A stretch of 64,000 bases of DNA from Celeribacter indicus (lineage in GTDB: Bacteria > Pseudomonadota > Alphaproteobacteria > Rhodobacterales > Rhodobacteraceae). The stretch lies in contig NZ_CP004396.1 of assembly GCF_000819565.1 (NCBI RefSeq), positions 1 through 64,000 of the forward strand. The letters run 5' to 3'. The translations under genes were made by a program, and so were the position numbers. Under the pieces are notes generated by a model. It was not told the origin of the DNA. It made no database searches and was given only the letters and a program-made list of their open reading frames with translations. Below, one piece after another: positions 1-64,000 of the stretch (position 1 is its first letter; every line of letters starts with the position of its first letter).

Positions 1-1200
1 ATGGATGATCGAAATACGGGCTACGCGCAAGGCATAGGCTCTTCTGACATCGGAGCATTCGCAGACAGTCTTGCTGAGTCGCTTGACCGGCAGATGAAAG
101 TTGCGTTCGAGCCAGAAGAACGCAAGTCCTTGCGCCGCTTCAGCTCGACCGAGGTCGCCGAGTTGCTGCGCGTTAGTACGTCGAACCTGCGCAACCGCCA
201 CAAAGATGGCAGCTTCCCAGAAGTTCACACTGACGGTCGCGGTCATAGGTTCTACACAGCCGAAGAAGTTGACGACCTCCGCAACATTTTGGCGCGGACA
301 GGCAAAAATGCTGACGCGTACAGACCTGGCCGCCGAGACGGCGACCGTCTTCAGGTCATTTCGGTCGTGAATTTCAAAGGCGGTAGCTCGAAGACAACAG
401 CGACGATCCATTTGGCACACAGGTATGCCCTGCGTGGCTACCGCGTGCTTGTGCTGGACCTCGACCCACAAGCCAGTTTGACGACATTTTTCGGCTTCCG
501 GCCTGAGCTCGAATTTGCCGAAGGCGGCACAATCTACGACGCATTGAGATACGATGATCAAGTTCCGCTCTCGGAGGTCATCCAGAAAACATACTTCCAC
601 AAGCTCGACATGGTCCCGGCCGGCTTGATGTTGTCCGAGTACGAAACCGAGACAGCGAATGCCCTTGCGCGCAGGGTTCAGCCGATTTTCGCAGAGCGTC
701 TTGCTCTGGCGCTAGAGGAAGTCGACTCAGACTATGACATCGTGCTGATTGATTGCCCTCCGCAGTTGGGCTTCCTGACATTGACAGCATTGGCAGCGTC
801 CACGGGCTTACTCGTGACGGTCGTCCCCGGCATGCTCGACATCGCTTCGATGAGCCAGTTCCTCAAACTCGCTTCGGAAACGGTCAAAGCCGTCGAAGAG
901 GCGATTGGACGACATGTCACTTGGGACTTCGTAAAGTTCCTTATCACACGCTACGAGCCGTCGGACGGACCACAAACGCAAATGGCCGGGTACCTGCGCT
1001 CAATCCTTGCGGGCCAAGTCATGACTGAACCGATGCTGAAGTCGACAGCCATTTCTGACGCCGGCATGACTCAGCAAACCATCTATGAGGTAGACCCGAG
1101 CCAGCTCATTCGGAAGACCATTGATCGGGCTTTGACCAGCGTGAACAGCGTTGCCGATGAGCTGGAGCAGACAATCCAAATGGCATGGGGGCGTCGCTGA
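1..1200 (+). CDS. repA: RepA, ParA-type partition ATPase of a repABC replicon
   Basis: Partition ATPase that moves plasmid copies apart together with RepB and represses the repABC operon. An N-terminal helix-turn-helix region (about residues 45-97) precedes the ATPase domain. The deviant Walker A motif NFKGGSSKTT lies at residues 124-133 and Walker A' (DLDPQAS) at 153-159; VLIDCPPQLG matches the Walker B region. The length of 399 residues is normal for RepA. The gene is followed by repB with a one-base TGATG overlap, which supports one operon. The window opens at the start codon, so the promoter and operators are outside it. Confidence 0.96.
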   Translation: MDDRNTGYAQGIGSSDIGAFADSLAESLDRQMKVAFEPEERKSLRRFSSTEVAELLRVSTSNLRNRHKDGSFPEVHTDGRGHRFYTAEEVDDLRNILARTGKNADAYRPGRRDGDRLQVISVVNFKGGSSKTTATIHLAHRYALRGYRVLVLDLDPQASLTTFFGFRPELEFAEGGTIYDALRYDDQVPLSEVIQKTYFHKLDMVPAGLMLSEYETETANALARRVQPIFAERLALALEEVDSDYDIVLIDCPPQLGFLTLTALAASTGLLVTVVPGMLDIASMSQFLKLASETVKAVEEAIGRHVTWDFVKFLITRYEPSDGPQTQMAGYLRSILAGQVMTEPMLKSTAISDAGMTQQTIYEVDPSQLIRKTIDRALTSVNSVADELEQTIQMAWGRR

Positions 1201-2168
1201 TGGCTCGAAATATCTTCAACCAGCCACCGAAAGACGAGAAAGAGTCGGCAGCCCCCTCCCCTGCCCCGGTCAAATCCTCGAAGCTACCTGGCTCGGTTGG
1301 CGGATTGCGGGATTCTCTCCGGGAAATCACTGCCAACTCAATCCGAGATATCGAACCCGAGCGGATCGATATGGATGGTCTCCGGGATCGCCTGATCCTG
1401 GAAGATAGTAGCATTGAAGATCTCGCCGAAAGCATTCGCAAGCATGGTCAGCAAGTGCCGATCATGGTTCGCCCCTCTGACCAACCGGATCGATACCGCA
1501 TCATCTACGGGCGTCGCAGACTTGCAGCCATTCGAAGAGTTGGTGGAACCGTCAAAGCGATCGTTCGAACGCTCGATGATGATGCTTCTCTGATCGCGCA
1601 AGGTCAGGAAAACAACCTGCGGCTGGATCCGTCCTTCATTGAAAAATCTCTTTTTATCAAAGAGATGCAGGAGGCCGGTTACAAGCCTGGCGTCATTCAG
1701 GATGCCCTAGGCCTCACCCGGCAAGGTGTGTCGAACCATCGTGTAGTCATCGAGCAGCTGCCTGACGAACTTGTCCGACTTATCGGCCCGGCTCATGGCG
1801 TAGGTCGACGGCAATGGGGTGATCTTGCTGCACTTTCAGAGAAGGTTCCGCTTGTCGACATTGCGCGTGAGACACTTGCCTCTCTGCCTGACACCACTCC
1901 AAGCTCGGACAAGTTTCAAGCCGTCTATGTTGCTTGCTCCAGCAAGGCGCGTGGCGCAGCCAACCAAAGCGCCCGTGGCAAAACGACCGTGGTAAAGGAC
2001 AATAGTGGTAGCCCTGTCGGCACACTTTCAGTCGATGGCAAGTCGATCGCTATCAAGATCACCCGCAAGGACAACCCGGAATTCGGCCAATGGCTCGAAG
2101 AGCGCGCGGAAACCACGCTGCGACAGCTTTTTGAGCAATGGCAGAATGAGAGAGGCTCGGGGAGCTGA
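1200..2168 (+). CDS. repB: RepB, ParB-type centromere-binding protein
   Basis: Binds parS and couples it to RepA. The ParB/Spo0J N-terminal domain is visible (IRKHGQQVPIMVRP, then IYGRRRLAAI, and the ENNLRLD segment), followed by a helix-turn-helix around DALGLTRQGVSNH. The ATG at 1200 overlaps the repA stop as TGATG, so I prefer it to the in-frame ATG 15 bases upstream. The 322 residues are typical of RepB in repABC units. The likely binding sites are the two identical palindromes inside and just after repC. Confidence 0.95.
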   Translation: MARNIFNQPPKDEKESAAPSPAPVKSSKLPGSVGGLRDSLREITANSIRDIEPERIDMDGLRDRLILEDSSIEDLAESIRKHGQQVPIMVRPSDQPDRYRIIYGRRRLAAIRRVGGTVKAIVRTLDDDASLIAQGQENNLRLDPSFIEKSLFIKEMQEAGYKPGVIQDALGLTRQGVSNHRVVIEQLPDELVRLIGPAHGVGRRQWGDLAALSEKVPLVDIARETLASLPDTTPSSDKFQAVYVACSSKARGAANQSARGKTTVVKDNSGSPVGTLSVDGKSIAIKITRKDNPEFGQWLEERAETTLRQLFEQWQNERGSGS

Positions 2169-2221
2169 TCCCCGGTCATAACCAAAAACACGAGCAGAGG
2201 AGAAAGGCGAAGACCAAAAAG

Positions 2222-2271
2222 AAAAGAGCCCCCCAAGGTTTCCCCCGGAGAGCCCTCATCATCTGATTAGC
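2222..2271 (-). ncRNA. Countertranscribed antisense RNA between repB and repC
   Basis: repABC operons carry a short antisense RNA in the repB-repC gap that lowers RepC synthesis and sets incompatibility. Here the minus strand has TTGACC (2306-2301), a 17-base spacer and TACATC (2283-2278), a good promoter. Reading on, a GAG(GG)CTCTCC arm can pair with GGGGGGCTC (with G-U pairs) and is followed by TTTTCTTTTT, a plausible intrinsic terminator ending near 2222. The predicted RNA is about 50 nt. Position, size and direction fit the family; the exact ends are inferred. Confidence 0.6.
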
Positions 2272-2375
2272 ACCTGTGATGTAGCAATCTCCGACATACC
2301 GGTCAAGAGTCACCGATTCGGTGGACGTCTTTTTGTTGCCTTTTCTCGCCAAAAACAGCGGGAAGAGCCGGGGAA

Positions 2376-2390
2376 GTTGCGGGCCGCAAC
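2376..2390 (+). promoter_or_regulatory. Hairpin in the repC leader
   Basis: GTTGCGG and CCGCAAC form a perfect 7-bp stem around a single G, 18 bases before the repC ATG. No clear Shine-Dalgarno sequence is seen in front of repC. A hairpin here fits the repABC model in which antisense RNA binding favours a structure that shuts repC off. The role is inferred from that model. Confidence 0.45.
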
Positions 2391-2408
2391 GGTCGTCGTC
2401 CAACAAAC

Positions 2409-3464
2409 ATGGCATTCACAAAGCTTTCCGTTCAGACCTTTGGCGTCGGCAAGGGCACCCCCGCCACGTCAACACCTGAAACCGACATCTGGGCAGTCTT
2501 CCGCGCGCTCAGAGATACTCGCAGCCTGTTCGGTCTCCGTCCAGGACATGTTCAAACGCTCCAGGCGATGCTGAGCTTTCTCAAGCCTGGGCACGGAGAC
2601 ACAGTGTTCGCTTCCAACGACGAGATCTGCCGTAGAGTTGGCGGGATCGATGAACGAACCCTCCGTAGGCACATCGATCGCTTTGTTGAACTCGGTTTCA
2701 TGAAGCGCCACGACAGCCCAAATCGCAAAAGATACCGAGTGAAGTCGTCCGAAGGTCTATCCATTAGCTATGGCTTGTCACTGGCTCCGTTGCTCGCGCG
2801 GGCCGGCGAACTACTTGCGGCAGCCCAAGCGATGGAAAACGCTCGTCGGGATCGCGTGTTTTTGCGAAAGCAAATCCTAACCAAACTTGCGCAGATCGAC
2901 GAAGCTGACCCGGAGAACGAACTCACTCATCAGGTACGCCGAGTTCTTCGGAGGAAGCTCTCGATCGCGGAGTATCGTGCTTTGCTCGACGAACTGGAAG
3001 CCCAATGCAAACAGATGTCCACCGCGGTGGACGCACCAGAACCAATGAAACTGCCCGCCAATGACGGGCGAACTGTCCGGCACCATTCTAAGTCTAAAAA
3101 AGAACAAAAAGATTTAGAAAGCGGGACCGACAGCGAAACACTTCCCCTGCAAACGCTCACAACCGTTTGTGACCAAGCTACATCGTTCGCGACGAATTCG
3201 CTTAGAAACTGGCACGATGTCGAAAGCCACGCCAGAACACTCGCTCCAATGATGGGAATCCACGAAAGCACCTTCGAAAAGGCTGCTAGGAAGATAGGCT
3301 CTCAAAAAGCATCATGCGCCATCTTCATAATTCTCCAGATGAGCAACCGCATCCGAGACTTTGGAGCGTATTTCCACAGCATCACGCTCGGTCGCAGAGA
3401 AACTGACTTCAATCCATCACGGTTGCTGGAGAGGCTTTCTCGTCCTGGGGCAGCTACTGCGTGA
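2409..3464 (+). CDS. repC: RepC replication initiator
   Basis: Initiator protein of repABC plasmids; the origin normally lies within its own gene. The N-terminal RepC domain is clear: a segment around FRALRDTRSLFGLRPGHVQ, then a winged-helix region (NDEICRRVGGIDERTLRRHIDRFVELGF, about residues 75-102). The C-terminal part, about residues 270-350 (MMGIHESTFEKAARKIGSQKA), matches the second RepC domain. At 351 residues it is slightly shorter than many RepCs (about 400). An AT-rich stretch at 3086-3120 and a parS-like palindrome at 3017 lie in the less conserved middle of the gene. Confidence 0.93.
   Translation: MAFTKLSVQTFGVGKGTPATSTPETDIWAVFRALRDTRSLFGLRPGHVQTLQAMLSFLKPGHGDTVFASNDEICRRVGGIDERTLRRHIDRFVELGFMKRHDSPNRKRYRVKSSEGLSISYGLSLAPLLARAGELLAAAQAMENARRDRVFLRKQILTKLAQIDEADPENELTHQVRRVLRRKLSIAEYRALLDELEAQCKQMSTAVDAPEPMKLPANDGRTVRHHSKSKKEQKDLESGTDSETLPLQTLTTVCDQATSFATNSLRNWHDVESHARTLAPMMGIHESTFEKAARKIGSQKASCAIFIILQMSNRIRDFGAYFHSITLGRRETDFNPSRLLERLSRPGAATA
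3017..3032. promoter_or_regulatory. parS-like 16-bp palindrome, copy 1 (inside repC)
   Basis: GTCCACCGCGGTGGAC is a perfect 16-bp palindrome, identical to a second copy two bases after the repC stop. Plasmid-specific palindromes of this size near repABC genes are the centromere sites of RepB. No third copy was noticed in the window. Confidence 0.7.
3086..3120. other. AT-rich stretch inside repC, candidate oriV
   Basis: This A-rich stretch contrasts with the GC-rich surroundings. Replication of studied repABC plasmids starts inside repC at an AT-rich site, so this is the best candidate for the origin. The assignment is by analogy only. Confidence 0.4.
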
Positions 3465-3465
3465 C

Positions 3466-3481
3466 GTCCACCGCGGTGGAC
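3466..3481. promoter_or_regulatory. parS-like 16-bp palindrome, copy 2 (just after repC)
   Basis: Identical to the palindrome at 3017-3032. It begins two bases after the repC stop codon and lies between repC and the leader of the next gene. Likely RepB binding site; spreading from it could also affect the promoter of the ParB-like gene downstream. Confidence 0.72.
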
Positions 3482-3515
3482 ATGTTGAGAGGTAGAGATG
3501 GGCTGTGAAAGGGGT

Positions 3516-3556
3516 GACGGGAAGTGAGATCGGGAGAGTGGCTTCCGGCGCCCGTC
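3516..3556 (+). promoter_or_regulatory. Two-stem hairpin leader 1, before the ParB-like gene
   Basis: Outer stem GACGGG (3516-3521) / CCCGTC (3551-3556). Inner stem CGGGAG (3531-3536) / CTTCCG (3542-3547) with one G-U pair and loop AGTGG. The left gap is nine bases and the right gap three. The same layout occurs before the DUF932 gene (17058-17097) and at 18938-18975, with matching changes in both arms. A GGAGAAG ribosome site follows, 15 bases before the ATG at 3571. Confidence 0.7.
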
Positions 3557-3570
3557 GTGGAGAAGATCTG

Positions 3571-5739
3571 ATGGCGAAATCTGCCCAGAAAGTCACCCTG
3601 TCCCCGTCCCGGGACATTCCCTTCGACAAGCTCGTGCTGAGCCAGTCCAACGTTCGGCGCATCAAGGCCGGCATCTCCATCGAGGAACTGGCCGAAGACA
3701 TCGCCCGTCGCGGGTTGCTGCAGAGCCTGAGCGTCCGGCCAGTTCTGGCGGATGATGGTTCCGAGACCGGCAAGTTCGAAATCCCCGCTGGCGGCCGACG
3801 CTTCCAGGCCCTGTCTCTGCTGGTGAAACAGAAACGCCTGGCCAAGACCACGCCCATTCCCTGCATCGTTCGGGATGCCAATTCCACCATCCTCGCCGAA
3901 GACGACTCGCTCGCTGAGAACATGCAGCGCGCTGCCTTGCATCCGCTCGACCAGTTCCGCGCCTTTGTGGCGCTTCGGGAGAAGAGTCAGGGCGATGAAG
4001 AGATCGCGGCCGCTTTCTTCGTCACGCCGCAGGTGGTCAAACAGCGCCTGAAACTCGCCGCCGTGGCCCCTGCCCTGCTCGAGCTTTATGCCGAAGACGA
4101 GATGACGCTGGAGCAGCTGATGGCCTTCACGGTCAATCCGGATCATGAGCGCCAGATCCAGGTCTGGGATGCGATCAAGTCGTCCTGGAACAAGGAGCCT
4201 TATCAGATCCGACGCATGCTGACGGAAACTTCGGTGCGGGCCTCCGATCGTCGTGCCGTCTTTGTCGGCGTCGAGGCCTATGAGGCTGCCGGCGGCACCA
4301 TGCTGCACGACCTCTTCCAAGGTGATGACGGCGGCTGGCTGGAAGACCCTGCCCTGCTGGATCGTCTGGTCAGCGAGAAGCTTCAGACTGAAGCCGAAGC
4401 CATCGCAACTGAGGGCTGGAAGTGGATCGAGGTCTCGCTCGATCTGCCCTATGGCTACAGCCACGGCTTGCGGCGACTCAACGGAGACCCGGCGCCGATG
4501 ACGGATGACGAAGGCGCGGCCCATGCCAGGCTGCTTGCCGAGTACCGGGCGCTCGAGGAGGAATGCGAGGGCCAGGATGAATTCCCCGATGAGATCGACG
4601 CGCGGCTTGGCGAGCTGGAAGTCGCGATGGAGAACCTCGAGGCGCGGCCGCTGATCTTCGACGCGGAGGAGATCGCGCGGGCAGGGGCTTTCGTGACGCT
4701 TGATCGCTATGGCGAGCTTGCCGTCTACCGGGGCTTTGTCCGGCCCGAGGATGAGCCTCGGGAAGACGCCGATGTCCACAGCGGTGAACAGGCGGAAGAC
4801 GGGCAGGGCGCTGAGCTTTCAACGGGGAGCCATGTGGATGGTATCGGCCACGGCACGGTAATTACTTCTGCTGGTCAGGCGCTTGGCGCGAACGTGACCG
4901 AAGACGAGGACGATTGCGCGTTGAAACCCTTGCCCGAGCGGCTGGTCATGGAGCTGACGGCGCACCGGACATTGGCACTGCGCGAAGCTGTCGGGCGCTC
5001 CCCCGACGTCGCACTGACGCTGCTGCTCCTGAAGCTCGTGGGTGACACCTTCCGGACGTCCAGTTCGGCGGGCAGCTGCCTCGAGGCCTCGGTCCGGCAC
5101 GTCTACATGTCCGCGCAGGCGAGCGATCTGAAGGACAGCGTGGTGGCCAAGCTGGTAGACGATCGTCACGCGGGGTGGGAGGCCGACCTGCCGCTCGGCG
5201 ACGATGCCGCTCTCTGGGACTACCTGGCTTCCCTCGATCAGGCGAGCCGGCTGTCCCTGCTCGCGCATTGCCTCAGCTTTGGGATCAACGCGCTGCATGA
5301 GAAGGTGAACCCCTATGGTGCCGGTATCTCCGCCAGCGGTTTGACCAAGCGGATGACCCAGTCCGACTTGGTTGCACAGGCGACAGGTCTCGACATGGTC
5401 GAGGCGGGTTGGGAGCCGACGGCCGATACCTACCTGAACCGCGTGCCCAAGGCACGGATCCTCGAGGCCGTGCGCGAGGCGAAAGGGGAGGGGACGGCGC
5501 AACTCCTCGATCACCTGAAGAAGGGCGAGATGGCGACCGAAGCCGAGCGTCTGCTGAAAGGTAGCGGCTGGTTGCCGGAGGTTCTTCGCCGTCACGACCT
5601 GGTAACACTCGACGGTGCGGAAGGGCAGGGGGCACCTGAGCCCGTTTCCGACGCCGAGCAGGCCGAAGATGTCGACCTTCCCGCCTTCCTCACCGCTGAC
5701 CTGCCGGGTGATGATGCGTCGATGATGGCTGCTGAGTGA
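3571..5739 (+). CDS. Large ParB/Spo0J-family protein of the plasmid maintenance block
   Basis: The N-terminal ParB domain spans about residues 10-150: FDKLVLSQSNVRR, IARRGLLQSLSVRP, AGGRRFQALSLL and the box EDDSLAENMQRAALHPLDQF. A helix-turn-helix follows (FVTPQVVKQRLKLAAV). The remaining roughly 500 residues are acidic and have no domain I can name. The 722 residues are about twice the size of RepB, so this is not the canonical partition protein. Such proteins travel on conjugative plasmids with DUF932, RadC and strawberry-notch helicase genes; the role is unknown, perhaps DNA loading, nicking or anti-restriction. Start chosen at 3571 for the GGAGAAG site; a GTG at 3505 lies upstream of the leader hairpin. 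Confidence 0.88.
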   Translation: MAKSAQKVTLSPSRDIPFDKLVLSQSNVRRIKAGISIEELAEDIARRGLLQSLSVRPVLADDGSETGKFEIPAGGRRFQALSLLVKQKRLAKTTPIPCIVRDANSTILAEDDSLAENMQRAALHPLDQFRAFVALREKSQGDEEIAAAFFVTPQVVKQRLKLAAVAPALLELYAEDEMTLEQLMAFTVNPDHERQIQVWDAIKSSWNKEPYQIRRMLTETSVRASDRRAVFVGVEAYEAAGGTMLHDLFQGDDGGWLEDPALLDRLVSEKLQTEAEAIATEGWKWIEVSLDLPYGYSHGLRRLNGDPAPMTDDEGAAHARLLAEYRALEEECEGQDEFPDEIDARLGELEVAMENLEARPLIFDAEEIARAGAFVTLDRYGELAVYRGFVRPEDEPREDADVHSGEQAEDGQGAELSTGSHVDGIGHGTVITSAGQALGANVTEDEDDCALKPLPERLVMELTAHRTLALREAVGRSPDVALTLLLLKLVGDTFRTSSSAGSCLEASVRHVYMSAQASDLKDSVVAKLVDDRHAGWEADLPLGDDAALWDYLASLDQASRLSLLAHCLSFGINALHEKVNPYGAGISASGLTKRMTQSDLVAQATGLDMVEAGWEPTADTYLNRVPKARILEAVREAKGEGTAQLLDHLKKGEMATEAERLLKGSGWLPEVLRRHDLVTLDGAEGQGAPEPVSDAEQAEDVDLPAFLTADLPGDDASMMAAE

Positions 5740-5751
5740 TCCGCGTCATCC

Positions 5752-5773
5752 GAGGGCGGGTTTCCCCGCCCTC
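5752..5773 (+). terminator. Hairpin after the ParB-like gene
   Basis: GAGGGCGGG (5752-5760) and CCCGCCCTC (5765-5773) form a perfect 9-bp stem with a four-base loop, 12 bases after the stop. No T-run follows, so it could be an RNA-stabilising or weak terminator hairpin. Confidence 0.55.
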
Positions 5774-5804
5774 AAACACATAAAACCAAACAATATCAAT
5801 ATGA

Positions 5805-5826
5805 TGAATGCAAAATGACGCATTCA
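5805..5826. promoter_or_regulatory. Inverted repeat before the gene at 5839
   Basis: TGAATGC (5805-5811) and GCATTCA (5820-5826) are perfect 7-bp arms with an 8-base spacer in an AT-rich stretch just before the next gene. It looks like an operator or promoter-proximal hairpin. Confidence 0.35.
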
Positions 5827-5838
5827 GGATGAGGAATC

Positions 5839-6312
5839 ATGTCTGCAACCACCATTCTCGACACCGCGCCCCTGGGCGCGCTCATTCGCTACACCGACAA
5901 CAGTCCGAAACCGCCCGCACGGTTCACAAAGAAGCTCGCGGCCTGGGAGCGCTCGAACGGCGTCGGCCGTCTCGTCAAGAAGGAGCCGCCGCGACCCTAT
6001 CCGACCTGGACGGCGCCGGCGTCGTTCACGCTGCACGAGGGGAACTTCTCCTCGGACGGGGTCATCCTCGTCACCATCATGCGGACACATTCGGCGGATA
6101 GCGCCTTGACCTTCGAGGTCGCTGAGGAACCACAGCCCGGGCAGGTGCGTGTCCTATTGGATTTCGGCGGGTCCACGGAGTTGCTCCACCTGGCCGAGTC
6201 TGTCACGGCTGCCGAACTCTGGATCGCCAGGGAAGGCTATCGCAACGCGCGACTCGAGATCGTCGGCAGCAAGAACGGGGATAGGGCAGGGGACGCGGAA
6301 CTTGCCGCCTGA
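5839..6312 (+). CDS. Conserved plasmid protein of unknown function
   Basis: A 157-residue soluble protein; I do not recognise a named domain. The N-terminal half has PPARFTKKLAAWERSNGVGRLVKKE. The middle looks like a small beta-rich domain (TLHEGNFSSDGVILVTI, then VRVLLDFGGSTELLHLAES). There is no signal peptide or membrane segment. It follows the ParB-like gene after a hairpin, and a GAGG ribosome site sits just before the ATG. The codon use and context suggest a real gene of the maintenance block. Confidence 0.75.
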   Translation: MSATTILDTAPLGALIRYTDNSPKPPARFTKKLAAWERSNGVGRLVKKEPPRPYPTWTAPASFTLHEGNFSSDGVILVTIMRTHSADSALTFEVAEEPQPGQVRVLLDFGGSTELLHLAESVTAAELWIAREGYRNARLEIVGSKNGDRAGDAELAA

Positions 6313-6331
6313 GCCTACGTAGAACTCAAGG

Positions 6332-6351
6332 GGCCCGCCAAAGCGCGGGCC
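6332..6351 (+). terminator. GC hairpin after the gene at 5839
   Basis: GGCCCGC (6332-6338) and GCGGGCC (6345-6351) pair perfectly around six bases, 20 bases past the stop at 6312. No long T-run is present. Confidence 0.5.
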
Positions 6352-6700
6352 TCTCACCCATCACGGCCCTGTCCCGCGAGATCGCGGGGCACCATAGGAT
6401 CCAATCCAACACGGAAGGAGGTCTTCTACCAAATGTCTGCCCGGGAGGCTGGCAGCGATAGCATCAGCGGAACACCAGGCTCCAGTCAGCGGTCGCACCA
6501 TCCCCCGCTCGCCATTCCCTTCCTTGCCCCGAATCCCGTCTTCGAGATCAACCCGCGAGGGGTCGGACTACGGGCGAGCCCGTGCCGCCGGGTGGATTCG
6601 GACGAGCCGAACGCACCCGGTGATGTCAGCCAGTCTTCGGGCCTGCGGGGTCCTGTCGCGCGGGGGATGGTCCTCCGCCTCCAAGACAGGAGCCAAACAG
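6352..6700. other. Gap without a clear gene
   Basis: About 350 bases with one candidate. An ATG at 6433 preceded by AAGGAGG opens a frame of 126 residues running to 6813 over the next gene. Its protein is low-complexity and Arg/Pro/Ser-rich, like a high-GC chance frame. It may be a decayed gene or leader; I do not call it coding. Confidence 0.4.
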
Positions 6701-6865
6701 ATGTCCCACAAAGATGCTCACGCCTTCGCAGCCTCCCTCGCCGCCACGCTCATGGTCTCGATCGTCGTCTTCCAGGCAGGCGATGGAACCTTCGGCGCCG
6801 TCCCCGCCGATGAAATCGACGGAGACGAGGTCGTGATCGTCTCGGAATACGATCCCTTCGGGTGA
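6701..6865 (+). CDS. Small single-pass or exported protein, unknown
   Basis: A 54-residue protein beginning MSHKDAHAFAASLAATLMVSIVVFQ. The hydrophobic stretch at residues 8-24 could be a membrane anchor or uncleaved signal. The tail is acidic (DEIDGDEVVIVSEYDPF). A GGAG lies 12 bases before the ATG. The stop codon is built into a UUCG-loop hairpin (6862-6879), a good end of transcription. Function unknown. Confidence 0.6.
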   Translation: MSHKDAHAFAASLAATLMVSIVVFQAGDGTFGAVPADEIDGDEVVIVSEYDPFG

Positions 6866-6920
6866 GGCTTCGGCCTCACTTCCCGAGGGCCCAGGCGTGG
6901 CACAGGTGTGCCCCTGGGCC
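6862..6920. terminator. Two adjacent hairpins between converging units
   Basis: GTGAGGC-TTCG-GCCTCAC (6862-6879) is a 7-bp stem with a UUCG loop. Next, GGCCCAGG (6888-6895) pairs with CCTGGGCC (6913-6920), with an inner GGCACA/TGTGCC stem. They separate the plus-strand maintenance genes from the end of the minus-strand Ubl operon. The stretch 6921-7101 holds nothing else I can support. Confidence 0.6.
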
Positions 6921-7101
6921 TATCACCGACGAAGAGATCGGCGATGCCGATCCGAGGAACGCCGGTATGCGACCCCGCGTGGACCGTGATGCGCCCAAGT
7001 TGGGCGGAGAGTGGTCTTTTGCTGCGGCACGAACGAATGTCCGCAACGAGATCGCCGTTGGCTATGAAGTCATTTGGCCATCTGGCCCGAAAGCTGCGCA
7101 G

Positions 7102-7461
7102 TCATCTTGATCGGGAACCGCTGTCGCGGCACCAGTCAATCCGCCCCTGCCGGATCCAGAAGTGACACCGGCACTCGTTCGTCTGGCGAACCGACGGTGA
7201 GATCGTCGGTCGCTTCAGCCAGTCTGATGTAGCCGTCCACCTGGGGCTCCGGTTCTTGCTGAGGGACAGCTTGATGGTCTCGCCGCACCCGCCGGGGCAG
7301 TGGAAGCAGGCCCATTTGTCGACGCCATCGCGCACGATGGTCATCTCCCCAGGCACAATCTGGTCCGGCGCCGGATGTGTGGGTGTTACCCTGGCGACCA
7401 GGTCACTTTGCGGAATGAGGCGGAAGAGCTCGAGGCTCTTCCGCAGAACGTCAATTATCAT
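7102..7461 (-). CDS. DUF6527 protein, last gene of the Ubl conjugation operon
   Basis: 119 residues. Cysteine-rich motifs typical of DUF6527 are present: KWACFHCPGGCG (residues 49-60), a Trp/Pro-Ser segment (PTISPSV), then ECRCHFWI (96-103) and IDWC (108-111). DUF6527 proteins occur in bacterial ubiquitin-like operons (called BubE in recent work, where a peptidase role on the Ubl was proposed). I recall this from the literature and cannot check the catalytic residues here. The ATG at 7461 lies five bases after the stop of the E1 gene and is chosen over longer in-frame options that run inside that gene. Likely role: maturation or removal of the Ubl modifier. Confidence 0.8.
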   Translation of the reverse strand: MIIDVLRKSLELFRLIPQSDLVARVTPTHPAPDQIVPGEMTIVRDGVDKWACFHCPGGCGETIKLSLSKNRSPRWTATSDWLKRPTISPSVRQTNECRCHFWIRQGRIDWCRDSGSRSR

Positions 7462-7466
7462 CCCGC

Positions 7467-8876
7467 TCACCCGATGCGATCCAGGAACGGATCGATGTCG
7501 CCGAGGCCCCAGTATTCCTCGCTGCCGCAGACCGGGCAGTCGGACCGGGGCTGCGCCGCCTGCGAACGCTCGAAGCCCTTGTCGAGCTTGCGATAGCGTT
7601 GCCATGTCCATCCGCCGCCACCGCGGAAGTCGACGAGACCGGCAAGAAGTTCGTTCACTGCCATGGTGGCGGCCTCGGAGGTGAAGGTCACGACGGCCGG
7701 CGCGGGATTACCTCCGCCGCGGACGTAGGCTTCGGTCTTCTGCCGTTCATATTCGGCGGGGTCCGATCGCTGGAGGTCCTCCTCGCGAGCCCTGACGCGA
7801 TCGACTGTGCCGCGGCAGCCGTGGCACGCCGACGTGGGAAACAGCACGCTGACCCGCGCGGCCATCTCGAGGAGGCCGGGCACACCATCGTCACGGGGCA
7901 TGAGGACCAGCCCCACATCGATGACCGGGATCAGGTAGAAGTGCGCCACGCGGTTCAGGTAGAGGCGCCCGGCGTGATCGTCCGTGCATCCGAAGATGAC
8001 GTCGCAGGATTTCAGCGCGTCACGGATATGCGGCGCATCCACCCAGCCGTTCATCGACCGGATCTCGACGTCGAGGCCCATCATCGTCACCTCGCGCACC
8101 ATGACGTCGACCTTGGGCACCGCGTTTTCGGCATCCTTTCGGGTCGCGCCATACAGGCGGTTCAGGTTGGAATGCTCGACCACGTCATCGTCGATGACCA
8201 CGATGCGCCCCACGCCGAGGCGAGCGAGGAGATGGACCACCGGGCTTCCCGTGCCGCCGCAGCCGACCACGGCAACGGAGAGCTGTTTGAGGAGTCCGTT
8301 GACCTCCGGCCCGAAGGCCAGTGCCTGCCGGGCCAAGGCTTCCGACGGGGTCGGCACGTCGGTCGACTGGATCTCGAGCCGAGTGCCGATGACGGTCACG
8401 CGGTGACAGGGCAGGGGTATCATGTCGTCTTCCCAGACCCGTGCCCGGTAGAGGCCGTCACCGACCTGCACGACGCTCACCAGGCGTGTCCCCTCGCCGT
8501 TACGGTTCCGGGCCATGGTGAACAGGTCCCGCTCGTTGCGATCGTCCTGGTCCGAGAAACCGTCGAAGCCTCCCGGGTGACTATGAACGATCGCCGGCAC
8601 CAAGCCTTCCTCCTTGGCCCGGCGACAGAGCTGGGCGAAGGAGTTGGTATTCCAGGTGACGTGCTTGTCGCTTGCATCGACGCGGTCCTCCTGCGGGATC
8701 GCGATGACCTCGTAGGAGGTGTAGCGGGTCCGCGGCTCGAGGTCCCAGGGGTCCTGCGCGATCTCGCTTTTGCCGAGCAGCATGTAGGCGGCGCCCTCGT
8801 GCCCACGGGGGTGCGCGAGCAGCGCCTGCAGCTTGTCGCGGTGACGGGCGTGGAGGGTGATGTCCCTGCGCTTCAT
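7467..8876 (-). CDS. JAB deubiquitinase-like / E1 (ThiF-like) fusion of the Ubl operon
   Basis: 469 residues. The N-terminal JAB/JAMM metallopeptidase has Glu27, the HSHP motif at 98-101, Ser108 and Asp111, a complete zinc site. From about residue 190 an E1/ThiF adenylation domain follows: GCGGTGSP nucleotide loop (205-212), DDD at 229-231, NLNR (237-240), and two CxxC pairs (CHGC at 351-354 and CPVC near the C-terminus) for a structural zinc. One protein therefore carries both a probable Ubl activator and a probable Ubl-removing enzyme. The native start overlapped the E2 stop (ATGA), but a 1401-bp IS now sits six bases upstream and has taken away the GGAGG ribosome site. Confidence 0.9.
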   Translation of the reverse strand: MKRRDITLHARHRDKLQALLAHPRGHEGAAYMLLGKSEIAQDPWDLEPRTRYTSYEVIAIPQEDRVDASDKHVTWNTNSFAQLCRRAKEEGLVPAIVHSHPGGFDGFSDQDDRNERDLFTMARNRNGEGTRLVSVVQVGDGLYRARVWEDDMIPLPCHRVTVIGTRLEIQSTDVPTPSEALARQALAFGPEVNGLLKQLSVAVVGCGGTGSPVVHLLARLGVGRIVVIDDDVVEHSNLNRLYGATRKDAENAVPKVDVMVREVTMMGLDVEIRSMNGWVDAPHIRDALKSCDVIFGCTDDHAGRLYLNRVAHFYLIPVIDVGLVLMPRDDGVPGLLEMAARVSVLFPTSACHGCRGTVDRVRAREEDLQRSDPAEYERQKTEAYVRGGGNPAPAVVTFTSEAATMAVNELLAGLVDFRGGGGWTWQRYRKLDKGFERSQAAQPRSDCPVCGSEEYWGLGDIDPFLDRIG

Positions 8877-8882
8877 GCCGCC

Positions 8883-10283
8883 GAGCTATGCTTGAATTTG
8901 GGTGACGCGCATCATCAGGCGGCGCGGTTTTCGGTATCGTTTGTGTGTTCGATACCGTCTGTGAACTTGATTCCTTCGATAACCTTTGGCAACTGATTTC
9001 TGCCCTTGAGGCGCAGCCATTTTTTCGATGCTGCCTGAATGAGGGTGAAGACCATCAGTTTTGCGGTCTTTTGTGACAGCGCCCCTTTGGTCCTCACCGT
9101 TCGGTGCCGAACAGTGGCGAACACGCTTTCAATCGGGTTCGAGGTGCGCAGATGGCCCCAATGCTCAGCTGGGAAGTCGAAGAATGCAAGCATCGCCTCT
9201 TCGTCCTTTGTCAGGCAGGCAACACCTTTTGGGTATTTGACGCCATACTTTTCGGAGAAAACTGCCAACGCAGCATCGGCTTCTGCGCGCGTTCCGGCGT
9301 GCTGGATGTCGTCCAGATCTGACTTGACCGCCAGGGCCATCTGCTTGGGAAAACAGTTCTGGACGTTCTTTACCTTATGCACCCAACACCGTTGGTGCTT
9401 TGTGCCTGGAAACGTTTTGTCCAGTGCGTTCCAGAACCCCATGGCTCCATCCCCAACCGCAATTTCCGGTGCGACGGACAGCCCGCGGCCTTTGATGTCG
9501 GTCAGCAACTCATGCCAGCTCTGCGCGCTCTCCCGCAGGCCGACCTGAAAGCCGATCAGCTCTTTCTTGCCCTCCGGTGTCGCGCCGATGATCACCAGCA
9601 TGCATTCGGCATTTTCCTCCATCCGCGCCTGAAGATAGACGCCGTCCGCCCAGATGTAGACATAGTGGCGGGCAGACAGATCCCGCCGTGCCCAGGCATC
9701 ATATTGAACCTGCCATCCGGCAGTCAGACGCGAGATGACGCTTGGCGAGAGGTTGGGTGCATCCGGCCCCATGATGGCCGACAGCGCGTCCTGGAAATCG
9801 CCCGTCGATATGCCCTTCAGATAAAGAACAGGCAGCAGCGCGTCCAAGCTGATCGAGCGGCGCGCCCATTTCGGCAGAATGTTCGAGGTAAAGCGGATTT
9901 TTTCTGCCCCATCACAGGACGCCATCCGGTCGCGCACCTTGGGCCGCTGGACATCCAGAGCACCGATCCCCGTCTGAATCTTCCGTTCAGGGCCAAATCC
10001 ATGCCGCACAATCCGCTGGCGGCCATCCTCCAAGTGCTCAGCGGCAAAACTGGCGACAAACGCATCAGCTTCGGCTTTCAGCGCCTCCGCCAGCATCCGG
10101 CGCGCACCTTCCCGTGCAATTTCTGTCAATGGATCCGCTATCGATTCCGATTGGCGAAAGGGCAGGATCGTTGTATCGTTCTTCATAGGCGTATTGCTCC
10201 TCGTGAGGTTCTGGCCGGCTTCAACACCCGCCACAATACGCCGCACTTCAAATCACACCATCACCCAAATTCCCGCATAGCTC
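8883..10283 (-). mobile_element. IS256-family element, copy 1 (1401 bp), in the Ubl operon
   Basis: Ends are imperfect inverted repeats starting GAGCTATGC and sharing GAATTTGGGTGA. The 9-bp target duplication CATGCCGCC flanks it at 8874-8882 and 10284-10292. It contains one transposase gene, read in the same direction as the Ubl operon. It is the same length as copy 2 (18981-20381), the encoded protein is identical, and the orientation is opposite. The insertion lies between the E2-like and E1-JAB genes. Confidence 0.95.
8915..10186 (-). CDS. IS256-family (mutator-type) transposase, copy 1
   Basis: 423 residues from the ATG at 10186 (an in-frame ATG 60 bases earlier is possible). DDE-type transposase of the IS256/MuDR group. 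Visible segments include the Asp in YVYIWADGVYLQARM, the second Asp in AVGDGAMGFW followed by KHQRCWVHKVKN, and the Glu in TSNPIESVFATVRHRTVRTKG. The product is identical to that at 19078-20349, so movement was recent. Confidence 0.93.
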   Translation of the reverse strand: MKNDTTILPFRQSESIADPLTEIAREGARRMLAEALKAEADAFVASFAAEHLEDGRQRIVRHGFGPERKIQTGIGALDVQRPKVRDRMASCDGAEKIRFTSNILPKWARRSISLDALLPVLYLKGISTGDFQDALSAIMGPDAPNLSPSVISRLTAGWQVQYDAWARRDLSARHYVYIWADGVYLQARMEENAECMLVIIGATPEGKKELIGFQVGLRESAQSWHELLTDIKGRGLSVAPEIAVGDGAMGFWNALDKTFPGTKHQRCWVHKVKNVQNCFPKQMALAVKSDLDDIQHAGTRAEADAALAVFSEKYGVKYPKGVACLTKDEEAMLAFFDFPAEHWGHLRTSNPIESVFATVRHRTVRTKGALSQKTAKLMVFTLIQAASKKWLRLKGRNQLPKVIEGIKFTDGIEHTNDTENRAA

Positions 10284-10663
10284 CATGCCGCCACCTCCAG
10301 GGCCTCTTCGACCCGCTTCAGCATGGTCCAGATGCCGTCGGTGCCGGGACGCCACTGGTTGTTATGGCGAGACCAGCGCTGCCAGTTCTGGCCATCGAAG
10401 GCCTGGCGTGCCTGCGTGCAGCGGGGCTCACGCTGGCCGGCAAGGAGCTTCAGATGCGGCACGGCGTAGAACATGTCGGGCGCGACCTCGGGATACGAGG
10501 GCGGCAGCAGGATCAGGATATCCGCCTGGGCGACCTGATACTTGCCTTTCGGCAGCGTGATCCCGGTGAGGATCACGCCCTTCTTTCCGCCTTCGATGAC
10601 CTCGCGAACGGTGATGCCGCGCCCATCGAGGTAGCGGCGATCCTGACGGGGGAGGAGGCTCAT
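10253..10663 (-). CDS. E2-like protein of the Ubl operon, C-terminus altered by IS
   Basis: 136 residues now, natively 126. It resembles prokaryotic E2-like (Prok-E2_E type) proteins: GVILTGITLPKGKY, the strand ADILILLPPSYPEVAPDMFY, His70, Cys82, and the helix region WQRWSRHNNQWRPGTDGIWTMLKRVEEAL cut here into WQRWSRH (94-100) and WRPGTDG (104-110). It starts in an ATGA overlap with the Ubl gene. Before the IS the frame ended at GCGGCATGA, overlapping the E1-JAB start; the IS replaces this with ten extra residues (WSYAGIWVMV). Expected role: receives the Ubl from E1. Cys82 could be the acceptor, but some families use other residues. Confidence 0.8.
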   Translation of the reverse strand: MSLLPRQDRRYLDGRGITVREVIEGGKKGVILTGITLPKGKYQVAQADILILLPPSYPEVAPDMFYAVPHLKLLAGQREPRCTQARQAFDGQNWQRWSRHNNQWRPGTDGIWTMLKRVEEALEVAAWSYAGIWVMV

Positions 10664-11199
10664 TCCGCACCCCCTTCCGTGGTCTGGGGCACGCCGGTGA
10701 AGAAGTGCTCCAGGCCAGCATCCGCGAGGCAGATCAGATCGGTGTCGCCGACCAGGATGTCATCCTTGCCGGGGATCACCTGCCAGACGGCGAACTTGGC
10801 GGGATCGACCCCGGCCAGCTTCTTGAGCACGCGACCGCTGATGACCTTGTGGCCCCACTCGAGGCGTTTGCCATCGATGTCGAAGCGGAAAGATTCCGCG
10901 CTCGGGAAGACCAGGAAGCGCTCGACCTGGCCAGGGCGCAGATCCGTGGTTTCCTCGAGGCGCAGTTCTTCAAGTTCACCGTTGCGCAGCACCTGGAACA
11001 CGAGGTGTTCCTCGGCCTTACGGAAGCCGGCCCCCTCGATGATCTGGCGGCCGGTGGGCGTCGGATCGTCGATGACGGCGTCGGTGAACTTCAGGTCGTG
11101 GTCGCCGACTTTGACCTTGTAGGGTCCGTGGTCGCGGGGCTTGCGGCCGGCCATCAGGGCGGCCTGGAGATCTTCGATCTCGATCGGTTCGGTAGACAT
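10660..11199 (-). CDS. Two-domain ubiquitin-like (Multi_ubiq) modifier protein
   Basis: 179 residues with two beta-grasp-like repeats of the multi-ubiquitin family. Repeat 1 starts at YKVKVGDHDLKFTD (about 27-100) and repeat 2 at ESFRFDIDGKRLEWGHKVISG (about 102-170). Each has the shape strand - short strand - helix - strand. The chain ends EGGAE, so conjugation through a Gly would require trimming, which the DUF6527 protein could do. It is the first gene of the operon; the ATG at 11199 is 57 bases after the upstream 27-bp element. Likely role: the protein tag attached to targets or to itself during stress or phage attack. Confidence 0.82.
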   Translation of the reverse strand: MSTEPIEIEDLQAALMAGRKPRDHGPYKVKVGDHDLKFTDAVIDDPTPTGRQIIEGAGFRKAEEHLVFQVLRNGELEELRLEETTDLRPGQVERFLVFPSAESFRFDIDGKRLEWGHKVISGRVLKKLAGVDPAKFAVWQVIPGKDDILVGDTDLICLADAGLEHFFTGVPQTTEGGAE

Positions 11200-11256
11200 G
11201 GCAGCAAATCCTTTTCTTGTCTGCTCGACGCCCGCAGCAGGCGCCTTGTGCCCCCT

Positions 11257-11283
11257 ATGCTCCCGAGAGGCGGCCCATCGGAC
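11257..11283 (-). promoter_or_regulatory. Shared 27-bp element before the Ubl operon
   Basis: On the minus strand: GTCCGATGGGC, six variable bases, TCGGGAGCAT. The identical 11-base and 10-base blocks with the same spacing occur in the opposite direction at 11464-11490 before the sigma-like gene. Two conserved blocks with a variable spacer look like -35 and -10 boxes for an alternative sigma factor. The distance to the Ubl start codon is 57 bases. Confidence 0.7.
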
Positions 11284-11463
11284 GCTGCCGCCAGAAAATT
11301 CGTAAGAAAGTTTCGCGCCGCCTGATGCCGGTCCTATACGGCGCGACGAGGCCGTCGCTTCTACCAGATATTGGTAATGAGTTTTTGCGCACAACTTGGT
11401 ATGGTGTGATCTCCGTCGGCACTCCCATAAAACGAATCCCTCGGAAAAAAATCCAAAGAAGAT

Positions 11464-11490
11464 GTCCGATGGGCGTCTTTTCGGGAGCAT
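11464..11490 (+). promoter_or_regulatory. Shared 27-bp element before the sigma-like gene
   Basis: GTCCGATGGGC, six variable bases, TCGGGAGCAT, 28 bases before the ATG at 11519. It mirrors the element at 11257-11283. The sequence between the two elements is AT-richer and contains a run of A at about 11445-11451. Probable autoregulated promoter of the regulatory cassette. Confidence 0.7.
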
Positions 11491-11518
11491 ACAAGAGTGA
11501 CAGGCAATCGAGCGGCTC

Positions 11519-12076
11519 ATGAAAGACGACAAAGACATAGAGAAGTTCTATCCTCCCGAAGACGCCACCGAGGCAATTCGAAACCTGTCAGCCGAACAGA
11601 AGCGAAGGCTCGCGGCAGTAGCCAAAAGGCGCGCCTGGTTTGCGGGAGACCCTGAGGGGTTGCTGCATGAAGCCATCGCAAGCACAGCAGAGGGGAAGAG
11701 ACGATGGAACCGTTCCGTCGATATCGTGCGCCATCTGGACAAGGTGATGCAGAGCATCACGTCCAATGCCGCGAAGCGCAGAAAGGTCGCCGCCGACAAA
11801 CGCGAAGAGCTCTCGACACGAGAGGAATGGCGGGATGAAGAACCATCAACCGAAGCCGCCCTTGAGGCCCGCGAGTTCCGTGAGGAGCAACACGCGAAGG
11901 CCATCGAACTGTGCGGTGACGATTGGGAAGTGCAACTTCTCGTAGAAGGTCTGCTCAACAACAGCACGCCGGAAGAACTGGTTGAGCTCTTCGGAAGCAA
12001 GACCTCATATGAAACGGTCCGGAGAAGAATGAATCGAAAAATCGAGAACTACCGGGCCCAGGGTGATAACCGATGA
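11519..12076 (+). CDS. Sigma-70-like regulatory protein
   Basis: 185 residues. The N-terminal part resembles sigma region 2 (LSAEQKRRLAAVAKRRAW, DPEGLLHEAI, then RSVDIVRHLDKVMQSI). A charged linker follows, then a sigma region 4-like helix-turn-helix (about 125-180: EVQLLVEGLL, TPEELVELFG, SYETVRRRMNRKI). It is divergent from the Ubl operon and first in an operon with a small acidic protein and an ImmA/IrrE peptidase, joined by overlaps. The promoter-like element it shares with the Ubl operon suggests it drives both. Sigma activity is inferred from resemblance and layout. Confidence 0.75.
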   Translation: MKDDKDIEKFYPPEDATEAIRNLSAEQKRRLAAVAKRRAWFAGDPEGLLHEAIASTAEGKRRWNRSVDIVRHLDKVMQSITSNAAKRRKVAADKREELSTREEWRDEEPSTEAALEAREFREEQHAKAIELCGDDWEVQLLVEGLLNNSTPEELVELFGSKTSYETVRRRMNRKIENYRAQGDNR

Positions 12077-12483
12077 CAAAAAAGAAGGCCCCCGGAGTGA
12101 CCCGTCTTGAAGACGAGATGGTGGAAGATGTCTTTGCCATGAGCGACGCCGAGATCGAGGCGGAGCTTCGGGAAGAGGGCGTCGATATCGACGCGTTCGA
12201 CAAGGAAATGGACGACCTCTTCGCATTCGCGCTTGCAGAGGGTGGGCAGCGGCGTCTGCAGAACGCTCGCAAGGCGGTCGACCTGCATCATGAACGCCAG
12301 AAGCGGAAAGAACAGCAAAAGTCCCAGGACGAACTTCGCGCGCAGATCGCCGCGATCGTCGCCGGCAACACTGACCTTACGATGGCCGCCCGCAACTTTG
12401 AGAAGGAGCATGATGGCGATCTGGAGGGGGTCCTTGAGGATCTGCAGGAGCTCATGGGTGACGATTGGGATGACGATGAGTGA
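12073..12483 (+). CDS. Small acidic protein between sigma-like and peptidase genes
   Basis: 136 residues, strongly charged and helical, probably coiled coil around residues 55-105 (AEGGQRRLQNARKAVDLHHE, then EQQKSQDELRAQIAAI). The tail is acidic (DDWDDDE). No named family recognised. It starts in an ATGA overlap with the sigma-like gene and ends in a TGATG overlap with the peptidase gene. By position it could be an inhibitor of the sigma-like protein and the substrate of the peptidase; this is inference only. Confidence 0.72.
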   Translation: MTKKKAPGVTRLEDEMVEDVFAMSDAEIEAELREEGVDIDAFDKEMDDLFAFALAEGGQRRLQNARKAVDLHHERQKRKEQQKSQDELRAQIAAIVAGNTDLTMAARNFEKEHDGDLEGVLEDLQELMGDDWDDDE

Positions 12484-13256
12484 TGCGCACCATCCGTGAT
12501 CCAGAGGAATTGCTAAGGGAATTCGGCGTCTCGCGCCCCGACCAGATCGACTTGGAGGCCATCGCCTGGACGCAGAACGCGCGTGTCCAATACCGTCATC
12601 TGCACGGGTGCGAGGCTCGGATCATTGGTGCGGGGAACCGTGCGAAGATCTCCCTGAAGCCGGATGGGAACCCTCGTCGGAGGCGCTTTTCCCTGGCACA
12701 CGAGATCGGTCATTGGCAGTGTCATCGGGGTCAGACCTTGATGTGCCAGTCTGAAGATATCGAGACGGGCAGCACGATCGGAAAACTTCCTGAGCGCGCG
12801 GCCGACCGCTTCGCCGCGCAGCTCCTGATGCCCGAGTTCCTGATCCGAGAGAGCCTTCGTGGCTACAATAATCGTTTCGACATGGGGACCATTAGGGCTA
12901 TGGCGGAGGATTTCGACATGAGCCTGACGGCCGCTGCGATTAGACTGGTCGAGCGAAACACGCTGCCGAGTTTCCTAGTCTGTCATAGTTCTAGGGGACG
13001 GAAGTGGTTCACGCGATCTCCCACGGTAGACCAGCGATGGTTTCCAATGGATCACTTGGACAAGGACAGCCTCGCGTTCGATGTCCTGTTTGGAGGAGGG
13101 CCCGACGACAGGATGCTGCGCGCGAGTGGGGCGGATGCCTGGTTCGACAAACCTTGGGCAGATGAGATACCGATCAAGGAACAGACCGTCCGCATCTATG
13201 ATGATGAGATTCTGACGCTGCTGGTCGTGCAGGATGAGCGCATGCTCGCAGATTAG
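12483..13256 (+). CDS. ImmA/IrrE-type zinc metallopeptidase
   Basis: 257 residues. The zinc motif HEIGH (in FSLAHEIGHWQCH, about residues 75-87) and the downstream Glu-containing ERAADRFAAQLLMP helix are characteristic of ImmA/IrrE (DUF955) peptidases. Members cleave or bind a repressor or regulator to switch on genes (ImmA on ImmR, IrrE/PprI on DdrO). The C-terminal 110 residues form a second domain (WFTRSPTVDQRWFPMDHLDKD) also seen in cytosolic members. ATG at 13256-side operon partner overlaps by one base with the previous stop; an alternative GTG lies three bases upstream. Confidence 0.88.
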   Translation: MRTIRDPEELLREFGVSRPDQIDLEAIAWTQNARVQYRHLHGCEARIIGAGNRAKISLKPDGNPRRRRFSLAHEIGHWQCHRGQTLMCQSEDIETGSTIGKLPERAADRFAAQLLMPEFLIRESLRGYNNRFDMGTIRAMAEDFDMSLTAAAIRLVERNTLPSFLVCHSSRGRKWFTRSPTVDQRWFPMDHLDKDSLAFDVLFGGGPDDRMLRASGADAWFDKPWADEIPIKEQTVRIYDDEILTLLVVQDERMLAD

Positions 13257-13521
13257 GTTCGGCTTGCGCCCCCGGCCAGACCATGTGATCGCCGGATTCT
13301 CGGTGTGCCGGTATTTCGCCACAACAGGTGCTGAGGTGAATTTCGCCTCGGTGCCGACAAGTTCGGCTAGGGAGTGGCCGAGGTCTCGGGCGAAAGCGTC
13401 CACCTTGGCGCGGGCTTCCACCTTGTGCCGATCCTCGAATGTGGCAGTCGCCTTGGCGACGTCCTTCTGCATTTTCTTCAGCTCGCTGAGCGACCGTACC
13501 TCGAGATCGAAAGCAGCCGTT
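13253..13521 (-). pseudogene. H-NS family (HvrA-like) remnant
   Basis: The frame reads FDLEVRSLSELKKMQKDV, then ATFEDRHKVEARAKVDAFARD, LGHSLAELVG and the DNA-binding hallmark YRHTENPAITWSGRGRKP. This is an alphaproteobacterial H-NS-like protein. No sensible start codon lies in frame just upstream, and the last 15-20 residues after RGRKP are lost. The break falls at the end of the ImmA/IrrE gene (13256). It looks like an hns gene cut when the Ubl/sigma cassette arrived. Confidence 0.7.
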
Positions 13522-13681
13522 GATGCGGTCCGTGTCTTGGATTTCCCGGTATCGATATCCCATCGCGGTGGGGCCCTGCATTTCCTAGCAGGCAAGGGCA
13601 GTGCGACGAGAGCTGGTGATAGCCACTTTGGCCGCTGGGGGGGTGCTGGGCTTTGGGTCAAACAGTCCGATTGGCAAGGGG

Positions 13682-15010
13682 GGGAGTGTCATGAACTATG
13701 TGTATCTGGCCCGGCCCATGCGGTTTCAGATACTCAAGCGTCGAAGCGCTCGCCGAACATTATGGCGAACTGGTTGCGGGCTGCAAACCATTCCCGGACA
13801 TTTCGGCCATCCTTTTCGAATTTGCGGATTGCCAGATAGATCAACTTGGTTGCGGCCTCGTCGGTCGGGAAGGAGCCCCGCGTCTTGATCGTTTTCCGGA
13901 TCACGCGGTTCAAGCTTTCTATGGCATTCGTGGTGTAGATGATTTTCCGGATCGCGGGATCGAAACCAAAGAACGGGATCACCTCCTGCCATGCCCGGCG
14001 CCAGGCCGGGGCGATGGAGGCGTATTTCCCGGCCCATTTCTCCTCGAAGGCATCGAGCTCGGCCTCGGCCATATCGGCGGTCGGGGCACTGTAAATCCGG
14101 CGTAGGTCCGCAGCCACGGCCTTGCGGTCCTTCCAAGAGCAGAAATTCAGGGAATGGCGCACCAGATGCACGATGCAGGTCTGGACCATGGCGTCCGGGA
14201 ACGCGGCGGTGATGGCCTCAGGAAAGCCCTTCAGCCCGTCCACGACCGCGATCAGGATGTCCTGCACGCCCCGGTTCTTCAACTCGTTCATCACCGAGAG
14301 CCAGAATTTGGCGCCCTCGTTCTCGGCGGTCCACAGGCCCAGAACCTCACGGCTCCCATCACGGGTGACGCCCAGGGCGACGTAGACGGCCTTATTCTTC
14401 ACTGTCCGGCTGTCGGCGTCACGGATCTTCACCCGTAGAGCGTCGAAGATCACGATGGGATACATCCGATCCAGCGCGCGGGTCTGCCATTCCCTGACCT
14501 CGTCCAGCACCGCATCGGTGACGCGGCTGATCAGGTCGGGCGAGACCTTCAGGCCGTAGAGATCAAGCAGGTGAGCCTGGATGTCCCGGACCGTCAGCCC
14601 GGCCGCATAAAGCCCGATGATCTTGTCATCGATCCCGTCGATCCGGGTCTGGCCCTTCTTCACCAGCTCGGGCTCGAAGCTGCTGTCGCGGTCGCGAGGC
14701 ACCGCCAGCGGCAGTTCGCCGTCTTGGCTCTTCAGCACCTTGCTCGAGGCGCCATTGCGGCGGTTGGTCTGGCCGGGTGGAGCGTCTTTGCCTTCCTCGT
14801 AGCCAAGATGCGCCGTCAGCTCCGCGCCCAGCATTCGTTCCATGAGCTTGATCTTCAGCTCTTTCATCAGCCCGGCATCGCCGAGCAGATCCTCAGGGCG
14901 CTCCACACCCTTAAGCAATTCGTCCAAGATGTCTTTCGAAATAGTCATTCATGCTTCCTTTCGGTGCAGCATGAACCGGATCAGCCATACACAAAAGGTC
15001 GGACACTCTC
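13682..15010 (-). mobile_element. Second kind of IS256-family element (1329 bp)
   Basis: Ends are inverted repeats, left GGGAGTGTCATGA and right (reverse) GAGAGTGTCCGAC, both leading to TGTGTAT. An 8-bp target duplication GCAAGGGG flanks it at 13674-13681 and 15011-15018. It holds one transposase gene on the minus strand. Its sequence is clearly different from the 1401-bp IS. Confidence 0.93.
13734..14948 (-). CDS. IS256-family transposase
   Basis: 404 residues, intact. Typical IS256 transposase landmarks: GYEEGKDAPPGQTNRRNG, VIFDALRVKIRD with the first Asp, VVDGLKGFPEAI with the second Asp, CIVHLVRHSLNF, and TTNAIESLNRVIRKTIKTRG with the catalytic Glu. Closer to the classic IS256 branch than the transposase at 8915-10186. 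Starts at ATG 14948. Confidence 0.95.
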   Translation of the reverse strand: MTISKDILDELLKGVERPEDLLGDAGLMKELKIKLMERMLGAELTAHLGYEEGKDAPPGQTNRRNGASSKVLKSQDGELPLAVPRDRDSSFEPELVKKGQTRIDGIDDKIIGLYAAGLTVRDIQAHLLDLYGLKVSPDLISRVTDAVLDEVREWQTRALDRMYPIVIFDALRVKIRDADSRTVKNKAVYVALGVTRDGSREVLGLWTAENEGAKFWLSVMNELKNRGVQDILIAVVDGLKGFPEAITAAFPDAMVQTCIVHLVRHSLNFCSWKDRKAVAADLRRIYSAPTADMAEAELDAFEEKWAGKYASIAPAWRRAWQEVIPFFGFDPAIRKIIYTTNAIESLNRVIRKTIKTRGSFPTDEAATKLIYLAIRKFEKDGRNVREWFAARNQFAIMFGERFDA

Positions 15011-15284
15011 GCAAGGGGTCATAGTCTGGCATGGGCTCCCCGTATCTCTCTGTCTCCTGGGCCATCCCTTCGACTGACAATCCCCTAATCCCGTTCGGGC
15101 TCTCGCGCGCAACCCCGCGTCAGTCCGGGCCGTGTTGGCCGCCTGTGGCGTCCTGCCCGCTCCACCCCGGTCCTCTGGGGGTGTCCGGTGTCCATGCTGT
15201 CCACCGTGCACGCGTCACCCGACGGGCTTTTTCAGGGTCTTGTCGAAGGGACGGTCCCGAAGACAGGAAACACAGGAGCTTATC

Positions 15285-15689
15285 ATGCAGAACATCGTCA
15301 TCCTCGCCGGCAATATCGGTCAGACCCCCGAAGTCCGCAGCACCCAGAGCGGCACCAAGATCACCAACTTCAGCCTCGCCACCTCGCGTCCCCGCCTCTC
15401 GGAAGGCCGAGTAATGCGCGACGAGAACGGCTACCGGGTCATGGACACCGAATGGCACCGCATCACCTGCTTCAACGGTCTCGGCAAGACGGTCGCCGAG
15501 CATTGCGAAAAGGGCATGAAGGTCCTCGTCCACGGCCGCATCCACTACACCAAGTGGATCGACAGTATGGGGAACGACCGCTACGGCTGCGAGATCATCG
15601 CCGAGAAGGTCGACTTCCTGAGCCGCCCGAAGTCGGCCGAGAATGAAAACCCCGAGCTGGTCGACCGCGACGATGAGATCCCGTTCTGA
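15285..15689 (+). CDS. ssb: Single-stranded DNA-binding protein, plasmid type
   Basis: 134 residues with an OB fold: MQNIVILAGNIGQTPEVR, ITNFSLATS, EWHRITCF, then KGMKVLVHGRIHYTKW. The C-terminal tip DDEIPF is the SSB protein-interaction tail. Plasmid SSBs protect incoming single-stranded DNA after transfer. The ATG at 15285 is preceded by an AGGAG site; longer in-frame upstream starts were rejected. The 266 bases between the IS duplication and this gene show nothing else clear. Confidence 0.93.
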   Translation: MQNIVILAGNIGQTPEVRSTQSGTKITNFSLATSRPRLSEGRVMRDENGYRVMDTEWHRITCFNGLGKTVAEHCEKGMKVLVHGRIHYTKWIDSMGNDRYGCEIIAEKVDFLSRPKSAENENPELVDRDDEIPF

Positions 15690-15709
15690 GAACGGGGTCT
15701 CCCCCTCGG

Positions 15710-15733
15710 GCCCGGCGGGGAAACCCGCCGGGC
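15710..15733 (+). terminator. Strong GAAA-loop hairpin after ssb
   Basis: GCCCGGCGGG (15710-15719), loop GAAA, CCCGCCGGGC (15724-15733): a perfect 10-bp stem, 21 bases after the ssb stop. No T-run on the plus strand. Confidence 0.65.
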
Positions 15734-15800
15734 TCGCTGCGCTGCTACAATGTAGCTTCGAGCCGACTTTGGCCGATGATGCAATTTTTTTGAACGGCAG

Positions 15801-16877
15801 CTATCTGTCGAGCAGTGCACGCATTAACGGGTTTGTCATGGCAATGTCGGGCATGCTTTCCGGTCGGTATGGAATACTGAAATTAATCAAGTCGTCGGAC
15901 TCGCGCGAAGCTTCGACACCAATACTCTCAGCCATGTCCTCTAAGACATCGCCAATTGCCTCGAAGGCATCCAGATTCTTCCATTTCCCAAATTCGCTCC
16001 AAAGCGCCTCGTGCACTTCAATTAAGCGTTCGTAGAACGGAGCAAACCACCCAAACTCAGACGCATCGGTGAGAGCAGGCGGATGCGTTTCTGGGGTTTC
16101 CTGCGCCGCTGCGGCACCCACAAAGTAAGATGAATACTTTAGCAGATCGCCGAGCTTGCCATACACTTCCCCCACAATCTGCCCAACATCCCCGTGGGTC
16201 CGATATGCCTTGATCAGCTCATAGCATTGGCCCCTGGTATCGCCCAACACCTTGACCAAGGTTTCGAGGTAACCCTCCGCGGGGTCATATCCGATAGAGC
16301 CGGCGATGCGGCATACTGCATACTCATCCCACGTTGCCAGAATTACCTGCCAGCGCATGTTGTCTAGGATATTGCTATGTGTTTTCTGAAGAAGAAACCC
16401 GGGGAAAGACCTGTCAAATGCTGCTGTCACCTCCACATGCGCGCATTCGTGCGCAACTAGATGAAGCGATTGCCAGAAGTATTCGGTTTCCTCCCCGGGT
16501 TCTTCTAGGATGCTGAGCGCGTAGTTCGCGTTAAGTACTAGATGCGTTTTGATCACACCGTCGCGAATTACCGTGGGTGCCATTGCAACACCGATGGCGA
16601 CACCTTTGGTGGCGGTGAGCGTGTAGGTTGTCTCATATCCACGATCAAGATCAGCTAGTGCCTCGTCGTAGTCGAAGGCGACGGTGACGCCATCCAGGTT
16701 GGCTAGGTCAATGGATTGACTGATAACGCTGAGAACGGAATGCAACTTGTAAATCGCCTCCTTGGCGTAATCCTCATCTGCAAACATTCTGGCGGAAAAC
16801 TGAAGATCGCTCGGAATCGTAACGCCTTGTGGCAGTTCGTCGGTCTTGCCCTCTTCATCCTGCATCTTGCTCACCAT
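15801..16877 (-). CDS. Orphan HExxH metallopeptidase-like protein
   Basis: 358 residues, no named family recognised. A zinc-peptidase motif HECAH occurs near residue 142 (SLHLVAHECAHVEVTAAFD). A second conserved-looking segment is WQVILATWDEYAVCRIAGSI, where Glu could be the third ligand. No signal peptide, so probably cytosolic. It is transcribed against the flanking plasmid genes and has visibly lower GC, both signs of separate acquisition. It may be a defence or stress cargo gene. Confidence 0.7.
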   Translation of the reverse strand: MVSKMQDEEGKTDELPQGVTIPSDLQFSARMFADEDYAKEAIYKLHSVLSVISQSIDLANLDGVTVAFDYDEALADLDRGYETTYTLTATKGVAIGVAMAPTVIRDGVIKTHLVLNANYALSILEEPGEETEYFWQSLHLVAHECAHVEVTAAFDRSFPGFLLQKTHSNILDNMRWQVILATWDEYAVCRIAGSIGYDPAEGYLETLVKVLGDTRGQCYELIKAYRTHGDVGQIVGEVYGKLGDLLKYSSYFVGAAAAQETPETHPPALTDASEFGWFAPFYERLIEVHEALWSEFGKWKNLDAFEAIGDVLEDMAESIGVEASRESDDLINFSIPYRPESMPDIAMTNPLMRALLDR

Positions 16878-17057
16878 TCACCCGCTAAGTCTGAGATTCC
16901 CCGCGCACATCTAGATATGGACACATACTGCGCTGGCACAACCGAATCTGGGTAAGAAATTCGGAGATGGCGCAGGCGCAGCGAGAGCCCGCTTCGTCCC
17001 GCATTGCTGCCGCTCGTGCCTCTTTTGAAGAGTGAAAGAAAGGCTGGCTGCTTTCGC

Positions 17058-17097
17058 GACAGGTTGAAGGCTGGGAGAGTGGCTCCCGGCGCCTGTC
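17058..17097 (+). promoter_or_regulatory. Two-stem hairpin leader 2, before the DUF932 gene
   Basis: Outer stem GACAGG (17058-17063) / CCTGTC (17092-17097); inner stem GGGAG (17073-17077) / CTCCC (17083-17087) with loop AGTGG. Same spacing and loop as leader 1; the outer stem changes G-C to A-T in both arms. It is followed by GGAGGA and the ATG at 17112. The rest of 16878-17057 shows no gene. Confidence 0.75.
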
Positions 17098-17111
17098 ACG
17101 GAGGAATGTCG

Positions 17112-18311
17112 ATGGGCGTTGTGGAAGTTCTGGATCCGGTTCAGCCGGCGCGGGCCGGTGGCTGGAAAGTGGATGTGAGCCGGGGCGAGCGGAACGGCCG
17201 GGTGTCGTCCGAATGGTTCAACCGGCCGGATGACGAGCGGTACCTGTCGCTCGACGATCTCTGGGCCAATGTGAAGGGTCGCTCTGAGCGCAGCCGCAGC
17301 CGGGTGGTGCAAACCGCCGACATCCGTGTCGAGGCTGCGCGCGACAGTGCAGAGCGGCTGCACTTGGTCCTGCCGAAAGCGCATGAGCCGGTCGCGCCCA
17401 CGCACTGGGCCTTCGGCCAGCTTGCCAGCATCGTCGGTGCGCCGGCATCCTACCTGCGGCAGCTTCCCGCGCCTTTGGCGGGGATCAACCTGCAATACGG
17501 TTTGACCAACCACCGCGCCGAGCAGGTGAAGACCTTCGAGACCGAGGATGGCCGAACGGAACTGCGCGCCGTGACCGGTCCCGACTACGGCCGCATCCAT
17601 GACTTCGAACTTGTAGAGGCGGTGCAGCGCATCGCGGGCAATGGCACCGGCGATACGCGCTGGAAGGTGCCGGGTGTGCTGGATTGGTCGACCGGGGTCT
17701 ACAACCCCGATGTCGAAATCAGCCGCGACACGACCACGCTCTATGCGTCTGACCGCGACGTCTTCCTGTTCCTCGTCGATGATCGCAACCCGATCGAGGC
17801 GGGTAAGTTACCCGACGGCTCCCCCGATCTCTATTTCCGGGGCTTCTATTGCTGGAATTCCGAGGTGGGCGCGAAGACCCTTGGTATGGCGAGCTTCTAT
17901 CTGCGGGCGGTGTGCCAGAACCGCAATCTCTGGGGTGTCGAGGACTTCCAAGAGATCAAGATCCGTCACTCGAAATACGCCGCTTCGCGCTTCGCACATG
18001 AGGCCGCGCCCGCGTTGACGCGGTTTGCCAATTCCTCGCCGCAGGGGTTCGTGAACGGGATCAAGGCGGCGCGGCAGCAGATCGTGGTGCGCAGCGATGA
18101 GGACCGCGCGGATTTCCTGCGTAAGCGCGGTTTCTCGAAAGCCGAATCCGGCAAGATCATCGAGAAGGTGCTGATGGAGGAAGGCCGCCCGCCCGAGAGC
18201 ATCTTCGATTTCGTGCAGGGCATCACGCGGCTCGCCCGCGACAAGACTCAGCAGGATGCACGCCTCGACATGGAAGGGCGCGCCAAGAAGCTCCTCGACC
18301 GGGTCGGCTGA
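17112..18311 (+). CDS. DUF932 family plasmid/phage-type protein
   Basis: 399 residues. Matches the DUF932 (phage/plasmid-like TIGR03299) pattern: WAFGQLASIVGAPASYLRQLP, YGLTNHRAEQVKTF, AVTGPDYGRIHDFELVEAV, DRDVFLFLVDDRNPIE, and FRGFYCWNSEVGAKTLG. The family is widespread on conjugative plasmids and phages but has no settled function. Start chosen at 17112, seven bases after GGAGGA; an ATG at 17106 is too close to that site. Preceded by the hairpin leader and followed by radC. Confidence 0.88.
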   Translation: MGVVEVLDPVQPARAGGWKVDVSRGERNGRVSSEWFNRPDDERYLSLDDLWANVKGRSERSRSRVVQTADIRVEAARDSAERLHLVLPKAHEPVAPTHWAFGQLASIVGAPASYLRQLPAPLAGINLQYGLTNHRAEQVKTFETEDGRTELRAVTGPDYGRIHDFELVEAVQRIAGNGTGDTRWKVPGVLDWSTGVYNPDVEISRDTTTLYASDRDVFLFLVDDRNPIEAGKLPDGSPDLYFRGFYCWNSEVGAKTLGMASFYLRAVCQNRNLWGVEDFQEIKIRHSKYAASRFAHEAAPALTRFANSSPQGFVNGIKAARQQIVVRSDEDRADFLRKRGFSKAESGKIIEKVLMEEGRPPESIFDFVQGITRLARDKTQQDARLDMEGRAKKLLDRVG

Positions 18312-18370
18312 CGCGAAGCCCGGCACAGCGACCGCCTGCATCCGCGGCGGTCGCGTTCTCCTCTTCCGCA

Positions 18371-18418
18371 TGCACGCCACTGGCCCCGCCCCGAGAGGGC
18401 AGGGGACTTCGGTGTGCA
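18371..18418 (+). promoter_or_regulatory. Hairpin leader before radC
   Basis: Outer TGCAC (18371-18375) / GTGCA (18414-18418); inner CCCC (18384-18387) and CCC (18389-18391) pair with GGG (18397-18399) and GGGG (18402-18405); loop CGAGA. Layout resembles the other leaders of this block but the spacing is less exact. Confidence 0.5.
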
Positions 18419-18436
18419 CAGTTCAGCGAGACCCCC

Positions 18437-18877
18437 ATGACCCCCCAGGAACAAACTGTCATCCTCGAGGCACGCGACATCCTCGGCCGCTACCTCAGCC
18501 AGAACCCGGTCATCGGCAGCTGGCAAGCGCTGATGGACTATTGTGCGCTGACTGTCCGAGGTCCCATCGAGCGCTTCCATGTCCTCTATCTCGACCGCAA
18601 GAACCGCATCATCGCTGATGAGCTTTTGTCTACCGGCACGGTCGACCATGTCCCGGTCTATCCACGCGAGGTGATCAAGCGGGCGCTGATGCTGAACGCC
18701 AGCGCGCTGATCCTGATCCACAACCACCCGTCGGGCGATCCGACACCGTCGGAGGCCGATCTCAGCATTACCGGGGAGATCCAGAAGGGGTGTAAGTTTT
18801 TCGGCCTGACGCTGCATGACCACGTCATCGTCGGCGCCGGGACGGAACTGAGCCTGCGGGCCCTGGGCAAGCTGTGA
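18437..18877 (+). CDS. radC: RadC-type JAB-domain protein
   Basis: 146 residues, only the JAB/MPN half of chromosomal RadC, as is usual on plasmids. The metal motif HNHPSGDPTPSEADL is intact and FHVLYLDRKNRII leads into the domain. Despite the name, a DNA-repair role is doubtful; mobile-element RadC proteins may help plasmid establishment. It starts 125 bases after DUF932 within the same block. Confidence 0.88.
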   Translation: MTPQEQTVILEARDILGRYLSQNPVIGSWQALMDYCALTVRGPIERFHVLYLDRKNRIIADELLSTGTVDHVPVYPREVIKRALMLNASALILIHNHPSGDPTPSEADLSITGEIQKGCKFFGLTLHDHVIVGAGTELSLRALGKL

Positions 18878-18937
18878 CGCGCCTTGCGAGCCTGCCGCCG
18901 TCACCCTTCCGAGGAAGAGGGCGGGGGTTTGGTCTTT

Positions 18938-18975
18938 GACGGTTTGAAGCGGGGAGAGAGGCTCTCCGCACCGTC
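18938..18975 (+). promoter_or_regulatory. Two-stem hairpin leader 3, cut off from its gene by an IS
   Basis: Outer stem GACGGT (18938-18943) / ACCGTC (18970-18975); inner stem GCGGGGAG (18949-18956) / CTCTCCGC (18962-18969) with loop AGAGG. The IS at 18981 separates it from the gene at 20398. Removing the IS and one copy of its 9-bp duplication restores hairpin, GGAGAT ribosome site and ATG in the usual order. Confidence 0.75.
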
Positions 18976-18980
18976 GGAGA

Positions 18981-20381
18981 GAGCTATGCGGGAATTTGGG
19001 TGATGGTGTGATTTGAAGTGCGGCGTATTGTGGCGGGTGTTGAAGCCGGCCAGAACCTCACGAGGAGCAATACGCCTATGAAGAACGATACAACGATCCT
19101 GCCCTTTCGCCAATCGGAATCGATAGCGGATCCATTGACAGAAATTGCACGGGAAGGTGCGCGCCGGATGCTGGCGGAGGCGCTGAAAGCCGAAGCTGAT
19201 GCGTTTGTCGCCAGTTTTGCCGCTGAGCACTTGGAGGATGGCCGCCAGCGGATTGTGCGGCATGGATTTGGCCCTGAACGGAAGATTCAGACGGGGATCG
19301 GTGCTCTGGATGTCCAGCGGCCCAAGGTGCGCGACCGGATGGCGTCCTGTGATGGGGCAGAAAAAATCCGCTTTACCTCGAACATTCTGCCGAAATGGGC
19401 GCGCCGCTCGATCAGCTTGGACGCGCTGCTGCCTGTTCTTTATCTGAAGGGCATATCGACGGGCGATTTCCAGGACGCGCTGTCGGCCATCATGGGGCCG
19501 GATGCACCCAACCTCTCGCCAAGCGTCATCTCGCGTCTGACTGCCGGATGGCAGGTTCAATATGATGCCTGGGCACGGCGGGATCTGTCTGCCCGCCACT
19601 ATGTCTACATCTGGGCGGACGGCGTCTATCTTCAGGCGCGGATGGAGGAAAATGCCGAATGCATGCTGGTGATCATCGGCGCGACACCGGAGGGCAAGAA
19701 AGAGCTGATCGGCTTTCAGGTCGGCCTGCGGGAGAGCGCGCAGAGCTGGCATGAGTTGCTGACCGACATCAAAGGCCGCGGGCTGTCCGTCGCACCGGAA
19801 ATTGCGGTTGGGGATGGAGCCATGGGGTTCTGGAACGCACTGGACAAAACGTTTCCAGGCACAAAGCACCAACGGTGTTGGGTGCATAAGGTAAAGAACG
19901 TCCAGAACTGTTTTCCCAAGCAGATGGCCCTGGCGGTCAAGTCAGATCTGGACGACATCCAGCACGCCGGAACGCGCGCAGAAGCCGATGCTGCGTTGGC
20001 AGTTTTCTCCGAAAAGTATGGCGTCAAATACCCAAAAGGTGTTGCCTGCCTGACAAAGGACGAAGAGGCGATGCTTGCATTCTTCGACTTCCCAGCTGAG
20101 CATTGGGGCCATCTGCGCACCTCGAACCCGATTGAAAGCGTGTTCGCCACTGTTCGGCACCGAACGGTGAGGACCAAAGGGGCGCTGTCACAAAAGACCG
20201 CAAAACTGATGGTCTTCACCCTCATTCAGGCAGCATCGAAAAAATGGCTGCGCCTCAAGGGCAGAAATCAGTTGCCAAAGGTTATCGAAGGAATCAAGTT
20301 CACAGACGGTATCGAACACACAAACGATACCGAAAACCGCGCCGCCTGATGATGCGCGTCACCCAAATTCAAGCATAGCTC
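18981..20381 (+). mobile_element. IS256-family element, copy 2 (1401 bp), in a gene leader
   Basis: Same ends as copy 1 (GAGCTATGC inward). The 9-bp target duplication CGTCGGAGA flanks it at 18972-18980 and 20382-20390. Orientation is opposite to copy 1. Since each copy has its own matching duplication, the two arrived separately and the segment between them has not inverted since. Confidence 0.95.
19078..20349 (+). CDS. IS256-family (mutator-type) transposase, copy 2
   Basis: 423 residues, identical to the product at 8915-10186. The ATG at 19078 gives MKNDTTILPFRQSES; an upstream in-frame GTG at 19018 is less likely. The C-terminus carries the ENRAA tail a few bases before the right inverted repeat. 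Confidence 0.93.
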   Translation: MKNDTTILPFRQSESIADPLTEIAREGARRMLAEALKAEADAFVASFAAEHLEDGRQRIVRHGFGPERKIQTGIGALDVQRPKVRDRMASCDGAEKIRFTSNILPKWARRSISLDALLPVLYLKGISTGDFQDALSAIMGPDAPNLSPSVISRLTAGWQVQYDAWARRDLSARHYVYIWADGVYLQARMEENAECMLVIIGATPEGKKELIGFQVGLRESAQSWHELLTDIKGRGLSVAPEIAVGDGAMGFWNALDKTFPGTKHQRCWVHKVKNVQNCFPKQMALAVKSDLDDIQHAGTRAEADAALAVFSEKYGVKYPKGVACLTKDEEAMLAFFDFPAEHWGHLRTSNPIESVFATVRHRTVRTKGALSQKTAKLMVFTLIQAASKKWLRLKGRNQLPKVIEGIKFTDGIEHTNDTENRAA

Positions 20382-20397
20382 CGTCGGAGATATGCCC

Positions 20398-20916
20398 ATG
20401 TTCGACCTTCCTCTCCAAACTCAGCCGGAAACGCAGAAAACAGGTTTGCCGCCGAGCCTCCTGACCGATTTTGCAGATCAAGACTTGCCGTTCGCACTCA
20501 CGACGGCTTGCCATGCGCCCGCAGCTCTCATGTCCGGGCAGGCACACCCCAAGGTACTGGAGCGGTTTGCCACGCTGGCCGAGGCCATGCAGGGGGCAAT
20601 CATTCACGCCGAAGATATCACACCTGAAGACGCTCCGCGCATCCTGGCAATCCTCGATCGGGAGGGCCGTCTCGTTCTGGCCGGAGCTACCTGTGATGGC
20701 GGGGTCGCATGGTGCCACCCGGTCTCGGATGCCGCCGAAGCCCGCGCCGTCGTGTCCGAGGCCAGCCAGACCCGCGCGCAGGCCATGCGGGCGGCCGAGT
20801 GGCATGAACATGGCCTCGCGCGACGGCTGCGGCACCACGCCAACCTTCTCGATGCCCGTCTTGTCGATCCGCTCTGGCGTGTCTTCGCGTCTCGCGCCCT
20901 GCAGATCGCGGCGTGA
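20398..20916 (+). CDS. Plasmid block protein of unknown function
   Basis: 172 residues, soluble. The centre reads HPKVLERFATLAEAMQGA, then a beta-rich part with REGRLVLAGATCDGGVAWCHPVSD, then an Arg/Ala-rich helical tail. No family recognised. Start at 20398, eight bases after GGAG; the ATG at 20392 is too near. Its native leader lies upstream of the IS, so expression now depends on the IS or on read-through. Confidence 0.72.
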   Translation: MFDLPLQTQPETQKTGLPPSLLTDFADQDLPFALTTACHAPAALMSGQAHPKVLERFATLAEAMQGAIIHAEDITPEDAPRILAILDREGRLVLAGATCDGGVAWCHPVSDAAEARAVVSEASQTRAQAMRAAEWHEHGLARRLRHHANLLDARLVDPLWRVFASRALQIAA

Positions 20917-20944
20917 CGCCCGAGAGTCAGAGAAGGGCAGGGGA

Positions 20945-20990
20945 GGATGTGAGCCTGCGAGGACGAGAGAGAGCCTCGGGGTTCAGATCC
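20945..20990 (+). promoter_or_regulatory. Hairpin leader 4, before the DUF6878 gene
   Basis: Outer stem GGAT-G-TGAGCC (20945-20955) pairs with GGTTCA-G-ATCC (20980-20990), with one mismatch and one G-U. Inner stem CGAGG (20958-20962) / CCTCG (20974-20978) encloses a GAGAGAG loop. After it comes ATTCCGGAGTTTCC and the ATG; the same stretch follows leader 5. Confidence 0.65.
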
Positions 20991-21013
20991 CTTTCCTCAT
21001 TCCGGAGTTTCCA

Positions 21014-21505
21014 ATGTCCAAGATCGAACCCACCCTGGCCGCGCCGATGGCGCCGTCCAGGATTGATTTCGCCGCCGTGCTGGCTCGGCAGTCCGAGCGT
21101 GACGCGCGGATCGCAGCTTTGCGACCGGCCAACAAGGAGCGCCTCTTCGATGGCCTGACTGCCGCGGGCATCACACATGTGACTGTGTGTTTCGACGGCT
21201 ATGGCGACAGCGGTCAGGTTGAGAGTATCGCTGCCTACGCTGGCGAGACCGAGGTTGTTTTCCCCAAGACCGAGATCGCCTATGCCGCATTGACCTGGGA
21301 CGACCCGGAGGTCGAGACGCGGGCGCTTTCGCTGGAAGATGTCGTCGAGCAACTGGCCTACGACTTGCTGTCTGACACCCATGGAGGTTGGGAAAACAAC
21401 GACGGGGCTTACGGCGAATTCTGCTTCGACGCGCGCGCGCGCTCCATCCACCTCGAGTTCAACGAGCGCTTCACCTCGTCCGAACTCACCACCCACGATT
21501 TCTGA
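21014..21505 (+). CDS. DUF6878 family protein
   Basis: 163 residues. The motif GITHVTVCFDGYGDSGQVESI fits the DUF6878 family of plasmid proteins; WENNDGAYGEFCFD near the end is also typical. Acidic, no membrane segment. Function unknown. It shares the hairpin leader type and sits 10 bases before the DUF6915 gene, so the two are probably co-transcribed. Confidence 0.8.
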   Translation: MSKIEPTLAAPMAPSRIDFAAVLARQSERDARIAALRPANKERLFDGLTAAGITHVTVCFDGYGDSGQVESIAAYAGETEVVFPKTEIAYAALTWDDPEVETRALSLEDVVEQLAYDLLSDTHGGWENNDGAYGEFCFDARARSIHLEFNERFTSSELTTHDF

Positions 21506-21515
21506 GGGGGCGGCG

Positions 21516-21893
21516 ATGGCACATCCCTACCACCACGCCCTGTCCTCGGTGAAGAAATGGGGCGGCACGGTCGACGACTTCATGGCAGTGCATTCCTGGT
21601 TTGACCAGAGCAAGGAGATCACGGCCGATTTTCGGCACCGGGCGCTGCGCCACCATGCGGAGGGCATCTTCATGGCCGAGACGATTTTCGGCCAGACCCT
21701 CTCGCTCTCGACCGGGCGCATCATCCCGACCCGCTGGGTGGGAGAGCAACATGTGAAGGAAGACCTCGGCTTCATTCCGAGCTTCGCCGATTGGGTGAAG
21801 GCCATTCGGCCCGAGCCTTGGATGGGTCGGACCGAACGGATCGAGGCACAGGTCGATCCGCATCTCGTCTCGCCCGTGGTCGAGGTAACGTGA
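21516..21893 (+). CDS. DUF6915 family protein
   Basis: 125 residues starting MAHPYHHALSSVKKWGG, the typical DUF6915 opening; DDFMAVHSWFDQSKEI and HHAEGIFMAETIFG follow. Often found next to DUF6878 on alphaproteobacterial plasmids. Function unknown. GAGGGGG upstream is the likely ribosome site. Confidence 0.8.
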   Translation: MAHPYHHALSSVKKWGGTVDDFMAVHSWFDQSKEITADFRHRALRHHAEGIFMAETIFGQTLSLSTGRIIPTRWVGEQHVKEDLGFIPSFADWVKAIRPEPWMGRTERIEAQVDPHLVSPVVEVT

Positions 21894-21894
21894 C

Positions 21895-22092
21895 ATGACC
21901 GATCCCACTTATCTAAGTCTTGGCTTGCCGCTGACCGCTTCGCCACTGGCAGTGGTTCGCGCGGCGATCCGGGCGCTGCACCCCAACACACGCGCCGTTT
22001 GCGGCCTCCGAACCGCGCGCAAGCATTTCTACCGGCAAATGCTCTGCGCGCATGCCGCACGAAAGGCGGCAGACGACACGTCGATCGGCTGA
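21895..22092 (+). CDS. Small basic protein, unknown
   Basis: 65 residues, Arg/Ala-rich (HPNTRAVCGLRTARKHFYRQML). Begins two bases after the DUF6915 stop, so translation may be coupled. No family recognised; small but in good codon context. Confidence 0.55.
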   Translation: MTDPTYLSLGLPLTASPLAVVRAAIRALHPNTRAVCGLRTARKHFYRQMLCAHAARKAADDTSIG

Positions 22093-22125
22093 TCGCTCCC
22101 GGCCGACCCTTCATCCCGATTCAGT

Positions 22126-22145
22126 ACCCGGCCTCTTGGCCGGGT
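22126..22145 (+). terminator. Perfect 8-bp hairpin before the gene at 22168
   Basis: ACCCGGCC, loop TCTT, GGCCGGGT. It ends the transcript of the small genes or acts as a leader hairpin; an AAGGAGG ribosome site follows 11 bases later. No T-run. Confidence 0.5.
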
Positions 22146-22167
22146 CTTCCCCATTAAGGAGGTTCCC

Positions 22168-22587
22168 ATGGCAGAATACTTCACCCATTTCTCGTGCCTG
22201 CTCGACGTCGGCAGCCCCGACAAGGCTGCCCGTGCACTCGCGCTGTTCCAGGAACTGCGCGCTGCGGATCAGGACGCCGACGACCCGGATATCGCTGGCT
22301 TCGATCTCATGCGCCAGGACGCGCCCGAGGGCAGCAGCCTCTGGATCCATGATGACGGGAACGGCGATGTCGAAGCCGTCATCCGCTTCGTCCTGCGTCT
22401 TGCTGAAGAGCTCGACCTCACCGGCCCTTGGGGGTTCCAGTATTCTCTGACCTGCTCTCGGCCACGACTCGACGCCTTTGGTGGCGGCGCGCATGCCATC
22501 GATCTCGGTGCGCGCAAATCCATCGGCTGGTCCAGCACGCAAGAATGGCTGGCCGCCGCATTGAACGGGGAGGACATCGATGCCTGA
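22168..22587 (+). CDS. Plasmid block protein, unknown
   Basis: 139 residues, acidic. MAEYFTHFSCLLDVGSP opens a domain with SLWIHDDGNGDVEAVIRFVLR and WGFQYSLTCSRPRLDAFGGG, which resembles small proteins found on plasmids and phages near DUF6878. A strong AAGGAGG site lies upstream. The end overlaps the next gene by eight bases. Function unknown. Confidence 0.72.
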   Translation: MAEYFTHFSCLLDVGSPDKAARALALFQELRAADQDADDPDIAGFDLMRQDAPEGSSLWIHDDGNGDVEAVIRFVLRLAEELDLTGPWGFQYSLTCSRPRLDAFGGGAHAIDLGARKSIGWSSTQEWLAAALNGEDIDA

Positions 22588-23224
22588 GGTGATCTGCACC
22601 ACCGTCTACCAGTTCCCCGAACTCTCGGATGCCGCCAAGGAGAAGGCCCGCAACTGGTATCGCGACCTTGGACCCCACGACGACTGGTGGGATGCGGTCT
22701 ATGAGGATTTCGAGCGGGTCTGCGAAATCCTCGGCATCTGCCTGAAGACCACCGCCGTCCGCCTGATGGGTGGCGGGGCGCGGGCCAAGCCTTGCATCTG
22801 GTTTTCCGGTTTCTGGAGCCAGGGCGACGGCGCCTGCTTCGAGGGCTACTGGTCCCACGCCAAGGGCGCGGCCACGCGCATCCGGGACTACGCCCCGACC
22901 GACGCGACGCTGCATGGCATCGCCGACCGTCTGCAGGCCATCCAGCGGCGAAACTTCTACCAACTCGCCGCCGAGGCCAGCCACCGTGGCCGCTACTACC
23001 ATGAATACACCATGTCGATCGACGTCACGCGGGACAGTCCGAGGTGGCAGCCGCCGACCGAGGACGCCGAGGAGCTCGTGACCGAGGCGCTGCGCGATCT
23101 GGCCCGCTGGCTCTACCGCCAGCTCGAAGCCGAATACGACCACCTCACCTCGGACGAGGCCATCGAGGAGGGGATCATCGTCAACGAGTATACGTTCACG
23201 GAAGGAGGGCGGCGGTTCGGGTAA
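22580..23224 (+). CDS. Conserved plasmid/phage protein, unknown
   Basis: 214 residues. Opens TTVYQFPELSDAAKEKARNWYRD, with DDWWDAVYEDFERVCEILGI and FSGFWSQGDGACFEGYW; aromatic-rich patterns seen in a family found on phages and plasmids. No catalytic motif that I can name. Acidic, soluble. Overlap with the previous gene argues for coupled translation. Confidence 0.72.
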   Translation: MPEVICTTVYQFPELSDAAKEKARNWYRDLGPHDDWWDAVYEDFERVCEILGICLKTTAVRLMGGGARAKPCIWFSGFWSQGDGACFEGYWSHAKGAATRIRDYAPTDATLHGIADRLQAIQRRNFYQLAAEASHRGRYYHEYTMSIDVTRDSPRWQPPTEDAEELVTEALRDLARWLYRQLEAEYDHLTSDEAIEEGIIVNEYTFTEGGRRFG

Positions 23225-23254
23225 CAGTGATCAAAGTGCAAGGTTCATTTGATC

Positions 23255-23282
23255 TTTACAGTAAGTCCATATGGACTATATT
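23255..23282 (+). promoter_or_regulatory. Promoter with palindromic operator of the RES-Xre pair
   Basis: TTTACA (23255-23260), 16 bases, TATATT (23277-23282). Between and overlapping them is the perfect 14-bp palindrome AGTCCATATGGACT (23264-23277). A repressor bound there would block polymerase, as expected for autoregulation by the antitoxin. Confidence 0.7.
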
Positions 23283-23301
23283 GAAGCCAATGGAGGACGC
23301 C

Positions 23302-23691
23302 ATGTACGTTGCAGAGAAAATCCGGGAACCCGCACAGATCAACACCGTCGCGTTGAAAGCTTATGCACGCGTGGCCGATGCTTGGGGTCTCAGTCTCAAG
23401 GAAGCGGCTGGCCTTGCCGACATGTCAGAGAGCACATGGAAGCGCGCCAAGAAGCCGGATTTCGCCGGAGAGCTCACCAAGGACCAACTGCTGCGGCTCA
23501 GCGCTGTAATTGGCATCTTCAAGTCGCTCGAACTCTACTTCTCGGAGCCGCTGGCAAAAAGCTGGTTCACCCGACCGAACAAGGGGCCGCTCTTTGGTGG
23601 AAGCCGACCAGTCGACACCGCCATCGACGGGGGTTTGCCGCAGATCCTCGCGGTTCGGACCTATCTTGATGCGTTGCGTGGTGGGGCATGA
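23302..23691 (+). CDS. Xre/MbcA/ParS-type antitoxin of the RES pair
   Basis: 129 residues. The helix-turn-helix SLKEAAGLADMSESTWKRAKK (about residues 30-52, cut here as SLKEAAGLADMS and ESTWKR) is followed by the DUF2384-like part (LRLSAVIGIFKSLELYF, PNKGPLFGGSRPVD, AVRTYLDALRGG), which blocks the toxin. GGAGG lies six bases before the ATG at 23302. It overlaps the toxin gene by ATGA. Expected to bind the palindrome upstream. Confidence 0.87.
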   Translation: MYVAEKIREPAQINTVALKAYARVADAWGLSLKEAAGLADMSESTWKRAKKPDFAGELTKDQLLRLSAVIGIFKSLELYFSEPLAKSWFTRPNKGPLFGGSRPVDTAIDGGLPQILAVRTYLDALRGGA

Positions 23692-24389
23692 AGCAGACCG
23701 AGATTTCCGATCGCGGTCTCGTTCGTCTCCTGCCCGCCACCTACCACAAGCCACCATCGCTGCGCGGTCTCGTCGATACCGATGACGAGATGGAGATCTT
23801 GGCAGAGATCGAGGGCCTGACCAGTGGGCGTCTACAGGCCGAACGCGGGCGCAACCCGCATCTGGACCCGCGCGAACTCGCTTGGCAACGCCGCAGCCGC
23901 GATCTGCGCATCTATGGGGACAGTCACGTCAACGCAGCCTTCACTTACACCCGCGTCGGCGGAAACCGCTTCAACGCCGAGGAGCGCGGCGCGTGGTACT
24001 GCGCATGGGATGTGAGGGTTTCTGTCAGCGAAGTGGCCTGGCACCGCACACGCGAACTCGGCTTTACCGGCAGCTTCCAGGACAGCGCCCGCTATGTGGA
24101 ATTGCTGGCCGACTTCATCGGCGTCTTCGATGACATGACCGGTGAGGCAGATCATCCGGCGCTGCATCCGGATCCGGCTGTCGGGTATCCCGAGGGCCAA
24201 AGCCTGGCACAGCATCTACGTCGGGGCGGATCCAAGGGCCTGATTTACCCTTCGGTCCGGGCTCCTGCACCGGGCGGGAATTGCCTGGTCTGCTTCGAGC
24301 CCCACGCAATTCAGAACGTTCGTCCGGGCGCGTCTTGGGATCTTGTGTGGGATGGGACACCGCACTACTCGATTGCGGCTGTCGGCTGA
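23688..24389 (+). CDS. RES-domain toxin (NAD+ phosphorylase-type)
   Basis: 233 residues. The RES domain is recognisable: FTYTRVGGNRFNAEERGAWYCA near residues 80-105 (shown in parts FTYTRVGGNRFN and RGAWYCA), VSEVAWHRTRELGF, and GLIYPSVRAPAPGGNCLVCF near the C-terminus. RES toxins destroy NAD+ when the Xre partner is lost. The pair serves plasmid retention. The N-terminal 75 residues are an extension common to the longer RES proteins. Confidence 0.86.
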   Translation: MKQTEISDRGLVRLLPATYHKPPSLRGLVDTDDEMEILAEIEGLTSGRLQAERGRNPHLDPRELAWQRRSRDLRIYGDSHVNAAFTYTRVGGNRFNAEERGAWYCAWDVRVSVSEVAWHRTRELGFTGSFQDSARYVELLADFIGVFDDMTGEADHPALHPDPAVGYPEGQSLAQHLRRGGSKGLIYPSVRAPAPGGNCLVCFEPHAIQNVRPGASWDLVWDGTPHYSIAAVG

Positions 24390-24426
24390 CAAGTTACAGC
24401 GCATGCGCCTTTGGGGGTCCGAAAAA

Positions 24427-24603
24427 ATGAAACAGGCAAACGACAACAGCGCGGACGTCACGAACTTGAAGCCATGTGACCATCAGCCGTTCTTTGAGGC
24501 GTTGGACTGTCCGCCCCCACCGACCGACGCACTACGAGCAGCGTTTCGTAGGCGGAAGGAAGCCTTGGTGGATTCGTGCGCCGACTCGCCATCCACCAAC
24601 TGA
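24427..24603 (+). CDS. Possible small protein, unknown
   Basis: 58 residues, MKQANDNSADVTNLKPCDHQ, hydrophilic. A GGGGG run lies about ten bases upstream. An in-frame ATG at 24403 is an alternative start. It follows the RES toxin and could be a spurious frame. Confidence 0.35.
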   Translation: MKQANDNSADVTNLKPCDHQPFFEALDCPPPPTDALRAAFRRRKEALVDSCADSPSTN

Positions 24604-24609
24604 CACCCA

Positions 24610-24906
24610 TCACTTATTCCCGTCGATCCACTTCGACATGAGCCCCTTGTCGCGGAAGCATTCGTCCGGAACGGCGCGCCGTTTGATCCGGGCGAGTTTC
24701 TCCGCGAAGGCTACTTGCTTGGACGTGGGCAGCCGGTCCATGTCCGATACAGGCTTCAGCCGGGCCTGAACCTCGATCCAAGCGCTCAAAGATCGCCGGT
24801 CTTGCTGAACCTCCCAGAGCAGGAGCGTCCGGTTGCGCAGGGCGAGCGACCGCGCATAGGCAATCTGCTTGGGTGTTACGGGCAGGGCGCGGGTGCTGCT
24901 TTCCAT
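24610..24906 (-). CDS. Small protein with two tandem KQ-type repeats
   Basis: 98 residues. Two similar units: TPKQIAYARSLALRN ... LSAWI and TSKQVAFAEKLARIK ... LMSKWI. Each is a short helix pair ending in Trp-Ile. Similar units occur alone at the C-terminus of plasmid proteins; I do not know a function. It is read against its neighbours and lies just before leader 5. Confidence 0.65.
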   Translation of the reverse strand: MESSTRALPVTPKQIAYARSLALRNRTLLLWEVQQDRRSLSAWIEVQARLKPVSDMDRLPTSKQVAFAEKLARIKRRAVPDECFRDKGLMSKWIDGNK

Positions 24907-25014
24907 GGTGGAACCCCCTTTCTGGCTTGGCTCTGAAAATAGAACATAACAAGAACAAAATCAAGCCAAGCGTCGGGAACACCTTGGTGCGAGAGGGAGA
25001 GAGGGGCCGGGAAA

Positions 25015-25058
25015 GATCAGGTCCGAGGCTGCCCGAGAGAGGGAGTCCGGGCCTGATC
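25015..25058 (+). promoter_or_regulatory. Hairpin leader 5, before the methyltransferase-helicase gene
   Basis: Outer stem GATCAGG (25015-25021) / CCTGATC (25052-25058), seven perfect pairs. Inner CCCG (25032-25035) / CGGG (25048-25051), loop rich in GAGAGGGAG. Then ATTCCGGAGTTTCC and the ATG at 25084, as after leader 4. Confidence 0.7.
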
Positions 25059-25083
25059 CTGTCCTTCATTCCGGAGTTTCCCG

Positions 25084-28000
25084 ATGACCCATCTTGCCCC
25101 TGGTGCGCAGGCGTCCTTGCCTGCGCCCATTGTCCCGTTGGCAGCAAATCCTGCCTCTGCGATCGTTGCTGTTGCCGAAGCGCTGCAGCCCGATCTGGCG
25201 CAAGGGCTTCAGATCGACGCGCTGCGCCTGCGCCGCGAGATGGAACATGCCTTTGGCGGTTCCGATGCGACCGGTGCTTGGGACTGGAAGCTCGCCTATG
25301 AGGCGGGCGAGGTGGCGCTGGTCCTCTTTCTGCGAAAGTTCGGTCGGGCGCTGCTTGCGCGTGCCGGCTCGCCTGCGGCGCTGTTGCCGATCCTCGCCAA
25401 GGTGGCAGGTCTCTTGCCCACGCACACCCGGCGGTCGGAAGAGATGGAGCGGTTTCAGCAATTCAGCACGCCCTTGCCCATGGGACTGGCGGCACTGGCG
25501 GCAGCACAGATCACGCCCCGCGACCTGGTCCTCGAGCCGTCTGCCGGGACCGGGCTCCTGGCGATCCTTGCCGAGATCGCGGGCGGCAATCTTTCGCTGA
25601 ACGAGCTGGCCGAAACCCGCGTCGATCTCCTTCGGCTGCTTTTCCCGGGCCGACCGGTCACCCGGTTCGATGCCGCGCAGATCGATGATCATCTCGACGC
25701 CTCCTCAAGCCCGAGCGTCATCCTGATGAACCCGCCCTTCTCGGCCCAAGCCAATGTCGATGGTCGGTCGACCGAGGCGACGGCCCGGCATCTGCGCTCG
25801 TCGCTCGCGCGCCTGGCCCCCGGCGGGCGGCTCGTCGCCATCACAGGGGCCGGTTTCGCGCCGGATGCGCCGGCCTCGGCCGAGACCTTCGGCCGTATGA
25901 CCGAGACGGCCCATCTCGTCTTCACCAGCGCGGTGTCGGGCGCCGCTTTCGCCAAGCACGGCACCAGCTTCGAGACGCGGATTTCTGTCTTCGACAAATG
26001 CCGCGGCGGCGAGCCGGGCGGCACCACCGCAGACCTGCGCCAACCCATGTCTAGGGACGTGGCGCATCTGATGTCCCGGGTCACTGCAGAGATTCCGCCG
26101 CGCCTCGAACTGGAACAGGCCGCAAATGCAGGTCTGTTCCATTCTTCCCTCTTCCCGGGAAGTCCTGCCCGCGCCACACACACAACCACCAGCCGATCGC
26201 GCGCGACCTCTGCGGCTAAAATGGCGAAACCCGAAACGCCGATTGAGGCCGAAGAACTGTACTACGCTCTCCGCGACGCCGCCGAGGACGAAGATGCCGC
26301 ACGGCTGTCCGACGCGATCTACGAGACCTTCCGTCTGCAGGCTATCGACATCCCAGACGCCGCATCGCACCCGACCAAGCTTGTGCAATCGGCGGCCATG
26401 GCCTCTGTCGCACCTCCGAAACCGAGCTATCGCCCCAAGCTTCCGGCGACCATCCTGCGCGACGGCCTGCTGTCAGACGCGCAGCTCGAGACCGTCATCT
26501 ATGCGGGGGAGGCGCATGGCGCGCATCTCACGGGGTCTTGGACCGCGGATGAGACCGGAGACGTGGTCTCCGCTGCAGCGGACGATGCCGCTGACGCCGT
26601 CCACTTCCGCCGGGGTTTCTTCCTCGGCGATGGCACCGGGGCGGGCAAGGGCCGCCAGTCGGCCGGGATCCTGCTCGACAACTGGGCCCGAGGAAGACGC
26701 AAGGCGCTGTGGATCTCAAAGAGCGACAAGCTGCTGGAAGATGCGCAGCGCGACTGGTCGGCGCTCGGGCAGGAGCGCCTGCTGGTCACGCCGCTCTCGC
26801 GCTTTGCCCAAGGCCGCGACATCCCGCTTACCGAGGGCATTCTCTTCACCACCTATGCGACGCTGCGTTCGGAAGAACGAGGTGGGAAGAAATCCCGCGT
26901 CGACCAGATCGTCGACTGGCTCGGGGCAGATTTCGACGGGGTGATCCTCTTCGACGAAAGCCATGCCATGGCCAATGCCGCCGGCGGCAAAGGCGAGCGC
27001 GGCGATACCATGGCCTCGCAGCAGGGCAGGGCGGGCCTGCGCCTTCAATACAAACTTCCGAATGCCCGCGTGGTCTATGTCTCGGCGACGGGGGCGACGA
27101 CGGTTCACAACCTCGCCTATGCGCAGCGGCTCGGTCTTTGGGGTGGGGAAGACTTTCCGTTCGCCACCCGCGCGGAATTCGTCGAGGCCATCGAGGCAGG
27201 CGGCGTCGCCGCGATGGAGGTCCTCGCCCGCGACCTGCGGTCGCTTGGCCTCTACACCGCCCGGTCGCTTTCCTATGACGGTGTCGAGTACGAGATGCTC
27301 GAGCATGCGCTGACCCCCGAGCAGTGCGGCATCTACGATGCCTACGCCGGGGCCTTCGCCATTATCCACAACAACCTTGCCGCCGCAATGGAGGCGGCCA
27401 ACATCACGGGTGACAGCGGCACTCTGAACCGCCAGGCCAAATCCGCCGCTCGCTCGGCCTTCGAGAGCGCCAAGCAGCGCTTCTTCGGCCATCTGTTGAC
27501 CAGCATGAAAACCCCCACCCTCATTTCCAGCATCGAGGCTGATCTCGCGGCAGGCCATGCGGCCGTCATCCAGATCGTCTCGACCGGCGAGGCGCTGATG
27601 GAACGCCGTCTCTCGGAGATTCCGACCGAGGAATGGAACGACATCCGCGTCGACATCACTCCCAGGGAATATGTGCTGGACTACCTCGCCCATTCCTTCC
27701 CGGTGCAGCTCTACGAGCCGTTCACCGACAGTGAGGGCAATCTGTCTTCCCGACCGGTCGTCCGCGATGGTCAGCCGGTCGAATGCCGCGAGGCAGCACG
27801 CAGGCGCGATGCGCTGATCGAGAAGCTGGCGTCACTGCCGCCCGTCCCGGGCGCGCTCGACCAGATCGTGCAGCGCTTCGGCACCGATCTCGTGGCCGAG
27901 GTCACGGGCCGCTCGCGCCGCATCGTTCGCAAGGGCGAGGGTCCTGCCGCGCGGCTTGTCGTGGAAAGCCGAGCCGGATCGGCCAACCTCGCGGAAACCG

Positions 28001-29460
28001 CCGCTTTCATGGATGACCAGAAGCGCATCCTGATCTTCTCCGACGCGGGCGGCACGGGGCGCAGCTATCACGCCGATCTCGGGGCCAAGAACCAGCGCCT
28101 GCGGGTCCATTACCTTCTGGAACCGGGCTGGAAGGCGGATGCTGCCATCCAGGGCCTCGGGCGGACGAACCGCACCAATCAGGCGCAGCCGCCGCTGTTC
28201 CGGCCTGTGGCCACCGATGTGAAAGCAGAGAAGCGGTTCCTCTCCACCATCGCCCGTCGTCTCGACACGCTGGGGGCCATCACGCGCGGCCAGCGCCAGA
28301 CCGGCGGGCAGGGGCTGTTCCGACCCGAGGACAACCTCGAAAGCCCATACGCCCGTGATGCTTTGCGCCAACTCTACCGTCGTATCTATCGCGGCGATGT
28401 CGCGGGCTGCTCGCTCGGCGCTTTCGAGGATGCCACCGGTCTCAGCCTTACCGATGACAATGGTCTGAAGGACGAGTTGCCGCCGATCACGACCTTCCTC
28501 AATCGTCTGCTCGCGTTGACGATCAACATGCAGGCCGTGCTCTTCTCGGCTTTCGAGGAATTGCTCGATCAACGGATCGAGGGGGCCATCGCCGCCGGGG
28601 TCTATGACCTCGGCCTCGAGACGCTGCGCGCCGAGAGCTTCCGCGTAACCGATGCAAGGGTCATCTACACCCATCCCGGTTCTGGCGCAGAAACCCAGCT
28701 TTTGACCATCGCGGAAAAGCGGCGCAATGCTCCGACGTCCCTCGCAGATGCGCTCGACTGGCTCGATGACCCGAAGGCGCGGCTTCTGGTCAACAGCCGC
28801 TCGGGCCGGGCCGCGGTGCAGGTGCCCGCCACCAGCCTAATGCTGGATGATGGCACCATCGAGCCACGCCTCAGGCTGATCCGGCCGACCGAGGCCAGCA
28901 CTGTCCCGGCCAAGCTGATGGAGGACACCCATTGGCTCGAGGCCGACCGCGCGGCCTTCACCGCCGCATGGAATTCCGAACTGGCTGAAGTGCCCGAGTT
29001 CTCGGAATCCACGCTGCACATCGTGGCGGGCCTGCTGCTGCCGATCTGGAAGCAGCTCCCCCAGGACGAAACCCGCGTCTACCGGCTGCAGACCGATGAC
29101 GGTCAGCGCATCATCGGCCGCCGTGTCTCGCCCGCCTGGGTCGCGATCACGCTTGCGAGTGACGCGCCGACTCTGTCGGCGGCGCAGGTCCATGCCCTCG
29201 TTCTGGAGGGCAAGACCGTGGTGCGGCTGGCCGAGGGGATGGAGCTCCATCGGTCCCGCGTTATGGGCGTGAACCGGATCGAGCTCTCCGGGTTCACCGA
29301 GGCCGCCAAGGACCGGCTCAAGGCCGATGGCTTCTTCTCGGAGATTATTAGTTGGAAGCTTCGGCTGTTTTGCCCGACCGACGCCGATGGCGTCGCGATA
29401 CTGGATCGTCTGCTTGCACGTTGTCCTGTCGCAAGGCTACATGATCGCGGAGGTTGTTGA
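25084..29460 (+). CDS. Methyltransferase / strawberry-notch-type helicase fusion
   Basis: 1458 residues. N-terminal part (about 130-310): SAM-dependent DNA methyltransferase with LEPSAGTGLLA and the catalytic NPPF. From about residue 480: SF2 helicase of the strawberry-notch (SBNO) kind with Walker A GDGTGAGKGRQ, ISKSDKLLEDAQRDW, DESH Walker B (ILFDESHAMANAAGG) and the C-terminal helicase lobe (IFSDAGGTGRSYHADLG, IQGLGRTNRTNQ). Large methylase-helicase fusions of this type are common on conjugative plasmids and phages and are thought to protect or process incoming DNA. Joined to the Toprim gene by a three-base gap. Confidence 0.9.
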   Translation: MTHLAPGAQASLPAPIVPLAANPASAIVAVAEALQPDLAQGLQIDALRLRREMEHAFGGSDATGAWDWKLAYEAGEVALVLFLRKFGRALLARAGSPAALLPILAKVAGLLPTHTRRSEEMERFQQFSTPLPMGLAALAAAQITPRDLVLEPSAGTGLLAILAEIAGGNLSLNELAETRVDLLRLLFPGRPVTRFDAAQIDDHLDASSSPSVILMNPPFSAQANVDGRSTEATARHLRSSLARLAPGGRLVAITGAGFAPDAPASAETFGRMTETAHLVFTSAVSGAAFAKHGTSFETRISVFDKCRGGEPGGTTADLRQPMSRDVAHLMSRVTAEIPPRLELEQAANAGLFHSSLFPGSPARATHTTTSRSRATSAAKMAKPETPIEAEELYYALRDAAEDEDAARLSDAIYETFRLQAIDIPDAASHPTKLVQSAAMASVAPPKPSYRPKLPATILRDGLLSDAQLETVIYAGEAHGAHLTGSWTADETGDVVSAAADDAADAVHFRRGFFLGDGTGAGKGRQSAGILLDNWARGRRKALWISKSDKLLEDAQRDWSALGQERLLVTPLSRFAQGRDIPLTEGILFTTYATLRSEERGGKKSRVDQIVDWLGADFDGVILFDESHAMANAAGGKGERGDTMASQQGRAGLRLQYKLPNARVVYVSATGATTVHNLAYAQRLGLWGGEDFPFATRAEFVEAIEAGGVAAMEVLARDLRSLGLYTARSLSYDGVEYEMLEHALTPEQCGIYDAYAGAFAIIHNNLAAAMEAANITGDSGTLNRQAKSAARSAFESAKQRFFGHLLTSMKTPTLISSIEADLAAGHAAVIQIVSTGEALMERRLSEIPTEEWNDIRVDITPREYVLDYLAHSFPVQLYEPFTDSEGNLSSRPVVRDGQPVECREAARRRDALIEKLASLPPVPGALDQIVQRFGTDLVAEVTGRSRRIVRKGEGPAARLVVESRAGSANLAETAAFMDDQKRILIFSDAGGTGRSYHADLGAKNQRLRVHYLLEPGWKADAAIQGLGRTNRTNQAQPPLFRPVATDVKAEKRFLSTIARRLDTLGAITRGQRQTGGQGLFRPEDNLESPYARDALRQLYRRIYRGDVAGCSLGAFEDATGLSLTDDNGLKDELPPITTFLNRLLALTINMQAVLFSAFEELLDQRIEGAIAAGVYDLGLETLRAESFRVTDARVIYTHPGSGAETQLLTIAEKRRNAPTSLADALDWLDDPKARLLVNSRSGRAAVQVPATSLMLDDGTIEPRLRLIRPTEASTVPAKLMEDTHWLEADRAAFTAAWNSELAEVPEFSESTLHIVAGLLLPIWKQLPQDETRVYRLQTDDGQRIIGRRVSPAWVAITLASDAPTLSAAQVHALVLEGKTVVRLAEGMELHRSRVMGVNRIELSGFTEAAKDRLKADGFFSEIISWKLRLFCPTDADGVAILDRLLARCPVARLHDRGGC

Positions 29461-29463
29461 CCC

Positions 29464-30495
29464 ATGTATTCCAAGACCGAAGACCTCGTGCGCGATCTGG
29501 CAGAAAATGCCGAAGGCGTCTGTCGTGCCTACCTTCCCGCCGGACGGCGGGAAGGATCCTACTGGATCGTCGGCGATCTGCAGAACAACCCCGGCCGGTC
29601 TCTCTTCGTGCGGTTGACGGGCCCTGCGTCGGGACCAGGAGCAGCGGGCAAGTTTACGGATGGGGCCACAGGCGAGCATGGCGATCTCCTGGACATCATC
29701 CGCGCCCGGACGGGGATCACGCGCTTCCCCGACCTTCTCGCCGAGGCCCGAGCGCATCTTGGCCGTCCGCAGCCGGTCGTCCCGGATAGGCAAGAGCCGA
29801 GGAAGGCCAAGGCGCCAGGTGGCACTCCTGCTGCGGCGGCGCGCTTGTTTGCTGCATCGAACCCGATCACAGGCACGCTTGCTGAGACCTACCTCCGTTC
29901 CCGAGGCATCACCCAATTCGGGGCGAACGGCGCCTTACGCTTCCACCCGAAGTGCTGGCATCGGGAAGAGGGGCAGACCCGGAGCATCCCCAGACCGGCG
30001 ATGATCGCCGCGGTTACCGATGGGGCAGGGGCCGTGCAGGGCGTGCATCGCACCTGGCTGGCGCCTGACGGACAGGGGAAGGCGGCAGTGAATCCAGAGC
30101 GTCGGGCTATGGGTCACCTCCTCGGCAATGCTGTCAGGCTCACCCCGCAGGATGACATCCTCGTCGTCGGCGAGGGCATCGAGACCATGCTGTCCCTGTC
30201 CGAGGCGGCCCCGAGCCTTCCCGTCTGGGCGGCGCTCTCGTCGGGACACCTCGGGGCGGTCCTGCTGCCGGAGGGGCTCCAGCGCCTCTACATCGCCATC
30301 GACCGCGATCCGGCCGGGCAACGTGCGGCAGGGAGGTTGAGCGCCAGAGCCTCCGAGGTCGGGGTGCGTGTGCGGGTGCTGGAACCGCGGCTCGGGGATT
30401 TCAACGATGATCTTCGGGCGAACGGCAAGGACGCGCTGCGCCAGCATCTGGCAGGTCAGATCGGGCCAGAGGATCGGCATCGCCTGCCCAGCTGA
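29464..30495 (+). CDS. Toprim-domain primase-like protein
   Basis: 343 residues. N-terminal half: YLPAGRREGSYWIVGDLQNN and GKFTDGATGEHGDLLDIIRAR, a DUF7146-type region. The C-terminal Toprim domain has the motif VGEGIETMLSL (Glu) and YIAIDRDPAGQRAA (DxD). Such proteins replace primase function on plasmids. Three bases after the methylase-helicase stop, so one transcript. Confidence 0.87.
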   Translation: MYSKTEDLVRDLAENAEGVCRAYLPAGRREGSYWIVGDLQNNPGRSLFVRLTGPASGPGAAGKFTDGATGEHGDLLDIIRARTGITRFPDLLAEARAHLGRPQPVVPDRQEPRKAKAPGGTPAAAARLFAASNPITGTLAETYLRSRGITQFGANGALRFHPKCWHREEGQTRSIPRPAMIAAVTDGAGAVQGVHRTWLAPDGQGKAAVNPERRAMGHLLGNAVRLTPQDDILVVGEGIETMLSLSEAAPSLPVWAALSSGHLGAVLLPEGLQRLYIAIDRDPAGQRAAGRLSARASEVGVRVRVLEPRLGDFNDDLRANGKDALRQHLAGQIGPEDRHRLPS

Positions 30496-30858
30496 GCTAC
30501 ATCGCGCAGGGGGGGCTGGGAGTGCGGGGCAGGGGGCTGTATCCCAGTCGTGGCTCTGGATCGTCGTCCTCACCCCATCCCGGGCCTTGCGCATCCACCC
30601 GTCAGCCCTGCGCGGCCTTCAAGAGATGGGCAGGCCGTCAATGCGGTTGCCCCTGCAAGGTCGGCAGGGAACCTATTTCCGCCGGCGGCAAAGCCGCCTT
30701 TGCATCGCGAGACAAATAGCTTCCCTGCCGACCTCCTCCACGCTGTTCCGGCCCCGGTGAAGCCGGGGTGAAGGGGCAACCGCCCGACGGCTCGGGTCTG
30801 CCCATGAAGGCCGCGCGGGATGACGCGCGGACGAGACAGGCCCGGAGGCAAGAAACCG
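30496..30858. repeat. Gap with a 77-bp nested inverted repeat
   Basis: No gene is supported. The main item is 30658-30734: a 14-bp perfect arm pair AGGTCGGCAGGGAA / TTCCCTGCCGACCT, one mismatch, then CTATTT / AAATAG, and inside a GGCGGC-AAA-GCCGCC hairpin on the left half. Downstream are CCCCGG-TGAAG-CCGGGG (30752-30768) and CCGCGCG / CGCGCGG (30811-30830), which leads into the GGAGG of the next gene. It may be a terminator cluster, a single-strand initiation site or a recombination site. Confidence 0.7.
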
Positions 30859-31791
30859 ATGACGATCCAGACCCACGACGACGCGTATGAACCCGCCCAT
30901 AGCGCATCCCAGACCGCCCATGCGCTCGACGAGCTTCAGCTCTATGGCTATCGCCCCTTTGACGAGCCCGATCCGCGCCCAATGCCCGATGGGCAGCGGC
31001 TCGCCGTCGCCGTCGCCGACATCTTCGACGCCCTCGTCGCGACCCTGGAAGACACCCGTATGGAACCCGACCTCGAAGAGGTGCTCTGGGGCCAGGTCAA
31101 CCTCTTCCACCGCGCCACGGCACGGATCGAGCGGTCACTCGATGAGAACGAGCAGGCGCAGCGCCGCCTCCAGCGCGAGCAGGACGGCTCCGAGGTGAAA
31201 TCCGTCGAACTCGAGCGCCTGACGGCTGAAGGCCTGACACTCGTCGAACGGCGCAACTGCATGGACATGATGCGCGATCACGCCGCCACCGAGTTCGTCC
31301 ATCACACGGGATCAACCTGGCGACCCCGCACCGGATCGATGGTGAACCGCCAGCACATGACCGCAGCGCTCATCGACAGCCGCGACTTCCTGGCCGCCAA
31401 GCGCCGCGCCGAGACCGAGGTAATGCTTCCCGCAGGCCCCAAGGTCGCCCTCACCGGCGGGACCGATTTCAACGATCACCGCCTGATCTGGGGCAAGCTC
31501 GACCAGGTCCGGACCAAGTATCCCGACATGGTCCTCCTGCACGGTGGCAGCCCGAAGGGCGCAGAGCTCATCGCCGCCAAATGGGCCGAAGCCCGGGGCG
31601 TGACGCAGGTGGCCTTCAAGCCCGACTGGACCAAGCACGCCAAGGCCGCGCCCTTCAAGCGCAACGACGCGATGCTGGATGTGCTCCCGGTCGGGGTCCT
31701 TGTCTTCCCCGGAACCGGTATCCAGGAAAACCTCGCCGACAAGGCCAAGAAGCTCGGCATCCCGGTCATGAAGTTCGAGAAGGGGGCGTGA
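30859..31791 (+). CDS. DUF2493 (SLOG-like nucleotide-binding) protein
   Basis: 310 residues. The C-terminal DUF2493 domain is clear: KVALTGGTDFNDHRLIWGKL, then MVLLHGGSPKGAELIAAKWA and TQVAFKPDWTKH, a Rossmann-like fold of the SLOG superfamily that binds nucleotides. The N-terminal half is a helical region (NLFHRATARIERSLDENEQAQ). Plasmid members sit near Toprim and SBNO genes as here; function unknown. GGAGG 14 bases before the ATG decides the start at 30859 over 30820. Confidence 0.85.
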   Translation: MTIQTHDDAYEPAHSASQTAHALDELQLYGYRPFDEPDPRPMPDGQRLAVAVADIFDALVATLEDTRMEPDLEEVLWGQVNLFHRATARIERSLDENEQAQRRLQREQDGSEVKSVELERLTAEGLTLVERRNCMDMMRDHAATEFVHHTGSTWRPRTGSMVNRQHMTAALIDSRDFLAAKRRAETEVMLPAGPKVALTGGTDFNDHRLIWGKLDQVRTKYPDMVLLHGGSPKGAELIAAKWAEARGVTQVAFKPDWTKHAKAAPFKRNDAMLDVLPVGVLVFPGTGIQENLADKAKKLGIPVMKFEKGA

Positions 31792-31875
31792 GCCCCCGAC
31801 TTCAATCCGGGACAGAACATTGTGGAAACGTCGAAGAGCGCTTGATATTGTGGTTTGGAGAGAGGCATCAACAAC

Positions 31876-32148
31876 ATGTTCGACACATCGCAGCAAATGG
31901 AAGTGTTCCCGACGACGGTCGATCTCAAGCGGATCGACCCGTCTCTCAACATGCGGCGCTTCTATCGAATGAGCGTTCAGCCGGACCTGTTTGGCGGCGC
32001 ATGCCTCGTGCGGGAATGGGGCCGTATCGGGTTTCGAGGGCAGATGCTAGTCGAACAGCACCCGGACGAGGGTAGAGCGGTCACGGCGCTCATGAAGCTA
32101 ACGGCGACGAAGAAGCGCCGCGGATACGAGGCGCGGTCAAACGGCTAG
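31876..32148 (+). CDS. WGR-domain protein
   Basis: 90 residues, a single WGR domain: RFYRMSVQPDLFGGACLVREWGRIG, then GRAVTALMKLTATKKRRGY (first motif shown in parts RFYRMSVQPDLF and VREWGRIG). WGR domains bind nucleic acid, for example in PARPs. A GGAGAGAGG lies 11 bases before the ATG; a TTG at 31855 is a weaker choice. It meets the defence operon tail to tail with only nine bases between. Confidence 0.84.
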   Translation: MFDTSQQMEVFPTTVDLKRIDPSLNMRRFYRMSVQPDLFGGACLVREWGRIGFRGQMLVEQHPDEGRAVTALMKLTATKKRRGYEARSNG

Positions 32149-32157
32149 ATTTGCCAT

Positions 32158-34161
32158 TCAATCGATACCCAGTTTGTGGAAAAACACGCGGTTCCGCATC
32201 TCGGCATCCCGCAGGACTTTGTCCCAACTCAAAACCTCCATGTAGAGATTGTTGTTGCCGAACCATTTGAACCATCCCCCGCCGTCCGGCATGGGAGTGA
32301 AGTCTTTCTCCATTTTTAGCCATTCTTTGACCTTCTCTGTGATTTCACACATAACGTAGCCATAAAATGGGGTGTTTTCAGCGACTTGAATTGGGCGTCC
32401 TTTCGGAGTCTTGAACTTCCCTTTCTTAATGCTGTTCACGTATCGAACGATCTGCTGGACCGGGTCTTCTTTCGACGACGGGTTCGCGAAATCATCGCGC
32501 CCAGGCTTTTTGAACTCGAAAACGGTGATCGGATTGCTCGCCTCATTATCGCCCCGGAACAATACCGGCTTGTCGAATACGAGGATGTCAGGACGCTCAG
32601 ACGTTCCTCCGTCCAAGGGTTTGTCTGAGTGCACAAAAAACGTGAAATTAAGGCGCTCATCTATGATCCAGAGGTTGTGATCATCGTAGGCCGTGGCCGC
32701 GGAATCGCCTTTTCGAGGGAAGATGATGTCATGGACGGTGCCTTCGGACGGGTACTTTAGGTCATCCGTGAGCTCAAAGCTTTTTCCGAAGAGAGTGAGC
32801 ACATGCTTTCGTAGTGCAATATAGTGGATCAGGTCGCTTCGGCTGGTCCTTGATATCTGATCCAGTATCTTGGGCAGGCCATCTTTAAGTCCAGCTGCGT
32901 CCGTTTCACTGAGCATCTTATCAACTTGCTGCCTGATGGCGACTTCCTGAGAGAACTTCTCCCTCTGGAATACTGTCTCAATCTGTTCAGGCGTGGGATT
33001 GTAGGGCATGGACGACAGGTCGATGTCTTCCGCGATTGTCCGGTGCCAAGGCGCAGAATCTTCGACGTAGCTGCGCACCTGTGTGCGTTTCTTCTCCTGT
33101 CTCGCGGTGATTGTATCACCAAGGGCGTCGCGTGCGATGTACGCTGCTGCCTGCTCGATTTCGGCTTGTGAGATAGGATGAAGCAGGTCTTCGCCCTTTG
33201 GGAAATCGAAACCACCACGCTCGAGCGATACGTTGGCATCGAGATATGGGCCGAAGACATACGCCTTGACGATGTAGTTGCGATCCCGTTCTTCGCCTTC
33301 GGATGACCCCTCTTCAAAAAATTCGTCAACGAATTCTGGCACGAAGCTATGGATTGCCGTGTCTGTGACCTCTCGGCGGTCTGCAACCAAGCTGATCTTG
33401 CTCTTCTGATTTCGCGGTGAGTAGAGCTTGAATACTCGAACTTGGAATGTCTGCTCTTTGTCCCCAGATCCCAGAACGATTCTACCATCTTGAAGCGGGA
33501 TCTCCTTGATCATCGCAGCCAGCTGGTTGCTGACAAAATCGTTAAGGATGATCCGACCTGTTCCGTCTTCCTCGGAAATCCCGATCTCTGGACACTGATA
33601 GTCGGCGTCGATGAAGTACGGCAGAAGCCGCTCCACCAGTGTGCGAGCTATCGTCTTGACCTTCTTGTCCGGAAACGCTCGCTTGACCTTGCGCATGGTG
33701 ACACGCGACCCGATGTCGCCGTAAGGACATTCTTCAATGCTTTCATTGACGATGATGTCGGTTTGCTTGCCCATTTTGAAGGCGCGCTTTTTCCGTCCCT
33801 CTTCGTATTGGAAAACACTCTCGATAAGCAAGTCGTCGAAGTATTTCAAACAGGTGAAGCGCCCAAATCCCTTCCCGCCCTGGGCAATCTTGTGGTCGGA
33901 GTACAGGGTGTCGAATGAATCCCTGTTCTCGTCATTGAAGCCGATACCGTTGTCGATGACTGTGAAACTCTCAACGGGCGGCTGGCCGCCTTCAAGTTCC
34001 TGTTGGTTCGACCGTCTCACGAGGATATCGATGCGGCCTTTCTCGATGGATGCGGCTTCGATGGCCTGGATCGCGTTCACGATGGTTTCGACTAGCGGGG
34101 TGTAGACGTTTGTTCCGGATCGGATGTTCTCGACGGCGCGTTTGACGTTGACGTTGCTCAT
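32158..34161 (-). CDS. GHKL ATPase with C-terminal nuclease-like domain (MORC/MutL-like)
   Basis: 667 residues. GHKL (Bergerat) fold at the N-terminus: Glu25 and Asn29 of the N box, VIDNGIGF (68-75) and GGKGFGRF (95-102). The C-terminal part has RPDILVFDKP (523-532), VFEFKKPGRDD (548-558) and a Gln-rich helix DPVQQIVRYV, the order of a PD-(D/E)xK nuclease with Asp525, Glu549 and Lys551. Prokaryotic MutL/MORC-type GHKL ATPases paired with restriction-modification genes are known (Iyer, Abhiman and Aravind). It overlaps the methylase gene by ATGA, so the two proteins are made together. Start at 34161. Confidence 0.85.
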   Translation of the reverse strand: MSNVNVKRAVENIRSGTNVYTPLVETIVNAIQAIEAASIEKGRIDILVRRSNQQELEGGQPPVESFTVIDNGIGFNDENRDSFDTLYSDHKIAQGGKGFGRFTCLKYFDDLLIESVFQYEEGRKKRAFKMGKQTDIIVNESIEECPYGDIGSRVTMRKVKRAFPDKKVKTIARTLVERLLPYFIDADYQCPEIGISEEDGTGRIILNDFVSNQLAAMIKEIPLQDGRIVLGSGDKEQTFQVRVFKLYSPRNQKSKISLVADRREVTDTAIHSFVPEFVDEFFEEGSSEGEERDRNYIVKAYVFGPYLDANVSLERGGFDFPKGEDLLHPISQAEIEQAAAYIARDALGDTITARQEKKRTQVRSYVEDSAPWHRTIAEDIDLSSMPYNPTPEQIETVFQREKFSQEVAIRQQVDKMLSETDAAGLKDGLPKILDQISRTSRSDLIHYIALRKHVLTLFGKSFELTDDLKYPSEGTVHDIIFPRKGDSAATAYDDHNLWIIDERLNFTFFVHSDKPLDGGTSERPDILVFDKPVLFRGDNEASNPITVFEFKKPGRDDFANPSSKEDPVQQIVRYVNSIKKGKFKTPKGRPIQVAENTPFYGYVMCEITEKVKEWLKMEKDFTPMPDGGGWFKWFGNNNLYMEVLSWDKVLRDAEMRNRVFFHKLGID

Positions 34162-37100
34162 AGCCTGATCTCCGCGTCGGGGTTTCCGGCGGCGAGCGCG
34201 TTCATCCAGGCAAGGCAAAGCTCGCGGCTTCGAAACTCACCGAAGGCGTCTTCCTCTTGTCGTTCAACGATTGGGAAGGTCGAGAAGACATAGCGGACAT
34301 CGTCACGATCGGTGAGGCCGTATAGAATGAAGAACAGCGCGTCGAGCTTGGCGCGCAGCATTGCACGTCTGTTTTCATCCCAAACAAACGGGGGGCGGAC
34401 TGCCCCTGCGTCATCGATGTAACCCAGATCGCGCGCAAACGGTGCCATGTCGTGGGAGGTGTAGGTCAGCTCCAATACGGTTTCGCACACGATCTGCGAC
34501 GCGGACTTGCTGCCAAATCGTGTCGATTGAAACTCTGCGGGTGGGATCATCGGAAGCTGTTCCAGAATGTACCAGCTTGCGTGGTTGCTCAGGATCTTGG
34601 TCCTGGCAACGAAGTCGACCATGGTGCTGTTGAGCGATGCGGCCAGTATGGCTTGGGCTTCTGCACGTTTTTTTGCGTCTTCGATTTCGATCCGCAAGAT
34701 TGGAAGGGTGTGTCCGGCACCGAACGGCGGGATGATGCAGGAAATCAGGGACCGGGCATTCGTCGTGGATGTGACATCCTTGATCGCCAACTCAACGCGC
34801 AGATCGCCGGGATCGAGTACAAAGTAGCGCGGTGCAATAACATGGTTCGGATCATGCCTTTGCTCGTCTGTGGTTGCGGCTCCCTGACCGCTGCGGTGGA
34901 GATTTGCATCAACGGTCGTAATACCGGACGCGCGATGATCGAACGCTTGGACCATCTTGCCTTCATAGAGCGGCACCCACGTTCCCTGCGAGCTGCCCCA
35001 GACCCCGCCGCTTTCTGGCCAAGCGCCTTCCTTTTCGTGCAACTCCTTGGCAGTCCGAAACTGGTCCGAAGAGTTGGCCATGTGATAGAGAGTGGCGTAC
35101 TGGACTGGCCAGGCTTTGACTTCATCGCCCGACGAGCGATCTACGAGCACGGGAAACCTGTCATAGATCTCAGTCGAGATTTCCCGGTCTCGGGTAGCTC
35201 GATAAACCGGTGCGGTCTTCGAGTTCGGATTGACGTGTTTGAAGTGATCGACACCCATGCTGAACACTTTGCGGGAGTCCTTCAGTTCGGCAATATCCCG
35301 AACAAAAGTGGCAAAGCGGCATTGGTCGAAAGTCTTGTCCCCTCCTGAGAAGACAAGGACGCTGAACTTGAAACGGTAGTAGACGTCTGGGAAGAAGAGG
35401 GGTCCGGCGGCCCGCTTGTTGAAGAAGTCGAAATAGCAAGACGCGGCATGACCTTCGATCAGCTGCGAAAAGAACTCCTGCGAGCTGGTTTCAGTGGCGA
35501 TACCAGATGGGATCAGCAGCCCGACGATGCCGCCAGGGGCGACTATCTTTCGCGCCCTTTCAACAAACAGTGAGTTGAAATTCGTGTCGCCACCAGAAAG
35601 TAGAGGGTAATCTCCTCCCCTTCTCGCCATCCGGCTGGTCGTTTCTGCGCGGGCATTCGCTTTTTCGAACTCCGCTGCGAGCGGGTCGCCAGCCTTCTGC
35701 AGATCGGCGATCAGATCTTTCCGGTCCGAGGCACGTTGAACCCTTGCTATCTCCGGACGGCGCGCGGCGAACCACTCGACTTGCTGAAGCTTGATCCTGT
35801 CCCAAGGCGGGTTGCCGACAATTGCGTCGAACCCACCATTCAGCAGGTCATCTTCCCAATCGGACCAGATACCAGGGAAAGCGACCTGCCAATTGAGGAA
35901 GTTTTCTTCGGCAATCAAAGTTCGTGCTTCTTCGAGTATTTCAGCAAACCGTTTGTCGGCGTCACGTTTGATCCGGGGATCGCGTTTACCCATGGCAATG
36001 GCCAAAGGATCACCAAACTGACCGTCGAAAAAGACTTTCAACGCGGCTTTTCCTGCCTTGTCTTTGACGCCGATCCATTCCAGCGCGTGGATAAATTTCA
36101 ATAGAGCGTCGAGGGGCGCGGTCATCTCCTGCACCTCGGCAAACACGTCGGCCGAACGATGCGCCTCGGCGATCTCAGCGTCTGTCAGACCTTCGACAAT
36201 CTGCATCTTTGAGGCTGCCCGGAGCGCTCGTCTCATGGGCTCGTGCAGAAGGAGCGGTGTGCCGTATGTCGCGGCCTTGTCGATACCGCTCTTGACCCAT
36301 GATCCAAAAAGGCTGTCCCCGCACCGCAAGTGGTGATCCAGGAAAGACAGTGGTGCACCCACGGTGAAGGTGTGGAGCCACAGAGCTACCTTCGCGAGTT
36401 CGACTGCCATCGGGTTCTTATCGACGCCGTAGATGCAGCGCTTTAGGACCATCCGGCGAATGATGTGCCGATCGTCGAGTTGCTCCTCGTCGATCGTCCA
36501 GCTCCGTTCGTCAGCGTTAGCAAGGATGGTGTTGCGGATCGTATCGATCCTCTCGCCAAGCGGAGAAATATAGTCCCCCCACTCCTCGGGCGCATCGAGC
36601 TCGGCCTCTGCCATGGCTGCAATCACCTGATCGGCCATGAAGTCCACCAGACTTACGAGAAAATGGCCGGAGCCCATAGCCGGGTCACAAATTTTGAGGT
36701 CAAGAAGCGCGGTCGCGGGATCGAGGCGCTTAAGCTGCCCGATCTTGCGATGATCTGGCAGATCCCCTTGCCCTAGCTCTTCGATCTTGTCTTTGAACGC
36801 ACGTTTTCGCTCTTCCACAAGCGGCTCAAGGGTCTCTGTAAGAATGAGCTGCACCAAGTCATCGGGCGTATAATAGCTGCCCGACCCCTTGCGCGCGAAG
36901 ATGTTGGGCTGAACGGTGATATCTTCGCCGTCGCGCGTCACCTCGTATTCGAGGAGCCGCTCATAGATCGAACCAAGCTGCTGCACCGAGAGGTTGCGGT
37001 AGTTGATATATTTGCGCCCCTCCGGCGTCAGCTCAAAGGAAAGTGCGTCGATCACACGCGCCATGACTGCATCGGGGATGCGGATATTGGTTAGGATCGC

Positions 37101-38243
37101 ATGGCGCCCCTGGTCAAACAGACCGCCATTGTAGGGCGGCAAGCCTATCGACGCGTCGCCTTGATCGATCGCCAGGAAAAGGTCGGCCATCGCTCCCCAA
37201 TAGCGCGCGGCCGTATCCGAGAAGACGTCGTTATTGTCTTTGCGTTCTTTGACATCAAGGCGCACCTTGTTGCGCAGCCCATAATCGTCATAGCGCGTAT
37301 CCTTGACCGGCAAGAGGTCGCGGTCTTCGGCATAGAGGATGAACAAGAGGCGATAGAGCAAAATCAGTGCGGCTTCGCGCACCTCTTGAAGATCAGCCTC
37401 GGGCGCGGCCTTGACGATGGCGCGGACCAGATCGGGGAACACCTCCCCGAAAACCTTGTTTGAGAGGTCTTCGGCAACGCGCTCTTCGTAGAACTTGCCT
37501 TCTTCGAGGGCTTTTTCATGGAAGGTGCGCGGATCAGCCCCCGCAGGCTCGAATGCCTCGCGGCAGAACACAAGGTAGAAGACCTTCAGCCAGTGGCGGC
37601 GATCGGCCTCATTGAGCGCAAAAAGCCCCTCATTGTGCCCTGGCAAGTCCAGGATCGCGGCGATGTCGAGCTCGAAGAATTGCTCGGATACCGATCGCGC
37701 ACCCGAGAAATACAGCCGCCACTTCGAGCCGTTGGTCAGAATGCCCCAACGTAGTGCGCCATTGGTGATATCGTCGATGCGGCGCAAGTAGCGGAGCATC
37801 TGGGTTGATGGGGCGGTTTCTTCCCCGCGCCGGCCGGAGCGGCGATCAAGGGGGCGTGCCCATCTCTTGGATTCGACCACGGCGCGGCCGAACTCGTATC
37901 GCTTCCACTCTTCGGGAAAGCCGTTCGCCTTGGCCTTTGTCTCGGCGCTCTCAAAAAGCAAACCATCGGGCACGTCTTCGCGCCCGCGCGGCGATAGATT
38001 TTGTTGGCGAAGGGATTGTGTCCAGCCAAGCGCTTCTAGGATTGGCCAGATCAGATCGTCTTCGGTCTGACTTTCGTTGGGTGTCTGGGAAATCGGGAAG
38101 TTTTCAAAGATCGATCGAAGAGATGTTTCGAAACGGTCGAGATCAGCATTCCCGAGGGTGTTCCACTCCGAAACGCCTTGAATGGTTTCGGTCAGAAAGT
38201 CAGATGTGAATAGGCTTCCCTGGCTTGCGATCTCACTGCTCAA
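34158..38243 (-). CDS. Type IIG-like restriction-methylase (Eco57I-type)
   Basis: 1361 residues. N-terminal PD-(D/E)xK nuclease: PDGLLF at 92 and VVESKRW with Glu124-x-Lys126. N6-adenine methylase core: DPAMGSGHF near residue 520 and the catalytic NPPW near 810 (VGNPPWDRI). A long C-terminal target-recognition region follows. One polypeptide can therefore cut and methylate. The start is TTG at 38243, seven bases after AAGGAAG; no nearby ATG is in frame. Second gene of a Fic - methylase - ATPase operon; the GHKL partner makes this unlike a simple type IIG enzyme. Confidence 0.88.
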   Translation of the reverse strand: MSSEIASQGSLFTSDFLTETIQGVSEWNTLGNADLDRFETSLRSIFENFPISQTPNESQTEDDLIWPILEALGWTQSLRQQNLSPRGREDVPDGLLFESAETKAKANGFPEEWKRYEFGRAVVESKRWARPLDRRSGRRGEETAPSTQMLRYLRRIDDITNGALRWGILTNGSKWRLYFSGARSVSEQFFELDIAAILDLPGHNEGLFALNEADRRHWLKVFYLVFCREAFEPAGADPRTFHEKALEEGKFYEERVAEDLSNKVFGEVFPDLVRAIVKAAPEADLQEVREAALILLYRLLFILYAEDRDLLPVKDTRYDDYGLRNKVRLDVKERKDNNDVFSDTAARYWGAMADLFLAIDQGDASIGLPPYNGGLFDQGRHAILTNIRIPDAVMARVIDALSFELTPEGRKYINYRNLSVQQLGSIYERLLEYEVTRDGEDITVQPNIFARKGSGSYYTPDDLVQLILTETLEPLVEERKRAFKDKIEELGQGDLPDHRKIGQLKRLDPATALLDLKICDPAMGSGHFLVSLVDFMADQVIAAMAEAELDAPEEWGDYISPLGERIDTIRNTILANADERSWTIDEEQLDDRHIIRRMVLKRCIYGVDKNPMAVELAKVALWLHTFTVGAPLSFLDHHLRCGDSLFGSWVKSGIDKAATYGTPLLLHEPMRRALRAASKMQIVEGLTDAEIAEAHRSADVFAEVQEMTAPLDALLKFIHALEWIGVKDKAGKAALKVFFDGQFGDPLAIAMGKRDPRIKRDADKRFAEILEEARTLIAEENFLNWQVAFPGIWSDWEDDLLNGGFDAIVGNPPWDRIKLQQVEWFAARRPEIARVQRASDRKDLIADLQKAGDPLAAEFEKANARAETTSRMARRGGDYPLLSGGDTNFNSLFVERARKIVAPGGIVGLLIPSGIATETSSQEFFSQLIEGHAASCYFDFFNKRAAGPLFFPDVYYRFKFSVLVFSGGDKTFDQCRFATFVRDIAELKDSRKVFSMGVDHFKHVNPNSKTAPVYRATRDREISTEIYDRFPVLVDRSSGDEVKAWPVQYATLYHMANSSDQFRTAKELHEKEGAWPESGGVWGSSQGTWVPLYEGKMVQAFDHRASGITTVDANLHRSGQGAATTDEQRHDPNHVIAPRYFVLDPGDLRVELAIKDVTSTTNARSLISCIIPPFGAGHTLPILRIEIEDAKKRAEAQAILAASLNSTMVDFVARTKILSNHASWYILEQLPMIPPAEFQSTRFGSKSASQIVCETVLELTYTSHDMAPFARDLGYIDDAGAVRPPFVWDENRRAMLRAKLDALFFILYGLTDRDDVRYVFSTFPIVERQEEDAFGEFRSRELCLAWMNALAAGNPDAEIRL

Positions 38244-38363
38244 ATCGTAACTTCCTTATTGCTTTTTGTAGATTTAGCAGGTGCCCCAGATCCGTGCACT
38301 TGGAAAAATCACAGACGGGCGGCCCGCCAAGGGAAGGGTGTCGTTTGATCGGACGCACTTCTG

Positions 38364-39485
38364 TCAATGCGATCGCCTCCGCTCATTCAGGTTCAACCAG
38401 TACCTCGTATGGCGTCGCTCACCGGTTCGGCTGAGCGCACCTTTCTCGACCAGATCCTGCAGGTCGCGGGTTGCGGTTGCGCGTGAAGTTCCGGTGATCT
38501 TGAGATAGTTGTCGGCGCTGAGGCCGCCTTTGAAACCGCCAGGGCCTTCCCGAAACATTCGAGCGATGGCCTTGGCCTGGCGTTCGTTCAACTGGTCCCT
38601 GTGACGATCGTAGAAGTGTGCCTTGCTGATGAAGAAGCCGACGCGGTCGAGTGTTGCCTGTTGGGCCTTCAAGACAACTTCTGCGAACCAGACGAGCCAA
38701 TCGGTCACGTCGAGCGTTTTTTGATGCTGCTCGAGCTGGTCGTAGTAAGCCTTGCGCTCCTTCTCGATGGTGAAGGCGAGCGAGATGAGGGTCGGCTGGC
38801 CAATGTTCTGCGCCAGAGACTTTTCAGCGAGGGCGCGACCCAGGCGGCCGTTGCCGTCTTCGAATGGGTGGATGCTCTCGAAATAGAGGTGGCTTAGCCC
38901 TGCGCGCGTCAGCGCTGGAAGCGGCTCTGCTCCCCCCGGCCCGGTCTTGTTGAACCAATCCGCGTATCGCTCCATCTCAGGCATGACCCGCTCCGAGGGC
39001 GGCGCTTCGAAATGGATCGTCGGCCGGTCAAGGCGGCCGGAAACGATTTGCATCGCCTCGGCATGTTGTCGGTAGGCCCCGATGATTTCCAACCGACGGT
39101 CATGGGACAGTAGCATCCGATGCCAGCGGTACAGTGTCTCATGGGTCAGCGGCTCTGCAAAACTGGAATAGACATCGACCATCATTTCCGCGACGCCCTG
39201 TTCGCGCGGTTTGGCAGGGTAGCTGTCCGGATCGAGGCCCAGATGGCGGCGCAGCGAAGACTGGACACTGAGCCGATCGAGGATTTCACCCTCGATGGCA
39301 CTCGTCTGCATCGCTTCCTCGCTGAGCAGTTCGATGCGGAGTTGCTCGCGCTCCGGCTGGCTGACATGATGAACCGCGCCGAGGATTTCTCCGGACGACA
39401 GCAGAAACGTCTGCTCAAACGGCTCCAGAGCGGAGGCATCATACCGGAAATCCGGCCAATCGGGCAGCGTCCAGTTCCAAGCCAT
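38364..39485 (-). CDS. Fic-family protein (AMPylase-type) with N-terminal inhibitory motif
   Basis: 373 residues. Fic core motif HPFEDGNGRLGR near residue 205, all catalytic residues present. The N-terminal motif TSAIEG (61-66) fits the (S/T)xxxE(G/N) inhibitory helix of class II Fic proteins, so activity is self-restrained. A C-terminal winged helix (NYLKITGTSRATATRDLQDL, residues about 335-355) suggests DNA binding. It precedes the methylase gene by 120 bases in the same direction. It may regulate or guard the defence operon. Confidence 0.88.
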   Translation of the reverse strand: MAWNWTLPDWPDFRYDASALEPFEQTFLLSSGEILGAVHHVSQPEREQLRIELLSEEAMQTSAIEGEILDRLSVQSSLRRHLGLDPDSYPAKPREQGVAEMMVDVYSSFAEPLTHETLYRWHRMLLSHDRRLEIIGAYRQHAEAMQIVSGRLDRPTIHFEAPPSERVMPEMERYADWFNKTGPGGAEPLPALTRAGLSHLYFESIHPFEDGNGRLGRALAEKSLAQNIGQPTLISLAFTIEKERKAYYDQLEQHQKTLDVTDWLVWFAEVVLKAQQATLDRVGFFISKAHFYDRHRDQLNERQAKAIARMFREGPGGFKGGLSADNYLKITGTSRATATRDLQDLVEKGALSRTGERRHTRYWLNLNERRRSH

Positions 39486-39514
39486 GAGTTATAGACATCC
39501 TTTCTATAACTCAT
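39484..39514 (-). promoter_or_regulatory. Perfect 11-bp inverted repeat over the fic start
   Basis: ATGAGTTATAG and CTATAACTCAT are perfect 11-bp arms with a 9-base spacer. On the minus strand the spacer AAAGGATGT holds the only ribosome-site-like bases and the right arm includes the first two bases of the fic ATG. It could be an operator (for example for the winged helix of Fic) or an RNA hairpin that displays the ribosome site. Confidence 0.6.
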
Positions 39515-39605
39515 ATCTAAATCACTTCTGAGGCATAGAAGTCAACTCTATCGCTCAAAGGACCTGCGGGATGGGATGACCCTCAAACCGACGCGAGACC
39601 TTGAG

Positions 39606-39845
39606 CTAGGCCTTTTCAAGGTGCGTCAGATCTTGCTGACGCGTTCTGGGGGTATTCGGATCGACAGGGTTCTGTTCCGGCGCTTGAATGAATGGTTCAT
39701 AGCGAACGTTCGCCATGGCGCGGTCGAACCAGGCAGGCTGCACGTCACCATTGTTCCATTGGTAAAGGTAGCCAACCAGATTTTCAGATGTCTTGCAGAG
39801 GATGCGCATGATCGGTTCGCCAGTCAGGCGGGGCTTCGTATTCAT
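39606..39845 (-). CDS. Small conserved protein, unknown
   Basis: 79 residues. Pattern VGYLYQWNNGDVQPAWFD is recognisable from small proteins beside conjugation genes on rhodobacterial plasmids. An AGGAGG site lies eight bases before the ATG at 39845, which strongly supports translation. Function unknown. Confidence 0.7.
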   Translation of the reverse strand: MNTKPRLTGEPIMRILCKTSENLVGYLYQWNNGDVQPAWFDRAMANVRYEPFIQAPEQNPVDPNTPRTRQQDLTHLEKA

Positions 39846-40005
39846 AATGCGTTCCTCCTAAATGGACCTCGCAACTCGTCACTACTGAGGTCTGAAATTC
39901 CTGTTAGCTGGTGTTAGGACTAGGTTTCTGCAACTGCAAGATGAACCGTTCTGGGTGGGCGAAAATCCACCGGCGAAATGCAAGTTATCTTTTCAGATAG
40001 GCATC

Positions 40006-40638
40006 TTACGGTTCATGCGGCGATGCAGCACGAACAGCAATTTCTTCCAAGATTTTGTCGATCTCGCCCCATATGCGTGGTTCCACCTGGCCGCGGATCA
40101 GGGCCCATTTACTCAAGACGTCGAGGGGGTCGTGGTCCCGAAGGAGGACACTCAGGCTGGCCGCATCGACTGCCAGAGATGTCCGGGCCTGCCACTGCGT
40201 GTTTCGAGTGCGTCGCTCCTCCGCGACTGGGGCGAAGACCGGCGACAGTTGCCAGCCTTTGACTGCACGGCGCAGGGCGGCACGCACCACATGTGCTGGC
40301 TCAACACCACAAGTCTGGAGCGCTGCTTCCTGTCGTTCGAGTGCGTTGACCCTGATGTCGATCTTCCGGGTCGGGCTCAAAGCGCGCGCCGATACGGAAG
40401 CTCTCCGGCTGGTATGCGGGTCAAAGCTTTCCGCGGTGACTTGGTGCGGCGCCACGGTAACGTCCGGCGCACGCTCTGCCTCGTGCCGATCAGCGTCAAC
40501 CTCAGCGGATGGGGTGCTCGTCTTTGTTGCTGTGACCTGTGCCTCGTCTTCCTTCCCTGGAACCTTGCGGTCACCCTGTTGCAGGGTGGCGGCGTAGGCT
40601 GGGTCGGGCCTGGTGATGGTCGGGATCTTCTTGCGCAA
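40006..40638 (-). CDS. virC2: VirC2-like conjugation accessory protein
   Basis: 210 residues. The C-terminal half resembles the ribbon-helix-helix part of VirC2 (KIDIRVNALERQEAAL, VEPAHVVRAALRRAVKGW). The N-terminal 90 residues are low-complexity and charged. The start is a TTG eight bases after the virC1 stop, within a TGAGGACAG ribosome site. In Agrobacterium VirC1/VirC2 bind overdrive and stimulate T-strand formation; here they flank a candidate oriT. Family call is moderate. Confidence 0.7.
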   Translation of the reverse strand: MRKKIPTITRPDPAYAATLQQGDRKVPGKEDEAQVTATKTSTPSAEVDADRHEAERAPDVTVAPHQVTAESFDPHTSRRASVSARALSPTRKIDIRVNALERQEAALQTCGVEPAHVVRAALRRAVKGWQLSPVFAPVAEERRTRNTQWQARTSLAVDAASLSVLLRDHDPLDVLSKWALIRGQVEPRIWGEIDKILEEIAVRAASPHEP

Positions 40639-40648
40639 TCGACTGTCC

Positions 40649-41368
40649 TCACGCAGCAAGAATGTTGTTGAGGATGTCCGTCGCCTCCTCGAGCGCCTCG
40701 ACGACATGACGTACATGTGGACGCATCAGGGGATTCGGATCGGCTTGCTTTTCCAGTGCCAAGGCGTGGAGAAGCCCCTTCTGGTCCATCTCCTTGTAAG
40801 TGTTCCGTCGCATCATGACGGTCTCAATCACCGGAAAACGGGTGAGCGCTTCTTCAATCAGGGCGGCGTCAGCACGGGTCGTTTTCGGGTCGACCATGTT
40901 CAGGACGACGTGGTGGCGCGGAAGGCTGGAGGGGTCATCAACACGGGATTTCAGTTTCTCAAACCAATCAGCTGTCTGCGCTCCGACATCGAAATCAGAC
41001 GTTGACAGCATGACGGGCGTCACAATGTGGTCCGCAAGCACCGCGATGCCGTCTGACCATTCGGCACCGACCCCTGCGGTATCGATGAAGATGAAGTCTG
41101 CCGTGCCTGCCATGTAGACCTGATCGATCTGATCCTCGACACCCGCCACGCTTTCGACGGTGGCCGAGCAGAGAAGCGGCGAACTCAGCCCACCGGCTTC
41201 CGCCCGAGCATGCCAGGCACCGAGTACTCTCGTGCTGTCCGTGTCGATCAACATCACTCTGCGTCCGGCGGCGATCGCGGCGCTGATCAAGGCGCGCGAA
41301 AGCGTCGTTTTTCCACTGCCCCCTTTCCGGGCCATCGCTGCGATCACCACAAGATTTTCGTTCGGCAT
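40649..41368 (-). CDS. virC1: VirC1-like ParA-family ATPase
   Basis: 239 residues. Walker A ARKGGSGKTTLSRAL near residue 13 (deviant KGGSGKT), LIDTDSTRVLGAW, FIFIDTAGVGAEW. A GGAGG site lies seven bases before the ATG at 41368. With the following VirC2-like gene it matches the VirC1-VirC2 pair that brings the relaxosome to the transfer machine. It is a separate ParA from RepA. Confidence 0.82.
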   Translation of the reverse strand: MPNENLVVIAAMARKGGSGKTTLSRALISAAIAAGRRVMLIDTDSTRVLGAWHARAEAGGLSSPLLCSATVESVAGVEDQIDQVYMAGTADFIFIDTAGVGAEWSDGIAVLADHIVTPVMLSTSDFDVGAQTADWFEKLKSRVDDPSSLPRHHVVLNMVDPKTTRADAALIEEALTRFPVIETVMMRRNTYKEMDQKGLLHALALEKQADPNPLMRPHVRHVVEALEEATDILNNILAA

Positions 41369-41878
41369 TCTGATCCTCCGCAAAAATAGTGAATCGCAAC
41401 GATAATGCGAAAATGTCGCTAAACGCATGAGGCGGAGGGGTCAAGCAGAAGTCGGGATGCGACCCGCGTTTGGCATGCAGCGGGCGGCATTGTGCGATGA
41501 CCGTGCGACGTCTGCCGTGGCGCCTTCAGCATTCGTCGCGGGGCACCACACACCCTCCAAATGTCGGGATGCGCTCGGCGATGTACTGCGGACGGAATGC
41601 AGGTGACGGATAGCGCGCTCCAGACAACGGGAGGCAGCCTCGCGTATGGCGTTCTGCAGGTGACGCGAGACGGTCAGCACGCAGCAAAACCCGTCTTGCG
41701 GGGTGCAAGAGACGGGGTGCAATGAGCGCGAAGCGCGATCCACTTGACTAAGGACGGGAAATCGCCCCTGCAGGGCGATTTTCTACATTGAGTACAAGCC
41801 CTTATGGCCGACTCCACTTGCGTTGGGAGTCGGCGGGCTTGTACGAAGTTGGCAAGAAATAGGAATGTTAACTTCAAA
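41369..41878. other. oriT-like region between virC1 and mobC
   Basis: 510 bases between divergent transfer genes, no credible gene. AAATCGCCC / GGGCGATTT (41759-41781) is a perfect 9-bp hairpin followed by TTTTC. Next is a nested inverted repeat: GTACAAGCC (41792-41800) / GGCTTGTAC (41836-41844) outside and GCCGACTCC (41807-41815) / GGAGTCGGC (41826-41834) inside. Short direct repeats occur before these: GTCGGGATGCG twice (about 41452 and 41563) and TGCAGGTGACG twice (about 41599 and 41656). Position and repeats suggest oriT; the nick site is not identified. Confidence 0.6.
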
Positions 41879-42466
41879 ATGCCCCGCCGTCGCAGACTGT
41901 CAGAGATCGAACGATCGACCATCGCCCAGGAGCGCCGGAACGGCGTCTCCGCGGCGTCATTGGCCGCGCGCTACGATGTCAGCCTGAAGACGATCTACAA
42001 CGTGGTGAACCACCGGGATGAGCGTCAGACAGCGAACGGCAGCCGATCGCGGGTTGTGGGGATCCGGGTCTCGGACGACGACCTGCGCCGGTTCGACGCG
42101 GCGCTGTCGCGGCGCGGGATTACGCACCGCTCGGATGCCATGCGCCGACTGATGCTGGCGGCCGAAGGTGTCTTCCTGCCCGACGACGAGATGTGTGACG
42201 AGTTGCGCAACCTCGGCGCCGCGCTCAACCGGGTCGGCAACAATGTGAACCAGATCGCGCGGCGTCTGAACGAGGCCAAGGTGCGGGGCGAGAGACTGTC
42301 CTACCCGGCCTCAAGTCACCGTGACGTCCGCGCCCTTGCAGGTCTGGTCTTCGATCTGGCCGACCAGGTCCAGGAGATGTCGCGTGCGCGGCGCAGCGTG
42401 CTGGACCTTGAGATCAGCTCTGCCCTGGCGGGCCTCGCCGAGAGGAATGAGAATGGCGCGGAGTGA
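41879..42466 (+). CDS. mobC: MobC-like relaxosome protein with N-terminal DNA-binding domain
   Basis: 195 residues. N-terminal helix-turn-helix (GVSAASLAARYDVSLKTIYN), then a ribbon-helix-helix segment (VVGIRVSDDDLRRFD), and the MobC hallmark LRNLGAALNRVGNNVNQIAR near residue 110. It assists the relaxase in opening oriT. Start at 41879, 34 bases after the nested repeat; an in-frame upstream ATG at 41804 lies inside that repeat. Ends 14 bases inside the relaxase gene. Confidence 0.85.
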   Translation: MPRRRRLSEIERSTIAQERRNGVSAASLAARYDVSLKTIYNVVNHRDERQTANGSRSRVVGIRVSDDDLRRFDAALSRRGITHRSDAMRRLMLAAEGVFLPDDEMCDELRNLGAALNRVGNNVNQIARRLNEAKVRGERLSYPASSHRDVRALAGLVFDLADQVQEMSRARRSVLDLEISSALAGLAERNENGAE

Positions 42467-44801
42467 CCGGGTCCGTGGCATCGACCCGGCGCTATTTGAC
42501 CGCGGCTGGAGCCGGGTTTCGGGATCCTGGCAGGGGCTTTCCAAGGGCGCGCAGATGGTTCGGGCCGCGCGCGGCTATTCGCCAGCGATCTTCAAGGCTA
42601 TCTCGAAAGGGGGCTGCCACACCGGGGTGCAGTTACGGGCGCAGCTCACATATCTCACGACGAAGTCGACCCATATCCTCGACAGCCGCGGCACCCATGA
42701 CGGGAAGAAGCAGCTCTCGGAAGCTGAGATCAACCGCGTGGCGCGGCGGTTCGAGAACCAGTGGAACGAGCGCTACAGCCCCAAGCTTGGCCATACGTCG
42801 CATCTGCTGATGGCATTCCCGGTTGGGACCAGGGGTGAAGAGGTGCGCGATATCACCCAGGCGGTCTGCGAGAAGTTCTTTCAAGGTGAGGGGTCGCAAT
42901 TCGACTATATTGCTGCAATACACCAAGATCGCGCGCATCCACATGCGCATATCGTTCTGAACCGCCGCAGCAAGGATGGCGAAATGTTCTTTCTCGGGAA
43001 GGATCATCACTTCAACTACGACGCCTTTCGCGAGGCGATGGTCGAGGCGGCCCAAGTTCATGGGATCCGCCTTGAGGCGACGCGCCGTCTGGATCGCGGC
43101 GTCACGACCTATCGCGCCGAGATCGATGAAATCTACAAGGCTCGCGACGAAGGTCGTCCCCCAGTCGAGCGCCAGAGAACCGGTGCTGACCTGGCGGCCG
43201 CTCTGGAAACCGTCAGGCACAACGCGTTGATCTACCGCGGGCTCGCGGCGGAGGCGTCACGCTCGAATTTCGAAGACGTGGCCGAAGCGCTCGAGCGGGC
43301 CAGCACCATCCTTGCCAGTGGCGGTCAGATTCAATCTGACGGAGCCATCTACATGTCCCAAGACGAAGCAGCGTTCGACACGCTGATCACCGAGTTTTCT
43401 CAGAACATTCGCCAGATCGAGGCGGCGATCGACAGGGCGCCGGCGGCCGAGAGGCCGGTGATCGAGCGCAAGCTGACCGATGTTCTCGCCTCGGTCGCGC
43501 ATTTGAACCCGCTCGGGGATCGCTCCGCCGCCCTGGTCGATGCCCCGTCCCGGGACGGCATCTATGCAAGGCCGAACTTAAGTGAAGATCATCTCGCGCG
43601 TCTTGACGATGGCGAGGTGGCACCAAAACTGGCCGAGGCGTTGCAAGGCACAGGCATCGATGCCGAGGCTGTGGCCGCGCGCCTGCGGGAGGGGGCAGGC
43701 AATGCCGCATTGGAACGCCAGTGGCTGGCACAGGATCTTCAGGCGATTGCCAAAGCAAGCGACCTCGATCTGGAGAAATCTGCGGACCGGGAAGAAGCGC
43801 TCGACCGGCTGGAAGCCACGCATGTTCGGTTGGGCGATGTTCTGACCGATGTACGCGTCCTGCGTGCGCCAACCGACGTCGACGAGGTGGATGACGCTGA
43901 GGAAGTGCTCGGTGAGCGGTTGGCGGCACCAGGGGGTGATCTCGTGAAGGACGGGCCCGACATTTTTGCCCCATCGGAGCGGCAGGCGTTCAGGGCGCTG
44001 GTGGCGCAGTTCCGCCGGACGGATTTCGATCATCCGTTCTCCGACGACCCGTCTGTAAGGCGGGCCGGCGCCGTGGAGGTTGAAGAGGCCCGCGTCGCGT
44101 TCGGCGCCTATGCGCAGAGATCTCCGCAGCATGCCGAATTGGCCTCGATGGCTTGGGAACAGATGACTGACAGTCGAATGCCGCCGCAATATGCGGTATC
44201 GGAGCAGGACCGCACGCTGCATGCTGGCGACATGGACCTCGCCTTGCGGGATCCTTCGGATCATTTCGGTCCGATTACCGAAGAGCTCCGCACCCTCGCC
44301 CGCTATCGCACGGAGATGCCGGATGACGAGTTCGGGCAGGCCGTCCAGGACGAAATCAACCACCTTCGTTCGCTCGGCGCGTCGCGTGCCTATATCAGCG
44401 AGCGCAGTTTCGAGATCGAGGACCAGGCGCGACAAGACTACGCCGAGCGCCGGTATCTGGAAGAGACAGCGCCAACCGTCATGGCCTTTGTGCGAAACGC
44501 AGACGTCGAGGGCCCGCTCTCCGAGGCAGAGCGACATGACATCGTCCGGCAGGTCAACGAACGGCTAAGCCCCGACGCAATCGACGCGCTGCGGGCCGGA
44601 AACGCAGAAGTCCTCGATAAGTTCACTGAGGATCCGCTCCGCCAGCTGGAACTCGCTAGAACCTATCTCCAGAGCAGCGAGGTCACTGCGCATGGCCCGG
44701 CCATGGAGCGCGTTCTCGATGCATTGGCGGAAGAACAGATAGAGGCGCAGCGCGCACGCCACGCCGCGGCACATGGTGAGAAGGGGATCACCCATGGATA
44801 A
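42453..44801 (+). CDS. Conjugative relaxase (MobP/VirD2-like)
   Basis: 782 residues. N-terminal relaxase domain: candidate catalytic Tyr in AQLTYLTTKSTHI, and the histidine motif IHQDRAHPHAHIVLN near residue 157-171. The long C-terminal half is acidic and helical, with no named domain. It nicks oriT, stays bound to the 5' end and pilots the strand. Start at 42453 overlaps mobC; the coupling protein gene overlaps its end. Confidence 0.9.
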   Translation: MARSDRVRGIDPALFDRGWSRVSGSWQGLSKGAQMVRAARGYSPAIFKAISKGGCHTGVQLRAQLTYLTTKSTHILDSRGTHDGKKQLSEAEINRVARRFENQWNERYSPKLGHTSHLLMAFPVGTRGEEVRDITQAVCEKFFQGEGSQFDYIAAIHQDRAHPHAHIVLNRRSKDGEMFFLGKDHHFNYDAFREAMVEAAQVHGIRLEATRRLDRGVTTYRAEIDEIYKARDEGRPPVERQRTGADLAAALETVRHNALIYRGLAAEASRSNFEDVAEALERASTILASGGQIQSDGAIYMSQDEAAFDTLITEFSQNIRQIEAAIDRAPAAERPVIERKLTDVLASVAHLNPLGDRSAALVDAPSRDGIYARPNLSEDHLARLDDGEVAPKLAEALQGTGIDAEAVAARLREGAGNAALERQWLAQDLQAIAKASDLDLEKSADREEALDRLEATHVRLGDVLTDVRVLRAPTDVDEVDDAEEVLGERLAAPGGDLVKDGPDIFAPSERQAFRALVAQFRRTDFDHPFSDDPSVRRAGAVEVEEARVAFGAYAQRSPQHAELASMAWEQMTDSRMPPQYAVSEQDRTLHAGDMDLALRDPSDHFGPITEELRTLARYRTEMPDDEFGQAVQDEINHLRSLGASRAYISERSFEIEDQARQDYAERRYLEETAPTVMAFVRNADVEGPLSEAERHDIVRQVNERLSPDAIDALRAGNAEVLDKFTEDPLRQLELARTYLQSSEVTAHGPAMERVLDALAEEQIEAQRARHAAAHGEKGITHG

Positions 44802-46749
44802 AGGCAAGATTGCCCTAGGAGTGTTGAGCCTCGTGCTGGTCGGTCTCGCCATGGGCTATGTCGTGGCGACCGGCTTTGTCATGTTCCGCTATGGGCTTTC
44901 TCCCACGCGTTTCGACGTCACCCTGCTTGCCCGCGAATATCGGGGTCTGTCTCAGTCCGCACCAAAAGACTTCCTCTGGGTGAACCTCATACTTGGCGGC
45001 TTCGGTCTGGCATCGCTGATGCTGAGCGTCACGCTTCTGGGGGATGCATTGACCCGCTTCGGGACGACGCATTGGCAGACTCGCAGCGAGATGAAGAGGA
45101 ACGGTTTCTTTGCCAAGCCCGGCGGCGGCTTCCTTCTGGGCAAGCTCGGCTCCCCGAAATCCAAGCGCCCGTTCCTAGTCTCAAAAACCTTCCCCCACGC
45201 GCTGATCGTGGCGCCCACGGGCCGGGGCAAGGGCGTGGGGTTCGTGATCCCGAACCTGCTGACCTACAAGGGCTCCGCCGTGGTGCTCGACGTGAAAGGC
45301 GAGAACTTCCGCGAGACCTCGCGCTTCCGCGCCAGCATGGGGGACAAGGTTTTCCGCTTCGCGCCGACCGACTGGGACCGACCAACACATCGCTATAATC
45401 CGCTGGCGCGCATTGCTGCCATGACCAACCCCGACCGGCAGCAGATGGAGCTTAAACTCACCGCGAAGCTCTTCCTGCAGACCGACAACGAAAAGCTGAG
45501 CGGCCTTCTCGCAGGCGGTATCGACTTGTTCGTGGCGGCCGGTCTTCTGGCTTTCGAGCGCGGCGTGCCGACCATCGGCGAGATCTACCGCATCACCGCC
45601 TCGGGGGGCGACAAGCAGAAGGAATATCTGAAGCGTTCGCAGGAGGTGAAGAACACCTCGGCCAAACTGATCTTCGAGCGTATGGCCTCGACCAACAACG
45701 ACACCCTCACCTCCTACCTCTCGCTTCTCATGACATCGGGTCTCGACACCTGGGACAACCGCGCGATCGACGCGGCCACCGCGACCTCTGACTTTTCCTT
45801 CCGGGATATCCGCCGCCGCCCACATGCGATCTATCTTGCGGTCGAATCCGAGATGATCCGCCCGCTTGCCCCGCTGATCCGCCTCTTCTTCTCGGACCTG
45901 ATCGCCTCGCTGCAAGCACAGGAACCCGGCGATGACGAGCCCTGGCCGGTGATGATCATGCTCGACGAGTTTGACCGGCTCGGGAAAATGCCAATCGTCG
46001 CCGAAAGCATAAAGACGCTGCGCTCCTTCGGCGGCAACCTCGCCATCGTGACCCAGACGATCCCGGCGCTGGACGAGATCTATGGTGAAAACACCCGCAG
46101 GTCGCTGCAGGGCGGCGCCGGGGTAAAGCTCTACCTCACCCCATCCGAGCAGAAGACCATCGAGGAATTGAGCCAGGCTGTCGGCAAGACCACCAAGCGT
46201 GTGGTGACCCGCTCCCGTGCTGTTGGACGCAATCCATTCGAAGGGCGCAGCGTCTCGGAGAGGACAGAAGATACCCCGCTCCTGACCGAGGATGAGGCCC
46301 GACGCATGGACCTCGACGAGGTCATTCTCGTGATCGACGCGCAGATGCCCATCCGCGGGAGAAGGGTGAAGTATTTTGAGGATCCGGCATTGCAGATTCT
46401 GCACGCCGGTCAATCGGGAAGCTTCCCATATCCAGACGAGGACAAACTGAGGCGGGATCGGCAGATGTCCGAGACCCGCGAGACGGTGGCTAGGCTGAAG
46501 CAAGAACTGCAGGAGGTGCGGGCGGCTGCGGGACCGCGGGACGTCGGCCCGAATGCGCCCAACGTATCGAAAACCGACCCTGTCAGCGCAGCGAAGGCCC
46601 GCGGCCGCGCGGCTCGTGTCGCTGCAAGCGGCGGTGGCCAGGGCCAGCTGTCGCTTGATGTTGAGGGCCTAGGTATCACGAACACAGACCGGACAACGCT
46701 TGCTTCGGCAGTTCAGACAACGAGAGCTATCATCGCGGAGCACGGATGA
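44794..46749 (+). CDS. virD4: VirD4/TraG type IV coupling protein
   Basis: 651 residues. Two N-terminal membrane segments (about 5-27 and 55-80), Walker A in VAPTGRGKGVGFV, KGENF motif, and Walker B in VMIMLDEFDRLGKM, then a VTQTIPALDEIYG segment. Hexameric ATPase at the inner membrane that hands the relaxase-DNA complex to the VirB channel. The start at 44794 overlaps the relaxase stop by eight bases. Confidence 0.93.
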   Translation: MDKGKIALGVLSLVLVGLAMGYVVATGFVMFRYGLSPTRFDVTLLAREYRGLSQSAPKDFLWVNLILGGFGLASLMLSVTLLGDALTRFGTTHWQTRSEMKRNGFFAKPGGGFLLGKLGSPKSKRPFLVSKTFPHALIVAPTGRGKGVGFVIPNLLTYKGSAVVLDVKGENFRETSRFRASMGDKVFRFAPTDWDRPTHRYNPLARIAAMTNPDRQQMELKLTAKLFLQTDNEKLSGLLAGGIDLFVAAGLLAFERGVPTIGEIYRITASGGDKQKEYLKRSQEVKNTSAKLIFERMASTNNDTLTSYLSLLMTSGLDTWDNRAIDAATATSDFSFRDIRRRPHAIYLAVESEMIRPLAPLIRLFFSDLIASLQAQEPGDDEPWPVMIMLDEFDRLGKMPIVAESIKTLRSFGGNLAIVTQTIPALDEIYGENTRRSLQGGAGVKLYLTPSEQKTIEELSQAVGKTTKRVVTRSRAVGRNPFEGRSVSERTEDTPLLTEDEARRMDLDEVILVIDAQMPIRGRRVKYFEDPALQILHAGQSGSFPYPDEDKLRRDRQMSETRETVARLKQELQEVRAAAGPRDVGPNAPNVSKTDPVSAAKARGRAARVAASGGGQGQLSLDVEGLGITNTDRTTLASAVQTTRAIIAEHG

Positions 46750-46952
46750 GTTTCGCAGGAGTTGACGTTCATTCTCCTCGCGGCGAATGTAACTGAAGAG
46801 CCCTTTGCGGACGACAGCTGCACATGCGGTCTTGACCGCGTTCCGGCCATTGGTAGCAGAAGGCACGTATGGCCGTCATGCCAGACACGGGATGCGGTCT
46901 GGCGTGACGGGTTGCGCGCATCGTCGACAACTGCGATCGGGAAGGGGGCCGC

Positions 46953-47066
46953 ATGGGAAGTTCGAAGCGGTGGTTTAGAAGGGCGCTGTTGGTCCTGCAG
47001 GAATGGTGGGACGGCGCCTATTCCGGTGATGCGTCCCGGGCTCAATACATGAGGTCTAAGGCATGA
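46953..47066 (+). CDS. 37-residue ORF coupled to the metal transporter
   Basis: Starts MGSSKRWFRRALLVLQEWW and ends RAQYMRSKA. A GGGGG run sits before the ATG and its stop overlaps the start of the transporter as ATGA. Too basic and short for a domain; it may be a leader peptide for coupled translation. The 46750-46952 stretch shows no other gene. Confidence 0.45.
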   Translation: MGSSKRWFRRALLVLQEWWDGAYSGDASRAQYMRSKA

Positions 47067-47782
47067 GTTACTCCGCGATCCTATTGCTCGCCTTCGTCAT
47101 CGGCATGGGGCACGCGCTTGAGACCGATCACTTGACCGCCGTATCCAACATGCTGGCTCAGAAGGGCAGCCGCCGAGCGCTGATTGCCCGTGGGGCATTC
47201 TGGGGGCTGGGACATACACTCGCGTTATTCGGTTTCTGCGCTGCTGTAGTGCTGCTGGGCCTTACAATTTCGGGCCAAATGCAAGCAGGACTTGAATTTG
47301 CGGTTGGCGTGATGATCGTGGCGCTCGGCACGCAGACACTTTGGCGGTTGCACCGAGACCGCGTACACATCCACATGCACGAACATGACGGCTCCCAGCA
47401 CATGCACGCCCATTCGCACAAGGGAGAGACGCTGCCTCACGGCGAGGTGTGGCACAACCACAGCCACCACAGGACCAACGCCAAGGCCCTTGGTATCGGG
47501 CTGGTTCACGGCGCCGCAGGCTCAGGAGCGCTCTTGGTGCTAGCAATCAGCGCGACACAGAACATTAGCCAAGCTTTGGCGTATTTCGCCGTGTTTGGAC
47601 TGGGTTCGATGGCCGGAATGGCGGCGTTGTCCACGGTGGTCAGCTTTCCGTTGCTGCTAGCTCAGCGCGGGGCGAATTGGCTTCGAATTGGGACCTCTGG
47701 AGCAATCGGGATAGCAGCGCTATGGATCGGCGCAACCATCATCGTTGAGAACGGAACAGCGCTTAATATCTTCGGAGGCTGA
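47063..47782 (+). CDS. Nickel/cobalt-type (UreH/NiCoT-like) membrane transporter
   Basis: 239 residues, about six membrane segments. The N-terminal motif GMGHALETDHLTAVSNM matches the HxxxxDH metal-binding signature of NiCoT and UreH-like transporters. A long His-rich loop (HIHMHEHDGSQHMHAHSHKG) binds metal. It sits between the coupling protein and the VirB operon as cargo. Substrate not decidable from sequence. Confidence 0.8.
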   Translation: MSYSAILLLAFVIGMGHALETDHLTAVSNMLAQKGSRRALIARGAFWGLGHTLALFGFCAAVVLLGLTISGQMQAGLEFAVGVMIVALGTQTLWRLHRDRVHIHMHEHDGSQHMHAHSHKGETLPHGEVWHNHSHHRTNAKALGIGLVHGAAGSGALLVLAISATQNISQALAYFAVFGLGSMAGMAALSTVVSFPLLLAQRGANWLRIGTSGAIGIAALWIGATIIVENGTALNIFGG

Positions 47783-47902
47783 AAGCGTACTCGTCAACGC
47801 CTCACGGCCTGCACGCTTGATTCGGTCGAACAGCAGAAGGTGCGGAAAGTCCCGCATTGTGTGAGTTCATGCACAGTGCGGCGAAAGGCTGCTTTCTCCT
47901 TT

Positions 47903-48928
47903 CTACTCTCGCAAACGTTTTGCCCGTTCCGCCATTCTGACCACCTGCGCGCTTGTCGTTGCCGCGGCGCTCCGCACAGCGGCAGGCGTCTGCACCGCGC
48001 CTCGTCCGATTACTTCGCTTGTCGTGAGCGCACCGATCCGCGCCCGGCCCTTCACGCCGTCGGTATTGAAGATCCCCCGCATGATCCCGGTCGATCCAGC
48101 GACCACAGCGGGCGCTGCGGCTACCATCAGGTTCCCAGAGATCCCCCGCACAATCAGGGGCGTTGCAGCGACGAAGCCCTTGGCTAGGAACACCATGACG
48201 AAGAACGGCACGAGCGATCCGATGTTGGTTGCCGAGTTTGGATCACCGAGCTGCGCGAGAAGCGAATTCGCCATGCCGACGACGGTCGAAAACATTGCTG
48301 CGATGACGATGGGGTAGAAGGCATAGCTGACCGTCGTCGAGACCCACCTATGGAAGAAATCCTTGGTCGCGTCGAAGAGCGACAGAGCGATCATGATCGG
48401 AGCAAGGCCGAGCATGAGGGTCAGCATCATCTTGGCGAATATGAGGACGATGCCGGTCATGAAGCCAAGGAGGCTCAAAAGAATAAGCCCGATGCCGCCT
48501 AGGATCGCGCCCGTCATCCAGTTCAAATTGCTGCCGATGGCATTCAGGTACTGGCTGAATTTTTCGATCAGGATGTCGAATTCGCCGGCAAAGTGTGTGG
48601 CTCCGGCTCCTCCGCCGCCAACCGAAGACACTAGTGCGCCAGCGACGTAGTCCAAGCCTCCAATGACGGCGTTCGCTACTGCATTGAAGTTTGCCCAGTT
48701 GAAGGCGAAGAGCCCTATCAGCATCAGCTTGATCAGGTACCAGAAGAAGCTGGCCCCATCCATGCTGCGGAACTGGAATGCCATGTTGATGCAGACGCCG
48801 ATTAGCGAAAGCGTGACCATCAGCAGGACGATCGTGCCGGTATTGCTTGCCACGGCCCCGAACTGGGACTCAGCCGCATCGACAAGGAACGCGTCTGCCG
48901 TTCCGACCATCCAGCTGACGACGCCCAT
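47903..48928 (-). CDS. virB6: VirB6 inner-membrane channel protein
   Basis: 341 residues with several hydrophobic helices (TIVLLMVTLSLIGVCI, LIKLMLIGLFAF, ILGGIGLILLSLLGFMTG, LGLAPIMIALSLF, IVIAAMFSTVVG). VirB6/TrbL pattern with the central WMTGA and FHRWVSTTVSYAFYPIV regions. It lies at the end of the operon, after virB11, unlike the classical virB1-11 order. TAATG overlap with the previous gene. Confidence 0.87.
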   Translation of the reverse strand: MGVVSWMVGTADAFLVDAAESQFGAVASNTGTIVLLMVTLSLIGVCINMAFQFRSMDGASFFWYLIKLMLIGLFAFNWANFNAVANAVIGGLDYVAGALVSSVGGGGAGATHFAGEFDILIEKFSQYLNAIGSNLNWMTGAILGGIGLILLSLLGFMTGIVLIFAKMMLTLMLGLAPIMIALSLFDATKDFFHRWVSTTVSYAFYPIVIAAMFSTVVGMANSLLAQLGDPNSATNIGSLVPFFVMVFLAKGFVAATPLIVRGISGNLMVAAAPAVVAGSTGIMRGIFNTDGVKGRARIGALTTSEVIGRGAVQTPAAVRSAAATTSAQVVRMAERAKRLRE

Positions 48929-49347
48929 TACCAGTTGCCTTGAGCTTCGCAGATTGTACGCACGCTCGGCTCGAGTTGCTTCCTTACTTCAATCCAGTCG
49001 CGGCGAAACGCTGAATGCTCGGCTTGGCTAAGGCCTGCATACCTTTCATGATACTCGCCATCGGAGCTACCCCAAGCGGGAAAGCGGGTTTCACAGCCGC
49101 AGTCGCCAGATTCAGCGATCTCCTCCCAGGCCCGAATTTCGTACAATTCCATCAAAGCTGCTGCCTTGTAGGCTTCCCGCGGATTGATTTCGTCCATCCA
49201 GGTCGGGCGCGCCGGACGATCGTTGCAGATCCGGTATTGTTGAGGCGACATATCGACCGTGAGATCGTTTGAGATCGGAGGCGAAGTCTGTGCCACAAGT
49301 GGGCCCGCAAGGGCGGCAAGCATGACTGCGAGGATTGGTTTTCGCAT
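48928..49347 (-). CDS. Exported Cys-containing protein of the VirB operon
   Basis: 139 residues. Signal peptide MRKPILAVMLAALAGPLVAQ with cleavage after VAQ. Several Cys (YRICNDRP, DCGCETRF, RTICEAQ) suggest disulfides in the periplasm. No family recognised; it lies between virB11 and virB6 and probably belongs to the channel. Start at 49347 rather than 49377 for the signal peptide. Confidence 0.72.
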   Translation of the reverse strand: MRKPILAVMLAALAGPLVAQTSPPISNDLTVDMSPQQYRICNDRPARPTWMDEINPREAYKAAALMELYEIRAWEEIAESGDCGCETRFPAWGSSDGEYHERYAGLSQAEHSAFRRDWIEVRKQLEPSVRTICEAQGNW

Positions 49348-49363
49348 CTGGGGGGTTCCTTTT

Positions 49364-50398
49364 TTACTCAGCGGCAACGGAGGGGCTCTTGTTGCCTCTG
49401 CCGTCGACCGTGTCGAGGTTCAAATCAGTGGTTTGGCCCGGGAGAAAGAACTCGGTGATTCCGCGCGCGCCTTCATGGCGGCCTGCCTGAATGATCACGT
49501 CGATTGAGCCCTCGATATAATCGAGCATGTCGGCATAGGTCATCGGCACATCGGTTTTCAGGGCGGCGATGGCGAGGCGGCGAACAGCAAGTTGTGGGGT
49601 CTCGGCATGCAGCGTGGTCAGCGATCCACCGTGGCCGGTGTTGATTGCCTCGAGAAACGTCATCGCCTCGCGACCGCGGACTTCGCCTAGGACAATCCGG
49701 TCGGGTCGCATGCGAAGCGTTGAGGCCAAGAGCACATCGGCACTGCGGGCATCCGTGTCCCGGTCCGCGATCAACGTCACGGCATTGGGCTGCTCGGGGC
49801 GCAGCTCGGCCGCCTCCTCGATGGTGATGATCCGCTCTTCGGGCGGGATCAGCGAAAGGATCTTGCGCGCCGCCACCGTCTTGCCGGTAGATGTACCGCC
49901 CGAGACGATCATGTTGAGCTTGTTCTCGACGCAAAACCGCAGCGCAGCGTCGATGTCGCCGGACCTCACCACATCACGAAGCGCGGCGTTCCGTTCCCGG
50001 CGCAGACCCTCAAGGCTGCGTTCCTTGCCGAAAAGGAATCCGAGTTTGACCTTCTCAAGCGGCAGGGAGGAGAAGAACCTAAGAGAAATCGAGAAACCGC
50101 CCTCGACTGCCGGCGGCTGGATCACCTGCGCGCGGATCGGGCGATCACGATATAGGATCGAGACCGAGACGATAGGCTTCTTGGTGCTGAGCGTGGTCGA
50201 GGCGGCGGAGGCGATCTGGTTGCCGAGGTCCTTGATCTCGGTCTGGCTCAGCGGGCTGCCGAGACCTCGCATGAAGTGGTCGCCCTGGAATTCGCCCCAG
50301 ACTTGTCCGTCGGGATTGATACAGATCTCGATCGTGTCGTCGCGCAGGACCTCGGGGCCGAAACGGTCGAGCGACGCTTCCAGATAACTTGCAGCCAT
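49364..50398 (-). CDS. virB11: VirB11 secretion ATPase
   Basis: 344 residues. Walker A GGTSTGKT in MIVSGGTSTGKTVAAR, ITIEEAAELR, the Asp/Arg-rich box MRPDRIVLGEVRG and the His box GHGGSLTTLHAE. Hexameric traffic ATPase on the cytoplasmic side. Start at 50398, one base after the virB10 stop. Confidence 0.94.
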   Translation of the reverse strand: MAASYLEASLDRFGPEVLRDDTIEICINPDGQVWGEFQGDHFMRGLGSPLSQTEIKDLGNQIASAASTTLSTKKPIVSVSILYRDRPIRAQVIQPPAVEGGFSISLRFFSSLPLEKVKLGFLFGKERSLEGLRRERNAALRDVVRSGDIDAALRFCVENKLNMIVSGGTSTGKTVAARKILSLIPPEERIITIEEAAELRPEQPNAVTLIADRDTDARSADVLLASTLRMRPDRIVLGEVRGREAMTFLEAINTGHGGSLTTLHAETPQLAVRRLAIAALKTDVPMTYADMLDYIEGSIDVIIQAGRHEGARGITEFFLPGQTTDLNLDTVDGRGNKSPSVAAE

Positions 50399-50399
50399 G

Positions 50400-51725
50400 T
50401 CAGAAAATCTCGAGGTCACGATCAACCATGACCGTGATCCGTGTACCCTGGTCGACATGTATCACTGGCCGGATCGCCAGATAGTCCTGCATCACGCTTT
50501 GCGTGCTATCGCGCAGGTCGGTGCCGACATCACTCGCAACATCGGCCGCCGCCTCGCTGTCGATTTGACCCGCTGCAGCCGCAGGCAGAGCGCCGATCAA
50601 GGAGATCAGCGCGGCGGAGCCGAAGCGTTGCGCGAAACGGGTGTCGACAAACCCGGTGGTGCCAGTACGGCCGAGTTCGTCTCCACCGAAGGCGCTGATC
50701 TGCACAGTCTGATTGTCGGGCAAGATGATCCGGTCCCATGCCACCATGACGCGCGATTGGGCGAGTGCGACATCGGAGCGGTAGCGCCCGATCAGCCGCG
50801 CGCCGCGCGGGATCAGGATACGGGTTCCATCGAACGAATGGACGTCTTCCGAGACGATGGCGCGGATCGCGCCGGGCAGTGTGCTGTCGAGAGCCGTCTC
50901 TGTGACAGCCTGAATCATGGTGCCCTGAACAACCGTGTTCGATGGGTTCGCGATCACTTCGGCACGTGTCACCTGCGCAGGTTGTGCGCCCGAACGAACA
51001 AAGGCTTCATCTGCATTCAAACGTGCGGCTTCCAGCGTGTTCTCCCTATCCGCACCCGCGCCCATCCCGGAGAATGCGATCATAGGAGACGCGATACGCT
51101 CTGCGCGGGCCTCAGCTTCAGCAGCGCGCCGCCTTTCGAGTTCGGCCAGCCGCAATTCTTCTTCACTTGGTCCCAATGAGGTCGGCTCTGGTGGTGCAAG
51201 CCGTGCAAGTTCCAAGTCCATGCGGAGCTGATCCAATTCGCGGTCCCGCTCGGTCAGCTGCCGCTCGAGGGCACGCTGAGCCTCGGCGGATGCTTCCTGT
51301 AAGGTGGCAATTTGCGCCGTCAGGTCCGCAATAGCCTGCTCCGCCCCGCTATCCGCGGCCTCGGCCGGTCTTGCGCGCAGGTCCTCGAGTTCCGCTCTCA
51401 ATGTCGCAAGACTTTCCATCAGCGCGAGTTCAGACTCGCTCGGACCTGTGTCCGCAGGCGGGGCTTGGCTGGGCTCCGGGGTAGAAATCGGCGCCAGATC
51501 TCCGAATCCGGGGCCGCTGCTCTGGAACTCCTCCGGCGCGGCGGTCGCCATTGGTGCTTCTGCCGACGGCTGTAGGGCAGCCCACGCCAGACCACCTGCT
51601 GCGGCGATGCCGACGACTCCAAGGATCGCGGCAAGCGGTGCAGGCCGCTTGTTTGCCTTCGCTTTGCCTGTCGAACCTTCGAGAGCCGCGAGGCGCGCGG
51701 CGAGGTCTTCCGTACCTTCGGTCAT
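50400..51725 (-). CDS. virB10: VirB10 core-complex protein
   Basis: 441 residues. Short cytoplasmic part, membrane segment APLAAILGVVGIAAAGGLAW (about 30-49), a Pro/Glu-rich coiled linker, then the VirB10 beta-barrel domain (QAVTETALDSTLPGAIRAIV, RILIPRGARLIGRY, and GRTGTTGFVDTRFAQRFG). It spans both membranes. ATGA overlap with virB9. Confidence 0.94.
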   Translation of the reverse strand: MTEGTEDLAARLAALEGSTGKAKANKRPAPLAAILGVVGIAAAGGLAWAALQPSAEAPMATAAPEEFQSSGPGFGDLAPISTPEPSQAPPADTGPSESELALMESLATLRAELEDLRARPAEAADSGAEQAIADLTAQIATLQEASAEAQRALERQLTERDRELDQLRMDLELARLAPPEPTSLGPSEEELRLAELERRRAAEAEARAERIASPMIAFSGMGAGADRENTLEAARLNADEAFVRSGAQPAQVTRAEVIANPSNTVVQGTMIQAVTETALDSTLPGAIRAIVSEDVHSFDGTRILIPRGARLIGRYRSDVALAQSRVMVAWDRIILPDNQTVQISAFGGDELGRTGTTGFVDTRFAQRFGSAALISLIGALPAAAAGQIDSEAAADVASDVGTDLRDSTQSVMQDYLAIRPVIHVDQGTRITVMVDRDLEIF

Positions 51726-52423
51726 GATGTGGCCTGTCCTGCGTCCTGGACGCAAATCACCTCTTCGCCAAGGCGAAGGACCCATTGCCGGTTGACGCCG
51801 GACACGCGGATGACGCCGTCACTCAAGGCTTGGCTGTTCACCGCGCGTTCCCTGCCGTTCGAATATCGGAAGATGGCGGGCACCGGCGCGTTCCGTGCAA
51901 ACCGGAAATACGTGAAGGTACCATCATCCCAGATGGCCGTCGGCGTGAACTCTTCTCGGGCGCTGACCGCATAGTTCGCGTTCGGCGCATCGGCCGCAAC
52001 CGCCCTGGTGGGTTGCACGCGGTTTTCAGGATAGCGGAACTGCACGACATAATGCGGCGTCTCCCGGGCTTCGACGACATGGAAGTAGTAGGAGCGGCGG
52101 TTGGTGTAGACGGTGATGTTGGTGGCGACGCCAGATGCTGTCGGCTTGATGGCGAAGGCACGGCCACCCGGGACACCGTCGAATTGAAACCCGACCGTAT
52201 CGCCGGCGATGATCGAGCGGATGGTTTCACCCTCACCGAATTCGACTGTGGTGACGCGGGTCAGAGTCGTGACGACACGGTAAACCTGGCCTTCAGTCCA
52301 GGTCGCGACGCGCACGCGATTGTCATGAGAACCTGGACGGGGCGTAGTTTCGGCCAAAGCAGTCGTTCCCGCGAACGCGAGAATACTGGCGGCCAGCAGC
52401 GCAGAGATTGGAGTGCGAGTCAT
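51722..52423 (-). CDS. virB9: VirB9 core-complex protein
   Basis: 233 residues. Signal peptide (MTRTPISALLAASILAFAG then TTALAE), N-terminal domain with VYRVVTTLTRVTTVEFGEGE and the C-terminal domain with WDDGTFTYFRFARNAPVPAIF, both typical of VirB9. Outer-membrane core partner of VirB10. Start at 52423 in an ATGA overlap with virB8. Confidence 0.94.
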   Translation of the reverse strand: MTRTPISALLAASILAFAGTTALAETTPRPGSHDNRVRVATWTEGQVYRVVTTLTRVTTVEFGEGETIRSIIAGDTVGFQFDGVPGGRAFAIKPTASGVATNITVYTNRRSYYFHVVEARETPHYVVQFRYPENRVQPTRAVAADAPNANYAVSAREEFTPTAIWDDGTFTYFRFARNAPVPAIFRYSNGRERAVNSQALSDGVIRVSGVNRQWVLRLGEEVICVQDAGQATS

Positions 52424-53085
52424 TCGGAACGGTCCGATCGGATGGCATATTGGGTAACGGTGAAACCGAAAGGGTTTTGCCAAACATCGTCGATCGCTCG
52501 GGTCCGCTCGGGCCGGAATTCGAACATCAACGTGGCAGTGAACGATCCATCCTGTACCCCCTGAGGGCTGGTCAGGCGCTTTCTGAGCCGCACCTGGGCG
52601 CGGTTATCGCCAATAAGGGTGATCGATGCGATCTCAACGGCCATCTCGGCCGCAGCCCCGTAACGCGTCGGCGGATAGCTGTCCTGCCCCGATGTCCACA
52701 TCGCGCGCATGCTGGCCTCGGCCGATCCGGAAGACTGTGCCAGGACACGGCGGACACGAAGATCGTTGTCGAGCTGGTTGTAGGTTTCGCGGTCGAAAAT
52801 GTAGCGGTAGATTTGCGCTTCGATCACGGCAGGCCGTTCGGCGAGCGACACGGTTTCAACCGTGGCATTGGGGAGCGCCATCCCGGTCGCGGGATCGTAG
52901 GGCACAACCACGGGAGGCGGCGTCTCGACCATCAGCGCGACAGCCGCAGCCGTCAAACAGCCGAATACGCCAAAGCCTGCCCCGGAAATGCCGATCATCC
53001 GCCAAAGCTGTTCCCGGCGCAGGGCACCGTAGACAAGTTCCTCTTCCACGAGCTCGCGCGCAGTCATCACCCCTGCCCCACTCAT
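52420..53085 (-). CDS. virB8: VirB8 inner-membrane assembly protein
   Basis: 221 residues. One membrane segment (MIGISGAGFGVFGCLTAAAV, about 30-49), then a periplasmic NTF2-like domain with ETYNQLDNDLRVRRVLAQSS and ending PFGFTVTQYAIRSD. ATGA overlap with virB5. Nucleates the T4SS core. Confidence 0.93.
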   Translation of the reverse strand: MSGAGVMTARELVEEELVYGALRREQLWRMIGISGAGFGVFGCLTAAAVALMVETPPPVVVPYDPATGMALPNATVETVSLAERPAVIEAQIYRYIFDRETYNQLDNDLRVRRVLAQSSGSAEASMRAMWTSGQDSYPPTRYGAAAEMAVEIASITLIGDNRAQVRLRKRLTSPQGVQDGSFTATLMFEFRPERTRAIDDVWQNPFGFTVTQYAIRSDRSE

Positions 53086-53879
53086 GGCTCAAGATCCGGC
53101 AAGGTGAAGTCCATGTAGCGGCGTTCTTCGGCAACCGTGGCGGCGTCGACCACGCCTGCATTGCCTGCGCCTAGGGTTTGGATCGCTTCCAGCTCCCACA
53201 TCCGGGTCATGGCGATGGCGAGTTCCGCCGTGACGCGTGTGTTATGATCCATCGAGGCTTTGAGATCCTCCATGTCGGGGATCATCTCGACCAGACGTTC
53301 CACCCGTTCGAGAGACTGTTCCGCCTCTGCGTGGCTGTTCTGCGCCGCCGCCGACATCACAGCACCTGTGGTGGCCCGCGTGGCCACGCCTTCGGCGCCC
53401 GGATTGCCGCTGGTGGCGATCTCGCGGAGTGAATCCTCGTCGAACCCGGCGCTTGCCAGCGCCTGTTCCATCTGCGTGCGCATGGGCCCGGCATTGGGCC
53501 CGATGAGCGCGCTCCAATCGCCCGCCTGGATGCCTCGGATCAGGCCGGGGATGTCTTCGAAGTTGGCCTCAAGCAAGGTATCGAGGTCCCCGCCCATGGC
53601 AAGTCCGAGGATGCTGCGCGGCCCGGTGAGCGAGGCATACATCTCGTTCAGCTGATCGAGTTGGCTTTGCAGCATGTCCAGTTGCTCCAACGCATTGTCC
53701 AGAAGATCGGTCTGGATCCCGAAATCCTGCAGCATCTGCTGAAGCTGGCGGATTTCCTGGGCAATGTTCTGAGTGTCCACCGTGGGCACACCCTGTGCCG
53801 CGACAGGTCCGGTAACATTGAGGGCAAGCGCGAGAGCGATGCTACCGGCGAAAAGGGAACGGGGCAGGCGCAGGTTCAA
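53082..53879 (-). CDS. virB5: VirB5 minor pilin component
   Basis: 265 residues. Signal peptide ending PVAAQ, then a helical VirB5/TrwJ-like body (IRQLQQMLQDFGIQTDLLDN, MLQSQLDQLNEMYASLTG). The start codon is TTG, seven bases after GGAGG, sharing bases with the previous stop. The tail ERRYMDFTLPDLEP is nearly the same as the tail of the transglycosylase encoded just upstream. Confidence 0.9.
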   Translation of the reverse strand: MNLRLPRSLFAGSIALALALNVTGPVAAQGVPTVDTQNIAQEIRQLQQMLQDFGIQTDLLDNALEQLDMLQSQLDQLNEMYASLTGPRSILGLAMGGDLDTLLEANFEDIPGLIRGIQAGDWSALIGPNAGPMRTQMEQALASAGFDEDSLREIATSGNPGAEGVATRATTGAVMSAAAQNSHAEAEQSLERVERLVEMIPDMEDLKASMDHNTRVTAELAIAMTRMWELEAIQTLGAGNAGVVDAATVAEERRYMDFTLPDLEP

Positions 53880-55042
53880 CGCAAATCCTCCTGACTAAAA
53901 TCCATGTATTGCCGCTCGGCAGCTTGCGCTGCCGCCAAGGCGATCTGCTCGGCGCTGAGTGGCTCGGTTCGGGCGGCCTTGATCCGGGTCCGGATTGCGA
54001 CCAGCCGGGCCAGTTCGGCCCGGGCATAGGTGTTGAGCGCGATGGCCTCGTGGAGATCCTCGGTCTCACCAATGCGGGTGATGATGTCCTGAACCCGCAG
54101 GGCGGCGGCACGGACCGAGACCAGCGAATAGTCGCCATAGACCCCTGCGCCGTGGGCCGAGAGGCTGAAACTCGCGTTGGCGAGGAGCACAGGATCGATG
54201 GTGCCGAGCGCATCGATGCCGCCCACGGCCGCGAGGTAGCTGTTGTACTGCTGCGGGATCACCACGACATAGTGCTGGGTTTCCGCGAAAGGCGGCACAC
54301 CGCCATAATCCTGCACATTGCCAGGACCGGCGTTATAGGCGGCGAGCGCATGGATAATGTTGCCATCGAACATGTTCAGCATTTGTGCGAGGTATCGCGC
54401 ACCGCCGGTGACCTGCAGATAGGGATCGTCGTAATAGGCCGGGTAGATCCCGAGATCGCCCGCGGTACCGGGCATGATCTGGGTAAGTCCGAAGGCCCCT
54501 ACGGGTGAGCGTGCCCCGATCTGGAAGCGGCTCTCCTGCCAAATCAGCGCCTGCAAGAGACAGCGCCATTGCACGAGCGAAAGACCTGCGCGGCCGACCC
54601 CGGACAGACTATGGGTGTCGCGTGCTGCGCGGATGATCAGCTCCTCGATCCCCTCCCTGGCATCGCCGAACATCCGCGCTGCCGCTGGATTGGTGTCCTC
54701 GGGCGCATAAAGACTGGCGGCCGCGCTTTCGACGTCGTCTACCGCCCCCTGCCCCGCCTCGAGCCCCGCCACGGTTCCGGCCACGTCTCCAGCGCCAAGC
54801 GACATGGCATCCATCAGCCCTTCGAGGGAGGCGAGTTGCTGGCGCTCGATTTCGGCCAGTTCCTCCTCGCGGCTTAGCCGGACCTGCTGCAGTGCCAGGT
54901 CCCGATCGGTCTGCTCAAGGATGGCCTGCCGCTCTGCGAAGAGGCGCAGATCGAAGGTCGGCACGCCTTGGGCGACCGCTGGCCCTGCCGTGGGACCTGC
55001 CAGTGCAAAGCCGATCATCGAGAGAGGTAGCCAGGTCCGCAT
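53876..55042 (-). CDS. Lytic transglycosylase with VirB5-like ends
   Basis: 388 residues. Signal peptide from MRTWLPLSMIGFALAG to VAQ. The mature N-terminus QGVPTFDLRLFAER parallels VirB5 (QGVPTVDTQNIAQE). The centre is an SLT domain: ALIWQESRFQIGARSPVGAF with the catalytic Glu, GLTQIMPGTAGDLG, and HALAAYNAGPGNV. The last 60 residues, ending ERQYMDFSQEDLR, look like the VirB5 C-terminus. It may cut peptidoglycan and dock to the pilus tip complex. Start at 55042 for the signal peptide. Confidence 0.87.
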   Translation of the reverse strand: MRTWLPLSMIGFALAGPTAGPAVAQGVPTFDLRLFAERQAILEQTDRDLALQQVRLSREEELAEIERQQLASLEGLMDAMSLGAGDVAGTVAGLEAGQGAVDDVESAAASLYAPEDTNPAAARMFGDAREGIEELIIRAARDTHSLSGVGRAGLSLVQWRCLLQALIWQESRFQIGARSPVGAFGLTQIMPGTAGDLGIYPAYYDDPYLQVTGGARYLAQMLNMFDGNIIHALAAYNAGPGNVQDYGGVPPFAETQHYVVVIPQQYNSYLAAVGGIDALGTIDPVLLANASFSLSAHGAGVYGDYSLVSVRAAALRVQDIITRIGETEDLHEAIALNTYARAELARLVAIRTRIKAARTEPLSAEQIALAAAQAAERQYMDFSQEDLR

Positions 55043-55046
55043 TGGC

Positions 55047-55262
55047 TCAGCCGCCCGCCCCCAAGAGGACGAAATCGCAAGGACTGTCGCGGCGCGTGAC
55101 CTCCGCCCCCATGGTCGAGATCGTGGCGGTGGCGGTTCCTGCCTGCGCAGGAGCCTCGCGAAAATTGAAGCAGTTGGCTTGCGGGGGGTTATGCTGCGCA
55201 CAGGCTGTCAGGGTCAGGCCGAGCCCGAGCAGCACTACGCTGCGAATGATGGTACGGGTCAT
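55047..55262 (-). CDS. Small VirB7-like lipoprotein
   Basis: 71 residues. Signal MTRTIIRSVVLLGLGLTLTAC with lipobox LTAC. Two further Cys in the mature part. Place and size match VirB7, which supports VirB9 at the outer membrane, although its position after virB4 is unusual. ATGA overlap with virB4. Confidence 0.72.
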   Translation of the reverse strand: MTRTIIRSVVLLGLGLTLTACAQHNPPQANCFNFREAPAQAGTATATISTMGAEVTRRDSPCDFVLLGAGG

Positions 55263-57643
55263 GTCACTCTCCAGAAATCAGGACGTTCGCGATAATCGGC
55301 GCCGACAAGCGCTTCGCCCTTCTCCATTCCGCCAAGGATGGTCACGAGCGGGCCGAGCGCGCTGAGATCGGCATCGATCACGACGGAACCACGGTCGTCG
55401 CGTACAAGCGCGAGCCGCGAGGCCGAGCCGACGCCCAGAAGCACGTCGAGCTCTTTCTCGGTCAGGCCGAGCATCGCGTAGTCAGCGGCGGAAGCACGAA
55501 TGTTGGGCAAGAGCACCTGCGTCGGCACCGCTTCCACGATGGTCTTGCCGGTGCGCGTGCGCTCGAGCTGGCTGGCATATTGCGTCATCATCACGACGAC
55601 GGCGTTCTGCTTGCGGGCGGTCACCAGCCAGTTGCTGAGGCGCTCCGCAAAGTAGGCGTTGTCGAGGGCTTTCCATGCCTCGTCGATGACGATGATGGTG
55701 GGCTTGCGGTCCTCGATCACCCGCTCGACCCGGCGGAAGAGGTAGGACAGGACCGCCATGCGTTCCCGCTCGCTCTCGGAATCGAGGATGCCGGTGAGGT
55801 CAAAGCCCGCGACGTCTCCATCGATGCTGAAACTGTCCTCGGCATTGGCCCCGAAGATCCAGCCGTAGCGACCCTCGGCCGTCCATTCCTGCATACGCTC
55901 GAAGAGATCGCCCTCGTCATCGGTCGAGACCAGCAGCGAGGCGAAATCCGACCAGTTTCGTAGGCCCGCATGTCCTGCGCTCGCGTTCTGGCGCACGACT
56001 TCCTGCAATCGGTTGGTCTGAACCGGGGTTAGCGGTCGATCGCGCCGCTCCAAGAGGCTCGCGAGCCAATCAGCAAGCCATGCCTGGCCCCGCATGTCGA
56101 TCTCGGTCTGGAGCGGATTGAGGCCCGTGGGGCGCCCCGCCCGCACGGTCGAATAGCTGCCGCCGAGCGCGCGGACGGCCATCTCCATGCCCGCGCGATA
56201 GTCGAATACGAAGACCCGCGCACCTGCCCGCCGTGCCATGGTCATCAGGAAAGCCGCCAGGACGGATTTGCCGGAGCCGGGACGGCCGAGGATCAGCGTG
56301 TGGCCTCCCGTGGGCTCGCGATCCGGCGCGCCCTGTTCGTGGAAGTTGAAGCGAAAACCACTGCGCTCGGGTGTCGGAAAGAGCGTGATCGGCACGCCCC
56401 AGGGGACTTCCCGACCTGTCTTTCCGAGCGGGGTGCGGTGAAAGGTGGCGAGATCGGTGAAGTTGTGGTTCGTGATTGCGGCCTTGCGGCTGCGCGCCCC
56501 TGTGTTCCCGGGATGCTGCGCCATGAAATGCGCCCGCGCCCCGAAAGCTTCCGAGATCAGGTTGATCCCGGAAGTGGCGGAGATGTTGCGGATTTCGGCC
56601 GCGATGTCGTCAAGCGCCGTCTGGGTGCGGGCATAGACGGCCACGGTCATGTGGTGCTCGCCGAAGATCAGGCGTTTGGATTCCAGATCGTCCTGCGCGA
56701 GTTCCAGTTCCTGGGCGAGACTGACGGCTCCGTCATTGGCGGCCTGCATTAGCCGCAGCTGCCGCTTGATCCGGCCCGCCATGATGTTGGCGTTGATCGG
56801 CACAAAAGAGTGCGTGACCACCATGTCGACGGGCAGATTCAACTCGTCGAGCATCAGGCTATCGGTCTTGGCCGGGTAGTTCTTCACCGCAAAGATCGCC
56901 CCGAGCTTGTCGCCGACGGCACCGTCCGAGAGTGCGATGGTCGTGCCGCGGAAGGTGACGCGCGTATTGGCTACGTCCTCGGCGATCACACCGAGGCGCG
57001 ACCGGGGGAAAAGCGGGGACTCCTCGCCCGTGTTGAGTGAACCGAGGAAGCCCAGAAGCTCGCCGGTGCTTGCGGCCAGCGGGCGGGGCTTCAGCTCATC
57101 GAAGGAGGACAGCAGAAACCCCACAACCTCGTCGAGCTTGCGCAAGCGGCGGGTGGTGTCGGCCGCATGTCGCGAGCGAGACGCCCCCAGACCGAAGGGC
57201 AGACGGCTGCTCGCCTCGGGGCGCTTCAGCACGGTCAGAGTCAGCGTCTTGTCGCGCAAACTCGCGCGGCCGAGATGCGCGTGCCATCGTTTGTCGACGG
57301 CGGCCGCAAACCCTTCGCCCGGAACGGGCGGCAGGGTCACGTCGACCGCTTTCGAGACCTTGTGCAAGTAGAATGAGAACTCGGTCCCGACCTGCGCCAC
57401 GATGCCAGCCAGCAACCCTCCGATCCGGTCGAGATGCCCGTCCTCGCTCGTGGTGCTGTTCACCCCCTCGAGCCGGATGCATTGCATCAGCTCGTTGCCG
57501 CGTGTCCGGATCGTTCGGTCGTTCACGAGGCTCACATAAGGCAGCATCATTGAGAGCCGCTTCTCGCCCTTGACCCATGCGGGTAGCGCGGTCAGCGGAT
57601 CGATGGCGTTCTCAATCTCATCGGCAATTCCATCACGGGGCAT
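55259..57643 (-). CDS. virB4: VirB4 secretion ATPase
   Basis: 794 residues. Walker A LILGRPGSGKSVLAAFL near residue 455, Walker B IIVIDEAWKALDN, and MMTQYASQLERTRTGK. The N-terminal CagE/VirB4 domain is also visible (YVSLVNDRTIRTRGNELMQ). The start at 57643 has GGAGG eight bases upstream; an in-frame ATG at 57658 overlaps that site. Overlaps virB3 by 11 bases. Confidence 0.95.
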   Translation of the reverse strand: MPRDGIADEIENAIDPLTALPAWVKGEKRLSMMLPYVSLVNDRTIRTRGNELMQCIRLEGVNSTTSEDGHLDRIGGLLAGIVAQVGTEFSFYLHKVSKAVDVTLPPVPGEGFAAAVDKRWHAHLGRASLRDKTLTLTVLKRPEASSRLPFGLGASRSRHAADTTRRLRKLDEVVGFLLSSFDELKPRPLAASTGELLGFLGSLNTGEESPLFPRSRLGVIAEDVANTRVTFRGTTIALSDGAVGDKLGAIFAVKNYPAKTDSLMLDELNLPVDMVVTHSFVPINANIMAGRIKRQLRLMQAANDGAVSLAQELELAQDDLESKRLIFGEHHMTVAVYARTQTALDDIAAEIRNISATSGINLISEAFGARAHFMAQHPGNTGARSRKAAITNHNFTDLATFHRTPLGKTGREVPWGVPITLFPTPERSGFRFNFHEQGAPDREPTGGHTLILGRPGSGKSVLAAFLMTMARRAGARVFVFDYRAGMEMAVRALGGSYSTVRAGRPTGLNPLQTEIDMRGQAWLADWLASLLERRDRPLTPVQTNRLQEVVRQNASAGHAGLRNWSDFASLLVSTDDEGDLFERMQEWTAEGRYGWIFGANAEDSFSIDGDVAGFDLTGILDSESERERMAVLSYLFRRVERVIEDRKPTIIVIDEAWKALDNAYFAERLSNWLVTARKQNAVVVMMTQYASQLERTRTGKTIVEAVPTQVLLPNIRASAADYAMLGLTEKELDVLLGVGSASRLALVRDDRGSVVIDADLSALGPLVTILGGMEKGEALVGADYRERPDFWRVT

Positions 57644-57911
57644 AGCTGTCGCCTCCATGCAGCTTGCGGTTCGTCGTGGGCGGGGTTTCCTGCAGGGTGA
57701 TCACCAGGACATCGAGGAAGTTCGGATCCCAGTCCGCGGCCTTCCAGAGCGCCGGCCAGGCCAGCCCCGCGAAAACAGCCACCACCCAGCTCTGCACCCA
57801 GAGGAACAGAAGCGTCGAGCCGAAGAGCCAGACCATGGCGTACATGATCGGCAAGCCCATCAGCTTGGGTGGCCTGAGAAGGCCGATGAACACGCGGGAC
57901 TGGTCAGCCAT
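57633..57911 (-). CDS. virB3: VirB3
   Basis: 92 residues, two hydrophobic segments (LMGLPIMYAMVWLFGSTLLF and WVVAVFAGLAWPAL). Pattern FIGLLRPPKLMGLP at the N-terminus is typical of VirB3. Start at ATG 57911; a TTG at 57917 is possible. Confidence 0.9.
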   Translation of the reverse strand: MADQSRVFIGLLRPPKLMGLPIMYAMVWLFGSTLLFLWVQSWVVAVFAGLAWPALWKAADWDPNFLDVLVITLQETPPTTNRKLHGGDSYAP

Positions 57912-57932
57912 GGCCAAGAACTCCGGGATTGC

Positions 57933-58247
57933 TCAGGTGGTCCAGATGGCGGCGACGATGGTGGGTGCTGCGGCGATGCCCGCGATTGCAACCACGACCC
58001 AAAGCGCCTGACGAAAGTCGAGGATGCCAAAGAGCCAGGAAAGAAACACACCGATCAGTGCGAGCGTGCCAATCACGATGCCCAAGGGACCGGTGATCGC
58101 ATCGACAATGCCTTGAAGCAGGGTCTGTACCGGCGAGAGGTCGATGCTTTGCGCAAGCGCTGGACCCGCCAGCACGATAAGGGCCGTCGCGCCGAGCGCG
58201 ACGATCGCCCGCGTGCGGAGCACGCTTTGACGTTTCCTCGATGTCAT
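57933..58247 (-). CDS. virB2: VirB2 pilin
   Basis: 104 residues. Long signal peptide ending GPALAQ, then a small mature pilin with two hydrophobic helices (IVIGTLALIGVFLSWLFG and ALWVVVAIAGIAAAPTIV). VirB2/TrbC pattern. ATGA overlap with the upstream transglycosylase gene. Confidence 0.91.
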   Translation of the reverse strand: MTSRKRQSVLRTRAIVALGATALIVLAGPALAQSIDLSPVQTLLQGIVDAITGPLGIVIGTLALIGVFLSWLFGILDFRQALWVVVAIAGIAAAPTIVAAIWTT

Positions 58248-58936
58248 GAAAGATCTCCTCTGAGCCGCTCAAACACGGCAGTCACACGGGCCACATGCCC
58301 TTGGGTTTCTCGAAAAGGGGGGATGCCGCCGTGGCGTGTGACCGCCTCAGGGCCAGCGTTGTACGCGGCAAGGGCCAGAGAACCCTCACCGAACTGGTCG
58401 AGCATCATCAGCAAGTAGCGGGCTGATCCGTCGAGGTTCTGCGCAATGTCATGTGGGTCCACGCCGAGGTCGCGGGCGGTATCCGGCATAAGCTGGCCAA
58501 GGCCTATGGCACCGACAGGGCTACGTGCAGCCGGATTGTATGCGCTCTCGACTTCGATATTGGCCCGGTAAAGGAGCGCCCAATCAGTGACTGAAAGCCC
58601 TGCGCGACGCAGCGCACCATGCCCGGCATACCGCAGAGCCGTGGTCTCGATCGCATGGAGGATTTCTGGGGTGGCGCGGGCGGCGGATCGAGCCGGGATC
58701 GCTGTCTCGCTCGTTGCGTCAGGAACGCGAGGTTCTGCGAAGAGAAAAAGGCGCCCGTTTGCCTCTTGAGAAGAGGAAATCAATTGGCCGTCTGGGCCAA
58801 CCGAAAAGATGAAACCGTCGGCCAGGGCCGGGGGCGCGGAACAAACGCCTGTACCCAAAGCAACGACGAGCGCAGTCGCGCGGTCAGCTGCCTTTGACCG
58901 GAGGCGCGGCGTGGCGCTCGCGGCCACCTTCTTCAA
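58244..58936 (-). CDS. virB1: VirB1-type lytic transglycosylase
   Basis: About 230 residues. SLT domain with RANIEVESAYNPAARSPVGA (catalytic Glu), GLGQLMPDTARDLG and LALAAYNAGPEAV. A signal peptide ends PPALA. No ATG gives this signal peptide: TTG at 58936 or GTG at 58927 are the choices, both inside the end of the upstream gene, so the start is uncertain. Opens a path for the channel through peptidoglycan. Confidence 0.86.
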   Translation of the reverse strand: MKKVAASATPRLRSKAADRATALVVALGTGVCSAPPALADGFIFSVGPDGQLISSSQEANGRLFLFAEPRVPDATSETAIPARSAARATPEILHAIETTALRYAGHGALRRAGLSVTDWALLYRANIEVESAYNPAARSPVGAIGLGQLMPDTARDLGVDPHDIAQNLDGSARYLLMMLDQFGEGSLALAAYNAGPEAVTRHGGIPPFRETQGHVARVTAVFERLRGDLS

Positions 58937-59210
58937 GTGGGATGCTAGCGGTCGTACAGCCCATGTCGGCCAGGAAACTGACAAGGCCAACGATGGTTTT
59001 GAAGTCGCGGAGCTTGAGGACGCTTCGGCTGGTGACGAGCATCTTATCGTCACGCTCATCAGTGGCGACGGCGCGGATGACCCACGAGCCGTACCAGCTG
59101 TTATGGCGCTTCTCTGCTCTCTCCTTGCAGACCACCTCAATGAGGTAGCCCTCGGCGAGCAAGCCGCGCAGTCCGTCTTCTGTAACCACATTCGGGGCTT
59201 CTTCAATCAT
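58884..59210 (-). CDS. First gene of the VirB operon, unknown
   Basis: 108 residues, soluble. It reads MIEEAPNVVTEDGLRGLLAE, VVCKERAEKRHNSWYGSWV and SRSVLKLRDFKTIVGLVSFL. No family recognised. A GAAGG site lies just before the ATG at 59210. As first gene of the operon it could be a regulator. The divergent space up to 59398 should hold its promoter. Confidence 0.68.
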   Translation of the reverse strand: MIEEAPNVVTEDGLRGLLAEGYLIEVVCKERAEKRHNSWYGSWVIRAVATDERDDKMLVTSRSVLKLRDFKTIVGLVSFLADMGCTTASIPLEEGGRERHAAPPVKGS

Positions 59211-59320
59211 GGCCTTCCCTTGGGTCCTTGTTCTGCCTGGGTGCAGTATCAGGCCCACGGGGTCGCAACACCGTGAGCGATACAAAACAACATTAATGAT
59301 AGCAAGACAATAATAACGTG

Positions 59321-59348
59321 TTGACGAAGTTCGCCTTGCTCCGATAAC
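59321..59348 (+). promoter_or_regulatory. Candidate promoter for the gene at 59399
   Basis: TTGACG (59321-59326), 16 bases, GATAAC (59343-59348) in an AT-rich divergent region. The -10 box is only moderate. Confidence 0.4.
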
Positions 59349-59398
59349 GGTGATAGCCGACAGAATGATAATCTTAAAGGCGGCAAAGGAGTTTTGCC

Positions 59399-59683
59399 CT
59401 GCGGCTGTTTATTGCGCGCAACGCACCGTTGCTGTTCGCGTTCCTGCTTGGAAGCATGCCGATAGCCGCGGCAGCAGATTGCGTACCTCCCGAACGACCG
59501 TTCTTGCCTCAGTCGCAAGACGACATGCGTGCCTACGCCGATCTGATCAGAAGCGATTTCGAGACCTACATTGCCGATGTGCAGGACTACTTTCGTTGTC
59601 TCGACGCCGAGCGCGCTCGCGCCTTTGTTGAGGCGAGGGAGGTCAGTGATGACTACGCCAGGTTCCTGAATGCTCTCGAGTAA
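59399..59683 (+). CDS. Small exported protein next to the VirB operon, CTG start likely
   Basis: 94 residues. From CTG at 59399 the product begins with a proper signal peptide (RLFIARNAPLLFAFLLGSMP then IAAAADC), and AAAGGAG lies exactly seven bases upstream. A later TTG at 59429 would remove the basic N-terminus and has no ribosome site. Mature part is acidic with two Cys. Family unknown; position suggests a transfer-related periplasmic protein. Confidence 0.6.
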   Translation: MRLFIARNAPLLFAFLLGSMPIAAAADCVPPERPFLPQSQDDMRAYADLIRSDFETYIADVQDYFRCLDAERARAFVEAREVSDDYARFLNALE

Positions 59684-59929
59684 GCGACTACGGGTTTGTG
59701 CCGCCAGTAGAAATCAACCGTTAGACCAACGCTCCGTCAGTCTCTAACGCAATGATGTTTTTCAAGCGGGCGATCATGTCGTCACCGCTTGCGACATCCG
59801 CGCTCGCACATTCATTGATCGATTAGGATTTCAGCAGTTTGTTCAGACTTCTACGAAGAATGTATGAAAAATTGGCCCACACGTTTTGGTGACTTGCCGA
59901 CATTTTGTTTCAGCAATACAGCTTCAAAA

Positions 59930-60274
59930 ATGATGTACAGGATTCGGGCCTTTTTTGGGATACTCCAGATTGCCTCCATATTGGTGGCAGTGACCCTGAT
60001 GCCGTCCAATGCATCAGCCATGGTTTCGTGCTCTGTTGAACAACTCGCCCAGGAGTCTTCAAACGAGCGCCACCATCATGAAACGGACATTCCGGCTGCA
60101 GATATCGACCATGGAGCAGACCACTGTGCGTCACATATCTGCGTGGTCGGAGACTTCGTAGGTGCCGAAAGTTGCACAAAGCAGTCCGCTAATGTTTCCC
60201 TCCGGTCCTGGGATATTGCGTCCCTAGTCCGTTCGGCCACACCCGAAGGTTTGCGGCGCCCTCCTCGCGCCTGA
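59930..60274 (+). CDS. Exported His-rich protein of the copper cluster
   Basis: 114 residues. Hydrophobic signal (IRAFFGILQIASILVAVTLM), then NERHHHETDIPAADIDHGADHCASH, shown in parts: NERHHHETD and DHGADHCASH. His and Cys there could bind copper. No family recognised. The ATG at 59930 or 59933 is chosen because longer starts add residues before the signal. Confidence 0.62.
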   Translation: MMYRIRAFFGILQIASILVAVTLMPSNASAMVSCSVEQLAQESSNERHHHETDIPAADIDHGADHCASHICVVGDFVGAESCTKQSANVSLRSWDIASLVRSATPEGLRRPPRA

Positions 60275-60334
60275 TGCACCTGTAGCCGCAGTTTGACTGC
60301 GACCATCTGCATCTGACATTTCGAGGAAATCTAA

Positions 60335-60550
60335 GTGAAAATTCTGCTTGCGGCATCCTTGCCGCTGTTCGGGGCCGCCTGCTCGGCGCTTCCTGAACTT
60401 GAAACCGTGCCAGCGCTTACGGCGGCGGTTACATCGCCTGTGGTCGCGTCTGCGCAACCCGGGCCTGTTGTTGCTTACGCGGGCTACTCGGTCGGAGAAC
60501 CGGCCGAATGGCGGACGCTGAATGATGAACAACGGGAGGGTGGCGAATGA
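60335..60550 (+). CDS. Small lipoprotein of the copper cluster
   Basis: 71 residues with signal MKILLAASLPLFGAACS, lipobox FGAAC. The rest is Ala/Val/Pro-rich. ATGA overlap with the TolC-like gene; likely an accessory of the efflux channel. Confidence 0.7.
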   Translation: MKILLAASLPLFGAACSALPELETVPALTAAVTSPVVASAQPGPVVAYAGYSVGEPAEWRTLNDEQREGGE

Positions 60551-61947
60551 AACTGCCTCTTCTCATGGGGTCCATGTTGCTGGTGTCCGCCTGCGCCAGT
60601 CCTGCCGTTCTTGAGCGCGCAAAACCAGATCGCGCGGGCTTTGGCAGTGTCGAGACGGGTGCACGCCAGGCTCTAGGGGCCACACCGATCTGGAACCTGT
60701 CTGCCGCGGACCTTGAGGAAACGCGCAAGAGGGTTCACGCCATGGTGCATGGTAAGACCGTCAGCGCCGACACCGCAGTGCAGGTTGCCCTGATAAACAG
60801 TCCCGCACTTCAAGCCAGCTTCGCTGAGCTAGGTCTGTCCTCAACTGACTTATGGGAAGTGGCTATGGGGCCGGTGCCCTCGATCGGTGTGTCAATCTCC
60901 GGGTTGGCTGGCGATGTCACTCGCACACTTGAGGCAACATTAATCAACTCCCTGCTCGACGTGGCAACATCCGCACCGCGGACCCAACTTGCGGAGATTC
61001 GCTTCAGACAATCCGAACTTGCTGCGCTCGCCGACACGATAGACTTGGCCGTTGAAACCCGCCGGGCCTGGATTGAGGCGGTTGGCGCTTTCGAAGCCGC
61101 TGCACTGATCGCTCAAACTCAGGGCACTGCCGAGGCAGCGTCCGAACTTGCTGTGCAACTGGGCCGTACCGGCGCGATGAGCAAGGCCGATCAAGCAAGA
61201 GAGCATGCCTTTACTGCTGAGCTTGCCGCCGAACGTGCAGCCGCCCAATTGGAGGCGCAATTGGCCAAAGAAAAACTGCTTCGGCTGATGGGGCTTTGGG
61301 GTAGCGACACCACTGTATTCGTGCCGGACTCGCTGCCCGCCTTGCCTGGTGGCCCGCGCGTTGCAGGAAATATCGAACAGCTGGCACTGGCAAACCGCGT
61401 AGACCTGGCATCTGGAAAGCTGGAACTCGAGGCGCTCGCGCTGGACTACCGTCTGACCGGGCAAACCCGTATGGTCTCGGACGTCCAGTTGGTGGCTGGT
61501 TTCGACCTGGAACGTGCAGCCGGAGAAACCGAGGCCAATCCAGCGCTTGCTCTAGATTTCGAGATCCCGCTCTACGACACCGGTCCGCTGGTGTCGAAGC
61601 GTGGCCGCATGGCCTATCTGCAGGCAGCGAACAGGCTGGCCCAGCAGGCCGTCGATGCGCGTTCGGACGCACGCATGGCCTATAGGGCCATCACCGGTCG
61701 CCATAGCATCGCGCGGCATTGGCGCGACTCTGTTTTGCCTCTGCGACGCCAGATCGATGACGAAGCGCTGCTGTCCTACAACGGCATGCTGACCTCGACC
61801 TTTGAATTGATCGCTGATGCCCAGGAGGGGCTCGCTTCGCGCCTCTCTGCCGCAGAAGCGAAACGTGACTACTGGCTTGCCGAAACAGACGCGACCGCGG
61901 CGATTTGGGGCGGGGCAATTACTCTGACCGGAGGTAGCGAAGAATGA
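60547..61947 (+). CDS. TolC-family outer-membrane lipoprotein
   Basis: 466 residues. Lipobox VSAC after a short signal. Outer membrane efflux pattern: repeated helices with AVQVALINSPALQASFAELG and ETRRAWIEAVGAFEAAALIA, then the second half LANRVDLASGKLELEALALDY. In copper islands such proteins stand before a multicopper oxidase, as here. ATGA overlap with the oxidase gene. Confidence 0.86.
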   Translation: MKLPLLMGSMLLVSACASPAVLERAKPDRAGFGSVETGARQALGATPIWNLSAADLEETRKRVHAMVHGKTVSADTAVQVALINSPALQASFAELGLSSTDLWEVAMGPVPSIGVSISGLAGDVTRTLEATLINSLLDVATSAPRTQLAEIRFRQSELAALADTIDLAVETRRAWIEAVGAFEAAALIAQTQGTAEAASELAVQLGRTGAMSKADQAREHAFTAELAAERAAAQLEAQLAKEKLLRLMGLWGSDTTVFVPDSLPALPGGPRVAGNIEQLALANRVDLASGKLELEALALDYRLTGQTRMVSDVQLVAGFDLERAAGETEANPALALDFEIPLYDTGPLVSKRGRMAYLQAANRLAQQAVDARSDARMAYRAITGRHSIARHWRDSVLPLRRQIDDEALLSYNGMLTSTFELIADAQEGLASRLSAAEAKRDYWLAETDATAAIWGGAITLTGGSEE

Positions 61948-63311
61948 TGAACCGTCGTCAATTACTGGGCGCGGGATTGACCGCGAGCGCTGGAGCTGTG
62001 CTGGCGAACGCCGGGGCCGCGCAAACACGCTTTCGCGATCTGCCCGAGGCCGCCTTTACCGACAGCCCCTATACACAAGTTCCCCCAAGGCCTTCGGATC
62101 GGTTCGACTACAACCCCGTTGTAACACTGAACGGATGGTCTTTGCCGTATCGCATGAACGGAGATGTAAAGGAGTTCCACCTCGTTGCAGAGCCTGTTGA
62201 AAGGATTATGGCGGACGGGATGATTGCGCGGCTCTGGGGCTACAATGGCCAATCCACCGGACCCACAATCGAAGCGGTCGAAGGCGAGCGGGTGCGTATT
62301 TACGTAACCAACCGTCTTCCGGAACATACCAGCGTGCATTGGCACGGACTGATCCTGCCATCGGGAATGGATGGAGTTGGTGGTTTGTCGCATCCCGGCA
62401 TCCCGCCGGGTAAGACCTTCGTCTACGAGTTCGACCTCATCAAGTCCGGCACCTTCATGTACCACCCGCATGCGGACGAGATGGTACAGATGGCCATGGG
62501 CATGATGGGGCTCTTCATCGTGCATCCGCGCGACCCGGCGTTCATGCCGGTGGACCGGGATTTCGCGTTCCTCCTTGCGGCCTATGACATCGACCCGGGG
62601 ACCTACATCCCGCGCGTGGCCGAGATGACCAATTTCAACATGTGGACCTGGAACAGCCGGATCTTCCCGGACATCGATCCTCTGGTGGTCAACAAGGGAG
62701 ACCGTGTCCGTGTGCGTTGTGGCAACCTGACGATGACCAACCACCCAATTCACATGCATGGCTATGACTTTCAGGTCACCTGTACTGACGGAGGCTGGGT
62801 GCCGGAAAGTGCCCGTTGGCCCGAGGTCTCGATCGACATTCCTGTAGGCGCCATGCGCGCCTACGAGTTCGACGCGATTCACGAAGGTGACTGGGCGATC
62901 CACTGCCACAAGTCGCACCACACCATGAATGCTATGGGCCACGACATCCCTACATTTATTGGCGCCGACAAGTCCCGCCTGACCCAAATGATCCGCCGCC
63001 AGCAGCCTGGCTACATGCCGATGGGCACGGCGGGTATGGCGGATATGGGCGAGATGTCGATGGAGATCCCCGAGAACACCGTGCCGATGATGACCGGATG
63101 GGGGCCGCATGGCCCATTGGAAATGGGTGGCATGTTTAGCGTGGTGAAGGTTCGCGAGGGCATCGACCGCGACGATTACAGCGATCCTGGCTGGTACGAC
63201 AACCCGCCCGGAACACAGGCCTACGAATGGACGGGCGAGCTGCCCGAACATGCATACAACACCAGTCCGAAAACCGTGATCACGCCGCGCGGCGGCGTGC
63301 GGCAGGGCTGA
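61944..63311 (+). CDS. Multicopper oxidase, copper resistance type
   Basis: 455 residues. Twin-arginine-like signal (NRRQLLGAGLTASAG). Copper sites: HWHG, FMYHPHADE, HPIHMHG, and HCHKSHHTMNAMGH, the four His motifs of the family. The Met-rich part (GMADMGEMSMEIPENTVPMM) is typical of cuprous oxidases. Oxidises Cu(I) in the periplasm. Confidence 0.93.
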   Translation: MMNRRQLLGAGLTASAGAVLANAGAAQTRFRDLPEAAFTDSPYTQVPPRPSDRFDYNPVVTLNGWSLPYRMNGDVKEFHLVAEPVERIMADGMIARLWGYNGQSTGPTIEAVEGERVRIYVTNRLPEHTSVHWHGLILPSGMDGVGGLSHPGIPPGKTFVYEFDLIKSGTFMYHPHADEMVQMAMGMMGLFIVHPRDPAFMPVDRDFAFLLAAYDIDPGTYIPRVAEMTNFNMWTWNSRIFPDIDPLVVNKGDRVRVRCGNLTMTNHPIHMHGYDFQVTCTDGGWVPESARWPEVSIDIPVGAMRAYEFDAIHEGDWAIHCHKSHHTMNAMGHDIPTFIGADKSRLTQMIRRQQPGYMPMGTAGMADMGEMSMEIPENTVPMMTGWGPHGPLEMGGMFSVVKVREGIDRDDYSDPGWYDNPPGTQAYEWTGELPEHAYNTSPKTVITPRGGVRQG

Positions 63312-63337
63312 TGCCAGAGCACAGGAGAAACACGCTC

Positions 63338-63814
63338 ATGAAAACTGCACTTTTGACATTGGGGCTGGCCCTGATTCCCGCCCTCGCAATTGCGGACGCC
63401 GGGCACGGCAACGGTCAAATGGCCATCGGCATGCCTGCGATGCATGGCCATGAACCCACGCGAACCATCGATGTGATAATGCGTGAGGACTACGACAAGG
63501 ACGCACCGTTCGTCTTCGAACCCTCCTCGGAAATGACTTTTTCTGAGGGTGAAACCGTGCGCCTGCGCATCACGAACATGGGTGAGGAAACCCACGAGTT
63601 CGTGATGGATTCGATGGCACAAAACGCTGAACACAAAGAGCTGATGGCCAAGTTCCCTGAGATGGAACATGACGACCCTAACGCTGTGCGCCTTGAACCA
63701 GGTGAAGAGGCGGAGATCCTTTGGACTTTCAACAAGGCCGGCAACTTCGAATTCGCCTGCCTGCTGCCCGGCCACTATGAAGGCGGCATGCACGGCGCCC
63801 TTACTGTCAACTGA
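63338..63814 (+). CDS. Periplasmic cupredoxin (plastocyanin-like)
   Basis: 158 residues. Signal MKTALLTLGLALIPALAIAD. The type 1 copper site is visible: His in EETHEFV, then FACLLPGHYEGGM with Cys, His and Met. Met/His-rich N-terminus (MAIGMPAMHGHE). Copper carrier or buffer partner of the oxidase. The start at 63338 follows an AGGAGA site. Confidence 0.9.
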   Translation: MKTALLTLGLALIPALAIADAGHGNGQMAIGMPAMHGHEPTRTIDVIMREDYDKDAPFVFEPSSEMTFSEGETVRLRITNMGEETHEFVMDSMAQNAEHKELMAKFPEMEHDDPNAVRLEPGEEAEILWTFNKAGNFEFACLLPGHYEGGMHGALTVN

Positions 63815-63837
63815 TCTCAAATCAAAGGAAACCAATC

Positions 63838-64000
63838 ATGACCAAATTTTTGACGCTCGCCGCTGCCCTTCTGATGACCGCTGGAACTGCAATTGCTGCT
63901 AGCGATAGTGCCATGTCCTCGGGCACGGTGACCAAGATCGATGCCAAGTGGAACAAGATTACTGTCGACCATGGCCCGCTGGAAAACCTCGACATGCCAG
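63838..64000 (+). CDS. CusF-like periplasmic copper-binding protein (partial)
   Basis: First 54 residues only, cut by the window end. Signal MTKFLTLAAALLMTAGTAIA, then GTVTKIDAKWNKITVDHGPL, the opening strands of CusF-like proteins. AAAGGAA lies upstream. Likely copper chaperone of the same operon. Confidence 0.8.
   Translation, partial: MTKFLTLAAALLMTAGTAIAASDSAMSSGTVTKIDAKWNKITVDHGPLENLDMP

Follow-up and report, generated by a model that had tools for sequence, protein, structure and literature searches.

The Locus and Its Plasmid Setting

The window, that is, the whole stretch of DNA analyzed here, is 64,000 nucleotides long and corresponds to positions 1 to 64,000 of a 122,964-base contig (C4). 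Two divergent groups of genes lie within it, and their coordinates are listed in Table 1. On the minus strand, four adjacent genes encode a ubiquitin-like protein (Ubl), an E2-like protein, a protein in which a JAB domain is fused to an E1 domain (JAB-E1), and a DUF6527 protein, with an IS256-family element inserted between the E2-like and JAB-E1 genes. On the plus strand, a divergent cassette (11519-13256) encodes three proteins referred to below as the trio: an ECF-like sigma factor, an acidic small protein of predicted helical fold, and a CapP-type peptidase. Nine large open reading frames (ORFs) were scanned, and they include a MobA/VirD2-type relaxase, a TraG/VirD4-type coupling protein, and VirB4-, VirB10-, and VirB11-type proteins. 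These genes support the view of an earlier sequence-only reading that the DNA belongs to a conjugative plasmid, conjugation itself being a prediction.

Table 1. Features of the Bub operon, the inserted element, the divergent cassette, and the facing promoter elements (positions in the window).
Feature	Position	Strand	Evidence
DUF6527 gene, probable metal-binding protein	7102..7459	-	PF20137 8.5e-25
JAB-E1 fusion gene (BubCD-like)	7467..8876	-	Pfam ThiF 4.9e-39, Prok-JAB 1.8e-7; PDB 9ea4 Citrobacter BubCD 2.4e-43
IS256-family element with inverted ends	8883..10283	-	NCBIfam transpos_IS256 NF033543 4.1e-90; junctions compared with uninterrupted relatives
IS256-family transposase ORF	8915..10246	-	
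E2-like gene (BubB-like)	10253..10663	-	Prok-E2_E Pfam PF14462 2.2e-49; PDB 9eae BubB 1.5e-12
Ubl gene (BubA-like), two Multi_ubiq domains	10660..11199	-	Pfam PF14452 1.1e-28, two stretches; PDB 8u38 1.6e-33
Sigma-type promoter element GTCCG-N18-GCATA facing the Ubl gene	11256..11283	-	56 nt before the Ubl start
Same GTCCG-N18-GCATA element facing the sigma gene	11464..11491	+	27 nt before the sigma start
ECF-like sigma factor gene	11519..12076	+	TIGR02937; profile against PDB SigH; predicted folds
Acidic, helical small protein; candidate for anti-sigma factor and for substrate of the peptidase	12073..12483	+	Lies between sigma and peptidase in trio loci
CapP-type ImmA/IrrE (M78) metallopeptidase	12480..13256	+	PADLOC capP 1.9e-59; PF06114 3.2e-13; PDB 7t5t CapP 7.1e-10

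The Bub Operon

Judged by its sequence, the minus-strand region 7102-11199 is a Bub operon and a further member of an already known family. It carries the tandem Multi_ubiq Ubl, a Prok-E2_E/BubB-type E2, a BubCD-type JAB-E1, and a DUF6527 gene beside the E1, and in the PDB comparison the nearest solved chains for E1 and E2 are Citrobacter BubCD and BubB. The sequence-only reading had placed these four adjacent genes correctly and on the right strand, all four have Pfam matches, and its assignment to a Bub-type ubiquitin-like conjugation operon agrees with the Pfam and PDB matches alike; the ATGA overlap that it described between the Ubl and E2 genes is present at 10660-10663. In the available text of Iyer et al. 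2006 (PMC1779556), type 6e consists of a polyUbl, an RWD-like E2, a JAB fused to E1 "in most cases", and a metal-binding protein, and these same elements recur here as the Multi_ubiq Ubl, Prok-E2_E protein, JAB-E1 fusion, and DUF6527 protein, the last of which is probably the metal-binding protein "Y" of type 6e. The earlier description of the fusion as less usual must be reversed: fusion is the rule in type 6e, and of 166 plasmid records with a match, 107 span at least 80% of the fused protein.

JAB-E1 shares HSHPGGF..FSD.DD, GTGS, NLNR, and PKVD with Citrobacter BubCD, and thus both the JAMM and the adenylation motifs are present. When the E2-like protein is aligned with BubB, the cysteine of its "prCtqa" stretch lies opposite an alanine, and QRWSRH is common to both. 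In the predicted reaction, the E1 half of JAB-E1 would adenylate the C-terminus of the Ubl, which ends in ...TTEGGAE, the E2-like protein would assist the transfer of the Ubl to a target, the JAB half would trim or remove it, and the DUF6527 protein would act as an accessory metal-binding protein. The Bil systems also carry out bacterial Ubl conjugation, and among solved Ubl chains the closest is 8u38, which bears the label "Methylobacterium brachiatum Ubl-BilA"; in a comparison by PDB labels only, the present operon differs from Bil in that its E1 and E2 are nearest to Bub chains and its E1 is fused to JAB.

The IS256-family insertion between E2 and E1 sets this operon apart from other Bub operons. 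It lies exactly at the E2/E1 junction and is flanked by a 9-bp direct repeat, GGCGGCATG, at 10284-10292 and 8874-8882. The final ten residues of the E2-like protein come from the inserted element and are absent in uninterrupted relatives. An E2/E1 ATGA overlap before the insertion, which had been deduced from the letters of the window, is seen directly in these relatives: the junction is uninterrupted and overlapping in all ten genome relatives compared and in locus L083, on pMARC5 of Paracoccus marcusii, and GGCGGCATG is exact and single-copy at the junction in L083 and in eight of the ten, with a variant in the other two (L014 and L019). JAB-E1 may be poorly expressed in this isolate because the insertion separates it from the promoter-proximal genes.

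The Divergent Cassette

Assignment of the first trio gene to the ECF-like sigma factors is well supported by comparisons at the family level. Of 20 aligned members, 15 match the TIGR02937 sigma70-ECF model with E values of 0.1 or lower (best 2.2e-8) and 7 match Sigma70_r2 (best 2.8e-4), and a profile of the family compared with the PDB finds Mycobacterium tuberculosis SigH at 2.3e-5. The window protein taken alone is weak against TIGR02937 (E 0.013, 15.2 bits, cut-off 42.9), and a Pfam scan of it gave no match. Sigma2 and sigma4 domains are assigned to it, and its predicted model consists of two helical domains joined by a linker; the top Foldseek matches are ECF sigma factors, though E reaches just 0.018, and the VIA matches of the whole model have rmsd values of 13-18. 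Sigma-like proteins from two Bacteroidota loci match the sigma profile and no NCBIfam model.

The small protein is predicted by AF2 to be all-helical (pLDDT 82.7, pTM 0.42). Family, profile, and fold searches gave no family, no helix-turn-helix family match, and no useful fold match for it, and its profile found no PDB chain below E 0.05. The gene of an ECF sigma factor is usually followed, in the same operon, by the gene of its inhibitor. By its position and charge, and by analogy, the small protein is most likely an anti-sigma factor that keeps the sigma factor from acting. The peptidase, by analogy with CapP and PprI, is probably activated by single-stranded DNA (ssDNA).

Apparent Paired Promoters

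The element GTCCG-N18-GCATA occurs before the Ubl gene and again before the sigma gene, and family-wide the pattern is GTCCG-N17/18-GCATA. In 14 of 21 other loci, both divergent promoters carry the window pattern with at most one mismatch; the background is 12 hits in 378,578 strand-bases elsewhere (15 plasmid loci). In the remaining seven loci, the pair is weak in four and incomplete or missing in three (L097, L098, and L101). The two promoter copies are more alike within a locus than between loci (14.8 versus 12.2 of 22 positions, p 5e-5), and their spacers are equal in 18 of 19 loci, where 11.1 would be expected. An untargeted test was unsupportive in 7 of 22 loci, and exact motif sites in the isolate's own genome are no commoner than control sites (14 versus 14). 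Recognition of paired promoters by the sigma factor, at its own gene and at the target operon, is a prediction that the sequences support strongly.

The Trio as a Portable Unit

In all of the first 19 plasmid regions read, the sigma-like, small-protein, and peptidase genes occur in that order. Their divergent neighbours are Bub in five, CBASS genes in five, an E2-E1-JAB/patatin set in one, and other or unread genes in eight (L095 being unread), and no CRISPR genes are annotated in the trio regions that were read, two of which carry no annotation. Uncharacterized proteins of roughly 92 residues also adjoin the cassette. Distances of the three proteins are mutually correlated (r 0.79-0.83, n=18). 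Different trios accompany near-identical Bub operons, as is seen when the window is compared with locus L005: the Ubl genes are identical at 527 of 537 bases and throughout the last 40 bases before the start, whereas further upstream the two DNAs have only the -10 GCATA, at an unchanged position, in common, and the trios themselves differ (sigma 26%, peptidase 46%). A swap of the cassette thus takes the Bub promoter along. These comparisons support the trio travelling as a unit. The linkage of the operon to a sigma/peptidase cassette, previously called less usual, is real and was understated, since the cassette recurs and has apparent promoters of its own.

Proposed Mechanism and Alternatives

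We propose that the divergent genes control the Bub operon. The sigma factor would read GTCCG-N18-GCATA before its own gene and the same promoter before the Ubl gene, while the small acidic protein most likely keeps it inactive. Phage attack, or damage to DNA by other means, would supply ssDNA, which probably activates the CapP-type peptidase; the peptidase would then cleave the small protein, and the freed sigma factor would drive both its own operon, in a positive feedback, and the Bub operon, with protection against phage as a possible outcome. We put the probability of this reading as a whole at about three in four.

The order of a sigma gene and then its presumed inhibitor bears on an alternative in which the trio and promoters are the same and the small protein instead assists the sigma factor, as its chaperone or co-activator, or the peptidase cuts the sigma factor itself to end the response. 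A small protein that lacks a recognized family or fold match and a peptidase whose substrate is a prediction leave room for such roles; the usual ECF layout speaks against them, as do CapP and PprI, which according to the accessible parts of PMC10904395 and PMC13373217 cleave a transcription repressor, and Calp, in which the protease cleaves the anti-sigma factor CalpT, as excerpted from PMC12751052. Overall, we regard these roles as unlikely. The trio could also be a mere neighbour, for example a toxin-antitoxin-like stability cassette, with Bub using a housekeeping promoter of its own. Five of 18 close Bub loci have no detected trio (in two, the upstream DNA is missing), peptidases of the CapP-type family also match the repressor/antitoxin model NF052239 at 4e-7, and the PDB gives the solved CapP chain the label "CapP toxin". 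The same co-varying element nevertheless faces both the target operon and the sigma gene in the 14 loci noted above, and a swapped cassette brings its Bub promoter with it, which makes simple neighbourhood very improbable.

Equally hard to credit is a known CapH+CapP controller in which the small or sigma-like protein is a diverged CapH repressor. The peptidase scores as capP, and the portion of PMC13373217 at hand reports 219 of 544 Bub operons with CapW or CapH+CapP, among which loci of the present type may be filed. The first gene is nevertheless related to ECF sigma factors, the second has no helix-turn-helix family match, and a repressor alone would not account for a pair of -35/-10-like elements whose spacing is constant and which face the two genes; L125, where an annotated HTH regulator lies beside the peptidase, has two genes only and a layout unlike that of the trio. 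A different kind of alternative, which we consider a distinct possibility at somewhat worse than even odds, is that the Bub operon is decaying and functionless in this isolate. The insertion parts JAB-E1 from its promoter and start context exactly at the junction, and E2 ends in ten foreign residues, but none of the four reading frames is broken, JAB-E1 shares 99% identity with that of uninterrupted relatives, and element-derived transcripts could serve it. Decay concerns the isolate and not the family, and it can be combined with control of Bub by a sigma factor that the peptidase frees.

Relation to Known Controllers

A June 2026 paper (PMC13373217), in the part available, names three families of immune-operon controllers, all repressor-based, and beside the present Bub operon a sigma trio takes the place of the CapW, CapH+CapP, or CapK+CapS that it describes. 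The trio shares with CapH+CapP a CapP-type ImmA/IrrE (M78) peptidase in a regulator set beside an immune operon. It does not qualify as CapH+CapP, since the first gene is sigma-related and the family comparisons gave no HTH repressor match for either partner of the peptidase; CapH is replaced by an ECF-like sigma factor together with a helical small protein, and control would therefore be by activation rather than derepression. The logic of protease, anti-sigma factor, and sigma factor is that of the Calp system (CalpL/CalpT/CalpS) of type III CRISPR, as outlined in the accessible text of PMC12751052, and assignment to Calp fails on the protease, which is M78 here and not a Lon protease with a SAVED domain. 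Deinococcus PprI/IrrE-DdrO has in common the peptidase family and, in the excerpted PMC10904395, ssDNA-linked cleavage of a regulator, and differs in what is targeted and in how genes are controlled. M. tuberculosis SigH, Escherichia coli sigmaE, and similar ECF sigma factors resemble the first gene in their two linked helical domains, operonic partner, and apparent autoregulation; here, a cytosolic peptidase partner replaces the membrane anti-sigma pathway, and the genes are carried with defence operons on plasmids.

A literature search of limited coverage found no comparable sigma-based controller, and control by this cassette looks like a form not yet described. We think it fairly likely that the trio represents a new class of mobile immune-operon controller, in which a dedicated ECF-like sigma factor, with a small partner destroyed by a DNA-damage-activated CapP-type peptidase, would switch on Bub, CBASS, and other plasmid operons through paired divergent promoters. 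The cassette would matter more than the Bub operon, as it bears on the open question of the silencing and switching-on of costly immune operons, and its predicted promoter and predicted protease substrate, together with the sigma factor, make such a controller directly testable. The pattern GTCCG-N17/18-GCATA facing both genes aids the search for further operons that the cassette may govern, including uncharacterized ones such as those of the roughly 92-residue proteins, and the near-identical Bub operons with swapped cassettes constitute a natural experiment on sigma-promoter specificity.

The Bub Operon and Its Relatives

The genome comprises six contigs (4,969,388 bases), and the window is the stretch 1-64,000 of one of them, C4 (122,964 bases). 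The bacterial ubiquitin-like conjugation (Bub) operon lies on the minus strand at 7102-11199 and is transcribed in the order Ubl, E2-like, an inserted IS256-family element, JAB-E1, and DUF6527. The closest solved chains are from Citrobacter for JAB-E1 (BubCD, 2.4e-43) and the E2-like protein (BubB, 1.5e-12); for Ubl the top chain is 8u38 (1.6e-33), labelled 'Methylobacterium brachiatum Ubl-BilA' in the PDB, with chains labelled multi-ubiquitin domain proteins ranking close behind. When JAB-E1 is aligned with BubCD, both carry the metal-binding signature of JAB (HSHPGGF..FSD.DD) and three motifs for adenylation (GTGS, NLNR, and PKVD). The sole E2 cysteine, in 'prCtqa', stands opposite an alanine of BubB, and QRWSRH is kept in both. 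The sequence-only reading had hinged on a beta-grasp Ubl and on ATP and Ubl binding by JAB-E1; at the level of sequence, these motifs and matches do not contradict it, and by analogy with the solved homologues Ubl would adopt this fold and JAB-E1 would bind both ligands.

Genes of the Bub operon and of the divergent cassette
Gene	Position	Strand	Family assignment
Ubl	10660-11199	minus	Pfam, above curated cut-off
E2-like	10253-10663	minus	Pfam, above curated cut-off
JAB-E1	7467-8876	minus	Pfam, above curated cut-off
DUF6527	7102-7459	minus	Pfam, above curated cut-off
Sigma	11519-12076	plus	
Small acidic helical protein	12073-12483	plus	
CapP-type peptidase	12480-13256	plus	

Relatives of JAB-E1 were found in 338 genome-contig stretches, from which 78 loci were kept, including 18 close ones (L005-L022, 65-99% identity), and in 166 plasmid records, 107 of which cover at least 80% of its length. 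The same operon type appears as row 6e in Iyer et al. 2006 (PMC1779556), with the JAB-E1 fusion in most cases, so the fusion, earlier judged less usual, is in fact the usual form. The name Bub is used in a recent study (EMBO J 2026, PMC13373217), which counts 544 Bub operons and states that phage protection by Bub is not demonstrated. The operon of the window is a further member of this already known type, interrupted at one gene junction in this isolate.

The interrupting element is bordered on either side by GGCGGCATG (10284-10292 and 8874-8882). The E2/E1 junction is uninterrupted, an ATGA serving both as the end of E2 and as the beginning of E1, in all ten genome relatives compared and in L083 (Paracoccus marcusii pMARC5); GGCGGCATG is exact in L083 and eight of the ten and variant in L014 and L019. 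In the window, the E2 frame continues ten residues into the element and JAB-E1 now starts at its far edge. The frames are still open despite the insertion, which may have uncoupled JAB-E1. The peptidase gene is closely followed by a second transposase ORF (13734-14948), read by eye as Mutator/IS256-type.

The Sigma Cassette as a Portable Unit

A tblastn search of plasmids with the peptidase gave 52 records. Regions were taken from the 24 best rows of the best 40 of these 52, and 19 were read, the other five (H45, H47-H50) being more Bradyrhizobium barranii and Cereibacter sphaeroides records. The order sigma-like, small, peptidase holds in 19 of 19, counting L085, where the small and peptidase frames are broken and the sigma-like gene is assigned by place only, and the unannotated L094 and L095, where genes were read as ORFs. 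The divergent neighbour varies: Bub in five regions (L083, L089 (truncated), L094, L097, L098), CBASS genes in five (L085, L087, L088, L096, L101; identical protein accessions in L085 and L087), an E2-E1-JAB protein with a patatin in one (L092), and small, uncharacterised, or insertion-element genes in six (L084, L086, L091, L093, L099, L100); the neighbour of L095 was not read. The remaining neighbour, a single Beta_protein (PF14350) gene in L090 (3621-4802), is a candidate new target of the sigma trio. A gene of about 92 residues lies at or near the target-side promoter, which faces the divergent operon, in L084, L087, L091, L093, and L099, beside CBASS or other genes; the three proteins scanned (L084, L087, L091) matched no Pfam family above cut-off.

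Four further plasmid regions (L123, L124, L125, L126) were read later. L124 has the full trio. L123, from Pontibacter (Bacteroidota) and adjoining a Bub operon, and L126 have a trio-like arrangement, with sigma recognised by our own profile (5.9e-9 and 1.6e-4); no NCBIfam model matched these two sigma-like proteins, and no recognisable small protein was found there. L125 offers a contrast, an annotated HTH regulator being paired there with the ImmA/IrrE peptidase in place of the trio; the divergent genes encode a small hypothetical protein, a metallohydrolase, and a ThiF protein. In L123, umuD and a gene for a Y-family polymerase (6916-8636) come after the peptidase, which fits a DNA-damage theme. 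The trio of L119, a genome locus, faces a JAB/E1 gene set; this DUF7665-like/JAB/E1 set (5537-7826) is unlike Bub, and its first protein matches DUF7665 below cut-off.

Among the 18 close Bub loci, six carry a window-type cassette (L015 with only the first 126 sigma residues) and seven a diverged one, read as ORFs in L005 and L019 and from matching peptidase positions in the rest. The cassette was not found in five (L014, L016, L018, L021, L022), L018 and L022 having little or no upstream contig DNA. RES/Xre-like genes, recognised by eye, replace it at L014 and L016 (JAB-E1 93% and 79% identical to that of the window). With the own genome included in each count, the cassette is sporadic, occurring in 2 of the 385 genomes from the class, 6 of the 394 from the family (one of them weak), and 1 of the 398 from the phylum. 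Pairwise distances of the trio proteins are correlated (n = 18), at 0.83 for sigma and small protein, 0.79 for sigma and peptidase, and 0.82 for small protein and peptidase.

Paired Promoter Elements

Two outward-facing copies of GTCCG-N18-GCATA lie in the 319 bases between the sigma and Ubl genes, 27 nt ahead of the former and 56 nt ahead of the latter. In a pattern-free test, each intergenic region was compared with its own reverse complement, using 200 random sequences per region; p was at most 0.035 in 15 of 22 loci, including the window, and seven (L084, L086, L089, L098, L101, L005, L012) gave no support. The window pattern was then searched with a spacing of 17 or 18, widened after the pattern-free test had been seen, in a count that omits four plasmid regions (L085, L094, L095, L100). 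It occurs on both sides with at most one mismatch in 14 of 21 other loci, several being near copies of the window or L005, so that independent support is below 14; weaker pairs occur in four (L089, L092, L005, L012), the pattern is on one side only in two (L097, L098), and it is absent in one (L101). The rest of 15 plasmid loci contains 12 such matches in 378,578 strand-bases. A later look at L094, L095, L119, and L120 found at most weak pairs, with one or two mismatches per side. The exact pattern alone is not specific in the own genome (14 occurrences vs 14 for the control); on C4 its only two sites are the divergent pair.

Co-variation was assessed in 19 representative loci, the best element being picked independently on the target side and on the sigma side. 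Elements of the same locus match at 14.8 of 22 positions vs 12.2 with loci shuffled (p 5e-5, the minimum possible for 20,000 shuffles), and the spacer is equal on both sides in 18 of 19 loci vs 11.1 expected. These values include poor picks (L097 target side, L101) and approximate gene starts (L119, L120), and independence is weakened by related loci (L091 with L093; L097, L098, and L120). The best case is a natural one, the window and L005: their Ubl genes are identical at 527 of 537 bases, as are the last 40 bases before the start, their trios differ, and the DNA farther upstream diverges save for GCATA at equal distance. Within or near these 40 bases (11200-11239), CTGCT...AGCAG may form a short hairpin, as judged by eye.

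Proposed Mechanism of Control

The sigma family, the promoter pair, and the linkage are supported at the level of sequence. CapP and Deinococcus PprI cut a regulator in the presence of ssDNA (PMC10904395), and the Calp protease cuts an anti-sigma, freeing the sigma factor (PMC12751052). By analogy with CapP, PprI, and Calp, the small protein would be an anti-sigma and the substrate of the peptidase, and the cassette would turn on transcription of its target; this proposal is most exposed where it assigns a role to the small protein. The controllers described in PMC13373217 (CapW, CapH+CapP, CapK+CapS) act via repressors, whereas the cassette is proposed to activate transcription. No sigma-based controller of this kind was found among the matches listed in the literature searches, and such absence is not proof. 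On present evidence, the controller is a new form that would join CapP-type sensing to an ECF sigma switch.

Elsewhere on the plasmid (32158-38243), a 686-aa HATPase_c protein, just under the Pfam cut-off, adjoins a 1361-aa Eco57I-type methylase, possibly a further defence pair.
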